Part shown: in pieces, positions 1-48,088 of the stretch
Numbering within the stretch: position 1 is the stretch's first letter
Layout: every line of letters begins with the position of its first letter
Source: an uncultured bacterium
Lineage (GTDB): Bacteria; Patescibacteriota; Minisyncoccia; Phycocordibacterales; UBA2100
Length of the DNA stretch: 48,088 nucleotides
Reading direction: 5' to 3'
Assembly (NCBI GenBank): GCA_903854215.1
Contig: CAINVT010000025.1
Location: 1-48,088 of the forward strand
Position numbers and translations under genes: made by a program
Notes under the pieces: generated by a model
What the model was told of the DNA's origin: nothing
The model's input: only the letters and a program-made list of their open reading frames with translations
Databases searched by the model: none

Positions 1-99
1 CTCGGTTATAGATGTGGTAAAACTCCCCGACAGCGAATGACCCCTTTCGCAGCATGCAGGTAAGTCTAACATCAAAATTCAAATATCTCTGCATCGCAT

Positions 100-143
100 C
101 CGTAAGGCGAAACCTTTCGGTACTGAAAGGTTTCGCCTTACGG
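100..143. repeat. Perfect 19-bp inverted repeat, 6-nt loop
   Basis: Arms 100-118 and 125-143 are exact reverse complements; the loop is ggtact. No T-run follows on either strand, so it does not look like an ordinary intrinsic terminator. It resembles in build, but not in sequence, the long hairpins at 27675-27713, 43183-43228 and 44170-44212. Confidence 0.8.
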
Positions 144-180
144 ACTAGGATTTGATCCTTCAAAAAACTACCAAATAGTA

Positions 181-215
181 CACAAATGAAAACTGGCGGG
201 GACCCCTCCCGCCAG
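181..215 (-). terminator. Possible intrinsic terminator of the secA transcript
   Basis: Arms ctggcggg (193-200) and cccgccag (208-215) form an 8-bp GC-rich stem with a 7-nt loop. On the minus strand the stem is followed by ttttcattt. It lies about 210 nt past the secA stop with no gene in between, so it is the best candidate end for that transcript. Confidence 0.5.
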
Positions 216-324
216 CTTGGTGACAAGTGTACCAAAAAATAACGACACACTTCATCTCCACAAGAGAACTCTGTGGATAGTCTGATAGAAGACTCCGGAG
301 GATCTGATCCTCCGGAACGAATGC

Positions 325-431
325 TTAGGCCTCGTTCATAAATAACGCGCTCACTGCTGTGAGCATTAAGGACGTGGCACAAGGGCGACTGTCACAAATA
401 ATGGGTACATTATTTGTGGAAGAGCCCTTAG
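325..431. repeat. Split copy of a 35-bp element that carries the secA stop codon
   Basis: Bases 325-342 and 415-431 match the uninterrupted 35-bp sequence at 8536-8570 in order and orientation. A 72-nt segment with two hairpins (349-364 and 393-418) separates the halves here. On the minus strand the right block supplies the TAA stop of secA, just as the other copy supplies the stop of the PemK gene. Confidence 0.75.
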
Positions 432-2137
432 CCTTGGCGCGTTTCCATCTTGCCTTCCACGATACGCCACTGCCCGCTCTCGATGAGCGGTTCTGCTTTC
501 TTGTATTTCAAAGTCTGTGTCTCGGTGCCGTTCGTGATGGTGACGTGGTCGTTGCGACCGAATCCACCGTGCGAGGTCTCGACCGACGCTGTGATGATAG
601 ATGCGGCTTTTTGAATCGCCTCACCCGCTCTATCAACGGGTGTTTGCACCGGTGCGATCTGTGCCATTTGCAGAATGATCTGTGATACGCGATCCGTGTA
701 GGCGGATTCCATCGCATGAAAAAGATTCAAGCCCTCCTTCTTGTATTCAACGAGCGGGTCACGCTGGCCGTACGCACGGAGATTGACGCTGCTACGCAAA
801 TATTCCATTGCTTCGAGATGATCGACCCAGAGGAAATCGATCGTCTGCAAAATTGCTCGGCGCATATTCGGATAGAACGCATCACCGATCTCCTGTCGCT
901 TTTGATTGATCATTGCTGTTACGTCCGCATCATGTTCGAACAGTCGGGTGAGTTCCGTATCAATCGCCGAATTGTCGCCGGTCAACAGCATGCGTCGACG
1001 GCCATAGATACTCTGGCGTTGCACGTTCAAGACGTCGTCATACGAAAGCACGTGTTTGCGCGCATCGAAGTTCAGCTCTTCGATCTTGGTCTGTGCCTTC
1101 TCGAGTGAACGCGTGATCATCGAATTGAAGATCGGTTCGTCCTCGGGGATCTTGAAGGTGCCCATGACACGCTTAAGTGTATCGGAGGCGAAGACACGCA
1201 TGAGCGAGTCGTCGAGCGAAACGACAAATTGTGTCTTACCGGGATCGCCTTGACGACCGGATCGGCCGCGCAACTGGTTGTCGATACGTCGAGCCTCGTG
1301 ACGTTCGGTACCCAATACAAAAAGACCGCCGGCATTTCTTACCGCAGTCGCCTCATCATCACTTCCCGGATTGCCGCCGAGCTTGATATCGACACCGCGC
1401 CCCGCCATGTTGGTCGCGATCGTCACCGCGCCGCGCCTTCCCGCCTGCGCGATAATCTCGCCTTCGCGTTCATGATTCTTCGCGTTCAACAATTCATGCG
1501 GTATCCCCTCTTGTTTGAAATATGCCGACAAGAGCTCGTTCTTCTCGACAGAGGCAGTGCCGATCAAAACAGGCGTCCCCTTCTCATGAAGTTCACGCAC
1601 GGTCTTGCTGATCGCTTTCATCTTGCCGTTCTCGGTCTGAAATATGAGATCGTCTTCGTCGATACGCGCAGAAATTCTGTTGGTCGGCACGACAACCGTA
1701 TTGAGGCCGTACACCTTGTAAAACTCCTCCGATGAAGTGACCGCGGTCCCCGTCATACCGGCAAGCTTGCCGTATAGGCGGAAATAGTTCTGGAACGTGA
1801 TCGAAGCGAACGTACGTGATTCTTGTTGGACGGTCACGCCTTCTTTGGCTTCGATAGCCTGATGGAGGCCGTCAGACCAGCGCCTACCCGGCTGCATACG
1901 ACCGGTGAGCTCATCCACAATGACGACCTCACCATTGCGCACGACGTAGTCCTTATCACGTCGATAGATCGCTTTCGCACGCGCTGCCGTCTCGAGATGA
2001 TGTACGAATTTGATGCCCGCATCGGTATAGATATTCTCGACACCTAATTCTTTCTCTGCTTTCTCGATACCCGCATCGGTGAGCGAGATCTGTCGATGTT
2101 TCTCGTCGATCGCATAATCCTCCTCATCAACGAGCAT
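428..2137 (-). CDS. secA: SecA preprotein translocase ATPase, C-terminal part (after in-frame TAG)
   Basis: SecA drives preproteins through SecYEG by ATP hydrolysis. These 569 residues hold the preprotein cross-linking domain, the second nucleotide-binding domain and the helical scaffold/wing region. Clear family stretches are GRRWSDGLHQAIEAKEGV, SITFQNYFRLYGKLAGMTGTA and TIATNMAGRGVDIKLGG, then QLRGRSGRQGDPG. The C-terminal zinc-binding tail of many SecAs is absent and the protein ends METRQG. The frame is the same as that of the upstream part (2138-3001); only a TAG separates them, and the ATG used here follows it directly. SecA family alignment (established knowledge) suggests the TAG replaces a sense codon, perhaps Lys AAG. 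It could be a nonsense mutation, a sequencing error, or a true split protein re-initiated at TAG-ATG. Confidence 0.9.
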   Translation of the reverse strand: MLVDEEDYAIDEKHRQISLTDAGIEKAEKELGVENIYTDAGIKFVHHLETAARAKAIYRRDKDYVVRNGEVVIVDELTGRMQPGRRWSDGLHQAIEAKEGVTVQQESRTFASITFQNYFRLYGKLAGMTGTAVTSSEEFYKVYGLNTVVVPTNRISARIDEDDLIFQTENGKMKAISKTVRELHEKGTPVLIGTASVEKNELLSAYFKQEGIPHELLNAKNHEREGEIIAQAGRRGAVTIATNMAGRGVDIKLGGNPGSDDEATAVRNAGGLFVLGTERHEARRIDNQLRGRSGRQGDPGKTQFVVSLDDSLMRVFASDTLKRVMGTFKIPEDEPIFNSMITRSLEKAQTKIEELNFDARKHVLSYDDVLNVQRQSIYGRRRMLLTGDNSAIDTELTRLFEHDADVTAMINQKRQEIGDAFYPNMRRAILQTIDFLWVDHLEAMEYLRSSVNLRAYGQRDPLVEYKKEGLNLFHAMESAYTDRVSQIILQMAQIAPVQTPVDRAGEAIQKAASIITASVETSHGGFGRNDHVTITNGTETQTLKYKKAEPLIESGQWRIVEGKMETRQG

Positions 2138-3001
2138 CTAGGCAATGGCAGCGAATCGTACGTAGAGCGATTCGGCATCGGCAATGGGCGCCGAGATAAT
2201 GAGCGGCGTGCGCGCTTCATCGATCAAAATAGAGTCGATCTCATCGACGATCGCGTAGTTATAACCTCCGTCTTTCGGCAAACGCTGACGAAGTTTCTCG
2301 GGCTCATATTCGAGACTGTCACGCAAATAATCGAAGCCGAATTCATTGTTCGTCCCGTAGGTGATATCAGCAGCATAGGCATCGTGACGCGTCACCGGCC
2401 GCAACAGATCATGTTCGATCTTGAAGCTGCCTTCTCCGCGCTCTTCTGCGATGGCTTCGCCCGCTGAAGCTTCAGCGAAAGCTGGATCGTACAGGTATGA
2501 CGATTCGTGATTGATAACCCCAACCGAAAGTCCGAGCACATGATATACCGCCCCCATCCATGCCGCATCGCGCCGCGAGAGGTAATCGTTGACCGTGACA
2601 ACGTGCACACCCTTGCCGGTGAGTGCATTGAGATAACAGGGCAGCGTTGCGACGAGCGTCTTACCTTCACCGGTGCGCATCTCGGCGATGTCGCCGTTAT
2701 GGAGGATCATGCCGCCGACAAGCTGAACATCAAAGTGGCGTTGACCGAGTGCGCGCGAACTCGCCTCTCGGACAGCCGCGAATGCCTCGGGGGCCAGCTC
2801 GTCGAGCAGCGTTTTCTCGGCTATTCCCCGAGAAAGTCCATCGGCAAGCCGAGCCTTGAACTCAGCGGTTTTGTCTTTTAATTGCGCGTCCGAAAGCGAT
2901 TTGAATTGCGGCTCGCGGTCGTTCACCTGTGCGACAATAGGCTCCGCACGCTTCAGCGCCGCGGCGTTCTCATCCCCTACCAATCGATTCCAAAATCCCA
3001 T
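2138..3001 (-). CDS. secA: SecA preprotein translocase ATPase, N-terminal part (ends at in-frame TAG)
   Basis: The 287 residues are the first nucleotide-binding domain of Sec[20 protein letters not shown], Walker A region [34 protein letters not shown] and the Walker [15 protein letters not shown] stretch. The TAG at 2138-2140 falls right after LIISAP, at the junction with the preprotein cross-linking domain. The stretch [16 protein letters not shown] looks like an in-frame insertion, and its DNA includes a 16-bp palindrome (2462-2477). A -10-like TAGGAT ends 6 nt before the ATG and there is no separate Shine-Dalgarno sequence, so the mRNA may be leaderless. Together the two parts would give about 857 residues, a normal SecA length. 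Confidence 0.9.
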
Positions 3002-3203
3002 GGCGTTATCCTACCTCAAAATGCGCTTTTTTGCGACGCAGAAACAGCACTACAGTGACCGACACGATCTGACTCATTTCTCGGCACATGAATGAAACTC
3101 GTCGAAACATATTGAGTGATCGCAAAAGATATTTTAAATAAATCCATCTCCACAAGAACATTCGCTGAAAAAAATTACCGGCACTCATTGTAAAGACAAA
3201 ATG

Positions 3204-3234
3204 AAAAATCCCCGCGTCAGACGCGGGGATTTTT
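3204..3234 (-). terminator. Intrinsic terminator after the Lys/Arg-rich peptide gene
   Basis: A 14-bp perfect stem (3204-3217 / 3221-3234, loop cag) has GC-rich ccccgcgt arms and runs into T residues on both strands, so it could work in both directions. It lies 8 nt past the stop of the small basic peptide gene. Confidence 0.9.
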
Positions 3235-3241
3235 CGAGAAA

Positions 3242-3307
3242 CTATCGGCGCTTCTTCGCTACCTTCTTCGTTGCCTTCTTTGCAACCTTGCGCTTTTTTG
3301 CTGCCAT
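3242..3307 (-). CDS. Tiny Lys/Arg/Ala-rich basic peptide (21 aa)
   Basis: The frame ATG GCA GCA AAA AAG CGC ... CGC CGA TAG encodes 21 residues, of which 13 are Lys or Arg and the rest mostly Ala and Val. It begins MAAKKRKVAKKATKK and ends AKKRR. Such composition recalls histone H1-like tails or very small nucleic-acid-binding peptides. A strong terminator follows 8 nt after the stop, which supports a real transcription unit. No Shine-Dalgarno sequence is visible. The longer overlapping frame (3006-3368) reads through this terminator and is rejected. The function is unknown; binding to DNA or RNA is inferred from charge only. Confidence 0.65.
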   Translation of the reverse strand: MAAKKRKVAKKATKKVAKKRR

Positions 3308-3603
3308 ATATGATATAAAGATTTATTTTTCTTGAGTGGTTAATTCGACCCGCATTCGCGCACGTCATGGCACGAAGATGCGTTTACTCAATCATTATTA
3401 CACTCATGTTGCGTATCGCATCGCATTATGTAAATAAATGTGGATAACTTTTTTTATTTGCGCACACACATTTGTAAAAAATTATGCAAAAAAATATAAC
3501 AGAAAAAAGGTTTTTGAATTTGAACCGGCCATCGCTCGTGCGAATTAAAAAATCATCTCCCTACTCGATCGGCGTAGTAAAAAATTAAGCGAGATACAAA
3601 ATC

Positions 3604-3864
3604 AAAAAGACGCAGTGCGGAGGACGGGTGCGAGCACGCAAAGGGCTTCGCCTTAAGAGCCTCTCGGTTCTTAAATATTTCCTCCACGGGGAAACTACAG
3701 TTTCCCCGACCCCTTTCGATACTTTGGAGCTCGCACGTCCTCCATGTCTTTTTGCATATGCAAAAAGACGCAGTGCGGAGGACGGGTGCGAGCTCCAAAG
3801 TGAAAGTCTTATGTGAGTGCCGCCGCCCTCCGCACTGCGTCCTTCGTATCCGCCAGCTGGCGGA
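3604..3864. repeat. Cluster of direct and inverted repeats
   Basis: A 32-bp sequence occurs identically at 3604-3635 and 3762-3793, and 14 bp of it recur inverted at 3828-3841. Bases 3721-3801 form one large hairpin: outer arms 3721-3736 / 3786-3801 (16 bp), middle gtcctcc/ggaggac, and a 24-bp perfect palindrome at the centre (3746-3769). Smaller perfect palindromes lie at 3687-3708 and 3849-3864. Confidence 0.85.
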
Positions 3865-3969
3865 GAAGTCGGGACTGCGTCATTTCAGTGTGTGAGGAAT
3901 ATCTACCATCAAGATTACCACGCATGTATTCTGTCGCAAGATGCGGTCGTGCCCTTAATTATCCGGACA

Positions 3970-3999
3970 CCAAAAACCGCTCTTTCGAGCGGTTTTTGG
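3970..3999 (-). terminator. Intrinsic terminator of the O-antigen-ligase-like gene
   Basis: A 13-bp perfect stem (3970-3982 / 3987-3999, loop tttc) with an A-run on one arm and a T-run on the other can act on either strand. It is about 100 nt past the stop of the minus-strand gene ending at 4097. Confidence 0.85.
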
Positions 4000-4096
4000 C
4001 AACTTTCACGTTTTAGGTACTACACAATCACACGGATGTGTGGCACTCACGAGTCGAAGTATACGATATACGTAGAGCAGTGCAAGCACGAATTCC

Positions 4097-6418
4097 CTAT
4101 CGTACCTTGATCGTATTGTTCTGGATCTCTTGTATGAGCGCATTGGCCTGGTCGGCGGAAGATGGTACTGCTTTGGCGAGCTGTTGCAGTGTTGCGATCG
4201 CTTGAGCGGTATTCTTCATCTGGAAATAACCGGCGGCAAGCATCTGATAGGCGCTCACGTCGGTCGGATTCGCGGCGATGTAGGCGGTCCAGACCGAGAC
4301 GATCGCTCCGTATTCATTTCGCGTTGCGAATGCGGAGGCAAGCTGTTGATTTACTACCGCACCTAACGTCATAGTCGCCGGCGTGAGCAGTGTGTTCACC
4401 GTTACATCATCGCCAGCACGTACTGCCGCGGCGATGTAGTATCCAAGCGCCTGTTGATCATCAGTATCGAGCTCGTACGCTTGCTTGAAGACTTGTTCAG
4501 CCGCCGCAAGCTCCCCGAGCGCCTGATCATTCAACCCGACTTGGAAGAGAATCGATTGTTTTTTGGGAGAAAGATCGTGTGCGGCATTGAGCGTAATGGC
4601 AGCGTCTTTGTAATCTCCGAACGAGTCCTCGACTGTCCCGATGAAGAACGGGAATCGCGCATCGAGCGGTGAGACCTTTTCCTGTAACTGCATCTCGCTG
4701 ACCGCATTCGTGAAGAATTGCTGTTTGATACTGTCGGGAACATTTTGTGAAGATGCGGCGGCTGCCTGGGCGGCCATTTGTGCAAGTTGTTCGCGCACCT
4801 CCTGTGTACCGAAAGTATTGTACGAGATCGCCTTCTCGAAGGTCGCCGGATTGGGACTCTCGAGCGCAGAGAGCAGTGTGACGTTCTCTTGAAGCGCATT
4901 CCAGTTGATGAGCCATGCGGCAATACAGGCGATAGCAACGGTGCCGATTGCCGCATAGGGCAACGTCGGCGTCGGCAGCAGTTCACGCGTCACGATCGCC
5001 GGTGCGTTATCAGCCACATTCCGTCGCCATACGAGATACGCCAGGACGGTACCGAAGAGAATGTAACTCGTGACATTGTCGAATACCGATAGGTTGTGGA
5101 TGAAATACCCTGCGAGGAGTCCGGTAATAATGCTGCGCTCGGCAAGTGTGAACGCGTGTATACCGGCTTTTGTCTTACGCCAGAGCTCCCACAGCGTCGC
5201 GGCGAAGATCGAGAGATACGCAGCGAGTCCGAGAATGCCGCCGGCAACGAGCCAGTCGAAGATGATATTATGCACGCGGTCGAACCACGGCTCCTGTGCA
5301 TACATGCGCGGATCGTAGTATTTATCAAAGACGATCGCGTAATTCTCCTGTCCCCAACCGAGGATCGGACGTTCCAAGACACCTTTCGTTGCGATCTGGA
5401 TATTGAGAAGTCGCGCATAGATCGTGTCGTCCGAGAGAGATATTGAGGCGAGACGATCGAGGAAGCCGACACTGTTGATCCATGGTGTGTTGTGCGCCAT
5501 TCGTAACCCGCCGGCAAGTACGACCACGACGATAACCGCACTTGCGGCAATGTAGCGCATGCGTCGCGACCCTTGCAGGAACGCGTAGAGCACGATCGCA
5601 AGCAGTCCGCCGCCGATAAGACCGAGCTCGGTACCGCGCGTACCCGTGAAGAAGAGTGCGATCGTGTCGAGTACAATGACGAAGGCAAGTACGTAGCGTC
5701 GACGTATGAACATGAACGCCTCCATAAGAGCGATCGAGAGCAGCGCGATAAAGAACAAGAGACCGAGCGAAGCCGCCTGTGGCGCAATACATATGAAGCC
5801 TGCAAGAAGTGCAAATGGTAACGCAACACGATCCATTACACCCCAGTCTTGGTCTCCCTCTTGCACCATCAACAGTACCGCAATAAACACGTTGAAGAGC
5901 ATGTACACGGCAAGATAGATCGGGTTGCCGAACGTCGCATCGATACGAGTCGCAAGCCCCGCAGATCCGGCAACCTGAGATAATCCGTAGATGCTCAAAC
6001 ATGCCGAGATCGCAAGCGTGAATTGGAAAAGTCGACGCCAGAGATTCTCCGTATTCATCACGACAGATGCGATCGTGAGATACACAAAGAGATGCGCGAT
6101 CGTTATCCAGCCGTCCATACGCTCATAATTGCTCCAGAAGCTCTTGAGCGCGTTGGCACCCTGTGCATCAGCGAGTGCGATCACGAGTATAAAAAGCGCA
6201 AAGCAGCCGAGTATCCATCCGCGCTTGGGACGATATCGTGCGTCCACGAGGGCGAGCGCAAGCCAGAAACCGGCGAGGAGCTCGACGATGAGTCGAAAAG
6301 TGAAATTCTTGCCGGTAATGTACGGGAAAAAGAGCGAGGACGAGACGATTAATGGTACGAACGGGAGCGCAAAGATGCCGGCGATCACGATCCACCGTAA
6401 TATGGTATTGAGTTTCAT
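4097..6418 (-). CDS. O-antigen ligase/polymerase-like membrane protein with C-terminal TPR region
   Basis: The first ~470 of 773 residues are about a dozen membrane helices. They include the loop ERPILGWGQENYAIVF and a later HNIIFDWLVAGGILGL, the pattern of the Wzy_C/O-antigen ligase superfamily. Residues from about 560 to the end form helical repeats (for example QSILFQVGLNDQALGELAAAEQVFKQAYELD and VSAYQMLAAGYFQMKNTAQAIATLQQLAK), typical TPRs that should lie outside the membrane. By family, it would join or polymerise lipid-linked glycans or glycosylate proteins; the substrate is unknown. The extended -10 TGGTACAAT ends 6 nt before the ATG with no Shine-Dalgarno site, which supports this start and a leaderless mRNA. 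The gene stands alone, with its own terminator. Confidence 0.85.
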   Translation of the reverse strand: MKLNTILRWIVIAGIFALPFVPLIVSSSLFFPYITGKNFTFRLIVELLAGFWLALALVDARYRPKRGWILGCFALFILVIALADAQGANALKSFWSNYERMDGWITIAHLFVYLTIASVVMNTENLWRRLFQFTLAISACLSIYGLSQVAGSAGLATRIDATFGNPIYLAVYMLFNVFIAVLLMVQEGDQDWGVMDRVALPFALLAGFICIAPQAASLGLLFFIALLSIALMEAFMFIRRRYVLAFVIVLDTIALFFTGTRGTELGLIGGGLLAIVLYAFLQGSRRMRYIAASAVIVVVVLAGGLRMAHNTPWINSVGFLDRLASISLSDDTIYARLLNIQIATKGVLERPILGWGQENYAIVFDKYYDPRMYAQEPWFDRVHNIIFDWLVAGGILGLAAYLSIFAATLWELWRKTKAGIHAFTLAERSIITGLLAGYFIHNLSVFDNVTSYILFGTVLAYLVWRRNVADNAPAIVTRELLPTPTLPYAAIGTVAIACIAAWLINWNALQENVTLLSALESPNPATFEKAISYNTFGTQEVREQLAQMAAQAAAASSQNVPDSIKQQFFTNAVSEMQLQEKVSPLDARFPFFIGTVEDSFGDYKDAAITLNAAHDLSPKKQSILFQVGLNDQALGELAAAEQVFKQAYELDTDDQQALGYYIAAAVRAGDDVTVNTLLTPATMTLGAVVNQQLASAFATRNEYGAIVSVWTAYIAANPTDVSAYQMLAAGYFQMKNTAQAIATLQQLAKAVPSSADQANALIQEIQNNTIKVR

Positions 6419-6483
6419 GGCGAGATTGTACCATGATTTGCGTCTAAACTAACGGCTGTAAAAAACAACTGCCCCCAATTTCA

Positions 6484-6556
6484 TTGACAATTCACTTGAC
6501 GGGTATATACTTTTTGAGTCCTTCGGAAACGCCACGCGCAAGCCTGGCGTTTTCAT
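6484..6556 (+). ncRNA. Strong promoter followed at once by a terminator hairpin: candidate ~40-nt RNA
   Basis: TTGACA (6484-6489), a 16-nt spacer and TATACT (6506-6511) make the best sigma-70-type promoter in the window, pointing right. About 15 nt past the expected start (near 6518), aaacgcca (6527-6534) pairs with tggcgttt (6545-6552), followed by ttcatttt. The transcript would be about 40 nt and would run into the 3' end of the NYN gene on the other strand. It may be a short antisense RNA or a premature-termination site. No peptide is encoded. Confidence 0.45.
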
Positions 6557-7227
6557 TTTGTCTCTATGGCATCAATCTCTTTTCTAATCAGTTCACGCCA
6601 GCGACTGATGTCCATAATGATCACCTTATTCGGATATGTTCTTGCTAAGTCTTTCAATTTCTTAGCGAAGCGGCCATGTGAATAACCGGCACTATCGACC
6701 CATGAGCGAGGATCAGATACGACTCTGACAGTGCATCCTCTTGCGATTAGTTTATGAATAAGATACTCAAAATCTCCGTCGGCCGTGAAGATCATAAATT
6801 CCATTCCCGCTTCGGCCAATTCCATGGCATCTGCCGTCAGCTCGACATCACAATTTGATTTACGACGATAGCCCATATCTACCACCTTGACCGCCTCTTC
6901 GCCGCATCCGCTGCATCGAAACTGCACCGTCTTGTCGGGATTCTTGTATGTTATTACCGCTTTTGTCCGCACACTACAGCCAAACTTTTCATGAAGTGCG
7001 ACAAACTCGTCTGCCAATGTAGTATCGCCGTTTTCGACGCCGGAATAGAGATATATCCTCTGACATCCCCAACGCTTCTGATCTTTCAAGTACGCGCAGA
7101 GCTTCGTCCAATCAACGACAAATCCGCACATCCGTTGAGTTGTACTTGCAGTATTTTGGGCATCGATCAAAGCGTAGCGTGTCGGATGCTTCGGTTCATT
7201 ATCTACCGCTTTTGTTTTTCCTCTCAT
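6553..7227 (-). CDS. NYN-domain (PIN-like) putative ribonuclease
   Basis: The 224-residue protein fits the NYN/LabA-type PIN fold. RYALIDAQN carries Asp22, KSNCDVELTADAM carries Asp127, and FTADGDFEYLI carries Asp150 and Asp152, the usual acidic metal-binding set. A single CxxC (FRCSGCGEE, residues 105-108) sits in a loop before the second motif. NYN proteins generally cut RNA; the target here is unknown. A perfect TATAAT ends 7 nt before the ATG, indicating a leaderless start. The gene lies alone between the membrane protein and the beta-lactamase-like gene. Confidence 0.85.
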   Translation of the reverse strand: MRGKTKAVDNEPKHPTRYALIDAQNTASTTQRMCGFVVDWTKLCAYLKDQKRWGCQRIYLYSGVENGDTTLADEFVALHEKFGCSVRTKAVITYKNPDKTVQFRCSGCGEEAVKVVDMGYRRKSNCDVELTADAMELAEAGMEFMIFTADGDFEYLIHKLIARGCTVRVVSDPRSWVDSAGYSHGRFAKKLKDLARTYPNKVIIMDISRWRELIRKEIDAIETK

Positions 7228-7269
7228 CGCAATAATTATACCGCTATCTCGGACTCTTCAACGGTGTGC

Positions 7270-7285
7270 ATGGTGCCCATGCGCA
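7270..7285. repeat. Copy 1 of the 16-bp dispersed repeat ATGGTGCCCATGCGCA
   Basis: The same 16 bases occur at 9038-9053 and 34277-34292. Here the repeat lies between genes, 42 nt past the NYN start on the upstream side, and forms an imperfect hairpin with gcatgg just before it. Confidence 0.8.
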
Positions 7286-7287
7286 TA

Positions 7288-8325
7288 TCATGGATAGCGC
7301 TGTTCAATAGTCTGATACACGATTTGCGAGATGTCGGCAATCGCCGATTCGAGTCCTAAAATACTGCTACCCTTCGTCATAATGCAGAGCACGTAGGGAT
7401 GGTCCGGATAATATACGATACCGCAATCCTGCAACTCTGCACCGATCTGTTGACCTTGCGCGTTGGGAATACGGGCATCGCCGAATTTCTGTGCGACGAT
7501 GACACCGTTGGGCACGCCCGCTTCGATACCTTTGCTAAAATCGCCTTCCGAGAGCAGTTGTAGAAGTTGCTCCGAATGGTCGCGGTCGAGATACGTAGCG
7601 TTGTAGAGGACGCGCAAAAATAGTGAGTATGATTGCGCCGTTGCATAATCGGGATTGGTAGGACTCGGCTTGACTCCCAGATCAGCAAAGAGCGTCGAGA
7701 GAACCTTGAGCTGACCTATCGCCGATAGATGGTCAGCGAGTAATTGTTCTGCGTTATTATCAGAATATCTGATCATGTGCTCGATAAGCGTTTCGACCGT
7801 ATAGGTGCCGGGTGCCAGTTGTACCGGCGATTCGACTTGTTCATCCGCGTCAAGATCGGGCGTGCCGGAATAATATACCGATTGTGATAGTACCGACGGA
7901 TCTTGTTCTGCAAGACTGTAAAATGCCATCGCCAGCGGGATCTTGGTAAGACTCGCTGGATCATAGAGCGTCGTCGGATTGATATTGAAACCGTCAGAAT
8001 TATTGATATCGCGGAAGCTGACTGAAGCAGTCGCCAGTCTGGCGCTTTGTTGTGCCGCAATGTACGAGGTTATCTTTTGATAGAGCTGCGCGTATTCGAG
8101 TGCCGGATTCACACCGCCCAAACTGACGGTGATCAGCGGGTCCGTAAATGCGTATGCCGAACTCGATGCAAAATCACTTTCCCGCACGGCGTGTACGTTC
8201 GGCTCCGACTGATGCCCCTCCACGATGTACATTACAAGACCGACACCTGCAGCACCGAGCAAGAAACCGATGAGTCCCGCGCGAGTGGATACTGATAGCC
8301 GTCTCCATTGTTTTGTGAAATTCAT
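7288..8325 (-). CDS. Class A beta-lactamase-fold serine hydrolase, membrane-anchored
   Basis: Residues 14-35 form one membrane helix (RAGLIGFLLGAAGVGLVMYIV), placing the rest outside the cell. The active-site series is SLTK (Ser125-Lys128, SxxK), YSDN (Ser188-Asp189-Asn190, the SDN motif) and KFGD (Lys280, the KTG position). The length of 345 residues suits an anchored beta-lactamase2/D-Ala-D-Ala-peptidase-type protein. No ExxLN omega-loop glutamate is recognisable, so efficient beta-lactam hydrolysis is doubtful and a role on peptidoglycan peptides is as likely. The repeat and palindrome family members at 7270 and 8400 flank the gene. Confidence 0.85.
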   Translation of the reverse strand: MNFTKQWRRLSVSTRAGLIGFLLGAAGVGLVMYIVEGHQSEPNVHAVRESDFASSSAYAFTDPLITVSLGGVNPALEYAQLYQKITSYIAAQQSARLATASVSFRDINNSDGFNINPTTLYDPASLTKIPLAMAFYSLAEQDPSVLSQSVYYSGTPDLDADEQVESPVQLAPGTYTVETLIEHMIRYSDNNAEQLLADHLSAIGQLKVLSTLFADLGVKPSPTNPDYATAQSYSLFLRVLYNATYLDRDHSEQLLQLLSEGDFSKGIEAGVPNGVIVAQKFGDARIPNAQGQQIGAELQDCGIVYYPDHPYVLCIMTKGSSILGLESAIADISQIVYQTIEQRYP

Positions 8326-8399
8326 GTGTGATACTGCCCCGCCACTTCAGTATACGGGCGCCACTCACAAATACAAAACCGACGAGCCGTTTGATGGGA

Positions 8400-8422
8400 A
8401 CCGTCATGGTACCCATGACGGT
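8400..8422. repeat. Palindrome related to the ATGGTGCCCATGCGCA family
   Basis: accgtcatgg (8400-8409) and ccatgacggt (8413-8422) pair perfectly around tac. The core catggtacccatg is a variant of the 16-bp repeat family. Confidence 0.7.
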
Positions 8423-8463
8423 CTAACAACATATCCAAAAATGCTGGTATGCGGATGTACGTA

Positions 8464-8540
8464 TGCTACTATATTAATAACCAACCTCCGTAAGGAGGAA
8501 TCGACCGACCGCCCCCGCAAGGGGCGGTTGGGCTTTTAGG
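8464..8540 (+). ncRNA. Candidate ~58-nt small RNA with GNRA hairpin and terminator
   Basis: An extended -10 (TG 8464-8465, TACTAT 8467-8472) predicts a start near 8479. The RNA would begin AACCAACC, then form CCUCC-GUAA-GGAGG (8485-8498), a 5-bp stem closed by a GNRA tetraloop. An 11-bp stem follows (8505-8515 / 8521-8531, one G-U pair, loop cgcaa) running into CUUUU. The stem thus shows both an SD-like GGAGG and an anti-SD-like CCUCC. The leading CCAACC is also complementary to the GGUUGG of the terminator, so two folds may compete. No start codon with a useful frame is present. Confidence 0.5.
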
Positions 8541-8570
8541 CCTCGTTCATAAATGTGGAAGAGCCCTTAG
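8536..8570. repeat. Intact 35-bp element carrying the PemK stop codon
   Basis: The sequence from 8536 to 8570 matches the two halves found at 325-342 and 415-431. On the minus strand it starts with the TAA stop of the PemK gene, so it forms the 3' end of that gene as it does for secA. Confidence 0.75.
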
Positions 8571-8971
8571 AGAAAGCCGTTCATCCGCTTGACTGTTTCC
8601 ATAAGTGCGGTGAATGTACGAGTATCGAGACGTTCGACGCTTCGACTCATCCGTTTGGTGCTGATAATGCGCAGTTGCGTCACGATGACTCGTGAGCGAT
8701 ATCCATATTGTTGCAAGTCAAAATAGAATGGAGTATCTCCCTGTACGCTGGTAAGCGGTGCGATCAGACAAGTGTCGTTGCCGAACACTTTCAGCACAAC
8801 AATGGGACGTTCGAAGTGAGGACCTCCGCCGTCTTGTTCATGTCCGATGTTTATACCCAGATCGGACCACCATACCTCTCGACGTTTTACATGCGTCGTC
8901 TTGCGTTTCTTTTCGATACGCTGCTTTTGTTCGTTCCACTCATCGAACGGTTTTGTTTCATCAACCATCAT
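8567..8971 (-). CDS. PemK/MazF-family toxin-like protein without a neighbouring antitoxin
   Basis: The core KRREVWWSDLGINIGHEQDGGGPHFERPIVVLKVFGNDTCLIAPLT followed by RVIVTQLRIISTKRM is the CcdB/PemK/MazF barrel. By family, such proteins cut mRNA. A charged helix of about 30 residues (DEWNEQKQRIEKKRK) precedes the core. The start at 8971 is chosen because an extended -10 (TGATACGAT) ends 7 nt before it; a longer frame to 9085 would read through a perfect hairpin and gives a His/Ala-rich stretch that looks untranslated. No antitoxin gene adjoins it, unlike the mazEF pair at 25.6-26.2 kb, so it may be an orphan or a tamed regulator. Confidence 0.85.
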   Translation of the reverse strand: MMVDETKPFDEWNEQKQRIEKKRKTTHVKRREVWWSDLGINIGHEQDGGGPHFERPIVVLKVFGNDTCLIAPLTSVQGDTPFYFDLQQYGYRSRVIVTQLRIISTKRMSRSVERLDTRTFTALMETVKRMNGFL

Positions 8972-9021
8972 ACGGGATATCGTATCACGGCTCGCCGGAG
9001 CCTCGACGGTGCATCGGGCAC

Positions 9022-9052
9022 GCGCATGGGCACCATGATGGTGCCCATGCGC
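9022..9052. repeat. 15-bp perfect hairpin built from the dispersed 16-bp repeat
   Basis: Bases 9022-9036 and 9038-9052 are reverse complements around a single g. The right half is copy 2 of ATGGTGCCCATGCGCA (9038-9053). It lies just upstream of the PemK -10 box. Confidence 0.8.
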
Positions 9053-9077
9053 ATTTTGCATGTTGTGACAACACAAA

Positions 9078-9100
9078 ACCCCCACGTCTGACGTGGGGGT
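9078..9100 (-). terminator. Intrinsic terminator of the surface-protein gene
   Basis: acccccacgt (9078-9087) pairs with acgtgggggt (9091-9100) around ctg. On the minus strand it is followed by tttgtgtt. It is 45 nt past the stop of the large surface protein. Confidence 0.9.
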
Positions 9101-9144
9101 CTGTGTTACTTACGTTGTCGCCGTAAGAGTTAGCTGACCGAAGG

Positions 9145-12100
9145 TTAGTTCGATCGAGTCTGTGTGATGCCGAATGATGGCAACCCACTGACACCGTAAC
9201 CATTTGTCCAGTCAGACGCCGAGAGGGCCGAACTCGTGAGAGAGTTCGGGGACCAGACGAAGTTGCCTGTGAGAGTGGATGCGGCCATTACTGGAGCGAG
9301 GTCTGTACCATCACCCGTGAGAGCGGTGGTGACATTCCACGACGCATTGCCGCCACTGTAGGTGACCGATGATGCCTTCACGAGGAAGTACCAGGTCGTT
9401 CCTGCAGGAACTTCAAGTGCTGACGCCAGCGGCTTGGTAGTTGTTGACGTTATTCCAGCAGGAATCGCCGCGAGGTCAATCGCGCCATTCGTACCATCCT
9501 TAGTCACCAAACCGTTCAACGTACCACCTGCCGGATTAGAAAATGCTGAATCCGTGTAGGCGTAGAGTTGAGGGTTGGTTACCGTGACTCCAGTACCCGG
9601 ATTGATCGTGAAGCTAAACTTCGCGAGACCAATCGGGTTCTTTGTACCTGCTGTGACGGAAAATGCAATGAGCTTACCGTCAGCAACACCAGTGCTGTTC
9701 AAGGTCGACAGTGCGACCGTCGGTGTACTCGCGAAGATCGCGACACCGGTGGTCGGCATTGTTGCCGAACCTGAATCAACCTGTGTATTGCCGGAAGTAC
9801 CATTGGCATCCGCGAGACCAACCTTGATCTCATGGCCACTGATACCGGACTGACCAGTACCAATCGAGGCGATATCCGCCTTGAGGGTAAGAACAGTCTG
9901 GACATTCTGCGCGATACTGATACCGGAGATCGTCGAGGTCGCGTAGTAGTACGCGCTCGGGGACGTTCCGACCGGTGCCTTACCGTTGAAGTTAGCGGTA
10001 CCAATTTGAGTCGAACCATTCCAGATCGAGACAACGCCGTTGGCGAGGTCAGACGATGAGGCAAAGGTCGAGTTCAACTTGAGACCGATGTTCTGGAGGT
10101 TGACCGAACCGGATGTCGGCTGGAGCGTAAACGTTCCAATCGTCACACCAGTAGTACCACCAGCAACCTGAGCGTACGAGAGAGCAGTCGGAACAGTGGC
10201 CGCCATGGTCGCTGTGCCGAGTGTCATGTTACCCGAGGCGCTTGTTGTCATGTTCGGAGTGATCGTATTACCCGAGACTGCGCCCGTAACCGTCGGAGCA
10301 TAACCCGATGCTGAGCTTACACCCGCATTGAACACGCTGTTGGCCGCGAAGCTACCGCCGATATTGCACTCCAATGACAGAGTCACTGTGGTGCCCTTCG
10401 GGATAGTGAGCGAGTTCGCAAAGATGAAGTTCGCCTCAAGACCAGTCACTCCTGACGGACTTTGTGACCACTGACTCGAACCAATCGCTTGGTTATTCAA
10501 GACTGTGGTGCCGTTGTAGAGCTGACAGTTGGTGAGATTCGATGCCATGATCGCTGCGGTCGTACCGCTGACCAAGTTGACCACAATCGGAAGTGAATTG
10601 ATGCGTACATCTTCACCTGACTGTGAGGCGTCGAGAACGACGTTCGCAAGTACGTAGTTGTTCTGGTTAGCTGTAACGCTCGTCGCTGCCGGCGAAGCCG
10701 AAGCTGAAACGTTGAGCTGGCCGGACTGTACCGTCATGGTACTCATCGTGACCGAACCAACACCAGAGAACGAAACGTACGTGCCCGAGATCTGACCGAC
10801 AGCACCTGGCCACTCCGTAGAACCCGGAGTCGTCGAAAGGGTGTAGGACATACCGTTCGGAGTCACCGAACCATTATCCTGTGTGGATGCGACCGTAGCC
10901 TTGATGGTGTACGTCATCGGTCCAGTCGGGAAGGTGATCGAACTATTGAAGACGACTTTTGCGGTCGTGTCATTTTCATCAACAGGACCAGCAACAACGT
11001 TGCCATTCGAGTCAACGAGCGTGACGTTCTTCAACTGAACACCTGCGGTTGATGAACCAACATCAACTGTAAGGCTGTTGATCGTGACCGGCTCACCAGT
11101 GAAGTTGGTCTGGAAGCCGCCCATGACCTGGTTCGGGGTATTGATCGCGATGTTCTGCGGAGCGACGTTACTCGCCGACGATACCGTCGAGAGCTGACCG
11201 GCCGTGACCGTCATAGTCGAACCCCAGTAGAGCGGATTGCCCACTTGCTCAAAGCCCGAGGTGTTGTTGCTACCAACCGTATACGTACCGTTCGAACCAC
11301 TGTACGCCGGCGCGATGCCGTAGCCGTACGTCTGGCCGACGAGATAGATATCGGATGCGCGGTAGATGTCGAACTCAACGGTGCGGCTGGAAGCCGACGA
11401 ACCGGTGAGATCACCTTGGATATATACATCAACCGAGTTGCCCTTGGTGATCAAGATGCCACCTGGGAACGTCGATGTGTAGTACTTGCCGGAGGCGTCA
11501 ACCGTGACCGCGTAGCTCGTGCCGTTGACAACGGTCTTGAGATTGGCGATGTCAGTCGATCCTGCAGAACCAGTCTGATTCCACGTGATCGAGTAGAGCT
11601 TCTGATCTTCAGCAGAACCCGTAGTGATACGGAGACCGGAGAACGTGAGGCCCGTCGTACCAATCGGTTCAGAACGCTTGCTGTTCGGATCGAATCCTGA
11701 GAGACCGATCGTAGCTTTACCGATCTGGAGAGACTCGTTGATCGTCTGCTGTGCACCCGTGATCGGGAGCGAGCCAGAGACTGCAACGGAGGTGTTGACA
11801 CCAACGACTGCGATGGAGGCGACTTCGCCCGCATTGTTGTTTGTCGTCACCGTCTCCATGTTACCCGCAACCGTGTAGGTCATCGAAGCGCCGGCGGGGA
11901 TGGTGAACGTGCCACCGATCGTCGCCTGATGATTCGAGTTGAAGGTTTGCGAGTTGCCGTACTGGAGTCCGTTGCTGTCGATGAGAATGACTCCCGCGAA
12001 GGCGTTGTCATTCGCAAGACCCGTGCGCTGAACCGTGACACCGTTGATCGTCACTGCAGCCGACGTGTTGTTGGCGATAGTGAAGGTCGTGAACGGTACG

Positions 12101-12690
12101 CGAGTCGCGTTGACCGGAGCGAGCGAGTTGGCAGGCTGGCTACCAGCTGTAACAGTGATACCTGCGCCTGTCGTCGTTGTCGTTCCGCCACCGGTTGTGG
12201 TGGTGGTCGTCGTCGAGCCGGCGCAGAGTGCGTTGGCCTGTGCACGCGTTCCCGCGTACCAGTTACCGTTGCCTGCCGTGAGGCCGACCGGAGTCAAGAT
12301 CGCAGACGCGTAGGCGTTCTGGAAGGCGATGACCGCAGCCTTGGTGGCCGCACCGAAGTAACTTGATTCGTTACCAGGTGAGCCGGCGCCTGTCGCCGCT
12401 ACTGTGAAGCCGTGATTGTTAAGGAATTTTTGGAGCCACAAAACTTGACCACCACTCTTACCCTTTGAGAGGTTCTGAGTGAAGGTGTAGCATCCTGCAG
12501 ATGTCGACGTCGTTGTCGTCGTCGAACCCTGCAAAGATTGGATCTGTGCGAGCAATGCTGCGACCTGTGCTTGAAGAGTGGAAACTGTATCCGCCTTCAC
12601 CGGAGCGGCGAATGCGAATGAGATACCAACCATCAAAGCTACGGCCGTGAGCACTGCTACAACATTCTTTGTTGCTAATGCTTTTACCAT
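9145..12690 (-). CDS. Large S-layer-like surface protein with N-terminal peptidoglycan-binding domain
   Basis: The predicted 1181-residue protein starts with a signal peptide (Lys-rich start, hydrophobic VVAVLTAVALMVGISFAFA, likely cleavage after VKA at residue 33). A short heptad-like stretch (TLQAQVAALLAQIQSLQ) and a Thr linker follow. Residues ~72-155 are a peptidoglycan-binding_1 domain (LSKGKSGGQVLWLQKFLNNHG ... YFGAATKAAVIAFQ), bracketed by Cys67 and Cys156, which could form a disulfide. The remaining ~1000 residues are Thr/Ser/Asn-rich beta repeats with no catalytic motif. The domain order suits the main surface coat of a parcubacterium. ATG 12690 is preferred over GTG 12711 because aaagg lies 12 nt upstream of it and the signal peptide then has a normal start. 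A long untranslated upstream region and a dedicated terminator point to a highly expressed single-gene unit. Confidence 0.85.
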   Translation of the reverse strand: MVKALATKNVVAVLTAVALMVGISFAFAAPVKADTVSTLQAQVAALLAQIQSLQGSTTTTTSTSAGCYTFTQNLSKGKSGGQVLWLQKFLNNHGFTVAATGAGSPGNESSYFGAATKAAVIAFQNAYASAILTPVGLTAGNGNWYAGTRAQANALCAGSTTTTTTTGGGTTTTTGAGITVTAGSQPANSLAPVNATRVPFTTFTIANNTSAAVTINGVTVQRTGLANDNAFAGVILIDSNGLQYGNSQTFNSNHQATIGGTFTIPAGASMTYTVAGNMETVTTNNNAGEVASIAVVGVNTSVAVSGSLPITGAQQTINESLQIGKATIGLSGFDPNSKRSEPIGTTGLTFSGLRITTGSAEDQKLYSITWNQTGSAGSTDIANLKTVVNGTSYAVTVDASGKYYTSTFPGGILITKGNSVDVYIQGDLTGSSASSRTVEFDIYRASDIYLVGQTYGYGIAPAYSGSNGTYTVGSNNTSGFEQVGNPLYWGSTMTVTAGQLSTVSSASNVAPQNIAINTPNQVMGGFQTNFTGEPVTINSLTVDVGSSTAGVQLKNVTLVDSNGNVVAGPVDENDTTAKVVFNSSITFPTGPMTYTIKATVASTQDNGSVTPNGMSYTLSTTPGSTEWPGAVGQISGTYVSFSGVGSVTMSTMTVQSGQLNVSASASPAATSVTANQNNYVLANVVLDASQSGEDVRINSLPIVVNLVSGTTAAIMASNLTNCQLYNGTTVLNNQAIGSSQWSQSPSGVTGLEANFIFANSLTIPKGTTVTLSLECNIGGSFAANSVFNAGVSSASGYAPTVTGAVSGNTITPNMTTSASGNMTLGTATMAATVPTALSYAQVAGGTTGVTIGTFTLQPTSGSVNLQNIGLKLNSTFASSSDLANGVVSIWNGSTQIGTANFNGKAPVGTSPSAYYYATSTISGISIAQNVQTVLTLKADIASIGTGQSGISGHEIKVGLADANGTSGNTQVDSGSATMPTTGVAIFASTPTVALSTLNSTGVADGKLIAFSVTAGTKNPIGLAKFSFTINPGTGVTVTNPQLYAYTDSAFSNPAGGTLNGLVTKDGTNGAIDLAAIPAGITSTTTKPLASALEVPAGTTWYFLVKASSVTYSGGNASWNVTTALTGDGTDLAPVMAASTLTGNFVWSPNSLTSSALSASDWTNGYGVSGLPSFGITQTRSN

Positions 12691-13417
12691 AATTTTTTTT
12701 GACCTTTGCACCCCATAAAAATAAATTTACGGAGCCGCGCGCGCCTTCCTTCGACAAGAATGCGCGATGCGTATGTGTGTCTTCTAATAACTAATTGATA
12801 ACTGAAGACCACTAATAATCGCAAACGTATATCTCGTCTTCGCGCGGATAAAAATGAAAACGATTTCTTCATTTCATTCCTCGCTTGACGTGATACATAT
12901 GCCTACCCAAAACTTGAAGCGCACTTCGGGAGTTCAGGGGTAAGGCGAAACTTGCTAGCCCACCCATAAACGTACGTAGTAATGTACATCTATTACGTGA
13001 GGTTAGCAGTAAGAGGGAAGAGGTCATTCGGCGTTTCATCCGTGTCCGAAAAATCAGTTAGTCAGAAAGCAATACGTGCAAAATATATTGCATGTATCTT
13101 TTTGTTTTCGTGCCCTATGAAAATGTCAAAGATCGCGAAGAACTTTTGCAACACGTTCACCGTCACCCGATGATTAGTACTATCCGTACTGTCCGTATTG
13201 CGCGACACCTCTCTAATGAAAGAGGTATCTCCGCAATTATATACTGGTACCTACCGGATATGATACGTTGCGACTCCCCGCTTTGTGGATAACTTGTGGG
13301 TAAACGTGTGGTAGGAAACCCGCCACATTCGCACACAAGCTCTTGACAGGATACCTGACCCCACCGATAGAGTCAATCAATAGAGAGGCGCCAACTGCCC
13401 GTGCCTTTCCGGCAAAA
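12691..13417. other. 727-bp gene-free stretch upstream of the surface-protein gene
   Basis: No gene is supported. The part next to 12690 should hold the surface-protein promoter and a long leader, but no promoter stands out. A folded segment on the minus strand (around 12910-12935) pairs gaag with cttc and aact with agtt. Two DnaA-box-like 9-mers lie at 13284-13292 and 13295-13303. TTGACA at about 13343 has a poor -10 (gataga) 17 nt downstream. Two reading frames of 63 and 66 residues on the plus strand show no family resemblance. Confidence 0.5.
13284..13303. promoter_or_regulatory. Pair of DnaA-box-like 9-mers
   Basis: tgtggataa (13284-13292) is a perfect match to the inverse of TTATCCACA, and tgtgggtaa (13295-13303) differs at one position. 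They are only 2 nt apart. Two boxes alone do not make an origin, and no dnaA gene or AT-rich unwinding tract adjoins. Confidence 0.4.
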
Positions 13418-14251
13418 TTAAGCCGTTTGTTCGGCTGATTCGGTCACCTGGTCGGCCGACTGGAGCGATTCTTGTCGAGGCGCATCCGCGGCCACGCGTA
13501 CATACTTACTCCAGCGTTTGAACCCGATCTTCGTCACCCGCCCCATGGTCACGAGATCCGCCAATTCGCGCTGGATCATCTTCTCGCTGTATTCAGGAAG
13601 ATTGACCGCGATCTCTTTGATACCCAGTTCAGCTCCGTTTCGTAAGACCTCTAAGATCCCATCCATGCGGCGGTTCATATGGCTGTCCTTTTGATTACGG
13701 ACATCTCTACCATCGGTATCTATGTCTTTTACAACGTTCGTGTCCTTTATATTACGTATGTCCTTTATGTCTTTTGAGGAATCACGGACATCCATAGTAA
13801 GATCATCACGTGAAAATCGGACACTCTCCGAAAGGATCGAACGTCTTGATGATTCCATAAAAGTACCAAGATCGTCGATGGCATCCGTCAAGATATCGGC
13901 ATTTTCAAATGATACGAACCCCGACACTGCCAGGATTCTGACGAGAGAGATAAGATGCCGAATCGATGCTTCAATCGCATAGACCTTCTGAGATCCGACC
14001 GTACGCAATTCATCCCGAATACCGAGGATATCTCCGAGAAGAATGGATGAGCGTTCACGAACAATCCGTCGAATCGGCTCGGCAGGATCTATGTGATTCG
14101 TGAGGAGATGAATCGCTGCTACGAGACGCTCCGCGCGACGATAGGCACGTTCACCCATCTTATTGTCACCAAACGGCTGTGTTTTGATTGTCTGTTTATC
14201 GACAAAGTGCGATATATTCTCTGTCCGTTGCACGTCCTTTTTGGAGTCCAT
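13418..14251 (-). CDS. Unrecognised protein with C-terminal winged-helix-like region
   Basis: 277 residues. The first ~140 are alpha-helical and Arg-rich, without a family I recognise. A charged linker (~150-190) repeats a KDI/KDT/RNIKD pattern. Residues ~195-255 (MDGILEVLRNGAELGIKEIAVNLPEYSEKMIQRELADLVTMGRVTKIGFKRWSKY) have the helix spacing of a winged helix with a basic wing, so DNA binding is inferred. The tail is acidic and Gln-rich. TACGAT lies 12 nt before the ATG. The gene diverges from ftsK, so it could regulate neighbours, but nothing in the sequence shows this. Confidence 0.65.
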   Translation of the reverse strand: MDSKKDVQRTENISHFVDKQTIKTQPFGDNKMGERAYRRAERLVAAIHLLTNHIDPAEPIRRIVRERSSILLGDILGIRDELRTVGSQKVYAIEASIRHLISLVRILAVSGFVSFENADILTDAIDDLGTFMESSRRSILSESVRFSRDDLTMDVRDSSKDIKDIRNIKDTNVVKDIDTDGRDVRNQKDSHMNRRMDGILEVLRNGAELGIKEIAVNLPEYSEKMIQRELADLVTMGRVTKIGFKRWSKYVRVAADAPRQESLQSADQVTESAEQTA

Positions 14252-14443
14252 ACATCATTACTTATCGTACGTTAGTTGTCTTAGAAGAAACCCTATCGAA
14301 GACAGTATAGTCCTTTCATCATGCGAATCAATGGAGCAGTACTTGTTTTCGTTGTCCGATATATGAATTCACAATCTTGCATACCGCCAAAACAATGCGC
14401 AAATGGGCGCCGTTTTGTTGACTAGCGTGGTATTATGGTGTGC

Positions 14444-16741
14444 ATGAGCAAGGATGAACGACGACGTAAACGCCGACCGCGCAGCGATGTGATGCGCGAT
14501 GCTGAGGTGGCAGCAGGACATACAAGTGTAAGCAGCGAAGCGATGCGCGGAGTTGCTGCAATATTCTCGATTGCCGTTGCGATCTTTCTCATTGTTGCGG
14601 AGGCGGGTGGTGGGGGGTTCGTCGGTAGTGATGTATACAGCGGACTCTCTTGGGCTTTCGGTGTCGGGTATACGTTACTGCCAATATCACTCTTCCTTCT
14701 TTCTGTCGTCATATTCAGATCATTTGAAAAACATTTCGGTTGGATTCATTTGGTAAGTTTGTTGGTGTTTCTTATATCGAGTATGGGGCTCGTCAACGTT
14801 GCCTTCCGTGGTCGCGGTGGTGTATTGGGGGCAGCGGTTTCCAATCCTCTTCTCTCCTCCATCGACACGACGGCGACTGTCGTCTTTTTGCTCGCATTCA
14901 TTATCGCCGCACTGATCATCGCCTTCGACGTACATCTCGGCGCAGTGGCAAGCGCACTGCGCGCACGATTCATCGCGTTGCGTTCGAGACCAACGGACGA
15001 TCTGGCTTCCGTCGAACACGCAGCAGTGACCGGACTTCCTGCTGAAGACGCGGAAGATATTCCGCATGAGGATCAGGCAGTTGGGGTACCTGAGGCGACC
15101 GACACGTCAGCGAGGAAAAACGCCGGTGCGATCGCATCTTTTTTCAAGGGAGACACTCCTGCCGACGGCTTCCCGATCGTCGCGACGTTGGGTGAAGCAT
15201 ATGTCCCGCCACCGATTTCTATCCTTTCAAAGAATCGCGGCAAACCCGAAGTCGGTGATGTCAAAGCCAACATGAATATCATCAAACGCACGCTTCAGAA
15301 TTTCGGCATCCAGGTCGAGATGGATGAGGCATCGATCGGACCGACAGTCACCCGCTACTCAATGAAACCGGCCGAGGGTGTACGCCTCTCGAAGATACTC
15401 ACTCTACAGAGCAACCTCGAACTCGCACTTGCCGTCAGCCCCGTCCGTATCGAAGCACCGATCCCCGGCAAGTCACTCGTCGGCATCGAAGTACCTAACA
15501 TCTCGCGTACCATGCTTGGCCTATCACCCTTGGTGACCGATGAGAAATTCACCAGTTCCGACAAACCTTTGCTCGTTTCACTCGGGCGATCCATTACCGG
15601 CACACCGGAATTCGTCGATCTCGCGAAGATGCCGCATATGCTCGTCGCCGGTACGACCGGAGCGGGCAAGTCGGTCACCATGCACAATTTCATCGTCTCA
15701 CTCCTGTATCGTTGCGGACCGGAACGTTTGCGCTTCATCATGGTCGACCCGAAGCGTGTCGAACTCACACTCTATAATTCGATTCCTCACCTCCTCACAC
15801 CGGTCATCACCGACGCCAAGAAAGCGATTCTCGCCCTCAAATGGCTCGCCAAGGAAATGGATCGACGGTACAACATTCTCGAAGCGGAACATGTCCGCGA
15901 CATTTCCTCTTACCACGAGAACATCGTCGCTCCAGCCGTCGCTAAAGCTATGGCCGGCAAGCCTGCCTTCAGCAATGGAGTCGAGGAAAAATTACCGGAG
16001 GCCATGCCCTATATAGTGGTTGTCGTCGATGAATTGGCAGATATCATGCAGGCATACCCGCGCGAACTCGAAAGCGGGATCGTGCGCCTCGCACAGATGA
16101 GCCGCGCCGTCGGTATCCACCTCATCCTGTCGACCCAGCGTCCGTCGGTCAAAGTTATCACCGGTCTCATCAAGGCGAACATCCCCGCCCGTCTTGCTCT
16201 GCAGGTCGCTTCACAGATCGACTCACGAACAATCCTCGATATGGGCGGTGCCGAAAAGCTCTTGGGTGCCGGCGACATGCTCTTTCTCTCCGGCGAAATG
16301 AGCAAGCCGCGACGCATCCAGGCCGCATATATATCAGAAACCGAAGTGAAAAAGATCGTCGCCTATCTCGCAAAGCAATCCGAGGGAACACTTCCGAGCG
16401 AGATCGATTTCACCGATACGAAGGTGGCGGGTGGCACCGATGCAATATTCTCCTCGATGATCGGTGGCAATATGGATGATGAGGAAGACGACGAGCTCTA
16501 CAGCGAAGCGAAGCGGACCGTGATCGAAGCGGGCAAGGCATCGACATCGTATCTCCAGCGCAAACTCGGCGTCGGCTATGCGCGCGCAGCCCGTTTGATG
16601 GATATTCTCGAAGATCGCGGGATCATCGGTCCGTCTGACGGTGCGAAGCCGCGAACAGTCATCGGTGACGGTAACGCGGATGAGTTGGCACGGGCTCCTG
16701 AATCGGATGAACCGGAGGAGATTGAAACAGAACTTATATGA
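14444..16741 (+). CDS. ftsK: FtsK/SpoIIIE DNA translocase
   Basis: FtsK pumps chromosomal DNA through the closing septum. About four membrane helices occupy residues ~30-165, followed by a short linker and the motor. Walker A is GTTGAGKS (~403-410), and Walker B is YIVVVVDELADIM (~523-535). The Arg-rich motif STQRPSVKVITGLIKANIPARLALQVASQIDSRTILD follows. The last ~65 residues (YSEAKRTVIEAGKASTSYLQRKLGVGYARAARLMDILEDRGIIG) are the gamma winged helix that reads polar DNA sites. At 765 residues it is compact. ATG 14444 is chosen over 14435 because the extended -10 TGGTATTAT ends 7 nt before it and overlaps the upstream ATG. It ends with TGA, showing that TGA is a stop codon here. Confidence 0.95.
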   Translation: MSKDERRRKRRPRSDVMRDAEVAAGHTSVSSEAMRGVAAIFSIAVAIFLIVAEAGGGGFVGSDVYSGLSWAFGVGYTLLPISLFLLSVVIFRSFEKHFGWIHLVSLLVFLISSMGLVNVAFRGRGGVLGAAVSNPLLSSIDTTATVVFLLAFIIAALIIAFDVHLGAVASALRARFIALRSRPTDDLASVEHAAVTGLPAEDAEDIPHEDQAVGVPEATDTSARKNAGAIASFFKGDTPADGFPIVATLGEAYVPPPISILSKNRGKPEVGDVKANMNIIKRTLQNFGIQVEMDEASIGPTVTRYSMKPAEGVRLSKILTLQSNLELALAVSPVRIEAPIPGKSLVGIEVPNISRTMLGLSPLVTDEKFTSSDKPLLVSLGRSITGTPEFVDLAKMPHMLVAGTTGAGKSVTMHNFIVSLLYRCGPERLRFIMVDPKRVELTLYNSIPHLLTPVITDAKKAILALKWLAKEMDRRYNILEAEHVRDISSYHENIVAPAVAKAMAGKPAFSNGVEEKLPEAMPYIVVVVDELADIMQAYPRELESGIVRLAQMSRAVGIHLILSTQRPSVKVITGLIKANIPARLALQVASQIDSRTILDMGGAEKLLGAGDMLFLSGEMSKPRRIQAAYISETEVKKIVAYLAKQSEGTLPSEIDFTDTKVAGGTDAIFSSMIGGNMDDEEDDELYSEAKRTVIEAGKASTSYLQRKLGVGYARAARLMDILEDRGIIGPSDGAKPRTVIGDGNADELARAPESDEPEEIETELI

Positions 16742-16797
16742 TGAGAGAGCTTTCAGGTTTCAGAAAATATGTCGCACATTCGAGTCTTGAATTTTCT

Positions 16798-16826
16798 AAA
16801 AGCTAGCAGCTAGAAGCTAGTCCCTA
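16798..16826. repeat. CTAG-rich repeat, copy 1
   Basis: Contains gctagaagctagtccct, which recurs at 20431-20447; related inverted forms occur at about 20939-20961 and 35440-35465. Each copy lies directly upstream of a gene start or between two genes of one operon. Confidence 0.7.
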
Positions 16827-16833
16827 ATTCTCT

Positions 16834-17352
16834 ATGCTTCCCTATCGCGACAGTCGACTAACGAAGATCGTGCTCGCCATATTCTTTCTCATCGTCATCG
16901 CATACGCGTACTACGAAGCGCACGGAATCATATTCGGGCCGACGATCGACATCGCTTCGCAGGCCATGACAGTAGCTGACAATCCCTATGTCCTGATCGA
17001 GGGCCAGGCCGATCGTATCGCCTCCCTATCGGTCGATGGTCAGCCGATCCAAGTAACCGAAACGGGTGCCTTCAAAGAACCGTATGTGCTTGCACCGGGG
17101 GTCAATCGCATCGTCTTTGACGCGAAAGATAAATACGGAAACGCCGCGCAAAAGGTCATTGAGATCGTGTACACCCCCGCAGCAACACCGATTCAAGCAG
17201 TTCCTGCAGCTACATCCACACCCGCAACAGATTCGACCACCTCGACAAGCTCGAGACAAGCCGGTTCGACTACGCTCACGGCAAGCAGCTCACCTGATTC
17301 AGTAGAATCACCTACTGGGTCAGTGACCGCACCGATAGCTCCCGGCCAGTGA
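16834..17352 (+). CDS. Membrane-anchored Ig-like (glucodextranase-like) surface protein
   Basis: 172 residues. One membrane helix (residues ~9-30, TKIVLAIFFLIVIAYAYYEA) is followed by a beta-sandwich region (~35-112). That region contains NPYVLIEGQADRIASLSVDGQPI, FKEPYVLAPGVNRIVFDAKDKYGN and AQKVIEIVY, the pattern of bacterial Ig-like/glucodextranase-B domains. The rest is a Thr/Ser/Pro-rich tail. The protein should face outward; binding or structural roles are typical and no enzyme motif is seen. The tail contains a copy of the repeat found three times in tandem after argS (17295-17320), read in frame. It lies between ftsK and recA. Confidence 0.75.
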   Translation: MLPYRDSRLTKIVLAIFFLIVIAYAYYEAHGIIFGPTIDIASQAMTVADNPYVLIEGQADRIASLSVDGQPIQVTETGAFKEPYVLAPGVNRIVFDAKDKYGNAAQKVIEIVYTPAATPIQAVPAATSTPATDSTTSTSSRQAGSTTLTASSSPDSVESPTGSVTAPIAPGQ

Positions 17353-17401
17353 TTTGATACAATAGTGGAGACCTCGTTATTCATATAAATCATCAAGGGG
17401 T

Positions 17402-18520
17402 ATGACAGGATTTGCAAAGAAAGAAAAGAAAGCACTTAAGGAAACAGGTACCGGCACCGATCGTGATATCGATCGCGCACTCGCCGAGATCAAGACGAAG
17501 TTCGGCGACGAAGCGATCATGAAATTGGGCGACACACCCAAGGTAGACGTCGATGCGATCCCGACGGGCTCGATCGGCATCGATTGGGCTCTCGGCATCG
17601 GCGGACTTCCCCGCGGACGCATCATCGAGATATTCGGTCCGGAATCATCTGGTAAGACGACGCTCTCACTTCACGTGATCGCCGAAGCGCAGAAGAAAGG
17701 CGGCATCTGTGCCTTCATCGATGCGGAACACGCGGTCGATCCGGAGTATGCGAAGAAGATCGGCGTCGACATCAATTCTCTTCTCATCTCACAACCGGAC
17801 ACCGGCGAGCAGGCGCTTGAGATCGTCGAGAGTCTCGTACGAAGCGGTAAGATCGATGTCATCGTTATCGACTCAGTCGCAGCTCTCACTCCAAAAGACG
17901 AGATCGAGGGCGATATGGGCCAAAGCCACGTCGGCAAGCAGGCACGTTTGATGTCGCAAGCACTTCGCAAACTTACCGCCATCTGTGCAAAGACTAAGAC
18001 CGTCGTCATATTCATCAATCAGATCCGCATGCAGATCGGCGTCATGTTCGGCAACCCCGAGACGACTCCGGGAGGAAAGGCCTTGAAGTTCTACACGTCG
18101 GTCCGCATCGACATCCGTCGCATCGCGCAAATCAAAAAAGGCGATGAGACGATGGGCGGCCGCCACCGCGTGAAGATCGTGAAGAACAAAGTCGCGGCAC
18201 CTTTTCGCCAGACTGAATTCGATCTCATGTACAACGAGGGCATCAGCAAAGAAGGCGAAGCGCTCGCGCTCGGCGAGAAGCTCGGTCTCGTGCAGAAATC
18301 GTCCGGCGGCAGCTACTCACTTCCCCCTTCCCCCACAAAGACATCTGGGGGTGAGGAGGTCAAAATGGGTCGTGGCTATGATGCCGCACGCACGTACCTG
18401 CGCGAGAACAAGCCGGTCTTGAACCAGCTCTTGAAGGATATCCGCAAGGGATTGAACGAGGGCGGCATGTCGGGAGCCAAGGTGAAAACTGGTGGGGATG
18501 ATGTCGGCGGGGAGGAGTAG
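17402..18520 (+). CDS. recA: Recombinase RecA
   Basis: RecA coats single-stranded DNA and catalyses strand exchange and SOS co-protease activity. Walker A is GPESSGKT (79-86), followed by [12 protein letters not shown], Walker [11 protein letters not shown], and the L1/L2 DNA-binding loops including [19 protein letters not shown] and [22 protein letters not shown]. 372 residues is a normal length. Near the C-terminus the stretch [14 protein letters not shown] sits where other RecAs have a short turn before [12 protein letters not shown]. Its DNA (around 18322-18358) is self-complementary at ccccca/tggggg, so it looks like an in-frame inserted element. The ATG follows aagggg by one base, which is too close for a standard Shine-Dalgarno; tataaa lies 12 nt upstream of the ATG. 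Confidence 0.97.
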
Positions 18521-18565
18521 ATGTGCTAACATGTTGTTAGTCTGGGTTCTTCGGGGTGACCCAGT

Positions 18566-18922
18566 GTGTTTGTTATACCCCGCACAGGAGGATGCAATGC
18601 CACGATCGGAAATTCCGCCGTAGTAGCGGATCGAGAAGCTCTACTCCTACAGGCATGGTTTCTCGTGAAGGAACGCGAACCTGCTTCGGATTTCAATGTC
18701 CACAAACAGTCGTGGGGGCATTGGAATCCAGGACCGAGCAAAGAACGGCACGAGGAGCTTCTTCTGAAAGCATGGTTCCGTGCGAAAAAAGTTGCTCCGT
18801 GGTGGCCATTCAATGCCCATGAAATGTATCCGTATCGTCGGCGTAATGATCCGCTACCAGTGGTGCTCAACGTGCTACGGTTAGTCGCGAAAAGCAAAGC
18901 TCATCCTCTCAGATTTGAGTGA
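18566..18922 (+). CDS. Unrecognised small protein with internal duplication; start unclear, possible frameshift
   Basis: In this frame two units, REALLLQAWFLVKEREPASD (from residue 23) and HEELLLKAWFRAKKVAPWWP (from residue 62), repeat with a 39-residue period and share E-LLL-AWF and FN-H. The pattern indicates a real coding frame, but the start is a problem. The best start signal (aggagg, then 5 nt, then ATG at 18597) leads in another frame to MPRSEIPP and two TAG codons. The GTG at 18566 lies upstream of an extended -10 (TG-t-TATACC, 18571-18579). A one-base indel near 18610-18620 would join the good start to this frame. A strong terminator follows 9 nt past the stop. The function is unknown. 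Confidence 0.45.
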   Translation: MFVIPRTGGCNATIGNSAVVADREALLLQAWFLVKEREPASDFNVHKQSWGHWNPGPSKERHEELLLKAWFRAKKVAPWWPFNAHEMYPYRRRNDPLPVVLNVLRLVAKSKAHPLRFE

Positions 18923-18930
18923 GCAAAACC

Positions 18931-18961
18931 GCGGGCGGGGCTATCGAATGGCCCCGCCCGC
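18931..18961 (+). terminator. Intrinsic terminator after the recA-linked small gene
   Basis: gcgggcggggc (18931-18941) pairs with gccccgcccgc (18951-18961) over a 9-nt loop, followed by aactttt. This ends the plus-strand unit of recA and the small gene. Confidence 0.85.
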
Positions 18962-18986
18962 AACTTTTGAAGCTGAACTTTCTACC

Positions 18987-19208
18987 CTAACTATTTGAAA
19001 TAAGAGACTTATATTTTTTATTTCTATATGAAAAGAGATTGTGCTTGATGTCTTTTTCAATCCATTTTTGTTCATACTTCTTCGTGTATGTCCCTTTCTC
19101 CACATAACAGTGACCCCAGATATGCCGGGTATTGTTTCCTGTATCATCAAAGAAAATCTCTGCCAGCCGACCATTCACGATCGCGAATTGCCATCCTCCA
19201 TCTGTCAT
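18987..19208 (-). CDS. Small protein of an unnamed family, paralog A (GHCYV motif)
   Basis: 73 residues, clearly homologous to the protein at 22417-22647. Shared positions include W-FAI-N-RLAE, FDD, GHCYV, TK--EQ, DIK and FSYRNK-YK. I do not recognise the family. The mix of aromatic, His/Cys and basic residues would suit a small nucleic-acid or metal-binding fold, but this is a guess. The start at 19208 is chosen because an extended -10 (TGATATTGT) ends 6 nt before that ATG. It is AT-rich compared with its neighbours. It stands alone between two terminators. Confidence 0.7.
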   Translation of the reverse strand: MTDGGWQFAIVNGRLAEIFFDDTGNNTRHIWGHCYVEKGTYTKKYEQKWIEKDIKHNLFSYRNKKYKSLISNS

Positions 19209-19240
19209 ATTCACACAATATCACATCATTGATATATGAA

Positions 19241-19268
19241 ATGAGACTGGCCGTTGGGCCAGTCTCAT
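19241..19268 (-). terminator. Terminator overlapping the end of the 65-residue gene
   Basis: atgagactggcc (19241-19252) pairs with ggccagtctcat (19257-19268) around gttg, with ttcatatat following on the minus strand. The stop codon of the upstream gene lies inside the right arm. Confidence 0.85.
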
Positions 19269-19462
19269 CCGCTCATTTGCTTGATCGCGCTTTCGAAGCG
19301 GTCGCACCACCAGACCGGCATCTTAGGAAACATCCGTAATGCGTCACCCATTACAGCCAGATCATCGGATTCCCAGATCGTTTGCAACCAGCAATCGCGC
19401 ACGCTTCCTGATGCAACGATCAATGCAAGTGTCTCGCGTTGTATTGATTCATCGATGTACAT
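19265..19462 (-). CDS. Unrecognised small acidic protein
   Basis: 65 residues from MYIDESIQRETLALIV to FESAIKQMSG, with three Trp and no motif I know. The start is uncertain. ATG 19462 has gggag 9 nt upstream and is preferred. A longer frame continues upstream through VVQLPAREFSDIADEAG toward the efp promoter and may be part of the protein if a non-ATG start is used. The gene diverges from efp and ends in its own terminator, which supports its being a separate transcribed unit. Confidence 0.5.
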   Translation of the reverse strand: MYIDESIQRETLALIVASGSVRDCWLQTIWESDDLAVMGDALRMFPKMPVWWCDRFESAIKQMSG

Positions 19463-19513
19463 GACTATTCTCCCTGCTTCATCAGCTATATCAGAAAACT
19501 CCCTCGCAGGCAA

Positions 19514-19542
19514 TTGGACAACCGTCAGAATATGGCTATAAT
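19514..19542 (+). promoter_or_regulatory. efp promoter, leaderless
   Basis: TTGGAC (19514-19519), a 17-nt spacer and a perfect TATAAT (19537-19542). Only 8 nt separate the -10 box from the efp ATG (19551), so transcription should start at or next to the start codon. Confidence 0.8.
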
Positions 19543-19550
19543 AGGCGCAT

Positions 19551-20117
19551 ATGGTGATGCTTGCATACAACGAAGTCCTGCCGAAGCGCGTAGTCATCAT
19601 GGACGGCGAGCCCTACGAAGTGCTCTCCGCCTGGGTCTTCCGCAAACAGCAGCGCAAACCGGTTAATCAGATCAAATTACGCAATCTCAAGAGCGGATCG
19701 ATGATGGAGCACACACTGCACGTCTCCGACAAAGTCGAAGAGGCAGAAGTCGAGACCAAGCCGGCGAAATTCATCTATCACAAGAACGGCGAGTGGTTCT
19801 TCCATGCGGCCAACAATCCCTCCAAGCGGTTCACCCTTACCGACGAGATCATGGGCGATGCCGGCAAATATCTCATCGGCAACACCGATGTCGAGATGCG
19901 CTGGTTCGACGAAGAGCCGATCCAGGTGAAGATCCCGATCAAAGTCGAGCTCAAAGTGACCGATGCCCCGCCGAACACACGCGGCAATACCGCCCAAGGC
20001 GGCGATAAGGTCGTCACCGTGGAGACCGGTGCAACCTTCACGGTCCCGATGTTCGTCGAAGCTGGCGACACGATCCGCATCAACACCGAAACGGGCAATT
20101 ACGTAGAGCGGGTATAG
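19551..20117 (+). CDS. efp: Elongation factor P
   Basis: EF-P enters stalled ribosomes and helps form peptide bonds at proline runs. The 188 residues show the N-terminal KOW-like domain (AYNEVLPKRVVIMDGEPYEVLSAWVF), the central OB domain and the C-terminal OB domain ending in VPMFVEAGDTIRINTETGNYVERV. The tip loop that is modified at Lys in E. coli (PGKGQ context) reads FRKQQRKPVNQIKLRN here. It keeps basic residues but lacks the canonical PGKG, so the modification pathway may differ or be absent. The promoter leaves no leader before ATG 19551, which supports that start over the internal ATG at 19557. Confidence 0.95.
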   Translation: MVMLAYNEVLPKRVVIMDGEPYEVLSAWVFRKQQRKPVNQIKLRNLKSGSMMEHTLHVSDKVEEAEVETKPAKFIYHKNGEWFFHAANNPSKRFTLTDEIMGDAGKYLIGNTDVEMRWFDEEPIQVKIPIKVELKVTDAPPNTRGNTAQGGDKVVTVETGATFTVPMFVEAGDTIRINTETGNYVERV

Positions 20118-20144
20118 TCCGAAATAATAAATAGAAGACAGCAA

Positions 20145-20175
20145 AAAGGCGGCACCCCTTCAGGTCGCCGCCTTT
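20145..20175 (-). terminator. Terminator of the rpsF-ssb-rpsR unit
   Basis: aaaggcggc (20145-20153) pairs with gccgccttt (20167-20175). On the minus strand it runs into tttttgct, 25 nt past the rpsR stop. It lies between convergent efp and rpsR and may serve efp weakly. Confidence 0.85.
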
Positions 20176-20201
20176 AGATGTAGATAGTAGAGCGAGGTCG
20201 A

Positions 20202-20399
20202 TTACTTCTGCACGTATGGAAGAAGTCCCATGAATCGAGCGCGCTTCACCGCTGCCTCGACGGCACGCTGCTGCTTGGCAGTGAGACCGCCTCGCTTGCG
20301 GCTGACCATGCGACCATGCGGATTGATGAATTGCTTAAGCAAGTCGACGTCCTTATAGTCCACGTGCTGAATATCATTTTGAGTAAGAATGTTTGCCAT
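20202..20399 (-). CDS. rpsR: Ribosomal protein bS18
   Basis: S18 binds S6 on the platform of the small ribosomal subunit. At 65 residues it covers the conserved region: [51 protein letters not shown]. It is the last gene of rpsF-ssb-rpsR, the classic bacterial order. The stretch upstream holds a CTAG-rich repeat rather than an obvious ribosome binding site. Confidence 0.96.
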
Positions 20400-20428
20400 A
20401 GTATTTTATTAATTTTTGTATTTACTGA

Positions 20429-20462
20429 AAGCTAGAAGCTAGTCCCTATAAGCTAATCTAGA
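20429..20462. repeat. CTAG-rich repeat, copy 2
   Basis: gctagaagctagtccct (20431-20447) is identical to the sequence near 16807. It is followed by agctaatctag. It separates rpsR from ssb. Confidence 0.7.
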
Positions 20463-20925
20463 ACGGTATATCATCCGGATTGATGTCTTCCTTCGGATAA
20501 TCGATGCCTGGTCCCGCCGCATTACCACCGGCGGTATCTTCATTCATCGGATGATTCTCTGCACCTCCTGCGCTTGGAGCGCCGGTAGATCCTGAACCAC
20601 GAGGACCGAACTGCACATACTCAGCGACTATTTCGGTGCGATACTTCTTTTCCCCCGTCTTCTTATCATCCCACGAGCTCGTCTGGATGCGTCCCTCGAT
20701 AAAGGCGGTGCTACCCTTCTTGAGATATTGAGCTACGAGATCGGCCTGGCGACCGAACACGACGATGTTATGAAAGTCAGCTTGCTCCTGTTTAGCGCCG
20801 TTCTTGTCCTTAAAAACACGATTGGTCGCAATGCTGAAACTGGCAACATTCACACCCGACGGCAATGCGCGCAACTCCGGATCGCGGGTGAGATTACCGA
20901 AAATGATTGCCTTGTTGATGTACAT
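20458..20925 (-). CDS. ssb: Single-stranded DNA-binding protein
   Basis: SSB covers single-stranded DNA and recruits repair proteins. The OB fold spans residues 1-~110 (MYINKAIIFGNLTRDPELRALPSGVNVASFSIATNRVFKD ... TEIVAEYVQFGPRG). A Gly/Ala/Ser-rich linker leads to the acidic tip DINPDDIPF that docks RecO and others. At 155 residues the length is normal. ATG 20925 is chosen because the domain begins there; the longer frame adds unrelated residues. The gene sits between S6 and S18. The sequence before the ATG (gctgtttgtattATGTAC) is close to that before recO. Confidence 0.96.
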   Translation of the reverse strand: MYINKAIIFGNLTRDPELRALPSGVNVASFSIATNRVFKDKNGAKQEQADFHNIVVFGRQADLVAQYLKKGSTAFIEGRIQTSSWDDKKTGEKKYRTEIVAEYVQFGPRGSGSTGAPSAGGAENHPMNEDTAGGNAAGPGIDYPKEDINPDDIPF

Positions 20926-20938
20926 AATACAAACAGCG

Positions 20939-20961
20939 TCTAGCTGATAGCTTCTAGTTGA
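20939..20961. repeat. CTAG-rich repeat, copy 3
   Basis: Reads tctagctgatagcttctag, an inverted relative of the copies at 16798 and 20429. It lies between rpsF and ssb. Confidence 0.6.
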
Positions 20962-20994
20962 TAGGAAGATGAGATGCAAGAAAGACGCGCCATA

Positions 20995-21510
20995 TTAGTC
21001 GGTTGTCAGTGTCTCGATCGCCTTATCGAGGTCGACTTCAGAGACAGCGATGGATGTATCCTCAACATGATGCGGTGCCGGTTTGATCACATCGGTGCGA
21101 CGCACTTCACGCAAGGTCGGAATCTTCATGCGAGCGCGGGTTTCCTCGCGGACCGTACGGAAGATGATGTGGCGAAGAATCGTGCGATCTGCCTTGAGTG
21201 CTTCGTTCAATGTCTCGGATGCTTCGACAGATGATTCGAACTTGATCCAACCGAAATAGCCGCGATCGTATTGGACATTCTTGTCGCCCTCACGAGCCGT
21301 CATGGCATAGGAGAGCTTCATCAGTACCGGTGCACCTTCGGCGATGAACGAACCGCCCGCCTTCTCGATAACGGTGCGGATAGAGGCGACGACACCCTCG
21401 ATGTCCTCTTCTTTGACCGTCGGAATGATATGGTAACCAACTTCGTATATGCGAAGCAGGGACTCTGGTGAGTTGTCGTCCTTCTGTATTACTGAAACGT
21501 CATCTGTCAT
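20995..21510 (-). CDS. rpsF: Ribosomal protein bS6, extended at both ends
   Basis: The S6 core (RIYEVGYHIIPTVKEEDIEGVVASIRTVIEKAGG ... YDRGYFGWIKFESSVEASETLNEALKADRTILRHIIFRTVRE) is flanked by a ~20-residue N-terminal and a ~40-residue acidic C-terminal extension. The total of 171 residues exceeds the usual 95-135. It binds S18 in the small subunit. ATG 21510 has the extended -10 TGCTAGAGT ending 11 nt upstream, with TTGCAG 17 nt before the TAGAGT box. This is a good promoter for the rpsF-ssb-rpsR unit and implies a very short leader. Confidence 0.93.
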   Translation of the reverse strand: MTDDVSVIQKDDNSPESLLRIYEVGYHIIPTVKEEDIEGVVASIRTVIEKAGGSFIAEGAPVLMKLSYAMTAREGDKNVQYDRGYFGWIKFESSVEASETLNEALKADRTILRHIIFRTVREETRARMKIPTLREVRRTDVIKPAPHHVEDTSIAVSEVDLDKAIETLTTD

Positions 21511-21568
21511 ATGTAGCGCGCACTCTAGCATAGTGGTGCCGCGCCTGCAAGTGCATTGCGGAGCATAA

Positions 21569-22420
21569 TTACAGGCCGAAAACCCGCTTCGTGTTCATAA
21601 GGAGCTGAGCCCGAACGACCTCATGATCCTCGCCGCGGATCTCTGCAATCGCACGAACGATCTCGGTCACGTATGATGGTTCATTACGACGGCCGCGATA
21701 CGGTACCGGCGTGATGTATGGAGCATCGGTCTCCGCGAGAATCATATCCACAGGTACATTCTTCACCACCTCATCGTAGTCATGAGTAAATGTCACAACA
21801 CCGGTGAATGAAAGCGTAAAACCGATATCGAGGAACCGTTTCGCAATATCCCAATCACCCGCGAAGAAGTGTACGTCACCAAAGACCTTGGCATGTGACT
21901 TCAGGAGATCGAGTGCGTCGATGTACGCATTCGCGCTCGCATCCGCACCGTTGCGAATGTGGAGCATCAACGGTTTGCCGAGTATGTTCGCTAACTCGAT
22001 CTGCTGAATGAATACCTCCTGCTGAATCTTCTTAGTATGAGGATCAAGCCGGTAGTAATCGAGCCCGCACTCGCCTATCGCGATAACCTTCGGGTGTTTA
22101 GCGAGAACCTCATATGCGGCGGAGTTGAAGATTTCGCCGCGGGACGTGAATCCTTCCTTGCCCGCCGAAGCCTCAGCGAAGGAGGGGCCGAGTTCCTTCG
22201 AATCATGAAAAGACTTCGACGTATGTACCGGATGGAGGCCTATCGTCGCCCAGACACCTTCATTCGCCTCTGCAAGCGCGACAGCGGACCGTGAAGTATC
22301 AAGTTGCGTCCCAACCACATTCATCCCCACCCCAGCCTCTGTAGCGCGCGCGATGACCGCATCACGATCGTCATCATATGCGACAAAATTAGTATGCGTG
22401 TGAGCGTCAAAGTAGTTCAT
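21569..22420 (-). CDS. tatD: TatD-family metal-dependent deoxyribonuclease
   Basis: The 283 residues show the TatD barrel with metal ligands His7 and His9 (FDAHTHTN), Glu in IGECGLDYY, His in LMLHIRNG, His in DVHFFAGD, and Asp in LAETDAPYITP. The family trims DNA 3' ends in repair or processes other nucleic acids. The stretch LGPSFAEASAGKEGF is an insertion relative to usual TatDs; its DNA (22159-22182) matches that of the SecA insertion at 20 of 22 positions. The ATG overlaps the stop of the upstream small gene by 4 nt (ATGA), so translation is probably coupled. Confidence 0.93.
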   Translation of the reverse strand: MNYFDAHTHTNFVAYDDDRDAVIARATEAGVGMNVVGTQLDTSRSAVALAEANEGVWATIGLHPVHTSKSFHDSKELGPSFAEASAGKEGFTSRGEIFNSAAYEVLAKHPKVIAIGECGLDYYRLDPHTKKIQQEVFIQQIELANILGKPLMLHIRNGADASANAYIDALDLLKSHAKVFGDVHFFAGDWDIAKRFLDIGFTLSFTGVVTFTHDYDEVVKNVPVDMILAETDAPYITPVPYRGRRNEPSYVTEIVRAIAEIRGEDHEVVRAQLLMNTKRVFGL

Positions 22421-22647
22421 GCCTGTGAGGGATATGTTTTCCCCGTCAACACATCCTTATATCGTTTGTTCCTGTAACTAAAAATGTATCGTTTTATATC
22501 AATATCTATTTCTCGTTGTTCACGCTTGGTGGTGAATTCATCACGACTGACATAACAATGTCCATGCGGCACTCTGTTAGATCCTCGCTTATCATCAAAA
22601 TAAAGCTCGGCCAACCTCTTATTGATAATCGCAAAATTCCAGGACAT
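22417..22647 (-). CDS. Small protein of an unnamed family, paralog B (GHCYV motif)
   Basis: 76 residues beginning MSWNFAIINKRLAELYFDD and containing GHCYV and FSYRNKRYKDVL. It is clearly related to the protein at 18987-19208. It overlaps tatD by 4 nt, suggesting a shared transcript and perhaps a linked role. No known family is recognised. It is AT-rich compared with metG and tatD on either side. Confidence 0.75.
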   Translation of the reverse strand: MSWNFAIINKRLAELYFDDKRGSNRVPHGHCYVSRDEFTTKREQREIDIDIKRYIFSYRNKRYKDVLTGKTYPSQA

Positions 22648-22663
22648 ATCTTAAATAATGTAG

Positions 22664-23032
22664 CTATTCTTCGATTGGAAAATCAAAACCTTGTAAATAG
22701 ATGGGTGAAATATCTTTCTTTTTGAATTGTTCCTGAATGGTGCGAACTAAATATGGCCTTTCCGCTTTTGCACATGCAGGCATTTCAAGGATACTCCGAA
22801 TTCCCGCCTGGATAGTCTGTATATCTTCTGAGGGAAGAGGTTCAACCTCCCTAAAAGTTTGAAGTTCTCTTACAAATGTTGTAATCCTGTTGGCAATGGG
22901 CCGGTAGTCACCTTCGCGTAAAATCCTTTGTATACCATTTCGATCAGCAAGTAACCCGATGGCATTTTGTAAAGACATCGGATATTCTTTTCTCACTTCT
23001 AAGGATTGGGGTGGCATTTTTTCGAACGACAT
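22664..23032 (-). CDS. Unrecognised helical protein
   Basis: 122 residues, mostly predicted helix (SLQNAIGLLADRNGIQRIL, ANRITTFVRELQTFREV, ERPYLVRTIQEQFKKKD). No signal peptide, membrane segment or known motif is present. It begins 7 nt after metG ends and precedes the GHCYV-family gene by 16 nt, so it is part of the same minus-strand unit. Its AT-rich sequence matches the small gene next to it more than metG or tatD, hinting that the two arrived together. Confidence 0.7.
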   Translation of the reverse strand: MSFEKMPPQSLEVRKEYPMSLQNAIGLLADRNGIQRILREGDYRPIANRITTFVRELQTFREVEPLPSEDIQTIQAGIRSILEMPACAKAERPYLVRTIQEQFKKKDISPIYLQGFDFPIEE

Positions 23033-23039
23033 AAACGAT

Positions 23040-24482
23040 TTACTCTTTCCTCAAGAAAAGATTCTCCGGTTTCTTGTTCTCGATGACCGCAGTTTTGATC
23101 TTCTCAGCGGTCTCCGGCATAAACGGCGACAGAAGTCGTGCGACACGGTAGAGATCTTGCGTCAGTTTGAAAATGAGTTCCTTGCCGGCTTCCACGTCGG
23201 TCTTTATCACTTTGAAAGGAGCTGTCTCAGTGATCTTGCGATCAAGGAATTGGATCTCGTCCCAAACAAAATCCGCCGCACGCTGGATTTCAAAAGCATC
23301 GAACGCCTCGGCGTATCCGGCCGGCAACGCAATCGGTTCCGGCCGTGTCCCCTTTTCAAGATGTGTCTGTGCCAGCTGCATGATACGCGATGCAAGATTG
23401 CCGAGACCGTTGGCGAGTCCTGCATTGTATGCATCTTTGAATGCTTCATGAGTGATGTCACCGTCTTCGAAAGGTGACACGTGCCGCAACAGATAGTAGC
23501 GGACCGCATCGGTCCCGTATTCGGCGAGCAATTCCTCCGGATCGATGACATTGCCGAGACTCTTGCTCATTTTCTTGCCGCCGGATGTGATGAATCCATG
23601 AACGAGCAGTGTCTTCGGCAACGGCACACCGGCAGAAAGGAGCATCCCCGGCCAGATCGCCGCATGGAACCGCAAAATATCCTTGCCAATCACATGCATA
23701 CCGGGCCAAAATTCACGATACAGGGCATCATTTTCCTGACCGTATCCCAGAGCGGTAATGTAATTCGAGAGCGCGTCGCACCAGACATACATGACTTGCG
23801 AGTCATCGCCGGGGACCGGCACACCTAAAGTCGCCGGCCATTCTGATTTTCGCGGTCGCGAGAAGCTCACATCCTGCAAACCTTCGTTAAGAAATGACAA
23901 GATTTCCCCCTTGCGTGATGCAGGCACAACCTGCAACTCATCCGTTTCGATACGGCGTCTAATCTCCGCAGTGTACCGGGAAAGCTTGAAGAAATAGTTC
24001 TCCTCCTTGAGAAATTGCGGCTCGACGCCATGGTCGGGGCATTTGCCGTCGACAAGATCCTTCTCGGTTACGAACGCTTCATGCCCGACACAGTAGAGGC
24101 CTTCATATTCTTTCTTGTAGATGTCCCCCGCTTCGACGAGCTTCTTCCAGAGTACTTGGGCTCCAGGCCAATGTTGCTGCTGATCCGTGGTGCGTATGAA
24201 TTGATCGTAGGAAATATTGAGTTCACGGAAAAGTGCCGAGAATTTGCCGACGATCTCGTCGAGAAATACGAGCGGCTCCTTCCCCGCTCTTACGGCAGCA
24301 TCGACCATCTTTTGCGTGTTCTCATCAGAGCCCGTCAAAAAATACGTCTTCTCTTTGAGCACGTCGCGATGATAGCGGACGATGCAATCAGACACGGTCG
24401 TCGTGTATGCATGTCCCATATGCAACTTCGCATTCGGGTAAAAAATCGGTGTCGTGAGGTAAAACTTTTTTTGAGTTTCCAT
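23040..24482 (-). CDS. metG: Methionyl-tRNA synthetase, short form
   Basis: Charges tRNA-Met. The class I signature HMGH (residues 21-24) and KMSKS (in GGKKMSKSLGN, about 303-307) are intact. Family landmarks include TGSDENTQK, YVWCDALSNYI and PGMHVIGKDILRFHAAIWPGML. At 480 residues it lacks the C-terminal tRNA-binding EMAP-like domain of longer MetRSs. Its connective region has a reduced Cys set (YCVGHEAF ... KCPDHG) rather than four CxxC cysteines. TGATACGCT ends 8 nt before the ATG and overlaps the stop of the exporter gene upstream, so an internal leaderless promoter is possible. Confidence 0.95.
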   Translation of the reverse strand: METQKKFYLTTPIFYPNAKLHMGHAYTTTVSDCIVRYHRDVLKEKTYFLTGSDENTQKMVDAAVRAGKEPLVFLDEIVGKFSALFRELNISYDQFIRTTDQQQHWPGAQVLWKKLVEAGDIYKKEYEGLYCVGHEAFVTEKDLVDGKCPDHGVEPQFLKEENYFFKLSRYTAEIRRRIETDELQVVPASRKGEILSFLNEGLQDVSFSRPRKSEWPATLGVPVPGDDSQVMYVWCDALSNYITALGYGQENDALYREFWPGMHVIGKDILRFHAAIWPGMLLSAGVPLPKTLLVHGFITSGGKKMSKSLGNVIDPEELLAEYGTDAVRYYLLRHVSPFEDGDITHEAFKDAYNAGLANGLGNLASRIMQLAQTHLEKGTRPEPIALPAGYAEAFDAFEIQRAADFVWDEIQFLDRKITETAPFKVIKTDVEAGKELIFKLTQDLYRVARLLSPFMPETAEKIKTAVIENKKPENLFLRKE

Positions 24483-24496
24483 ATCGGAGAAGCGTA

Positions 24497-25555
24497 TCAG
24501 GATTTATAGCGCGTTGGCAAGCGGCCATGTTCGATATCGCGGACGAATTCTTGTATGGTCGCGGCGATCGGGACCGAAAGAATGATGCCGAGAAAGCCTG
24601 CGAATTCACCTCCCACGATGAGCGCGAGTATGACGAGAAGCGGCGGGACGCCGACGACGCGTGTCACAACCAAGGGATAGATGAGGTAATTCTCAAATTG
24701 TTGCGCGATGATGTACAGGATAATCGTCGCAATACCACCGGTCACTCCAAGACTGCCAAAAGCGATCGCGACCGCCGGCACGGCCGACAAGGTCGGGCCG
24801 AAGACCGGAATGATCTCAAAACATCCGGCGATTGTCGCCAAGACGAGCGCATCCGGCACACCGAGGACCGTGAGCCCGAGGAATACGAGCACACCCATGA
24901 TGATCGCAAGCAAGAGCTGACCCTGCATCCACTTCCCGATCTTATGTTGCGAACGCCGCCAGAGACCGAGGATATATTCATGATGACTTCTCGGTACGAT
25001 GATGCGCAAGAAGTCATCGACACCGGTCTCAAGCACGGCAAAATAGAAGGAGAAAATGATGATGAGGATAAACGAGAACACGCCGCCGAAGATGCGCGAT
25101 GCGGTACTGAATCCGTTATTGACGACACCAAAATTAAGCGCGCTGTGGATATTGCTGACGATACTCGCCGAGGAGATGGTCGAGATTGCGGGCAATCCGA
25201 GCAGATTGGTGTATTGATCCAACGCACCGGTCGCATTGAACGTCTGAATATAGCCCGGTAATGCATTGATGAAATTCGCGATATCACCGAACAGTGACGG
25301 GAGGAAGAGGAAAAAGATGATGAAAAATACCGAAAAGAGAAAGAGATAGAGCATGATGACCGCGAGCGTACGCGGGATCTTCCGTTTACAAAGCTGCGCG
25401 ACACCCGGCTCCAGTGCCGAAGCAATAACGATCGCCGTGAGGATATCGAGCACGATACCGCGCATCGTATAGAGAAATCCGACCAACAGGAGGAGCAGGA
25501 TGGTCTTCATGACCGTCCCGCCGGTGATTGAAATATTCATGTGACGCTCTTCCAT
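24497..25555 (-). CDS. AI-2E-type membrane exporter/permease
   Basis: 352 residues with about seven membrane helices and the family stretch LVFLGLTVLGVPDALVLATIAGCFEIIPVFGPTLSAVPAVAIAF, followed by YIIAQQFENYLIYPLVVTRVVGVPPLLVILALIVGGEFAGFLGIILSVPIAATIQEF. The family includes transporters for small molecules and Na+/H+ antiporters; the substrate cannot be read from sequence. The extended -10 TGATAGGAT ends 6 nt before ATG 25555, which decides this start. It heads a minus-strand run through metG to tatD. Confidence 0.88.
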   Translation of the reverse strand: MEERHMNISITGGTVMKTILLLLLVGFLYTMRGIVLDILTAIVIASALEPGVAQLCKRKIPRTLAVIMLYLFLFSVFFIIFFLFLPSLFGDIANFINALPGYIQTFNATGALDQYTNLLGLPAISTISSASIVSNIHSALNFGVVNNGFSTASRIFGGVFSFILIIIFSFYFAVLETGVDDFLRIIVPRSHHEYILGLWRRSQHKIGKWMQGQLLLAIIMGVLVFLGLTVLGVPDALVLATIAGCFEIIPVFGPTLSAVPAVAIAFGSLGVTGGIATIILYIIAQQFENYLIYPLVVTRVVGVPPLLVILALIVGGEFAGFLGIILSVPIAATIQEFVRDIEHGRLPTRYKS

Positions 25556-25608
25556 GCGGCAATCCTATCATGATTCGCCCGCCAAACTAATTCACGATTC
25601 GCTACCCG

Positions 25609-25947
25609 TTACAGCAACAATGTCTCTTGCAAGCCCTGTAAGATTGCACGAAGCTCGATTGTGCTGATGGCTCCTATTTTCTTCGTGAGCCGGTTATGGG
25701 CCAACGTACGGACATGGAATGTGATGACCTCTGAATCTTTTTTCAAACCGCTCTCCTTGCCAGCTCGTATGCGCACGCATCCAGGATATTCCTTTATCTT
25801 GCTCGAAAGCGCACAGGCAATCACGACAGGAAGAGCTTCATTCATCGTATTTCCCGAAATGACTACTACCGGTCGTTCGCCGCCCTGTTCGCTTCCCTGT
25901 ACCGGATTGAGCTGCGCGAACCAAATATCTTTTTGACGGATTTCCAT
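25609..25947 (-). CDS. mazF: MazF-type mRNA-cleaving toxin
   Basis: 112 residues. KDIWFAQLNPVQGSEQGGERPVVVISGN is the family N-terminus, and EVITFHVRTLAHNRLTKKIGAISTIELRAILQGL the C-terminal half with the usual RT/D-K positions. By family it cuts single-stranded RNA at short motifs. It starts 3 nt after the stop of the antitoxin gene, a standard toxin-antitoxin arrangement. Confidence 0.93.
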   Translation of the reverse strand: MEIRQKDIWFAQLNPVQGSEQGGERPVVVISGNTMNEALPVVIACALSSKIKEYPGCVRIRAGKESGLKKDSEVITFHVRTLAHNRLTKKIGAISTIELRAILQGLQETLLL

Positions 25948-25950
25948 GAG

Positions 25951-26181
25951 CTAGAGGCGTGCGAGCATTTCCGAGTAGTCATCCATGCCCCATTCTGCCA
26001 TCTCGACAATGTCTTTGTCCTTCGCCGCGCGCGCGAACCCTTCGCGCATTTTGGTACGTTTCAATGCAATGAGCGCCTCTTCGAGCAGATCACGGCGTGT
26101 ACGCTTCTGCCGCTTGGCTTCCATATCAAGCCACGCAATCAACTCTGGCGAAATAGTGCTGGTGAATGAGACGGTATTCAT
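25951..26181 (-). CDS. mazE: Ribbon-helix-helix antitoxin partner of MazF
   Basis: 76 residues. The N-terminal strand NTVSFTSTISPELIAWLDMEAKRQKRTRRDLLEEALIALKRTK is a typical ribbon-helix-helix DNA-binding domain. The acidic C-terminal part (DKDIVEMAEWGMDDYSEMLARL) should wrap the toxin. ATG 26181 is chosen over the longer frame because TATACT ends 8 nt before it. The pair should repress its own promoter through the palindrome at 26210-26223. The mazE name rests on position and pairing; the fold is RHH rather than AbrB-like. Confidence 0.85.
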   Translation of the reverse strand: MNTVSFTSTISPELIAWLDMEAKRQKRTRRDLLEEALIALKRTKMREGFARAAKDKDIVEMAEWGMDDYSEMLARL

Positions 26182-26189
26182 ATGTATAT

Positions 26190-26223
26190 AGTATACGCAT
26201 GATTCGTACGTATGCAAGCATAC
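26190..26223 (-). promoter_or_regulatory. mazEF promoter with palindromic operator
   Basis: On the minus strand TTGCAT (26212-26217), a 16-nt spacer and TATACT (26190-26195). The -35 box lies inside the perfect palindrome gtatgc-aa-gcatac (26210-26223), and a further atacg/cgtat pair spans the spacer. This is a good site for autoregulation by the RHH antitoxin. Confidence 0.7.
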
Positions 26224-26258
26224 TGCATGCATGTCCGTTATTAGTTGGTCAAAACCAG

Positions 26259-27650
26259 CTAGACGATTCGCATTACAAGTTCGTCAATCGAAACACGTTC
26301 TTGTCCCCCAGTGTCTCGGTTGCGAATCGTTACGGTATCCTTGAGTTCAGGACTTGCTTGCCCTGAGGAATTCGAAGGGTCGCCGAGCGTGTCGAAATCG
26401 ATCGTGATACAGACCGGTGTGCCGATTTCGTCCTGGCGGCGATAGCGCTTACCGATGTTGCCGTTGTCGTCCCACATGATCTGCGGAACTTGACCCTTGA
26501 GCATCAGATACACCTCACGTGCCTTCGCAACGAGCTCCGGCTTGTTCTTCAAGAGTGGAAAGACAGCAGCCTTGATAGGTGCGACTGCCTTGTTGAATTT
26601 GAGATACGTGCGTGGTTCACCGCCCAGCTCGTCTTCTGTGTAGGCAGAAGTAAGTACCGCCAATACCGATCGCTCAACACCGAAGGTTGGTTCGATCACA
26701 TGCGGAACGATCGCCGGTTTTCCTTCCTCATCGGCAATAGAGAGCGCCGCACCGGAAGCCTTCGCATGAGCAGAAAGATCGTAATCGGTACGATATGCGA
26801 GACCCCAGAGCTCTTTCTGCCCGAACGGGAAATCAAATTCAGTATCGACACTGTGCTTTGAATAATGTGCGCGGTCTTCGGGTGCGATATCGACTTGATG
26901 CACATGATCCATATCGAGTCCGATCATCTCCGCGAACTGCAATTGGATTTTTTGCCATTCATCGAAACTTTCTCTCCAGTTCTCCGGACGCACGAAGAAT
27001 TCGATCTCCATTTGTTCGAGTTCACGCAGACGAAAGATGAAGTCGCGCGGCGCAATCTCGTTCCGGAATGCTTTGCCTATTTGTGCGATCCCGAACGGAA
27101 GCTTCGGATGAAGCGAGTCAACGACATTCTTAAAATTGAGAAAGATGCCGCCCGCCGTTTCCGGCCGCAGATAACTGATCGCGCCTGCTTGCGAGCCCAC
27201 CTCAGTCTTGAACATCATGTTGAACTGGCGAACGTCGCTCAATGCGTTCCCGTCCGGACTCTTTATGCCTGCGGATTTGAGTGCCTCATCCATCATTACG
27301 GGCGTCATACCATGCACATCGACACCATTGTCTTCAAGTACATGATCGGCGCGATAGCGTAACTTCGTCTTTACATCTTCGACCATGGGGTCAGAGAAGC
27401 CGGATACGTGACCGGATGCCTCCCATGCTTTGGGGTTCATCAGAATCGCCGCATCCAATCCGACCATATCATCGCGACCTTGCACGAATGTCCTCCACCA
27501 GAGTTGCTTGATGTTATTCTTGAGTTCAACGCCAAACGGTCCGAAATCCCAGGTACCGGCAAATCCGCCATAGATCTCGGAGCCCGGGTAGATGAAGCCG
27601 CGGCGCTTGCAGAGCGAGACGATCTTTTCCATGCGATTATCATCAGTCAT
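26259..27650 (-). CDS. glyS: Glycyl-tRNA synthetase, single-chain class II
   Basis: 463 residues. Motif 2 region is RNEIAPRDFIFRLRELEQMEIEFFV and motif 3 region is IEPTFGVERSVLAVL. The start MTDDNRMEKIVSLCKRRGFIYPGSEIYGGFAGTWDFGPFG is the family's N-terminus. This is the homodimeric type found in archaea, eukaryotes and some bacteria. TACACT ends 9 nt before ATG 27650; the longer frame runs through a perfect hairpin and is rejected. Near the C-terminus the stretch GDPSNSSGQASPELK interrupts a usually short turn (TL ... DTVTIRNRDT), an apparent in-frame insertion. Confidence 0.95.
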   Translation of the reverse strand: MTDDNRMEKIVSLCKRRGFIYPGSEIYGGFAGTWDFGPFGVELKNNIKQLWWRTFVQGRDDMVGLDAAILMNPKAWEASGHVSGFSDPMVEDVKTKLRYRADHVLEDNGVDVHGMTPVMMDEALKSAGIKSPDGNALSDVRQFNMMFKTEVGSQAGAISYLRPETAGGIFLNFKNVVDSLHPKLPFGIAQIGKAFRNEIAPRDFIFRLRELEQMEIEFFVRPENWRESFDEWQKIQLQFAEMIGLDMDHVHQVDIAPEDRAHYSKHSVDTEFDFPFGQKELWGLAYRTDYDLSAHAKASGAALSIADEEGKPAIVPHVIEPTFGVERSVLAVLTSAYTEDELGGEPRTYLKFNKAVAPIKAAVFPLLKNKPELVAKAREVYLMLKGQVPQIMWDDNGNIGKRYRRQDEIGTPVCITIDFDTLGDPSNSSGQASPELKDTVTIRNRDTGGQERVSIDELVMRIV

Positions 27651-27674
27651 ATGAATGGCAGTGTACCGCAAAAT

Positions 27675-27713
27675 GGTGCGGGCGAAAATGGCATGGCCAT
27701 TTTCGCCCGCACC
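27675..27713. repeat. Perfect 18-bp hairpin upstream of glyS
   Basis: Arms 27675-27692 and 27696-27713 are exact complements around atg. No T-run follows on either strand. It lies 10 nt upstream of the glyS -10 box and so occupies the -35 region, where it could act as a protein-binding site, or it could be a mobile palindromic element. Confidence 0.8.
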
Positions 27714-27738
27714 CATACCGCGCGCGCCCAGGAATCCT

Positions 27739-29748
27739 TTAGTGAGACGGCGACGCAACGACGGTCGCATTGATAGCATTGAAGCCGGTATCGCCGACAA
27801 GATTCGTTGTGATGTTGCTCGTAGAATTTGCACCTTCTTTCGCAGTATTTATGTTGCTATTGGCAGAAATGGCGACCGCCTGTCCCGTCGAATCATCAGT
27901 ACCTGTAAGCTGGATGTTTTGCAACAACACAGGTATGCGCCCGATCTGGCTCGTCGACGGCGTAAATCCCACTTCGAATGCGACCTGTCGTGGTTGAATA
28001 CCGTTGGTCCCGACATTCGGTGCGACCGTGCCGAGGCTCCACGTCACCGTCCCGGTATCGAGATTGAATTTCAGGTTCTCACTGCTCGGACTTTGTTTGC
28101 CCGTCGAGCGTACATACGGCGGCAGCGTCGCGGTGACGACTGCATTGTCGATCTGATTGGTCGTATTGGTCACGGTCAAAACCATCGCATAGGTCGTTTC
28201 AGTTCCCGCTTGCGGCGGTAGCGGACCGACACTTCCGTACGGACTCGAGTAGTACAGTCCATTCGCCGTAAGCGCGACATTGCTCGCAATCGCGATCTTA
28301 TCAGTCGCCGCCGACTGCAGATTCTGCGGTACGCCGGTTTGATCAACGCGGTTACCGGCAGCATTGACCGAAATACCGATCGTGGGGTTCGATACATTCT
28401 TCAACACATCAGATGCCGGTGCGGTGAAGCTGAACGTAAGCTGTCCCGTCGCTCCCGGTGCCAAGAGTGCGAGGCCGCCATTCGTCGTCGTATTGTTCCA
28501 CAACACAGTATTGTCATTCGAGCGATAGAAGCCATCGGGCGACGCAACGGTCGAACCGTCGATCTCAAATCCGGAGAGCTTCGCAACAATGACCGCATTG
28601 GTGATAGACGTCGAAAGATTATTCTTGTAATTGATCGTCACGGTCACCTTTTGACTGGGAGTGATGACAGCCGGCGTCGATGATGAATTGTTGACGTTGA
28701 TAGTCAACCCCATGAACGGTTGGGATATGGAAACACTGTAGGGGCTCGCCCCGAGCGGTACATCGATCGATGATGAGGCAGCGCTCGTGCGTGTACCGGT
28801 CGTGAAGTTGAAGACACGCGTATCGCCGGTATTTCCCGTCAACACGCCGGTCAAAGTAACCGTTTGTTTCTGCCCTGGATTCAACGTTCCGAGTTTCCAG
28901 AGACCGGGCGCGACAGCATTCGGGACCGAGGATGTCATTTGAAAACCAAAGGGGAATGTTGCATTCAAAAGGACGTCGCTCGTCGGTTCGGTCGCATTCG
29001 ATGCAACGGTCACCGCTATGGTTAATGGTTGACCTGAAATTGCCTCCGAATCACCCGTGACCGCAATGGACAGCGGTGACGAACTGAAAGTAAATCCATA
29101 ATCCGATGATGCGGTGAAAATCGAGTTCGAGTTGCCCAAATGGTAATCAAGTTCTGCCTTCACGTCGGATTGCTCGCCTTCGGTACCCGAGAGCACCGCC
29201 TTGACGGTACCCTCTTTCGTCTCGCCCGGCTGGATCGTACCGAGATCGATCGGGTATGAGAGTTGCGGTGTGGTGAAATCGCTCGGGGAACGTGTGCCCG
29301 ACGGATAATTGACCGTCAGCGTCGCGAGCGAAAGCGGTACGCTATTCTTGTTGGTGATGGCGATCTGGAGTTCGGTCACTTCACCGCCGGCAATCGATGA
29401 GGGACCGGTAATGATGATATCGATATTTGAAGAAGAGGCGCCGGAGCTTCCACCCCCGAGTGCGAAAAAGTAGATGAAGAACGCGACCGCCCCGATGAAG
29501 AAGATCATTGCAAGCACAAGCAACCACCAGAGCGCACGACGAATGATAGTAATCGCTCGCGGAGCGGTCGTGATCGCATCAAGCTGCGGTTCGTCGCGCT
29601 TCCAGTCGTCACCGACCGGTTCTTCATGCGCATCAAGTGTCCGACGTTCGTGATCTTGCAGGCGAGGTGACATCTCACGCGAATACATCGCACGACGAAG
29701 ACGCTCTATTTTTTCATCTTCATGCGAGGGTTCTCTATTCGGTACCAT
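27739..29748 (-). CDS. Single-pass surface protein with DUF11-like beta domains
   Basis: 669 residues. A charged cytoplasmic head (1-69) precedes one membrane helix (71-97, RALWWLLVLAMIFFIGAVAFFIYFFAL). About 570 outward residues follow, forming several beta-sandwich repeats with phrases such as GPSSIAGGEVTELQIAITNKNSVPL, LGTLNPGQKQTVTLTGVL and VTVTINYKNNLSTSITNAVIVAKL. This is the pattern of DUF11/CARDB-type adhesive or structural domains. No enzyme motif is seen. The extended -10 TGGTATCAT ends 6 nt before the ATG. Probable cell-surface structural or attachment protein. Confidence 0.8.
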   Translation of the reverse strand: MVPNREPSHEDEKIERLRRAMYSREMSPRLQDHERRTLDAHEEPVGDDWKRDEPQLDAITTAPRAITIIRRALWWLLVLAMIFFIGAVAFFIYFFALGGGSSGASSSNIDIIITGPSSIAGGEVTELQIAITNKNSVPLSLATLTVNYPSGTRSPSDFTTPQLSYPIDLGTIQPGETKEGTVKAVLSGTEGEQSDVKAELDYHLGNSNSIFTASSDYGFTFSSSPLSIAVTGDSEAISGQPLTIAVTVASNATEPTSDVLLNATFPFGFQMTSSVPNAVAPGLWKLGTLNPGQKQTVTLTGVLTGNTGDTRVFNFTTGTRTSAASSSIDVPLGASPYSVSISQPFMGLTINVNNSSSTPAVITPSQKVTVTINYKNNLSTSITNAVIVAKLSGFEIDGSTVASPDGFYRSNDNTVLWNNTTTNGGLALLAPGATGQLTFSFTAPASDVLKNVSNPTIGISVNAAGNRVDQTGVPQNLQSAATDKIAIASNVALTANGLYYSSPYGSVGPLPPQAGTETTYAMVLTVTNTTNQIDNAVVTATLPPYVRSTGKQSPSSENLKFNLDTGTVTWSLGTVAPNVGTNGIQPRQVAFEVGFTPSTSQIGRIPVLLQNIQLTGTDDSTGQAVAISANSNINTAKEGANSTSNITTNLVGDTGFNAINATVVASPSH

Positions 29749-29801
29749 GTTGTAATGATACCACCTCTACCCTGCGTGGAGCATCATATTGAGAATCATA
29801 T

Positions 29802-31595
29802 CTACTTCTTTTTCTTGATCGACGGGCGCACGAACAAAAGTTCATCCGGCAAACGGAATAATCCTTCATCATTACGCTTCTGTTCCATGAAATGCGCGAT
29901 GAAACCAACGGTACGCGGAATGACGAATAGTGCATTGAAAAATTCCACCTCGAGAAGTTCTTGTAATTCTTCAGCAGAGAAATGATCTTCTTCCACGAGA
30001 ATATCGAGTAAGACCGACGCGACAACTCCATCGACATTGAGAATGAGCTTGCCATTCTTCGTCGTCGTCACCGCTTCCACCGCACGCGCAAAATCATAAT
30101 ATGAGTGCCGTTTGAGCAATATGGTGAACTGCGCAAGCGCCTCGACACGCGGGTCGGGGATGCCGACACGATATTTGCGATGTCCGATACCGGAGAGCAC
30201 CATTCCCTCTTTGGCAGCCGCTTCGACAAATGTAGCGGCGCTTACGCCGGAGAGAACGCCTGAGAGCCACGTCCGCGCAGCTTCATTGATTGCACCGCCG
30301 AATCGCGGACCGATCGTCAGCAATCCCGATGCAAGCGACGAGACCATGTCGCGTCCGGCTCGCGCAGTGATCATCGTATTGACCGCGCCGGAGACATTAC
30401 CGCCATGATCAATGAGGAGTTCAAAGACCGCTTCCACATATGCGGCGGCCACATCAGAGATCTCTCGTCCAAGGAGGGCCCGGAGTGCGGCAGTGGCAAA
30501 TGTCGAATCACCTCTTCGCACGATCGCGCCGTCTTGTATGAATACCGGCGCACTGTCGAGATCGAGTATTGATCGGGTCGAAAGAATGCTTTTGCTTCGT
30601 TCCAAAAGCGCTATGGCGTCGAATATCGTATCTTGAAAACCGTTCTGCGGTAACGTTTTCATCTCGTCTAAAAATTGCGGGAACGTCTCGGGAGCAACGA
30701 CACCGACCGCGCGCAACGCGTCACGTTTCGCACGTGCACTTTCGTCCGTACGCGCCACGAGTGCCTTGGCGTGACCGAATTGCATGTGCTCGTCGAAGGC
30801 TTCGTCGATGATACCGGCAATGTACGCAAGTACCGGTTTGGTGAGCTTTTTCGCCGTGATCAGTTCGACGATCTCATATTCATCCGTTCCCCCGAGCTCT
30901 CCGAAATACACGATCGCGCTCGTCTCCTCGTCATTCTCTGCAAGCATGAGCACATCCGTGAGCGACGTGACCGGAAAACGATCACCGCCGATCGAGATGG
31001 AGAATGAAAGCCGTTTCCCCGCCATTGCAACAGCGCGAATGAGCTCATTGGTCATACCGCCTGAGGTCGACACAACGGCGATTGATCCGGGGGTGCCTAA
31101 GTGACTTGCCGAGAGTTGCACCGCGTCGGTACCGCCAATCGCACCGAGCTTCAACGATCCTGATACTACGAGTCCGACACCAGACGGACCGGCAATGAGT
31201 TTGTCCGCACCAAATCGTCGTATGAGTTCCGTCGCATGAGACTCGGGAACATTCTCGGCAAATAAGTGAGCGCCAAGCGCCAAGGGATATGCGGCGAAGA
31301 ACGCGATGGTCGAGTCGAACACGCGACGCCCTGACTGCAGATTCAAGAGCCACGAAACCTTCTCCGCAGATGATTTCGGAACCGCTTCGAAATTCTTGTA
31401 GCAGGGGAGCAATATCTCGCGTGTGCCAAAAAAGAATTTTTGTGCCTTTTTGTTGCCGCTTATGATCCCGACGATCGAAGGCTCCTCCTTGCCGGAAAGA
31501 AAATCAAAATCGAGGATCGACTGCACGATCTTCTCATGATTGCCGGATACGAGTATTCCGGACTTCCCTTTTCGAATCTGTTCGATCGTATTCAT
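29802..31595 (-). CDS. aclA: ATP-citrate lyase, subunit with CoA-ligase alpha-like and citrate-synthase-like domains
   Basis: ATP-citrate lyase makes acetyl-CoA and oxaloacetate from citrate, CoA and ATP. The N-terminal ~330 residues resemble succinyl-CoA synthetase alpha, with AGPSGVGLV and the phosphohistidine site QFGHAKAL, which aligns with QFGHAGA of animal ACLY. The C-terminal ~260 residues are the citrate-synthase-like lyase module: GGNVSGAVNTMITARAGRD followed by SGLLTIGPRFGGAINEAA, then GIGHRKY and GFIAHFMEQKRNDEGLFRLP. These C-terminal motifs rule out a plain succinyl-CoA synthetase. It begins 5 nt after aclB ends. Confidence 0.93.
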   Translation of the reverse strand: MNTIEQIRKGKSGILVSGNHEKIVQSILDFDFLSGKEEPSIVGIISGNKKAQKFFFGTREILLPCYKNFEAVPKSSAEKVSWLLNLQSGRRVFDSTIAFFAAYPLALGAHLFAENVPESHATELIRRFGADKLIAGPSGVGLVVSGSLKLGAIGGTDAVQLSASHLGTPGSIAVVSTSGGMTNELIRAVAMAGKRLSFSISIGGDRFPVTSLTDVLMLAENDEETSAIVYFGELGGTDEYEIVELITAKKLTKPVLAYIAGIIDEAFDEHMQFGHAKALVARTDESARAKRDALRAVGVVAPETFPQFLDEMKTLPQNGFQDTIFDAIALLERSKSILSTRSILDLDSAPVFIQDGAIVRRGDSTFATAALRALLGREISDVAAAYVEAVFELLIDHGGNVSGAVNTMITARAGRDMVSSLASGLLTIGPRFGGAINEAARTWLSGVLSGVSAATFVEAAAKEGMVLSGIGHRKYRVGIPDPRVEALAQFTILLKRHSYYDFARAVEAVTTTKNGKLILNVDGVVASVLLDILVEEDHFSAEELQELLEVEFFNALFVIPRTVGFIAHFMEQKRNDEGLFRLPDELLFVRPSIKKKK

Positions 31596-31600
31596 AATTT

Positions 31601-32755
31601 TTATGATTTGATGAAAGCCACTGCATCATCGACTGCCTTGGTAATGATCGCATCCGAGCCCTCGATCGAACCCGACAATCCTTCTTTCTCCAAAAAAGCG
31701 CGCATGATCTTGAGTCCCGCCGCCTCATTCGGCCCCCCGCGGCGCACGAATACTTTGATACCGGCAGCGCGCATGTCAGTCGCAATCTCACAGAGCGCGT
31801 CGATGATACCCGAGAATGTCGAGCGCATATCGGTGAAATTCGCAATACCGCCGGCAATGACGAGCGCCTTTTTCTTTGCGTTCGAAGCAAGCATCACACC
31901 GACGACCTCCTTCGCGTAGAGATACGTCTCTTGGCGCGTCGGTCCACCGCTATATTCTCCATAATTACCGATGAGAGCTCCTGCGCCCAGAAGTTGCGCC
32001 TCATCCGCAATGACGATTGAACCGCCGCCGCCGGAGAGCAAAAAGAAAAGTGCTCCGTCAGGATTGATTACGGAAAGTTTCAAAGATGCCGGCGTCGTCG
32101 CGGCAAGCGCTTCAACGCGCACCTCGGCCGGATGTCGGGCCTTCGATTTCACCACATCGGTGTCGCTCCAGGCGTCGGTGAAAAAAGCGCCCGCATCGTC
32201 TACGAGGACCGCAGCATCGAGTAGGTGTGCCTCACCGTCTTTGATGACGAGCGGGTTGACCTCGAGAAATGTAAAGAATTGTTTGTCGAACACTTCCATG
32301 CACTGCACCAGGAACTGATGCGGGATGCCCGATGCAGCGGCGACCGTGCCCGCATCCGCACCGGTGGTAATCAGATACTGTTTGACCGCTTCGGGATGTG
32401 CTTCGATGTCCACTCCGCCTTCTTTGGCATGCAAGATGCGTAAGCCCCCACGCACGCGCTCCATCGAGAAATATTGTTCATCGTGTGCATCGTGCGGGAA
32501 GAACGGCTCGAGGATGAACTGTGTAAAGCCCCGGCCTTTCCACGATTCTATCGCGGTATTTAATTCTGCTACCGGCGTATCAACGACGACCAGCCCTTGC
32601 TTGAAACGCTTTTTGACACCCTGATCGACTTTGACGACCCAACGTCCCTCCGTCGGCATAGCATCTCCTCCATCGGCATGGATCGAAAGCCCCTGATACT
32701 GTGTACCGAGCAAAATCTTTTTTGCGCGATATTCGCTCAACTTTACGCGAGACAT
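31601..32755 (-). CDS. aclB: ATP-citrate lyase, ATP-grasp (CoA-ligase beta-like) subunit
   Basis: 384 residues. The ATP-grasp part begins SRVKLSEYRAKKILLG and includes WVVKVDQGVKKRFKQG and EVNPLVIKDGEAHLLDAAV, with the acidic metal ligands. The C-terminal part (FFLLSGGGGSIVIADEAQLLGAG, NYGEYSGGPTRQETYLYAKEV, IAGGIANFTDM) matches the ACL citrate-binding region more than succinyl-CoA synthetase beta. ATG 32755 begins the conserved region and TACGCT ends 8 nt before it; the longer frame antisense to pta is rejected. It is co-transcribed with aclA and divergent from pta over 55 bp. Subunit letters differ between naming systems. Confidence 0.9.
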   Translation of the reverse strand: MSRVKLSEYRAKKILLGTQYQGLSIHADGGDAMPTEGRWVVKVDQGVKKRFKQGLVVVDTPVAELNTAIESWKGRGFTQFILEPFFPHDAHDEQYFSMERVRGGLRILHAKEGGVDIEAHPEAVKQYLITTGADAGTVAAASGIPHQFLVQCMEVFDKQFFTFLEVNPLVIKDGEAHLLDAAVLVDDAGAFFTDAWSDTDVVKSKARHPAEVRVEALAATTPASLKLSVINPDGALFFLLSGGGGSIVIADEAQLLGAGALIGNYGEYSGGPTRQETYLYAKEVVGVMLASNAKKKALVIAGGIANFTDMRSTFSGIIDALCEIATDMRAAGIKVFVRRGGPNEAAGLKIMRAFLEKEGLSGSIEGSDAIITKAVDDAVAFIKS

Positions 32756-32810
32756 ATGGCTGTAGCGTATACTGTATCGCAACGCCACACAACAGTCGCA
32801 CCGAGCATCT

Positions 32811-33791
32811 ATGAAACCGAAAATCATATTTCCAGAAACATCCGATTCCCGCGTAACCGACGCAATCAAGATAATCAACACAGAAGGCTTTTGTGATGCA
32901 TGCACCATAGAAGATTTCGAAGATCGAGTGACCATCGACGCGCTCGCGCAACATTATTTCGAGAAGCGTATCGCACGCGGTAAGGCAATCACATTCGATG
33001 AGGCAAAAGAAAAAATGCAGTCGCGATTGTATCGGGCAGCGACGCTGGTAAGCATGGAATATGCCGATGCGAGCATTGCGGGAAGCATCTCACCTTCGGA
33101 GGAGATCATCCGTGCAGGCATCCAAGCTGTCGGCATCGCAGACGGCGTGGAAATCGTCTCGAGCTATTTCATATTCGAATACGCCGACAAAATACTCGCG
33201 TTCGCTGACTGCGCGGTGGTACAAAATCCGACTGCGCTGCAACTTGCGGATATCGCGATCTCGACTGCTTCTAATTATCAAAAATACACCGGAGATATAC
33301 CAAAGATCGCGATGCTTTCATATTCGACGCACGGCTCCGGCGGCGGCGAAGCAGTAACAAAAGTGCAACAAGCAACGGCACTCGTACAAGAAAAAGTTGC
33401 CGCTGCAGAACGTTCGGCGCAGATGGCCCATTGGCTCGTTGACGGTGAAATTCAATTCGATGCCGCATTCGACACTGAGGTGGCACATATCAAGACTCCC
33501 GTGAGTCCGCTCGGTGGCGCGGCGAACGTCTTCATATTCCCCGATCTTTCGTCCGGCAATATCGCCTACAAGATTGCCGAGCGGATGGGAGGAGCAACAG
33601 CAATCGGCCCATTGATCCAAGGAACGAAAAAACCATTCATGGATCTCAGTCGTGGCTGTAGTGTTGGTGACATCGTGAAAATGGCGAGGCTCATCACACA
33701 CAACTTTGTATACGATCAAAACGTTACTGTTCCTCCCACACCATCACCGTCTCATGCGACGATGCATCAGACAGATCCGCACACTCTTTGA
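32811..33791 (+). CDS. pta: Phosphate acetyltransferase
   Basis: Interconverts acetyl-CoA and acetyl phosphate. The 326 residues follow the PTA_PTB family: MKPKIIFPETSDSRVTDAI at the start, then NPTALQLADIAISTA, AMLSYSTHGSG, SPLGGAANVFIFPDLSSGNIAYKIAERMGGATAIGPLIQGTKKPFMDLSRGCSVGDIVKMA near the end. After this the family usually stops. Here ~30 more residues (ending PSPSHATMHQTDPHTL) run antisense into the end of the GNAT gene, suggesting loss of the old stop. TATACT lies 37 nt before the ATG, giving a short leader without a Shine-Dalgarno site. Divergence from aclBA ties it to acetyl-CoA made from citrate. Confidence 0.93.
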   Translation: MKPKIIFPETSDSRVTDAIKIINTEGFCDACTIEDFEDRVTIDALAQHYFEKRIARGKAITFDEAKEKMQSRLYRAATLVSMEYADASIAGSISPSEEIIRAGIQAVGIADGVEIVSSYFIFEYADKILAFADCAVVQNPTALQLADIAISTASNYQKYTGDIPKIAMLSYSTHGSGGGEAVTKVQQATALVQEKVAAAERSAQMAHWLVDGEIQFDAAFDTEVAHIKTPVSPLGGAANVFIFPDLSSGNIAYKIAERMGGATAIGPLIQGTKKPFMDLSRGCSVGDIVKMARLITHNFVYDQNVTVPPTPSPSHATMHQTDPHTL

Positions 33792-34359
33792 ATCCGAGTC
33801 GCTCGACGAGCCCTCTACTTGCGGGATTTTCGGCATAAATACCGGCCCAAATCTTCGAATGCGGATATGCCGCGCGATACGAATCCATCGCGAATTTCAC
33901 GAACGCTTTCATCAGCCCCTTCCCGCGATACGGGTTGTATGCGCGATACACGATCGTATGCCAATCGCCCGCGTCGAGTTGCCGTTCGTCCTGCGCACGC
34001 TCTACTGCGGTGAGATGTTTGAGCGACTTTCTACCGAGTGGCTTCGGACCGAACCACGCGAGTGCCGCAAGATTCCCCGCCGCATCGATGAGCGCGAACG
34101 GTACGCGTCCTTTTTCATACCATTCCTGATATGAACCTTCGCCAAAACGTTCACGATCAGACGTATTGTTTTGGATCTCAACATCGGTCACATCGAGTGA
34201 CTTCTCTTTAAGTTGTATAACAAGGCTGTCGTCGAGCCCCACCTTGATCTCGAACAGATCACCATCTCGGCTGCGCATGGTGCCCATGCGCACAGCGGTA
34301 TATATCGGTATCGGGAGCTCCGGCATCGCACTATCGATCGTAATTTCTGTTTCTGACAT
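33724..34359 (-). CDS. GNAT-family N-acetyltransferase
   Basis: 211 residues with an acetyl-CoA loop YNPYRGKGLMKAFVKFAMDSY and NPASRGLVERLGFKEC near the end, typical of GNAT folds; the substrate is unknown. The first ~100 residues are less conserved. They contain the stretch RMGTMRSRDGD, encoded by the 16-bp repeat ATGGTGCCCATGCGCA read on the minus strand, so the element sits inside the coding region in frame. Its last 68 nt overlap the end of pta on the opposite strand. Confidence 0.85.
   Translation of the reverse strand: MSETEITIDSAMPELPIPIYTAVRMGTMRSRDGDLFEIKVGLDDSLVIQLKEKSLDVTDVEIQNNTSDRERFGEGSYQEWYEKGRVPFALIDAAGNLAALAWFGPKPLGRKSLKHLTAVERAQDERQLDAGDWHTIVYRAYNPYRGKGLMKAFVKFAMDSYRAAYPHSKIWAGIYAENPASRGLVERLGFKECADLSDASSHETVMVWEEQ
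34272..34292. repeat. Copy 3 of the ATGGTGCCCATGCGCA repeat, inside a coding region
   Basis: tgcgcatgg (34272-34280) and ccatgcgca (34284-34292) form a 9-bp hairpin. Bases 34277-34292 are identical to 7270-7285 and 9038-9053. It is read in frame in the GNAT gene. Confidence 0.85.
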
Positions 34360-34379
34360 AAGGTTAATTTAATTTCAGA

Positions 34380-34817
34380 TTACAATGACAGCCTATACTG
34401 ATCCGTCTCCTTGATTTTAAACCCTAATTTATCGTAAAGTTTGTGTGCAGCAAGGTGCTCAGGACGAGACGTAAGTCGAATTGAGGTTATCTTTTTCGCA
34501 CGAGCTATTTCTATCATTTTTCGCACGATTCCTTCTCCGATTCCTTGTCGGCGGTATTCATTCAAAACAACAAGATCTTCAAGATCACTCACTCGTTTTG
34601 TTATTTTAGAAAGCACATGGAGCGAAGCGACGCCCACCAATCGTTCACCATCTTTTGCAACTATAATCGCTATATCCTTATTTTTCAGAATTCCCTTAAG
34701 AGTCGAGAGTGTACAGATAGGTATAATTAGCTTATCTTCTCGACGCTCACTCATAAGAACTCTTAAATCTTTCAGAGTTTCTTTTGAGATCGATTTAAGC
34801 TGCTGAATATGAATCAT
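34380..34817 (-). CDS. GNAT-family acetyltransferase, small and AT-rich
   Basis: 145 residues: VVLNEYRRQGIGEGIVRKMIEIARAK is the acetyl-CoA-binding motif A, and AAHKLYDKLGFKIKETDQYRL the family C-terminus. The substrate is unknown. TATAAG ends 9 nt before the ATG. Base composition is clearly more AT-rich than recO and ileS next to it, so recent transfer is likely. Confidence 0.88.
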   Translation of the reverse strand: MIHIQQLKSISKETLKDLRVLMSERREDKLIIPICTLSTLKGILKNKDIAIIVAKDGERLVGVASLHVLSKITKRVSDLEDLVVLNEYRRQGIGEGIVRKMIEIARAKKITSIRLTSRPEHLAAHKLYDKLGFKIKETDQYRLSL

Positions 34818-34850
34818 ACCTATGAGCTTATAACGACGGCTAACTTTATA

Positions 34851-35426
34851 CTAGAGATGTGTCTGTGAAAGCGCTTTGTTGATAGACAAGAGCAGTGCAT
34901 CTTGGATTACCTCCGCCTCACGCAAGTGTGTATCGGCATATGCCGTATGGGTAAACAGTGCGGTCTCAAGCGCTTCGGCCGAAAGATACCCGAGTGCAAA
35001 AAGGATGCGCGCCACGGCGACGATCTCAATCGTCGCGACGGATTCGACATGTTCGCACATCAAGGCAATGTGCGCCTGCGCGAGCGCATCGAAGAGGTAC
35101 TCGTTGTGATCCTCGCCGACGACGAGCTTCGTGACGAGTTCGCTGATCCGTGCAAATGCCGAAACGCCCGATGTATCCTTTCCTGCCGCACTCATCGAAG
35201 CTGTCGCTCCGGCCGCGCGCCAGCCGCTCTTGCCGCGGACCAAGGCGACGTTCGCCCGTGCATATGGCTGCAACGCATAGCGCATCTTAGACTTTTCGGC
35301 ACGTACCGATGTCGCACGTGCACGTACCAGTCCAAAATCGCGGGTATAGAGTGCGAGTGTCTTGTCTGCTTCCCCACTCTCGCGGGCCGCGACGACGATC
35401 GCATCAGTCTGGTATTTTTGGTACAT
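34851..35426 (-). CDS. recO: DNA repair protein RecO, short form
   Basis: RecO loads RecA onto SSB-coated DNA. Residues 1-~80 form the OB domain (YQTDAIVVAARESGEADKTLALYTRDFGLVRARATSVRAEKSKMR). The rest is helical (FARISELVTKLVVGEDHNEYLFDAL, EIVAVARILFALGY). At 191 residues it is shorter than the usual ~240 and lacks the zinc CxxC pair. It starts 21 nt after ileS ends, with a CTAG-rich repeat between, so both are probably on one transcript. Confidence 0.9.
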   Translation of the reverse strand: MYQKYQTDAIVVAARESGEADKTLALYTRDFGLVRARATSVRAEKSKMRYALQPYARANVALVRGKSGWRAAGATASMSAAGKDTSGVSAFARISELVTKLVVGEDHNEYLFDALAQAHIALMCEHVESVATIEIVAVARILFALGYLSAEALETALFTHTAYADTHLREAEVIQDALLLSINKALSQTHL

Positions 35427-35439
35427 AGTGCAAACAGGT

Positions 35440-35465
35440 GCTAGGTTCTAGTTGCTAGCTTCTAG
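35440..35465. repeat. CTAG-rich repeat, copy 4
   Basis: Reads gctaggttctagttgctag and on to cttctag, related to the copies near 16.8, 20.4 and 20.9 kb. It includes the ileS stop codon and the space before recO. Confidence 0.65.
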
Positions 35466-38459
35466 TTTGAATGCGATTAAAAATTCTCCAATCGATAGTT
35501 TCTCGCCATCAAGCGCGGCAAATGCGAGATGAGACATATTCGTAGCTTTCATGATTTCATCTTGGTGTTGCTCGATGACCTTTCTTGCGTCGTCTGAGTC
35601 GATAATGAGCTTTGCCTTGTCATGCGGATTGAGACCGGCGTTCTTGCGCTCACCCTGGACGGCGCGAACAAGGTCGCGAACGAATCCTTCCTCTTTGAGC
35701 TCCGGCGAAATCGTCGTATCGAGTTCGACTGTATCAGCGGCTAGCGTAGAAACGATCTCGACGGTCTTCACGTTGATCTCTTCGGCAATGATCGCAAGCA
35801 ACGCATCGACATCCGGCAAGTTAGAAAATGTCATTTGTGGAATTCGAGTGACCGAAAGCGGCTGGCGAACTTTGATGTTTGCCTTCTCGCGCTGTTCCAG
35901 GGCAAGTGTGACGACGCGGCGCGCTTCGGCCATGGCATTCACCAATGCCGCATCAAAACGTGTCGAAGCATCCCCTTCCGGCCATGAGGCGAGGTGTACG
36001 CTTTCTTCGTCCTCATCTTCGCGAACCGCTTGGAACAGATATTCGGCGAAAAACGGCATTGTCGGCGCCATCACACGTGAGAGCGTATGAAGCACGTACC
36101 GAAGGGTCATGAGAGCAGCAGTTTTACTTTCTCCTTCTTCCTTAAATCGATCTCGCGAGCGGCGAAGATACCACACTGAGAGATCGTCGATGAATCCAGT
36201 GAGCGGACGCGCGGCGACATCGAGTTGGTAGCTTTCGAAGCCTGCAGTCGATTCCTCGACGAGCTGGTCGAGTCGGGAGATGATCCAGCGATCAAGGATG
36301 TTCGTACTCTTCCAATCGCGTGGCGTATTGTTTTGATAGAGCTGATAGAACGCGAGCACATTCTGTAATCGCCCGATATTCTTCTTAGCAATCTCATCGA
36401 CACCCTTCTCCATGAAATTGAGGTTCTCTGCCTGCAGGAGCGGTGAAGAGATCAAATAAAAACGCAGTGCATCAGCACCATATTTTTCGATTACCTCCAT
36501 CGGATCCGGATAGTTCTGCAGGCGCTTTGACATCTTCTTTCCATCCTCCGCGAGAACAATGCCGTGTGCGACGACATTCTGGAATGCGTTCTTGTCGAAG
36601 ATCGCGCTTGCGAGGACATGCAGATAGTAGAACCAGGCACGGAATTGACCGGTATATTCTGTAATGAATTGTGCCGGAAATGTCTTTTCAAAACGCTCTT
36701 TGTTCGCGAATGGATAATGTACTTGACCGTACGGCATCGAACCAGAATCGAACCACGTGTCCAAGACGTCCGGAATTCGTTTCATCACGCCGCCACATTC
36801 GCATGGAACCGTAATCTCGTCGACGATGTGTTTGTGCAGGTCGTCTACTTTCTTCCCGCTCGCAGTCTCGAGCTCGGTCGCACTTCCGAAGACACGTTGC
36901 ATCTTGCATTTTTCGCAGACCCACATCGGGATGACACTCGCCCAGAATCGCTGACGGCTGATGGACCAATCGCGTGCACCTTCAAGCCATTTTCCGAAGA
37001 GACCTTGCTTGATATGCTCAGGCATCCAGTTGATCGCTTCGGCGTTTTTGATCATGTCGTCCTTTATCTTTAAGATCGAGACAAACCACGATGATGTCGC
37101 ATAATTCAGAAGCGGCGTATCACAACGCCAACAATGCGGATAAGAGTGCGTGATGTTCTCCTTTGAGAAGAACGTACCGTGATCTTGGAGATACTTAAGG
37201 ACTGCGATGTCCGTGCCAAGACGAACCTTATCGTCGTCACTTCGCGGTTTCACCTCCATACCGGCGAAATCGGTGACCTCCGGCTTCATCGTGCCGTCGT
37301 AGTTCACATGCTGAACGAACGGAAGATGAACTTGTTTCAAAAGTTCCCAGTCGTCCGCGCCAAAAGCCGGCGCCTCATGCGCGATACCAGTGCCGCTATC
37401 GGCGGTCACGAAATCAGCGGCATATACTTTCCAACCATTCTCGCGATTCTTGAGGCGCTGATCTTTGAAGTAGTAGTCGAATGGGGGTTCGTATTCGAGA
37501 CCGACGAGATCACTACCTTTCATCAATCTCTGTTCGCCGGTGAAGTAATTCCCCTCCTTAGTTATTTTTTCAAAATACTCTTTAGCAAAAACATACCAAC
37601 CGGTTGTCAATTGCAATTGGCCGTTGTTGATTCCTCTATCGAGATTAGTTTCATTCTTGACAAACAAATATTCAACATCTTTACCGACAGCAATTGCGAC
37701 ATTGCCTGGCAAAGTCCAGGGCGTAGTAGTCCAGGCGAGCAAGTAAACATCCTGCCCTTTGAGATTAATTTTTTCAGTATTCCTTACTTTGAATTTCACT
37801 GTTACCGAAATATCCTTCACATCCTTATACCCTTCCGCGACTTCTTGTTGCGAAAGTGTCGTCTCGCATCGCGGGCAGATGTGCATCGAGCGATAATCTT
37901 CGTAGACGAGTCCTTTATCAAAAAGTTGTTTGAATACCCACCAGACGGACTCCATGTAGGGTTTATCCATCGTGCGGTACGCATGCTCCATGTCTACCCA
38001 GCGGCCGGTACGCGGGATGATCTGTTCCCACTCGTGCGCGTAGGTCATGACCTGCTCGCGGCAGCGTTCGTTGAATTTCGCGATACCGTATTCCTTGATG
38101 TCTTTTTTGTGCTTGAAACCGAATTGCTTCTCGACGATGTTCTCAATGGGAAGCCCATGGCAATCCCAGCCCCAGACACGCGGCACGCGATACCCGCGCA
38201 TGGTCTTATAGCGCGGAATGGCATCTTTTATGACTCCGGTCACAATATGGCCGTAATGCGGCAAGCCCGTCGCAAACGGCGGCCCGTCATAGAAGACATA
38301 TTCGCCCTTCGTAGGCTCCTTCTCGACGGACTTCTTGAAAATATCGTGCTCGCGCCAGAATGCGAGAATCGTCTCTTCCCTGGCCGCTGTAGCGGATTTC
38401 TGCGAAGGGTCAGCGCGCTTCGCCACATCGCTTATATTGGAACCCAAATCATCTGTCAT
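35448..38459 (-). CDS. ileS: Isoleucyl-tRNA synthetase
   Basis: 1003 residues. Charges tRNA-Ile and edits valine. The HIGH-equivalent is HYGH in GPPFATGLPHYGHIVTG and the KMSKS-equivalent is KMSKR in GKKMSKRLQNYPDP. The editing domain contains TTPWTLPGNVAIAVG and GTGIAHEAPAFG. Two Cys clusters (ICPRCETTL and VCEKCKMQ ... CECGG) may bind zinc. ATG 38459 is fixed by the extended -10 TGCTACGAT ending 6 nt upstream, right after the T-run of the preceding terminator; the longer frame would read through that terminator. Confidence 0.96.
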   Translation of the reverse strand: MTDDLGSNISDVAKRADPSQKSATAAREETILAFWREHDIFKKSVEKEPTKGEYVFYDGPPFATGLPHYGHIVTGVIKDAIPRYKTMRGYRVPRVWGWDCHGLPIENIVEKQFGFKHKKDIKEYGIAKFNERCREQVMTYAHEWEQIIPRTGRWVDMEHAYRTMDKPYMESVWWVFKQLFDKGLVYEDYRSMHICPRCETTLSQQEVAEGYKDVKDISVTVKFKVRNTEKINLKGQDVYLLAWTTTPWTLPGNVAIAVGKDVEYLFVKNETNLDRGINNGQLQLTTGWYVFAKEYFEKITKEGNYFTGEQRLMKGSDLVGLEYEPPFDYYFKDQRLKNRENGWKVYAADFVTADSGTGIAHEAPAFGADDWELLKQVHLPFVQHVNYDGTMKPEVTDFAGMEVKPRSDDDKVRLGTDIAVLKYLQDHGTFFSKENITHSYPHCWRCDTPLLNYATSSWFVSILKIKDDMIKNAEAINWMPEHIKQGLFGKWLEGARDWSISRQRFWASVIPMWVCEKCKMQRVFGSATELETASGKKVDDLHKHIVDEITVPCECGGVMKRIPDVLDTWFDSGSMPYGQVHYPFANKERFEKTFPAQFITEYTGQFRAWFYYLHVLASAIFDKNAFQNVVAHGIVLAEDGKKMSKRLQNYPDPMEVIEKYGADALRFYLISSPLLQAENLNFMEKGVDEIAKKNIGRLQNVLAFYQLYQNNTPRDWKSTNILDRWIISRLDQLVEESTAGFESYQLDVAARPLTGFIDDLSVWYLRRSRDRFKEEGESKTAALMTLRYVLHTLSRVMAPTMPFFAEYLFQAVREDEDEESVHLASWPEGDASTRFDAALVNAMAEARRVVTLALEQREKANIKVRQPLSVTRIPQMTFSNLPDVDALLAIIAEEINVKTVEIVSTLAADTVELDTTISPELKEEGFVRDLVRAVQGERKNAGLNPHDKAKLIIDSDDARKVIEQHQDEIMKATNMSHLAFAALDGEKLSIGEFLIAFKLEASN

Positions 38460-38483
38460 TCGGCTATCGTAGCAAAAAATCAG

Positions 38484-38510
38484 GGCCGCCGCGATACTTC
38501 CGCGGCGGCC
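38484..38510 (-). terminator. Intrinsic terminator just upstream of ileS
   Basis: ggccgccgcg (38484-38493) pairs with cgcggcggcc (38501-38510). On the minus strand ctgatttttt follows. It ends the helicase unit, and the ileS -10 box begins 2 nt after the T-run. Confidence 0.9.
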
Positions 38511-38536
38511 ACTCTTGCCCCTGCCATCGGCCATAG

Positions 38537-38812
38537 TTAATCAACACCATATATAGATTCTTTCACAACCACCACAGTGTCCACAGCTTTTTCAAGAATT
38601 CGTGCAAAGGTCGTTTCAACGTCATTCCAGGCTTGTACGGCGCAGGTTGTATGGGAATTGTTACCCTCACATTGCAATGGATAACACAGCCCCCTCCGAC
38701 ATCGATCAGGAAAACGGGCTTCAAATTGTTGGAATGATGTGAATCTTCCCACAGGCTGCGTACCTATTATTCTAGACACGGGAACTCTCCCTCTCTTGTC
38801 GGTCTCCAACAT
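38537..38812 (-). CDS. Unrecognised small protein downstream of the helicase
   Basis: 91 residues starting MLETDKRGRVPVSRIIGT and ending VVVVKESIYGVD, with four Cys (CRRGLC, LQCEGN, HTTCAV) that could bind metal or form disulfides. No family is recognised. It starts 28 nt after the helicase stop and a terminator follows 27 nt after its stop, which supports a two-gene transcript. A TTG at 38836 in the same frame is a possible earlier start. Its coding status is only moderately certain. Confidence 0.5.
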   Translation of the reverse strand: MLETDKRGRVPVSRIIGTQPVGRFTSFQQFEARFPDRCRRGLCYPLQCEGNNSHTTCAVQAWNDVETTFARILEKAVDTVVVVKESIYGVD

Positions 38813-38839
38813 ACCACCGACTTTTTTCCTCTGCAACGC

Positions 38840-40438
38840 TCACGAATCTTTCTTCGTATATGGTTTCCATGTGTTCTCAATAAGACCGAGATGTCCCAAG
38901 CGGGCGGTAATCGCCGATGCTTTGCGACCAAAATGTTTGGCAATCTCCTTGTTGGGAATTTTTCCGTTGAACATCGAGCTCAACAGCACATCATCGTCCT
39001 TGCTCCACGGCTTACCCATGTTGGGATATTTTTCGCGCGCCTCGTCGGGCTTCGGGTTGCCACTCGATACTTTCTCCTTCCCTGTCGGTTGTTCGATGGC
39101 ACGCATCGTAGGCTCATGTGCGCCGATCGCCTTCAAGAAATTTTCCTGCATGTGTTCTTTATCAGTCTCCGGTAACGAGGCGAACTTTTTGCGTGCTGCA
39201 TCGGAATATGCGCGGAAATATCGGTCTTGCGCGACAACATCCGGATGCATTTGCAACGCGCGCTCATTGAATCCCTGTAAGTATAGTCCCGACAAGGTAC
39301 GTACACGCGAGATTGCAACGTATCCTTGCCCATATTCAAATGCCGATGCGAGATCGATAATGGCGGCGTCGAGGCTCATTCCCTGGCTTTTGTGCACGGT
39401 GATCGCCCATGCAAGTCGCAGCGGGATCTGGTTGATCTTCGCGAGAATCTTGTTGCCGTCTTGTATCGCCCATTCGGCATGCTCGACCGTGAGCGTCATT
39501 CCTGAGCGTGTCTTCACGATCGGCGCGCCGAGCGGTGTGAATCCGACGACATCGCCCAAGGTTCCGTTCACATATCCTTCGTCGAAGTTGTTGCGTGTGA
39601 ACATCACGGCTGCCCCCTCCTTGAGCACTAACGTCTCCGGCGAAAGACAGTTGCGTTTCAAGGCTTCGACAAGCGTCTGTGCACCACGTGAGGTCATCTG
39701 ATACACGCGGGCACTGCTGTCGATCCGATCAAGCGCGTCAGCGTTCATACGATCGACATCAGCGTTGTGCGTATAGAGTTTTGTCACTACCGAATCTCCC
39801 GGAGTTATGCCGATACGGGATTCGAGAATACTGAGGTGTCGGTCTTCGAACGCTCCCTGGCGCATCGCGGTGAGTAGATCCAAGAATTCTCCATCATCTT
39901 GACGATGCTGTTCGCTCAGATAGCAGGCAACGGGACGCGCTTCGCGCCACGCATCCGAGGCAAAGGCGAACTGCATATCGCCGTCTTTGGATATTGGCGG
40001 CAACTGGAAAAAATCCCCGACGAAAATCACCTGCAATCCGCCGAACGGTTCCTCCGGCATCAGCGGCTTGTGGCGGAGCGCGCGCAGTACACGATCGACG
40101 CTATCCAGCGTCGCCGCATCGAGCATTGATATTTCATCTATGATCAAGACTTTCGCATCGAGAATGCGTCGCGCGGTCTTTTCTTTACTCATGATGAGCT
40201 CGATATCATAATCAGAGATGTTTCGCTTCACCCCGATACCGCTCCACGAATGGATCGTCATGCCATCCACGTGCGTCGCTGCGATACCGGTCGACGCAGT
40301 TACGGCGACATCGACGCCGCGCGCATTGAGCCAGCGGATGTAGGCATTGATCGTGTAGGTCTTGCCCGCCCCCGGTTCGCCGGTCAGGAATACATTGACG
40401 CCGGTCTTGAGTATTTCGAGTGCCTCGTTTTGAGTCAT
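38840..40438 (-). CDS. Pif1-like superfamily 1 DNA helicase with C-terminal DNA-binding domain
   Basis: 532 residues. Walker A is GEPGAGKT (20-27), motif II DEIS (101-104), motif III VGDFFQLPP (140-148), and motif VI GQGYVAISRVRTLSGL. ITVHKSQGMSLDAAIIDL is the conserved Pif1/RecD-like stretch. Pif1 helicases unwind G-quadruplexes and RNA-DNA hybrids 5' to 3'. After ~440 residues a linker leads to WSKDDDVLLSSMFNGKIPNKEIAKHFGRKASAITARLGHLGL, a Myb/SANT-like helix-turn-helix that likely adds DNA binding. The extended -10 TGATACACT ends 8 nt before the ATG. Confidence 0.93.
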   Translation of the reverse strand: MTQNEALEILKTGVNVFLTGEPGAGKTYTINAYIRWLNARGVDVAVTASTGIAATHVDGMTIHSWSGIGVKRNISDYDIELIMSKEKTARRILDAKVLIIDEISMLDAATLDSVDRVLRALRHKPLMPEEPFGGLQVIFVGDFFQLPPISKDGDMQFAFASDAWREARPVACYLSEQHRQDDGEFLDLLTAMRQGAFEDRHLSILESRIGITPGDSVVTKLYTHNADVDRMNADALDRIDSSARVYQMTSRGAQTLVEALKRNCLSPETLVLKEGAAVMFTRNNFDEGYVNGTLGDVVGFTPLGAPIVKTRSGMTLTVEHAEWAIQDGNKILAKINQIPLRLAWAITVHKSQGMSLDAAIIDLASAFEYGQGYVAISRVRTLSGLYLQGFNERALQMHPDVVAQDRYFRAYSDAARKKFASLPETDKEHMQENFLKAIGAHEPTMRAIEQPTGKEKVSSGNPKPDEAREKYPNMGKPWSKDDDVLLSSMFNGKIPNKEIAKHFGRKASAITARLGHLGLIENTWKPYTKKDS

Positions 40439-40480
40439 AGAGCGTCAGTGTATCATCCGCCAACGGGCCGCCTAAAAAAT

Positions 40481-40615
40481 ACAAAGCTCAGAGCTTTGTG
40501 GTTATCACGCCGAGCGAGGAGCGATACGAGGGCTTGTTTTCATATCTTCCGAGCGATGGCGGGAAAAAAGCTTTAAATCTTTTATCCACAGAAATCACCA
40601 AGCTCAGAGCTTGGT
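40481..40615. repeat. Two related 9-bp hairpins flanking a DnaA-box-like site
   Basis: acaaagctc-a-gagctttgt (40481-40499) and accaagctc-a-gagcttggt (40597-40615) are variants of one palindrome 116 nt apart. TTATCCACA (40582-40590) lies just before the second. No gene is seen between them. Confidence 0.65.
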
Positions 40616-40619
40616 AAAT

Positions 40620-41267
40620 TCATCGATGTGCCGTACAGCGTAGTTGATCGTCGTTGAAATGCAGGCTCGATTGTTCGCCGCAGATCGCACAGCGGCCCGG
40701 TCCTTCTTGCCATATCGTCGCCTTCTGCGCGGCCGGCAGCATCCGCTCTCGCCATGCAACGCGTTCGACTTCCGGAAGCACTGCATCCACGGGAGTAAGG
40801 AAAAAACGCGCGACCTTACGCGTACCGCTCTCGCTCGTTTCCCTGCCATACGTAGCATCGATAAGATCAAAGATTCCTTTGTCGAACCATACGCCCGGGT
40901 CGAGTTTCTCGTACGTCTGCACCTGTAAAGGCTCTGCACGAATGCCGTCTTTGTATGCATGAGCTGCTTTATAAAACTTGCCGTTGTCGGTCGGTTTGCC
41001 GCTCGCATACATCAAGAGCTGATCGTCCGTACGACCAGTAGCACCTTCGGCGATCGAATCATGTCCTTCGTAGCCATAGCGCATCTGCGCCTCATCCCAT
41101 ATGTCGGTGTAGACCCCATCGCGTGGCAACACCAAGAAGACCGAGAGCTGTTCGCCCTTGTCTCGGAAATTCATTCCCTTTTGCAGATTCATTCCCTCGC
41201 GTACCGAAAGCTCGCTCGCCGATATGATGAGCGATCGTTCTTGTGCACTATCAGAAAGAATATCCAT
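40620..41267 (-). CDS. SRA/YDG-like protein with collapsed HNH C-terminus
   Basis: 215 residues. The region SVFLVLPRDGVYTDIWDEAQMRYGYEGHD ... DNGKFYKAAHAYKDG ... VQTYEKLDPGVWFDKGIFDLIDATY resembles the SRA/YDG-type module found before HNH nuclease domains in modification-dependent restriction enzymes. Normally an HNH domain with CxxC, a DH pair and a C/H pair follows. Here only GRCAICGEQSSLHFNDDQLRCTAHR remains: Cys193/196 and Cys211/His214 are kept, but the segment with the catalytic His is missing. It may bind modified DNA without cutting. ATG 41267 is the first plausible start. No methyltransferase or other restriction gene adjoins. The family assignment is from memory of motifs. Confidence 0.6.
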   Translation of the reverse strand: MDILSDSAQERSLIISASELSVREGMNLQKGMNFRDKGEQLSVFLVLPRDGVYTDIWDEAQMRYGYEGHDSIAEGATGRTDDQLLMYASGKPTDNGKFYKAAHAYKDGIRAEPLQVQTYEKLDPGVWFDKGIFDLIDATYGRETSESGTRKVARFFLTPVDAVLPEVERVAWRERMLPAAQKATIWQEGPGRCAICGEQSSLHFNDDQLRCTAHR

Positions 41268-41285
41268 ATGTATCACACAATTTAA

Positions 41286-41369
41286 CTGAATCACCCAGTA
41301 GGTAAATTTGCTGAATCACCCAGTAGGTGATTCTACTGAATCACCCAGTAGGTGATTCTACTGAATCAC
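41286..41369. repeat. 25-bp tandem repeat, about 3.4 copies, ending in the argS stop codon
   Basis: Units 41286-41310, 41311-41335 and 41336-41360 plus a 9-nt partial copy. Units 2 and 3 are identical and unit 1 differs in its last few bases. Each unit contains the hairpin gaatcacc-cagta-ggtgattc. On the minus strand the first TGA of the array is the argS stop. A 26-nt match lies at 17295-17320. Confidence 0.9.
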
Positions 41370-43051
41370 ATTCGCTCGGGTGTAGGGATACCGAGAATAG
41401 TGAGACCGTTCTTGAGAGTACGAGAGACGGCCTCGACGAGTGCGACTTTGAACCGCTCGTCTTTGCCTTGATCGAGGATCTGTACTTGTCCGTACCAGCT
41501 GTTGAATGCGCTCGCAATCTCGACGAGATAGGTCGCGAGGTAATGCGGCTCGTAATCTGCTGCCGCACGCGCGACGACCTCCGGAAACCGCGGGATGAGA
41601 CGCATCAGCACCTTTTGTGCAATGGGGAGATCGGTCGAATTGGCTACCATATCGAATGACGGATTGATGTTGGCAGTACGTGCACGTTCGATGATCGCAC
41701 AGGTGCGCGCGAAGGTATATTGCACATATGGCCCAGAATCCCCTTCCATCGACAGTGCACGCGTCGGATCGAACACAATATCCTTGCCGGCGGCTTGTTT
41801 GAGAATTTGATATTTGATCGCGGCGACGGCGATTTCTTGCGCGAGCCTCGCATGATCGATCGCGCGACTCTCGGCGGCACGATCTTTTGCTGCGGCAATG
41901 AGATCAGTAAGGAGTGATTCCCCTGTTACGACATTACCCTTGCGTGATGACATCTTCCCTTCGGCGAAGCGCATCATACCGTGCGTGACGTGCTCGATCT
42001 TGGGTGCGATCTCGGGAATGACGAACTCCATCGCTTTCTTGATCACTTTGAAATATTCCGTCTGTTCACTCGCGGTGACGGTGATCGAGGTATCGAACGT
42101 CGCGGTGTCACTCTTGAGCTTGGCAAGACCGAGATCCTTCGTCTCATAGGTCGGAAGCCCCAGACCTGTAATGAATACGCGCGTATGCAGACCATATTTC
42201 TCCGCTTCAAAAACGGTGGCACCCTCGCTTTGAGTGAACACTTCCGGATGTGACTGGACAATCGAGAGGCCGATGGGCGCCGTATCACTCTCGAAAAAAT
42301 AGAAGTCGAATTTTGTGCCGAGAATCGCATAGATATCTTCGAAATGTGCGAGTGTGATTGCGCGTCCCTGCGCGTAGAGTTCGTTGACGACGGGATCGCT
42401 GCGCTCATAGATCTTTTTGTTCAACATGTCGATCGCGTATTTGGATTGTCCGTCGGCGTCATATCGCGTAGAACCTTCGACATATGCCGACGATATTTCT
42501 TCGACCGACGGGTTGGAGCTGTTGCGTTCGAGAAGGATATAGAGCGCTTTGGCGACATGCGGACCGACGTCTCCCTGATAGTTGGCACGGAGAACTGTCG
42601 CTCCGGAAAATTCAAAAAGTCGGGTGATCGATTCGCCGATCGTATTGCTCATGAGGTGACCGATATGAAACTGTTTGAACGGGTTGGGTTGCGTATACTC
42701 GACCATGATGGTCTTACCCGCGAGGAGCGTACCGCTACCCCACCGTTCGTCGGTGCGTGCCGCTTCGAGCCGGTCGATGATCGCTGCTGGCGTGAGCGTG
42801 AAATTGATGAAGCCCGGTCCCGCAATGTCGATCTTCGCGACACCTTCGATCGTGTCGAGCCCTGCGACGATAGCCTCAGCGAATTCGCGCGGATTCTTGC
42901 CGGCAACCTTCGCATATTTGAGCGCGACACCAGTCGCATAATCGCCGAGGGTTAACTCGGCGGGATGCTCCAGCACTATCGGTCCCGACTGGATACCCAG
43001 ATCGGTGAGAGATCGTTCAACAGTCTTCTCAATACATTCCCGAACTTCCAT
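41366..43051 (-). CDS. argS: Arginyl-tRNA synthetase
   Basis: 561 residues. The N-terminal Add1 domain leads to HIGH (HIGH at 129-132 in FKQFHIGHLMSN), the KMSK-equivalent KMSSRKGNVV and the C-terminal DALR anticodon-binding domain (SYDFSR-type region here LATYLVEIASAFNSWYGQVQIL). ATG 43051 is chosen because the extended -10 TGCTACAAT ends 7 nt before it; the ATG at 43060 overlaps the -10 box. The stop codon lies in the first base triplets of the 25-bp tandem repeat. Confidence 0.96.
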   Translation of the reverse strand: MEVRECIEKTVERSLTDLGIQSGPIVLEHPAELTLGDYATGVALKYAKVAGKNPREFAEAIVAGLDTIEGVAKIDIAGPGFINFTLTPAAIIDRLEAARTDERWGSGTLLAGKTIMVEYTQPNPFKQFHIGHLMSNTIGESITRLFEFSGATVLRANYQGDVGPHVAKALYILLERNSSNPSVEEISSAYVEGSTRYDADGQSKYAIDMLNKKIYERSDPVVNELYAQGRAITLAHFEDIYAILGTKFDFYFFESDTAPIGLSIVQSHPEVFTQSEGATVFEAEKYGLHTRVFITGLGLPTYETKDLGLAKLKSDTATFDTSITVTASEQTEYFKVIKKAMEFVIPEIAPKIEHVTHGMMRFAEGKMSSRKGNVVTGESLLTDLIAAAKDRAAESRAIDHARLAQEIAVAAIKYQILKQAAGKDIVFDPTRALSMEGDSGPYVQYTFARTCAIIERARTANINPSFDMVANSTDLPIAQKVLMRLIPRFPEVVARAAADYEPHYLATYLVEIASAFNSWYGQVQILDQGKDERFKVALVEAVSRTLKNGLTILGIPTPERM

Positions 43052-43182
43052 AATCGGCATTGTAGCAGGGAGTTATGCACTTTGCTCGCGGCTTGACCTT
43101 CTTGAGCACAGGCGTATGGTGGAAGTAGGAATGTGGATTTGATCCACTTGTTCCAATCACATCGACTGAGAGTCGCTGTATC

Positions 43183-43228
43183 GAGACGGTTGGTATATTC
43201 ATCTTCTGATGAATATACCAACCGTCTC
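43183..43228. repeat. Perfect 21-bp hairpin between argS and rplK
   Basis: Arms 43183-43203 and 43208-43228 are exact complements around ttct. On the plus strand ctattttta follows, but no plus-strand gene precedes it. It is the longest perfect hairpin seen in the window. Confidence 0.85.
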
Positions 43229-43250
43229 CTATTTTTATATCAAAACAAAA

Positions 43251-43267
43251 GGCGCCTTGTCGGCACC
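43251..43267 (-). terminator. Intrinsic terminator of rplK
   Basis: On the minus strand ggtgcc-gacaa-ggcgcc (one G-T pair) is followed by ttttgttttgat, 27 nt past the rplK stop. Confidence 0.7.
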
Positions 43268-43293
43268 GTTTGTCATTGTTTTCTTTTGAAAAA

Positions 43294-43713
43294 CTACTCC
43301 GTATCTATCCCCATCGATCGAGCAGTGCCGGCGATGATCTTCTTCGCATGTTCGAGGTCGTTCGCATTGAGATCCTCCATCTTTTCTTTGGCGACTTCCT
43401 CGAGCTGTGCTTTGGTCATTTTGGCAACCTTGTTCTGCGCCTTGTCGGAACCTTTTTCCTTACCGACAGCCTTGAGGATGAGACGGGATGCCGGCGGCTT
43501 CTTGACGATGAAGTCGAAGGTGCGATCGGAGTAAACCTTCATCAAGACCGGCAGGATAGAACCGGCCAACGGGCGGGTCAGATTGTTGAACTGATTGACG
43601 AATTCGCCGATATTGACGCCCGCAGGCCCCAGCGCGGTACCGACCGGTGGAGCAGGCGTCGCCTTGCCCGCTTCGATCTGCAATTTGATGATTTTGGTGA
43701 CTAGCTTTGCCAT
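43294..43713 (-). CDS. rplK: Ribosomal protein uL11
   Basis: L11 forms the GTPase-associated centre with 23S rRNA. The 139 residues include [34 protein letters not shown] and [19 protein letters not shown], ending with [10 protein letters not shown]. In most bacteria rplK follows nusG directly; here a transporter remnant lies between. TATAGT ends 8 nt before the ATG, so rplK seems to have its own leaderless promoter. No rplA gene follows. Confidence 0.96.
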
Positions 43714-43789
43714 GTCGGAAGACTATACCCTTTTATTCAGCAGAATTCAAGCTCCGCGCCATTTTGCAGTTCTTGCACCCTTTTGCCAG

Positions 43790-44117
43790 CTACGAAAGCA
43801 GGAGCCACAACGCAAAAATCGCGAGCACGATACCGATCGCCTGACGACCCGAAAGTACCTCGTGGAAAACGATAAGACCGAGGAAAAGCGTGGTCGAGAC
43901 GGCGATGAGATCCCACGCGATACCAACTGTTGAGAGTTGATTGCGATACAAAAGTGCGGGAAGCCAGATGAGAGAAGAAACAGCATAGGCAGCGACGGCG
44001 AACACTGCCAGGCTCCACGAGGGCGTTCGCCCCCCATATCTTCGAAAGGTACTCACCGAGTGCCTGGAAAACGCCCGATGCAAAGAGTGCCGCGATCGCG
44101 CCGCCGAGTCCTACCAT
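43790..44117 (-). pseudogene. Small multidrug resistance (SMR/EmrE-like) transporter, frameshifted at a G6 run
   Basis: The first frame gives MVGLGGAIAALFASGVFQALGEYLSKIWG with the membrane Glu (GE) typical of SMR helix 1. At the six-G run (44030-44035 on the plus strand as C6) it leaves frame. The other frame continues RTPSWSLAVFAVAAYAVSS, then STVGIAWDLIAVSTTLFLGLIVFHEVLSGRQAIGIVLAIFALWLLL. Removing one G joins them into a 108-residue, four-helix SMR protein. The family exports lipophilic cations or guanidinium. The break may be a real mutation, slippage, or a homopolymer sequencing error. TACGAT ends 7 nt before the ATG. Confidence 0.75.
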
Positions 44118-44169
44118 GTGGAATATCGTAGTATACAAAAAATACCGAGGGCGAGTCTCGATATATAGA

Positions 44170-44212
44170 ACAAAGGTCGGCTCTTTGTACGGGACAAAGA
44201 GCCGACCTTTGT
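44170..44212. repeat. Perfect 19-bp hairpin after nusG
   Basis: Arms 44170-44188 and 44194-44212 are exact complements around acggg. On the minus strand ttctatat follows, a poor T-run. It may end the secE-nusG transcript or be another palindromic element. Confidence 0.8.
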
Positions 44213-44233
44213 ACAACTAACACTGATTGCGAT

Positions 44234-44779
44234 TTACACCCGCTGGACCTGATCGGCTTCGAGCTCGACCGGCGTCTCGCGGCCGAACATCGGCACGAGG
44301 ACTTTGACCTTGCCGCGCTCTTCGTCGATCTCCCCTACCTTGCCTTCGAGATCCTTGAACGGTCCGTCAATGATGATAACTGCATCGTCGAGCGCGAGAT
44401 CAATAGCATGACGTACGATGTCGCCGCCCACACGCTTGAGAATCTTGTCTACTTCGTCCTGCTCAAGCGGAACCGCCTGATTGGCCGTACCGACGAAGCC
44501 GGTGACCTGCGGAGTGTTGCGGACGACGCTCCACGCATCATCGGTCGCGATCATGTCGACGAGGACATAACCCGGAAATGTCTTCTCTTTCATCTCGGTG
44601 CGGCGGCCGTTCTTGATCTTGATCTTCTTCTCAGTCGGCACGACGACGTTGAATATCTGCTCGCTCATACCGAACGATTCGATGCGTGTCTTCAAATTGC
44701 GCGCAACTGCGTCTTCATAGCCGGAGTACGTGTGTATCGCGTACCACTTGCGCTCTCCTCCATGTGTTTGTTTTGCCAT
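44234..44779 (-). CDS. nusG: Transcription antitermination factor NusG
   Basis: NusG holds RNA polymerase in an elongating state and links it to Rho and the ribosome. The 181 residues contain the NGN domain (KWYAIHTYSGYEDAVARNLKTRI, KTFPGYVLVDMIATDDAWSVVRNTPQVTGFVG) and the KOW domain (DGPFKDLEGKVGEIDEERGKVKVLVPMFGRETPVEL). ATG 44779 begins the NGN domain; the longer frame is antisense-like Arg/Pro sequence. It starts one base after the secE stop, so the two are translationally linked. Confidence 0.97.
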   Translation of the reverse strand: MAKQTHGGERKWYAIHTYSGYEDAVARNLKTRIESFGMSEQIFNVVVPTEKKIKIKNGRRTEMKEKTFPGYVLVDMIATDDAWSVVRNTPQVTGFVGTANQAVPLEQDEVDKILKRVGGDIVRHAIDLALDDAVIIIDGPFKDLEGKVGEIDEERGKVKVLVPMFGRETPVELEADQVQRV

Positions 44780-44780
44780 A

Positions 44781-45089
44781 TTATTTTGTTGATGTCTGAG
44801 TGGGGGTCGGCGTGGTCTGTGTAGTGAACGGCAGAGTCGGCGCGGTATTTGATGTGGTCGGTGTCGGTGCGGTCTGAGTGACGGGAATCGTCTGCACACT
44901 CGGTGCTGTCGGGAGATTATTTACCAACTGGGTAAGGCCGGATGTGAAAAGAAAGTCGAAGAGCCCCAAGTACGCGGCGATGCCGAGTGAGATGCCGGCA
45001 ACGAGGAGCGTATAGACGATTGTCTGTGTTTGCGTCGGCCACGCGACGTGGCGCAGCTCAGCGCGCGTATCCTTAAGATATTGCATGAT
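44781..45089 (-). CDS. secE: Preprotein translocase subunit SecE with long Thr/Pro tail
   Basis: SecE clamps SecY in the translocon. 102 residues: the amphipathic helix YLKDTRAELRHVAWPTQTQTI, one membrane helix (VYTLLVAGISLGIAAYLGLFDFLF), then ~55 residues rich in Thr, Pro and Gln that most SecEs lack and that should lie outside the membrane. ATG 45089 has gggagg 4 nt upstream, one of the few clear Shine-Dalgarno sites in the window. It forms an operon with nusG. Confidence 0.93.
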   Translation of the reverse strand: MMQYLKDTRAELRHVAWPTQTQTIVYTLLVAGISLGIAAYLGLFDFLFTSGLTQLVNNLPTAPSVQTIPVTQTAPTPTTSNTAPTLPFTTQTTPTPTQTSTK

Positions 45090-45129
45090 GCCTCCCATAC
45101 GTTTGTTTTATGTTAGCGCCGATTTCGGC

Positions 45130-45188
45130 ATTTTTAAAACCCCTCGCGGGGCTTAATAAGATAATAGTCCAAAGTCGGAAAAAGTCAA
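45130..45188 (-). promoter_or_regulatory. secE-nusG promoter and structured leader
   Basis: On the minus strand TTGACT (45183-45188), a 16-nt spacer and TATTAT (45161-45166) place the start near 45153. The RNA would begin with the hairpin CCCC-gcga-GGGG (45140-45151) and then UUUUAAAAA, followed by gccga-aa-tcggc before the Shine-Dalgarno site. The first hairpin plus U-run could be an attenuator or a 5' stabiliser. Confidence 0.7.
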
Positions 45189-45189
45189 G

Positions 45190-45223
45190 GACGTGGCACA
45201 CGCCTGCAGGCGGGTGCCACGTC
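45190..45223. repeat. Compound palindrome after the SIMPL gene
   Basis: gacgtggcac (45190-45199) pairs with gtgccacgtc (45214-45223) and encloses the perfect palindrome cgcctgcaggcg (45201-45212). It is 24 nt past the SIMPL gene stop and abuts the secE -35 box. The bases aaggacgtggcaca recur at 368-381. Confidence 0.7.
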
Positions 45224-45246
45224 GAGATCGTATCCTTCGCACCTAG

Positions 45247-46062
45247 CTACCGAATCTCGTAGGTAACCGAAACATCGGAAGTGATCGTATTCTGTCCGAC
45301 AGCAATCTGTGGAGCCGCAATCGCTTTATCTTGGATTCCCGCTCCGCTCGCTGTTGCATACATCGGCATCGCAACGACACCGCCGTTCTCGTTGAACCCT
45401 GTGACACGAATCAAAGAAACCCCGAGTGAGGATGCGAGCACCTGTGCCTTGGTCTTTGCGTCAGTAATCGCCTTGTCGCGAGCCTGTGCGTTGAGTGCAT
45501 CCTGATCAGCCACTGTGAACGTCAATCCACTCACATCGGAAACGCCACGCATACCGACACCGGCAAGAAGTGTCCCCGCCTTGGTAATATCGGTCACTTT
45601 GACTGTCTCAGCCTGAGTCACTTCATAACCGCTGATCGTCTGCTTTTGGGGCGGACAATAACTGTTGCTGGCACAGACCTGAGCGCTGTATGAATACTGC
45701 GGATTGACATTATAGTTGGATGTCTGAATGTCGGTGTCTTTAACCCCCTGCGATTTCAAATACCCGATGACCGTATTGGACGCAGCAGTCGCCTTTCCCT
45801 GAGCCGTCGCGACATCAGCCGCAGTCTCGTCGACCGTATACGTAAATGTGGCAGTGTCAGGCACCGCAAACACTTTCCCTTCACCCGAGACCGTAATGGT
45901 ATTCGCAGGTTGAATACCTGCGCCGATGTAGTTATAGGCACGCAATTCACTTACCGTCGCCACGAGGAGAAAGAGCGCGAGCATGCCCAAGGCGATGGCA
46001 GCCATTTTGCGCACACTGCGTGAGGCATTGATAATCCGCTGTACCGAAGTTTGTTCATCCAT
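45247..46062 (-). CDS. SIMPL-domain (DUF541) exported protein
   Basis: 271 residues. One N-terminal membrane helix or signal anchor (residues ~20-42, MAAIALGMLALFLLVATVSEL) is followed by the SIMPL domain. It begins ITVSGEGKVFAVPDTATFTYTVDETAADVATAQ, then SNYNVNPQYSY, ARDKAITDAKTKAQVLASSLGVSLIRVTGF, and ends VGQNTITSDVSVTYEIR. SIMPL proteins are periplasmic or membrane proteins of poorly known role, often tied to stress; two Cys (VCASNSYC) may form a disulfide. No clear Shine-Dalgarno site or close -10 box was found. Confidence 0.88.
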   Translation of the reverse strand: MDEQTSVQRIINASRSVRKMAAIALGMLALFLLVATVSELRAYNYIGAGIQPANTITVSGEGKVFAVPDTATFTYTVDETAADVATAQGKATAASNTVIGYLKSQGVKDTDIQTSNYNVNPQYSYSAQVCASNSYCPPQKQTISGYEVTQAETVKVTDITKAGTLLAGVGMRGVSDVSGLTFTVADQDALNAQARDKAITDAKTKAQVLASSLGVSLIRVTGFNENGGVVAMPMYATASGAGIQDKAIAAPQIAVGQNTITSDVSVTYEIR

Positions 46063-46161
46063 ATATTTTTTGTAATTAAAATAATCCCACGCACCCCACT
46101 AATAAATATAATTGTATCACGCCGTGCTGACACATCCTTGTCATCAACATGACGCTTTTGG

Positions 46162-47061
46162 CTACAGCAATTCTGAAGACCGCTGAATAAAAGCTCCCAG
46201 TTGTGGTTTCATCTCTAAAGCTGCTTTTTCACCAGACCTGAAAAGAGCCGCGAGTTTTTCGTTGTTTTGTTGGATTACACCAGTTGGTCCAAAATCGCTT
46301 TCTTTTTGCGGCATAACAATAATCGGCGCATACTCTTGTTGGAATTTTCCAAAGCACTTCATTCCCGTACGAATTAATTCGACACGGTTTTGGAGCATTT
46401 CTTTGGCACCTTTCGGAAAGTGCCGGGCCTGTATTAAGAGAAATATTTTTAGACCCAACCACTTCCTGAGTGTGTTTCCAATCTCGTAGTGGTTATGTAT
46501 CACCAATACGTTCCAGTCCTTAGGCACAAGTTCTGTTCTATACAGAGCAAATGGATCCAAATCTGCATCTACGTACTCTTCCCAAGGAGTACCCCATAAG
46601 ATTTGTCTATCGTGCATGGTAATCGCTGCATGCAAAATATCCCAAAAGTTCTTTTGAAACTTTTGTTCGCGACTGCTGAAAAACTCAATACTATGCTTTG
46701 GGTAGTGACAGAGTGGAATACGCAATTCAGCTTCGGATGAGAAAATCTTCTCTACCTCAAGTGGGTGTTTGTTTCTAAAAACTTCACCGATTAAGTAATC
46801 TAAGTTAAAGACGGGTTTTCCGGAAAAGACGTCGGAATATTTAACAAGTTCTTTTTTTGCAATGTCATTTGTCCAGATATCTTTAATCTCTGCAAACTGC
46901 TTGCTGACAAAATAGGAAGCCGTAGCGGCTCCAGAAGAAGCCCCGACTACCAAATCGGATGTCTTGACTCCAAGCCGAGTGAGGCCGTATATGAAACCTG
47001 CTCCAAACGCACCTTTAATAGCCCCGCCATGGATAAAAATAGCTGTCTTGTTCCCTTTCAC
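46162..47061 (-). CDS. Patatin-like phospholipase
   Basis: 299 residues with a Ser-Asp dyad hydrolase pattern: oxyanion loop GGAIKGAFGAG (12-22), nucleophile elbow GASSG (40-44, Ser42), and a later YVDADLDPFAL with the dyad Asp in a D-A context in place of the usual DG. The family removes acyl chains from lipids. GTG 47061 is chosen because TATCAT ends 6 nt before it; a TTG further upstream is less likely. AT-rich base use sets it apart from the genes to its left, consistent with transfer. Confidence 0.85.
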   Translation of the reverse strand: MKGNKTAIFIHGGAIKGAFGAGFIYGLTRLGVKTSDLVVGASSGAATASYFVSKQFAEIKDIWTNDIAKKELVKYSDVFSGKPVFNLDYLIGEVFRNKHPLEVEKIFSSEAELRIPLCHYPKHSIEFFSSREQKFQKNFWDILHAAITMHDRQILWGTPWEEYVDADLDPFALYRTELVPKDWNVLVIHNHYEIGNTLRKWLGLKIFLLIQARHFPKGAKEMLQNRVELIRTGMKCFGKFQQEYAPIIVMPQKESDFGPTGVIQQNNEKLAALFRSGEKAALEMKPQLGAFIQRSSELL

Positions 47062-47363
47062 AAACTTATGATACCTCAATTTCTAAAGCATTCACAAACT
47101 ATGATATCGCCAAACGAGCTTGCAAAATAATACTTATACTTGGGTGGTCTACGGGGCTCGACTACTACTCAAGTCGTGCCGCCGCACGACTTGGTCGCAG
47201 TCCCACCTCATGGTTGAGTGTGCTCGCACAACATCGCTCCGGTTTTCTCGTCCCGCCACGAAGTGTGTAGACACTTCGTTTAGATCATCCTGCATGTTCG
47301 CAGGCTCACATTCAGGGTCAGGCACTGTCCGGTCTTATAACAGTGCTCGAGGATAAAGAGTAT
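47062..47363 (+). other. Gene-free stretch with an array of hairpins; possible structured RNA
   Basis: Four hairpins follow one another: caagtcgtgc/gcacgacttg (47170-47193, loop cgcc), tgtgc/gcaca (47219-47230), acgaagtgt/acacttcgt (47258-47279, loop gtag) and cctgc/gcagg (47289-47304). GC content is higher than in the flanking AT-rich genes. I do not recognise tmRNA, RNase P RNA, 6S or SRP signatures. It might be an integration site or a non-coding RNA. Confidence 0.4.
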
Positions 47364-47447
47364 ATGGTTACTTTACGCGAAAAAATGAATAACATCAAGA
47401 AAGTTGCCAAGTTTTACAACTACGACCTCCTCCTAGCCAAAAAATAA
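47364..47447 (+). CDS. Very short reading frame, possible gene remnant
   Basis: 27 residues: MVTLREKMNNIKKVAKFYNY then DLLLAKK. The frame is open back to a GTG at about 47343. It looks like natural protein sequence but has no partner or clear ribosome binding site, so it may be the tail of a decayed gene, perhaps of a mobile element. Coding status is doubtful. Confidence 0.25.
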   Translation: MVTLREKMNNIKKVAKFYNYDLLLAKK

Positions 47448-47698
47448 AACGTTGTTGCCCCTTGTCTGCCCTTGGGGCGAGCTTTGCACCCCAGATAGAC
47501 CTTTGACACCTCTTGCGACCATAGCCCCCCGGTTTGACGAAATTTGCGAGCCTAGAACGATTTGCTTAACTTCGGAAAAGTTAAGCAAATATGACTCGAT
47601 TTACACATCTCAGTTATTTCCAAATTGGAAATAACTGAACCATATCAGCTTAACTCCGCTAGACTTGTTCCCTGGGCAAGCGTATGTTCTTGCTTGCT
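47448..47698. other. Two adjacent long perfect hairpins between small genes
   Basis: atttgcttaactt (47560-47572) pairs with 47578-47590 over cggaa (13 bp), and tcagttatttccaa (47610-47623) pairs with 47625-47638 over a single a (14 bp). A weaker gcccc/ggggc pair lies at 47457-47478. No T-run follows either, so a plain terminator is unlikely. Confidence 0.7.
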
Positions 47699-48004
47699 AT
47701 GGAGGACGATGACATTGAAGCGATCCTTGCGACCGCCAAAAACATAAGAATGCCACATCGACGCGGATCATTTAATCCGTTATCTTCTCTTCCGGAACCA
47801 AAGGCTAAAATCAAACAAGCAATCAAGGAAAGAATCAGACTCTTAGCCGGTGCTTATATCTCACTGGCTGGGTTTGTGGACGATGACGATATCCGTTTTG
47901 CCGAGGATAATCCTAAGTCAAAGAAAACTCGAGCAATTTATCTCAAAGTGCTCGAGGATATGGAAACGGCTCAGAAAGAAATGCGGGAGTTTAAAATTTT
48001 ATAG
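47699..48004 (+). CDS. Unrecognised small charged protein
   Basis: 101 residues from MEDDDIEAILATAKNIRMPH to EMREFKIL, mostly predicted helix (KAKIKQAIKERIRLLAGAYISLAGFV, SKKTRAIYLKVLEDMETAQKEM) with acidic patches. No family is recognised. ATG 47699 is preferred over 47684 because tatgtt lies 10 nt before it and the first five extra residues are unlike the rest, but this is a weak choice. Its end overlaps the convergent gene at the window edge by 6 nt. Confidence 0.6.
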   Translation: MEDDDIEAILATAKNIRMPHRRGSFNPLSSLPEPKAKIKQAIKERIRLLAGAYISLAGFVDDDDIRFAEDNPKSKKTRAIYLKVLEDMETAQKEMREFKIL

Positions 48005-48088
48005 TAACTCTTCAAGCTCAACAGCATCGTCTTCGTCAACACCTAAATCTTCCATAATCTCCTGCACACGCTCGGCCGTGTCCTTATC
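47999..48088 (-). CDS. Partial gene, C-terminal 29 residues of an acidic protein
   Basis: The frame enters from the right edge and ends TAA at 47999-48001. It reads DKDTAERVQEIMEDLGVDED and then DAVELEELL. The helix-turn-helix-like spacing and acidic end give no family. The rest lies outside the window. Confidence 0.55.
   Translation of the reverse strand, partial: DKDTAERVQEIMEDLGVDEDDAVELEELL

Follow-up and report, generated by a model that had tools for sequence, protein, structure and literature searches.

A candidate RNA antitoxin gene convergent with a solo PemK/MazF-like toxin gene in Patescibacteria

RESULTS

A small RNA unit between a serine hydrolase gene and a PemK/MazF-like gene

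The window analysed here (the whole 48,088-nt stretch of DNA) carries a unit at 8464–8540 on the plus strand that would encode a small RNA of ~58–60 nt (8479–8537); its fold, a covariance model and a descriptor scan mark it as a divergent member of a family of PemK-convergent RNAs. A Beta-lactamase2-type serine hydrolase gene (7288–8325, minus strand) lies on one side and a solo PemK/MazF-like endoribonuclease gene (8567–8971, minus strand) on the other. The unit opens with an extended −10 element, TGcTACTAT (8464–8472), recognised by its sequence and by the family spacing; the hexamer TACTAT (8467–8472) ends 12 nt before hairpin 1, and a recognisable −35 box is absent. Hairpin 1 (8485–8498) is CCUCC-GUAA-GGAGG with a GNRA tetraloop, was found both by folding and in the model match, and its 14-mer occurs once in the 48-kb window. 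In the linker AAUCGA (8499–8504), the CGA before hairpin 2 recurs in related RNAs. Hairpin 2, with its tail (8505–8537), resembles an intrinsic terminator: 11 bp, a CGCAA loop and then GCUUUU. In DNA it reads CCGACCGCCCC-CGCAA-GGGGCGGTTGG at 8505–8531, followed by GCTTTT to 8537.

Folding of the 62-nt RNA 8479–8540 gave a minimum free energy of −33 kcal/mol (z = −3.99) with exactly these two hairpins, and none of 200 shuffled sequences was equally stable. The elements named in the initial annotation (the extended −10, the CCUCC-GUAA-GGAGG hairpin, the 11-bp terminator stem and CUUUU) are all in the sequence, and its main proposal, an autonomous small RNA that brings a promoter and a terminator of its own, is supported. 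It had also suggested a switch in which a leading CCAACC pairs with GGUUGG and opens the terminator. With this pairing forced, the structure was 10.5 kcal/mol worse (−22.5 versus −33.0 kcal/mol); the switch also lacks conservation, the relatives carrying ACAAAU in place of CCAACC, and we reject it on both grounds.

A remnant of a MITE-like repeat separates the terminator T-run from the toxin stop codon: an internally deleted copy (TTAGGCCTCGTTCATAAAT...GTGGAAGAGCCCTTAG, 8536–8569), with TTA at both ends, of an element that is ~110 nt when full. The sequence TTAGGCCTCGTTCATAAATG at 8536–8555 corresponds to the end of this repeat, of which the genome has 14 copies. The deleted repeat begins within the T-run, which is short for that reason. 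The repeat is also present at 325–435 of the window and in L010–L022, with imperfect terminal inverted repeats and a TNA-like target duplication, and related ends occur in other genomes (L003, L007 and L008).

A DNA search of relatives returned two short recurrent pieces, the MITE-like end and the terminator hairpin, and no homology of the whole unit beyond them. In other genomes the terminator hairpin lies immediately beyond the 3′ end of PemK genes, on the other strand, which links it to the toxin. The orthologous loci in G033 and G049 have neither the PemK gene nor the RNA, and thus the cassette is lineage-specific. On the far side of the toxin gene, 9145–12711 (minus strand) encodes a large repetitive surface-type protein with a peptidoglycan-binding domain; synteny of its gene end beside the serine hydrolase is conserved in both G033 and G049. 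Three intergenic palindromes (7265–7290, 8397–8424 and 9019–9052) have a core resembling CATGGKRCCCATG in common, not always with a T-run, and one of them is kept at the orthologous position in L024.

The convergent gene encodes a predicted MazF-fold nuclease

The partner gene starts at an ATG at 8969–8971 or 8966–8968, stops at a TAA at 8567–8569, and matches Pfam PF02452 (E = 1.4e-11). Its ORF is full length and its catalytic residues are kept. The predicted structure is a MazF fold (pLDDT 84) whose best structural matches are MazF/EndoA (Z about 14; 14.1 to MazF), and a profile search also returned MazF/EndoA (E = 3e-8). Among the residues aligned to the MazF active site, the Arg is invariant in the family and the Thr near-invariant. 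Family members are ~130 aa long and have an extra N-terminal helix carrying F-D-x-W-N-x-x-K; relatives of the window toxin were found throughout Patescibacteria. NCBIfam and PADLOC gave no match for the four toxins tested. ToxN was absent among the structural matches listed, which excludes nothing.

There is no conserved ORF upstream of 105 of these toxins that could be a protein antitoxin. The toxin genes look leaderless, with no −35 and almost no Shine–Dalgarno (SD) sequence; a −10 lies within 4–11 nt of the ATG in 60 of 98 cases, versus 14% at random. The window gene has a putative −10, TACGAT (8979–8984, minus strand), 7 nt before the ATG, so that its mRNA would be leaderless as in the rest of the family.

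A family of two-hairpin RNAs at the 3′ flanks of PemK homologues

The recurrent unit, defined from the 3′ flanks of PemK homologues, consists of a sigma70 promoter, a short leader (often UACAAAU), hairpin 1, a short linker containing CGA or CUCG, and a GC-rich hairpin 2. The commonest hairpin 1 is GGC-UUCG-GCC or GCC-UUCG-GGC. Type A RNAs have a third, bidirectional terminator hairpin after hairpin 2, spanning the toxin stop codon; type B RNAs have CCGAG before hairpin 2 and a U-run straight after it. Beside distant toxins the sequences differ but the architecture is kept, though not at L242. A promoter with at least 9/12 matches to TTGACA/TATAAT stands at a fixed spacing, its −10 ending 12 nt upstream of hairpin 1, in 62 of 76 RNAs, versus 1.8–1.9% of random positions.

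Nearly all loci have one RNA unit; L078 and L165 have two that are separately promoted. At L078 (2600–2850), one PemK gene is accompanied by two tandem RNAs that are nearly identical in hairpin 2 and have separate −10 elements and terminators. The leader UACAA (e.g. at L134 and L127), which is absent from some lineages and from the window, is similar to U^ACA, where Bacillus MazF cuts, and hints at substrate mimicry.

The initial annotation suggested a covariance model over relatives; this gave a positive result, with compensating changes in the stems. In the gapless A5 alignment (18 type A RNAs, not fitted to the structure), all cells pair, covariation is 0.278 versus 0.078 in shuffled alignments, and 13 cells are changed on both sides versus 2.8 in shuffles. 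For 62 type A RNAs aligned with a model, and hence with a bias towards the structure, 100% of cells are paired, covariation is 0.334 versus 0.096 shuffled, and double-sided changes occur in 5 of 8 pairs. Type B RNAs gave 0.229 versus 0.118 shuffled.

The same comparison disposes of the earlier idea that hairpin 1 exposes SD-like and anti-SD-like sequence. Among relatives its sequence varies freely with compensation (GGC/GCC, GCC/GGC, GGAC/GUCC, CCGUC/GACGG or ACUCC/GGAGU), so the SD/anti-SD resemblance is a peculiarity of the window copy. The broader suggestion of a regulator of translation or of its own termination found no support, and had overlooked the convergent PemK/MazF-like partner gene.

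The window RNA is a diverged copy

A covariance model built from other species' RNAs, the window copy being left out, matched the window RNA over its full length (model positions 1–56) with E = 1e-6 in 401 nt, and the flagged RNA is the best-scoring site of the whole 48-kb window; the score, 19.7 bits, is not above that of ordinary GC-rich terminators elsewhere in the genomes (20–28 bits), and membership therefore also rests on position, spacing and architecture. The model R1, derived from A5, fails to recognise the window copy by itself (11.9 bits, partial match). A descriptor scan of 1.9 Mb of strand returned five distinct sites, of which the window RNA is one and each of which adjoins a PemK gene; the descriptor had been drawn up after most of these sites had been seen, and on loci chosen for PemK.

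The window RNA has the family layout, lying on the opposite strand just beyond the 3′ end of a PemK/MazF-like gene, and the family architecture of hairpin 1, a short linker with CGA, a GC-rich hairpin 2 and a U-run. With its 5-bp hairpin 1, GNRA loop and linker ending in CGA it belongs to a type B-like subclass, with L078, L120 and L233 as closest relatives. Its promoter has 7/12 matches to the sigma70 consensus, which is chance level, with the −10 at the conserved family spacing. The flagged unit is not a chance terminator; it is a diverged family copy whose −35 is weak and whose RNA and toxin genes are separated by the remains of a transposon.

These last two features could also mean that this particular copy is a decaying relic, its RNA unexpressed after promoter erosion and transposon insertion. 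We regard this as doubtful: both hairpins and the terminator are intact, the extended −10 keeps its conserved spacing, and the toxin ORF is complete with its catalytic residues.

The RNA accompanies the toxin

At one locus after another, R1 picks out a site on the convergent strand immediately beyond the toxin's 3′ end, the best with E = 7e-15. Of 110 distinct toxin copies examined, 95 have a model-called RNA; for most of the remaining 15, the window included, visual inspection reveals a promoter and two hairpins, and the others, except L155 and perhaps L091, are truncated or fragmentary toxins. On inspection of the flanks, no RNA was visible at L155, L242 and perhaps L091. In the window's own genome all eight PemK copies have the RNA.

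The association was also seen from the side of the RNA. R1 has 28 sites in 52 genomes of the genus, and a PemK gene adjoins 22 of them. A sample of 192 genomes of the phylum contained the toxin in 25; besides the window's own genome, five were R1-positive and all five carry PemK beside the RNA, while R1 sites are absent from all 167 PemK-negative genomes. A further model, R2, is too unspecific for genome-wide use alone, since GC-rich terminators score 20–28 bits with it. RNA distance correlates with toxin distance (Mantel rho 0.70, exceeded in 0 of 999 permutations), although vertical co-inheritance of the cassette would give the same correlation, which thus shows a unit and not binding; DNA upstream of the RNA promoter does not track toxin distance (Mantel −0.02).

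Loss of the toxin with retention of the RNA is occasional, whilst intact toxins without an RNA are rare. At L165 and L196 the RNAs have outlasted toxins that are deleted or decayed, with only a toxin fragment left at L196, and there are orphan RNAs with intact promoters (L173, L188). At L165 (1330–1545) two RNAs, one type A and one type B, lie beside a seven-codon PemK remnant, MHKDFDQ*, which adjoins a RelE-type toxin–antitoxin (TA) pair; the toxin has apparently been lost and the antidotes kept. RNAs without PemK also adjoin RelB/DinJ-like or RelBE-like genes at L177 (1501–1541) and L183 (1501–1547), which may be a coincidence of TA-rich regions or may mean that the RNA serves a different kind of toxin.

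DISCUSSION

An RNA antitoxin as the favoured interpretation

We propose, with a probability of roughly 0.6, that the flagged element is an RNA antitoxin gene in an RNA–protein cassette with a convergent solo PemK/MazF-type toxin, and that such cassettes are widespread in Patescibacteria. By analogy with type III systems the RNA probably binds the toxin directly. We infer that the RNA is transcribed and that the protein is toxic and is neutralised by it. Most family members have a strong RNA promoter, from which synthesis would be constitutive; the toxin would come from a weak leaderless one, a disparity that suits an excess of antidote. The folded RNA (5′ leader, hairpin 1, CGA-type linker and hairpin 2) would bind the MazF-fold dimer and block its RNA-cutting site; were RNA synthesis to stop, the toxin would be freed and cellular RNA cut. 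The single-stranded leader may even lie in the substrate groove, a speculative detail given that ACAAAU is conserved neither in all lineages nor in the window.

The main competitor is a type I-like antisense mechanism, in which base pairing of the RNA to the toxin mRNA 3′ end, via the shared terminator region, blocks expression or triggers decay, as in RatA/txpA and RNA II/fst. The geometry is convergent, the bidirectional terminator of type A spans the toxin stop codon so that the two transcripts would overlap perfectly, and 3′-end overlap is a feature of Gram-positive type I pairs (PMC4147584). Antisense action is possible in type A. As a general account we think it unlikely. Type B RNAs, including that of the window, terminate before the coding region and stop codon, and the second tandem RNA at L078, with its own terminator, is ~170 nt from the toxin. 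Antisense pairing needs no conserved leader, tetraloops or linker, yet these recur across unrelated loci; and the toxins are MazF-fold enzymes of ~130 aa rather than small hydrophobic peptides. The conserved unpaired parts, the early ends of type B RNAs and the position of the L078 RNA clear of the toxin lead us to favour direct inhibition, and the separate promoters of the L078 tandem RNAs suggest action in trans.

Alternatively, the RNA may be a guide, cofactor or substrate of the PemK-like nuclease, directing cleavage or being cut as a sensor or signal, rather than an inhibitor. Tight co-inheritance would be expected here too. The MazF of Bacillus subtilis recognises a U^ACA core, which the leader UACAA resembles; 4mdx is the RNA complex. 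This reading strikes us as distinctly improbable: a variable guide region is not seen, and orphan RNAs that outlive their toxins are a better fit to an antidote, this asymmetry being antidote-like. Finally, an ordinary bidirectional terminator with a chance promoter deserves very little credence, for although shared terminators are common at convergent genes and the window promoter is weak, most family members have a consensus promoter at a fixed distance, a covarying hairpin upstream of the terminator, a conserved unpaired leader and linker, and specificity for one gene family.

Comparison with known TA systems

The layout fits neither type III, classical type I nor type II. With type III systems (ToxIN, CptIN, TenpIN) it shares a small locus without a protein antitoxin, a terminator on the RNA and the proposed inhibition by RNA of a MazF-fold endoribonuclease, the fold being a prediction here. 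However, the type III antitoxin RNA lies upstream in the same operon as the toxin and consists of short tandem repeats that fold into pseudoknots (PMC5086642), whereas the RNA described here is single copy, downstream, convergent and separately promoted; it is predicted, by nested folding only, to form two simple hairpins, and its toxin belongs to PF02452 (PemK). Convergent type I pairs (txpA/RatA, fst/RNA II, bsrG/SR4) likewise combine a toxin gene with a convergent small RNA, with a shared or overlapping terminator as in type A. They differ in that a small hydrophobic peptide is the usual, though not universal, type I toxin, where here it is a nuclease; moreover, the present RNA is conserved in sequence and structure, and type B RNAs stop short of the coding region.

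From type II PemIK/MazEF come the toxin fold, the Pfam family and the active-site Arg and Thr; the differences are the lack of a protein antitoxin gene beside the toxin (105 loci) and the extra N-terminal helix. SymE/SymR also pairs an RNA antitoxin with an RNA-degrading toxin (SymE, ~113 aa), but there translation is blocked by an RNA, SymR, that overlaps symE at its 5′ end (PMC4147584), in contrast to the position of the RNA at the toxin 3′ end here.

At its gathering cut-off, Rfam has no family for the RNA and reported two nearby tRNAs only. Rfam pemK RNA (RF02913) is similar in name and length (61 positions) and, by its name, lies near PemK-type genes. It had no match in the 52 genomes of the genus, a result of unproven sensitivity as 14 control genomes were equally negative, and it was not among the weak Rfam matches to typical family members. 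One such match, BjrC68 on a type B RNA, scored 22 bits, below its cut-off of 39. The family is undescribed in the literature searched; subscription papers and a 2017 survey of 224 candidate RNAs lay outside reach. The two-hairpin family is probably previously unrecognised, though the motif may have been noticed before.

Significance and spread

PemK-type genes without a visible protein antitoxin number up to 8 per 1.1-Mb Patescibacteria genome, and a small structured RNA is offered here as the missing partner for the whole protein family. If true, this would add a third genetic layout for RNA antitoxins to the antisense (type I) and repeat-pseudoknot (type III) layouts, and would explain how reduced genomes tolerate solo RNases. 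The toxin–RNA pair fits on ~600 bp and is directly testable, and the covariance model could annotate hundreds of loci. We consider the odds about even that these cassettes form a new class of RNA–protein TA system, in which a two-hairpin RNA, solitary and with its own promoter, lies convergent with a MazF/PemK nuclease gene and inhibits the enzyme by binding it directly, and that this class is ancestral to much of Patescibacteria and spreading to other phyla.

Candidates for spread outside Patescibacteria come from Methylocystis and from plasmids or phages of Nitratiruptor and Campylobacter. At L112 (2480–2945), on a contig of cultured Methylocystis suflitae NLS-7, a type B RNA and a PemK gene form a complete pair near an integrase-like gene, which reflects either transfer or contamination. 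PemK relatives are also found on Nitratiruptor and Campylobacter plasmids and in Campylobacter phages (L250, L251 and L252); neither covariance model matches there, and the two hairpins on the convergent strand at the toxin 3′ end are suggestive.
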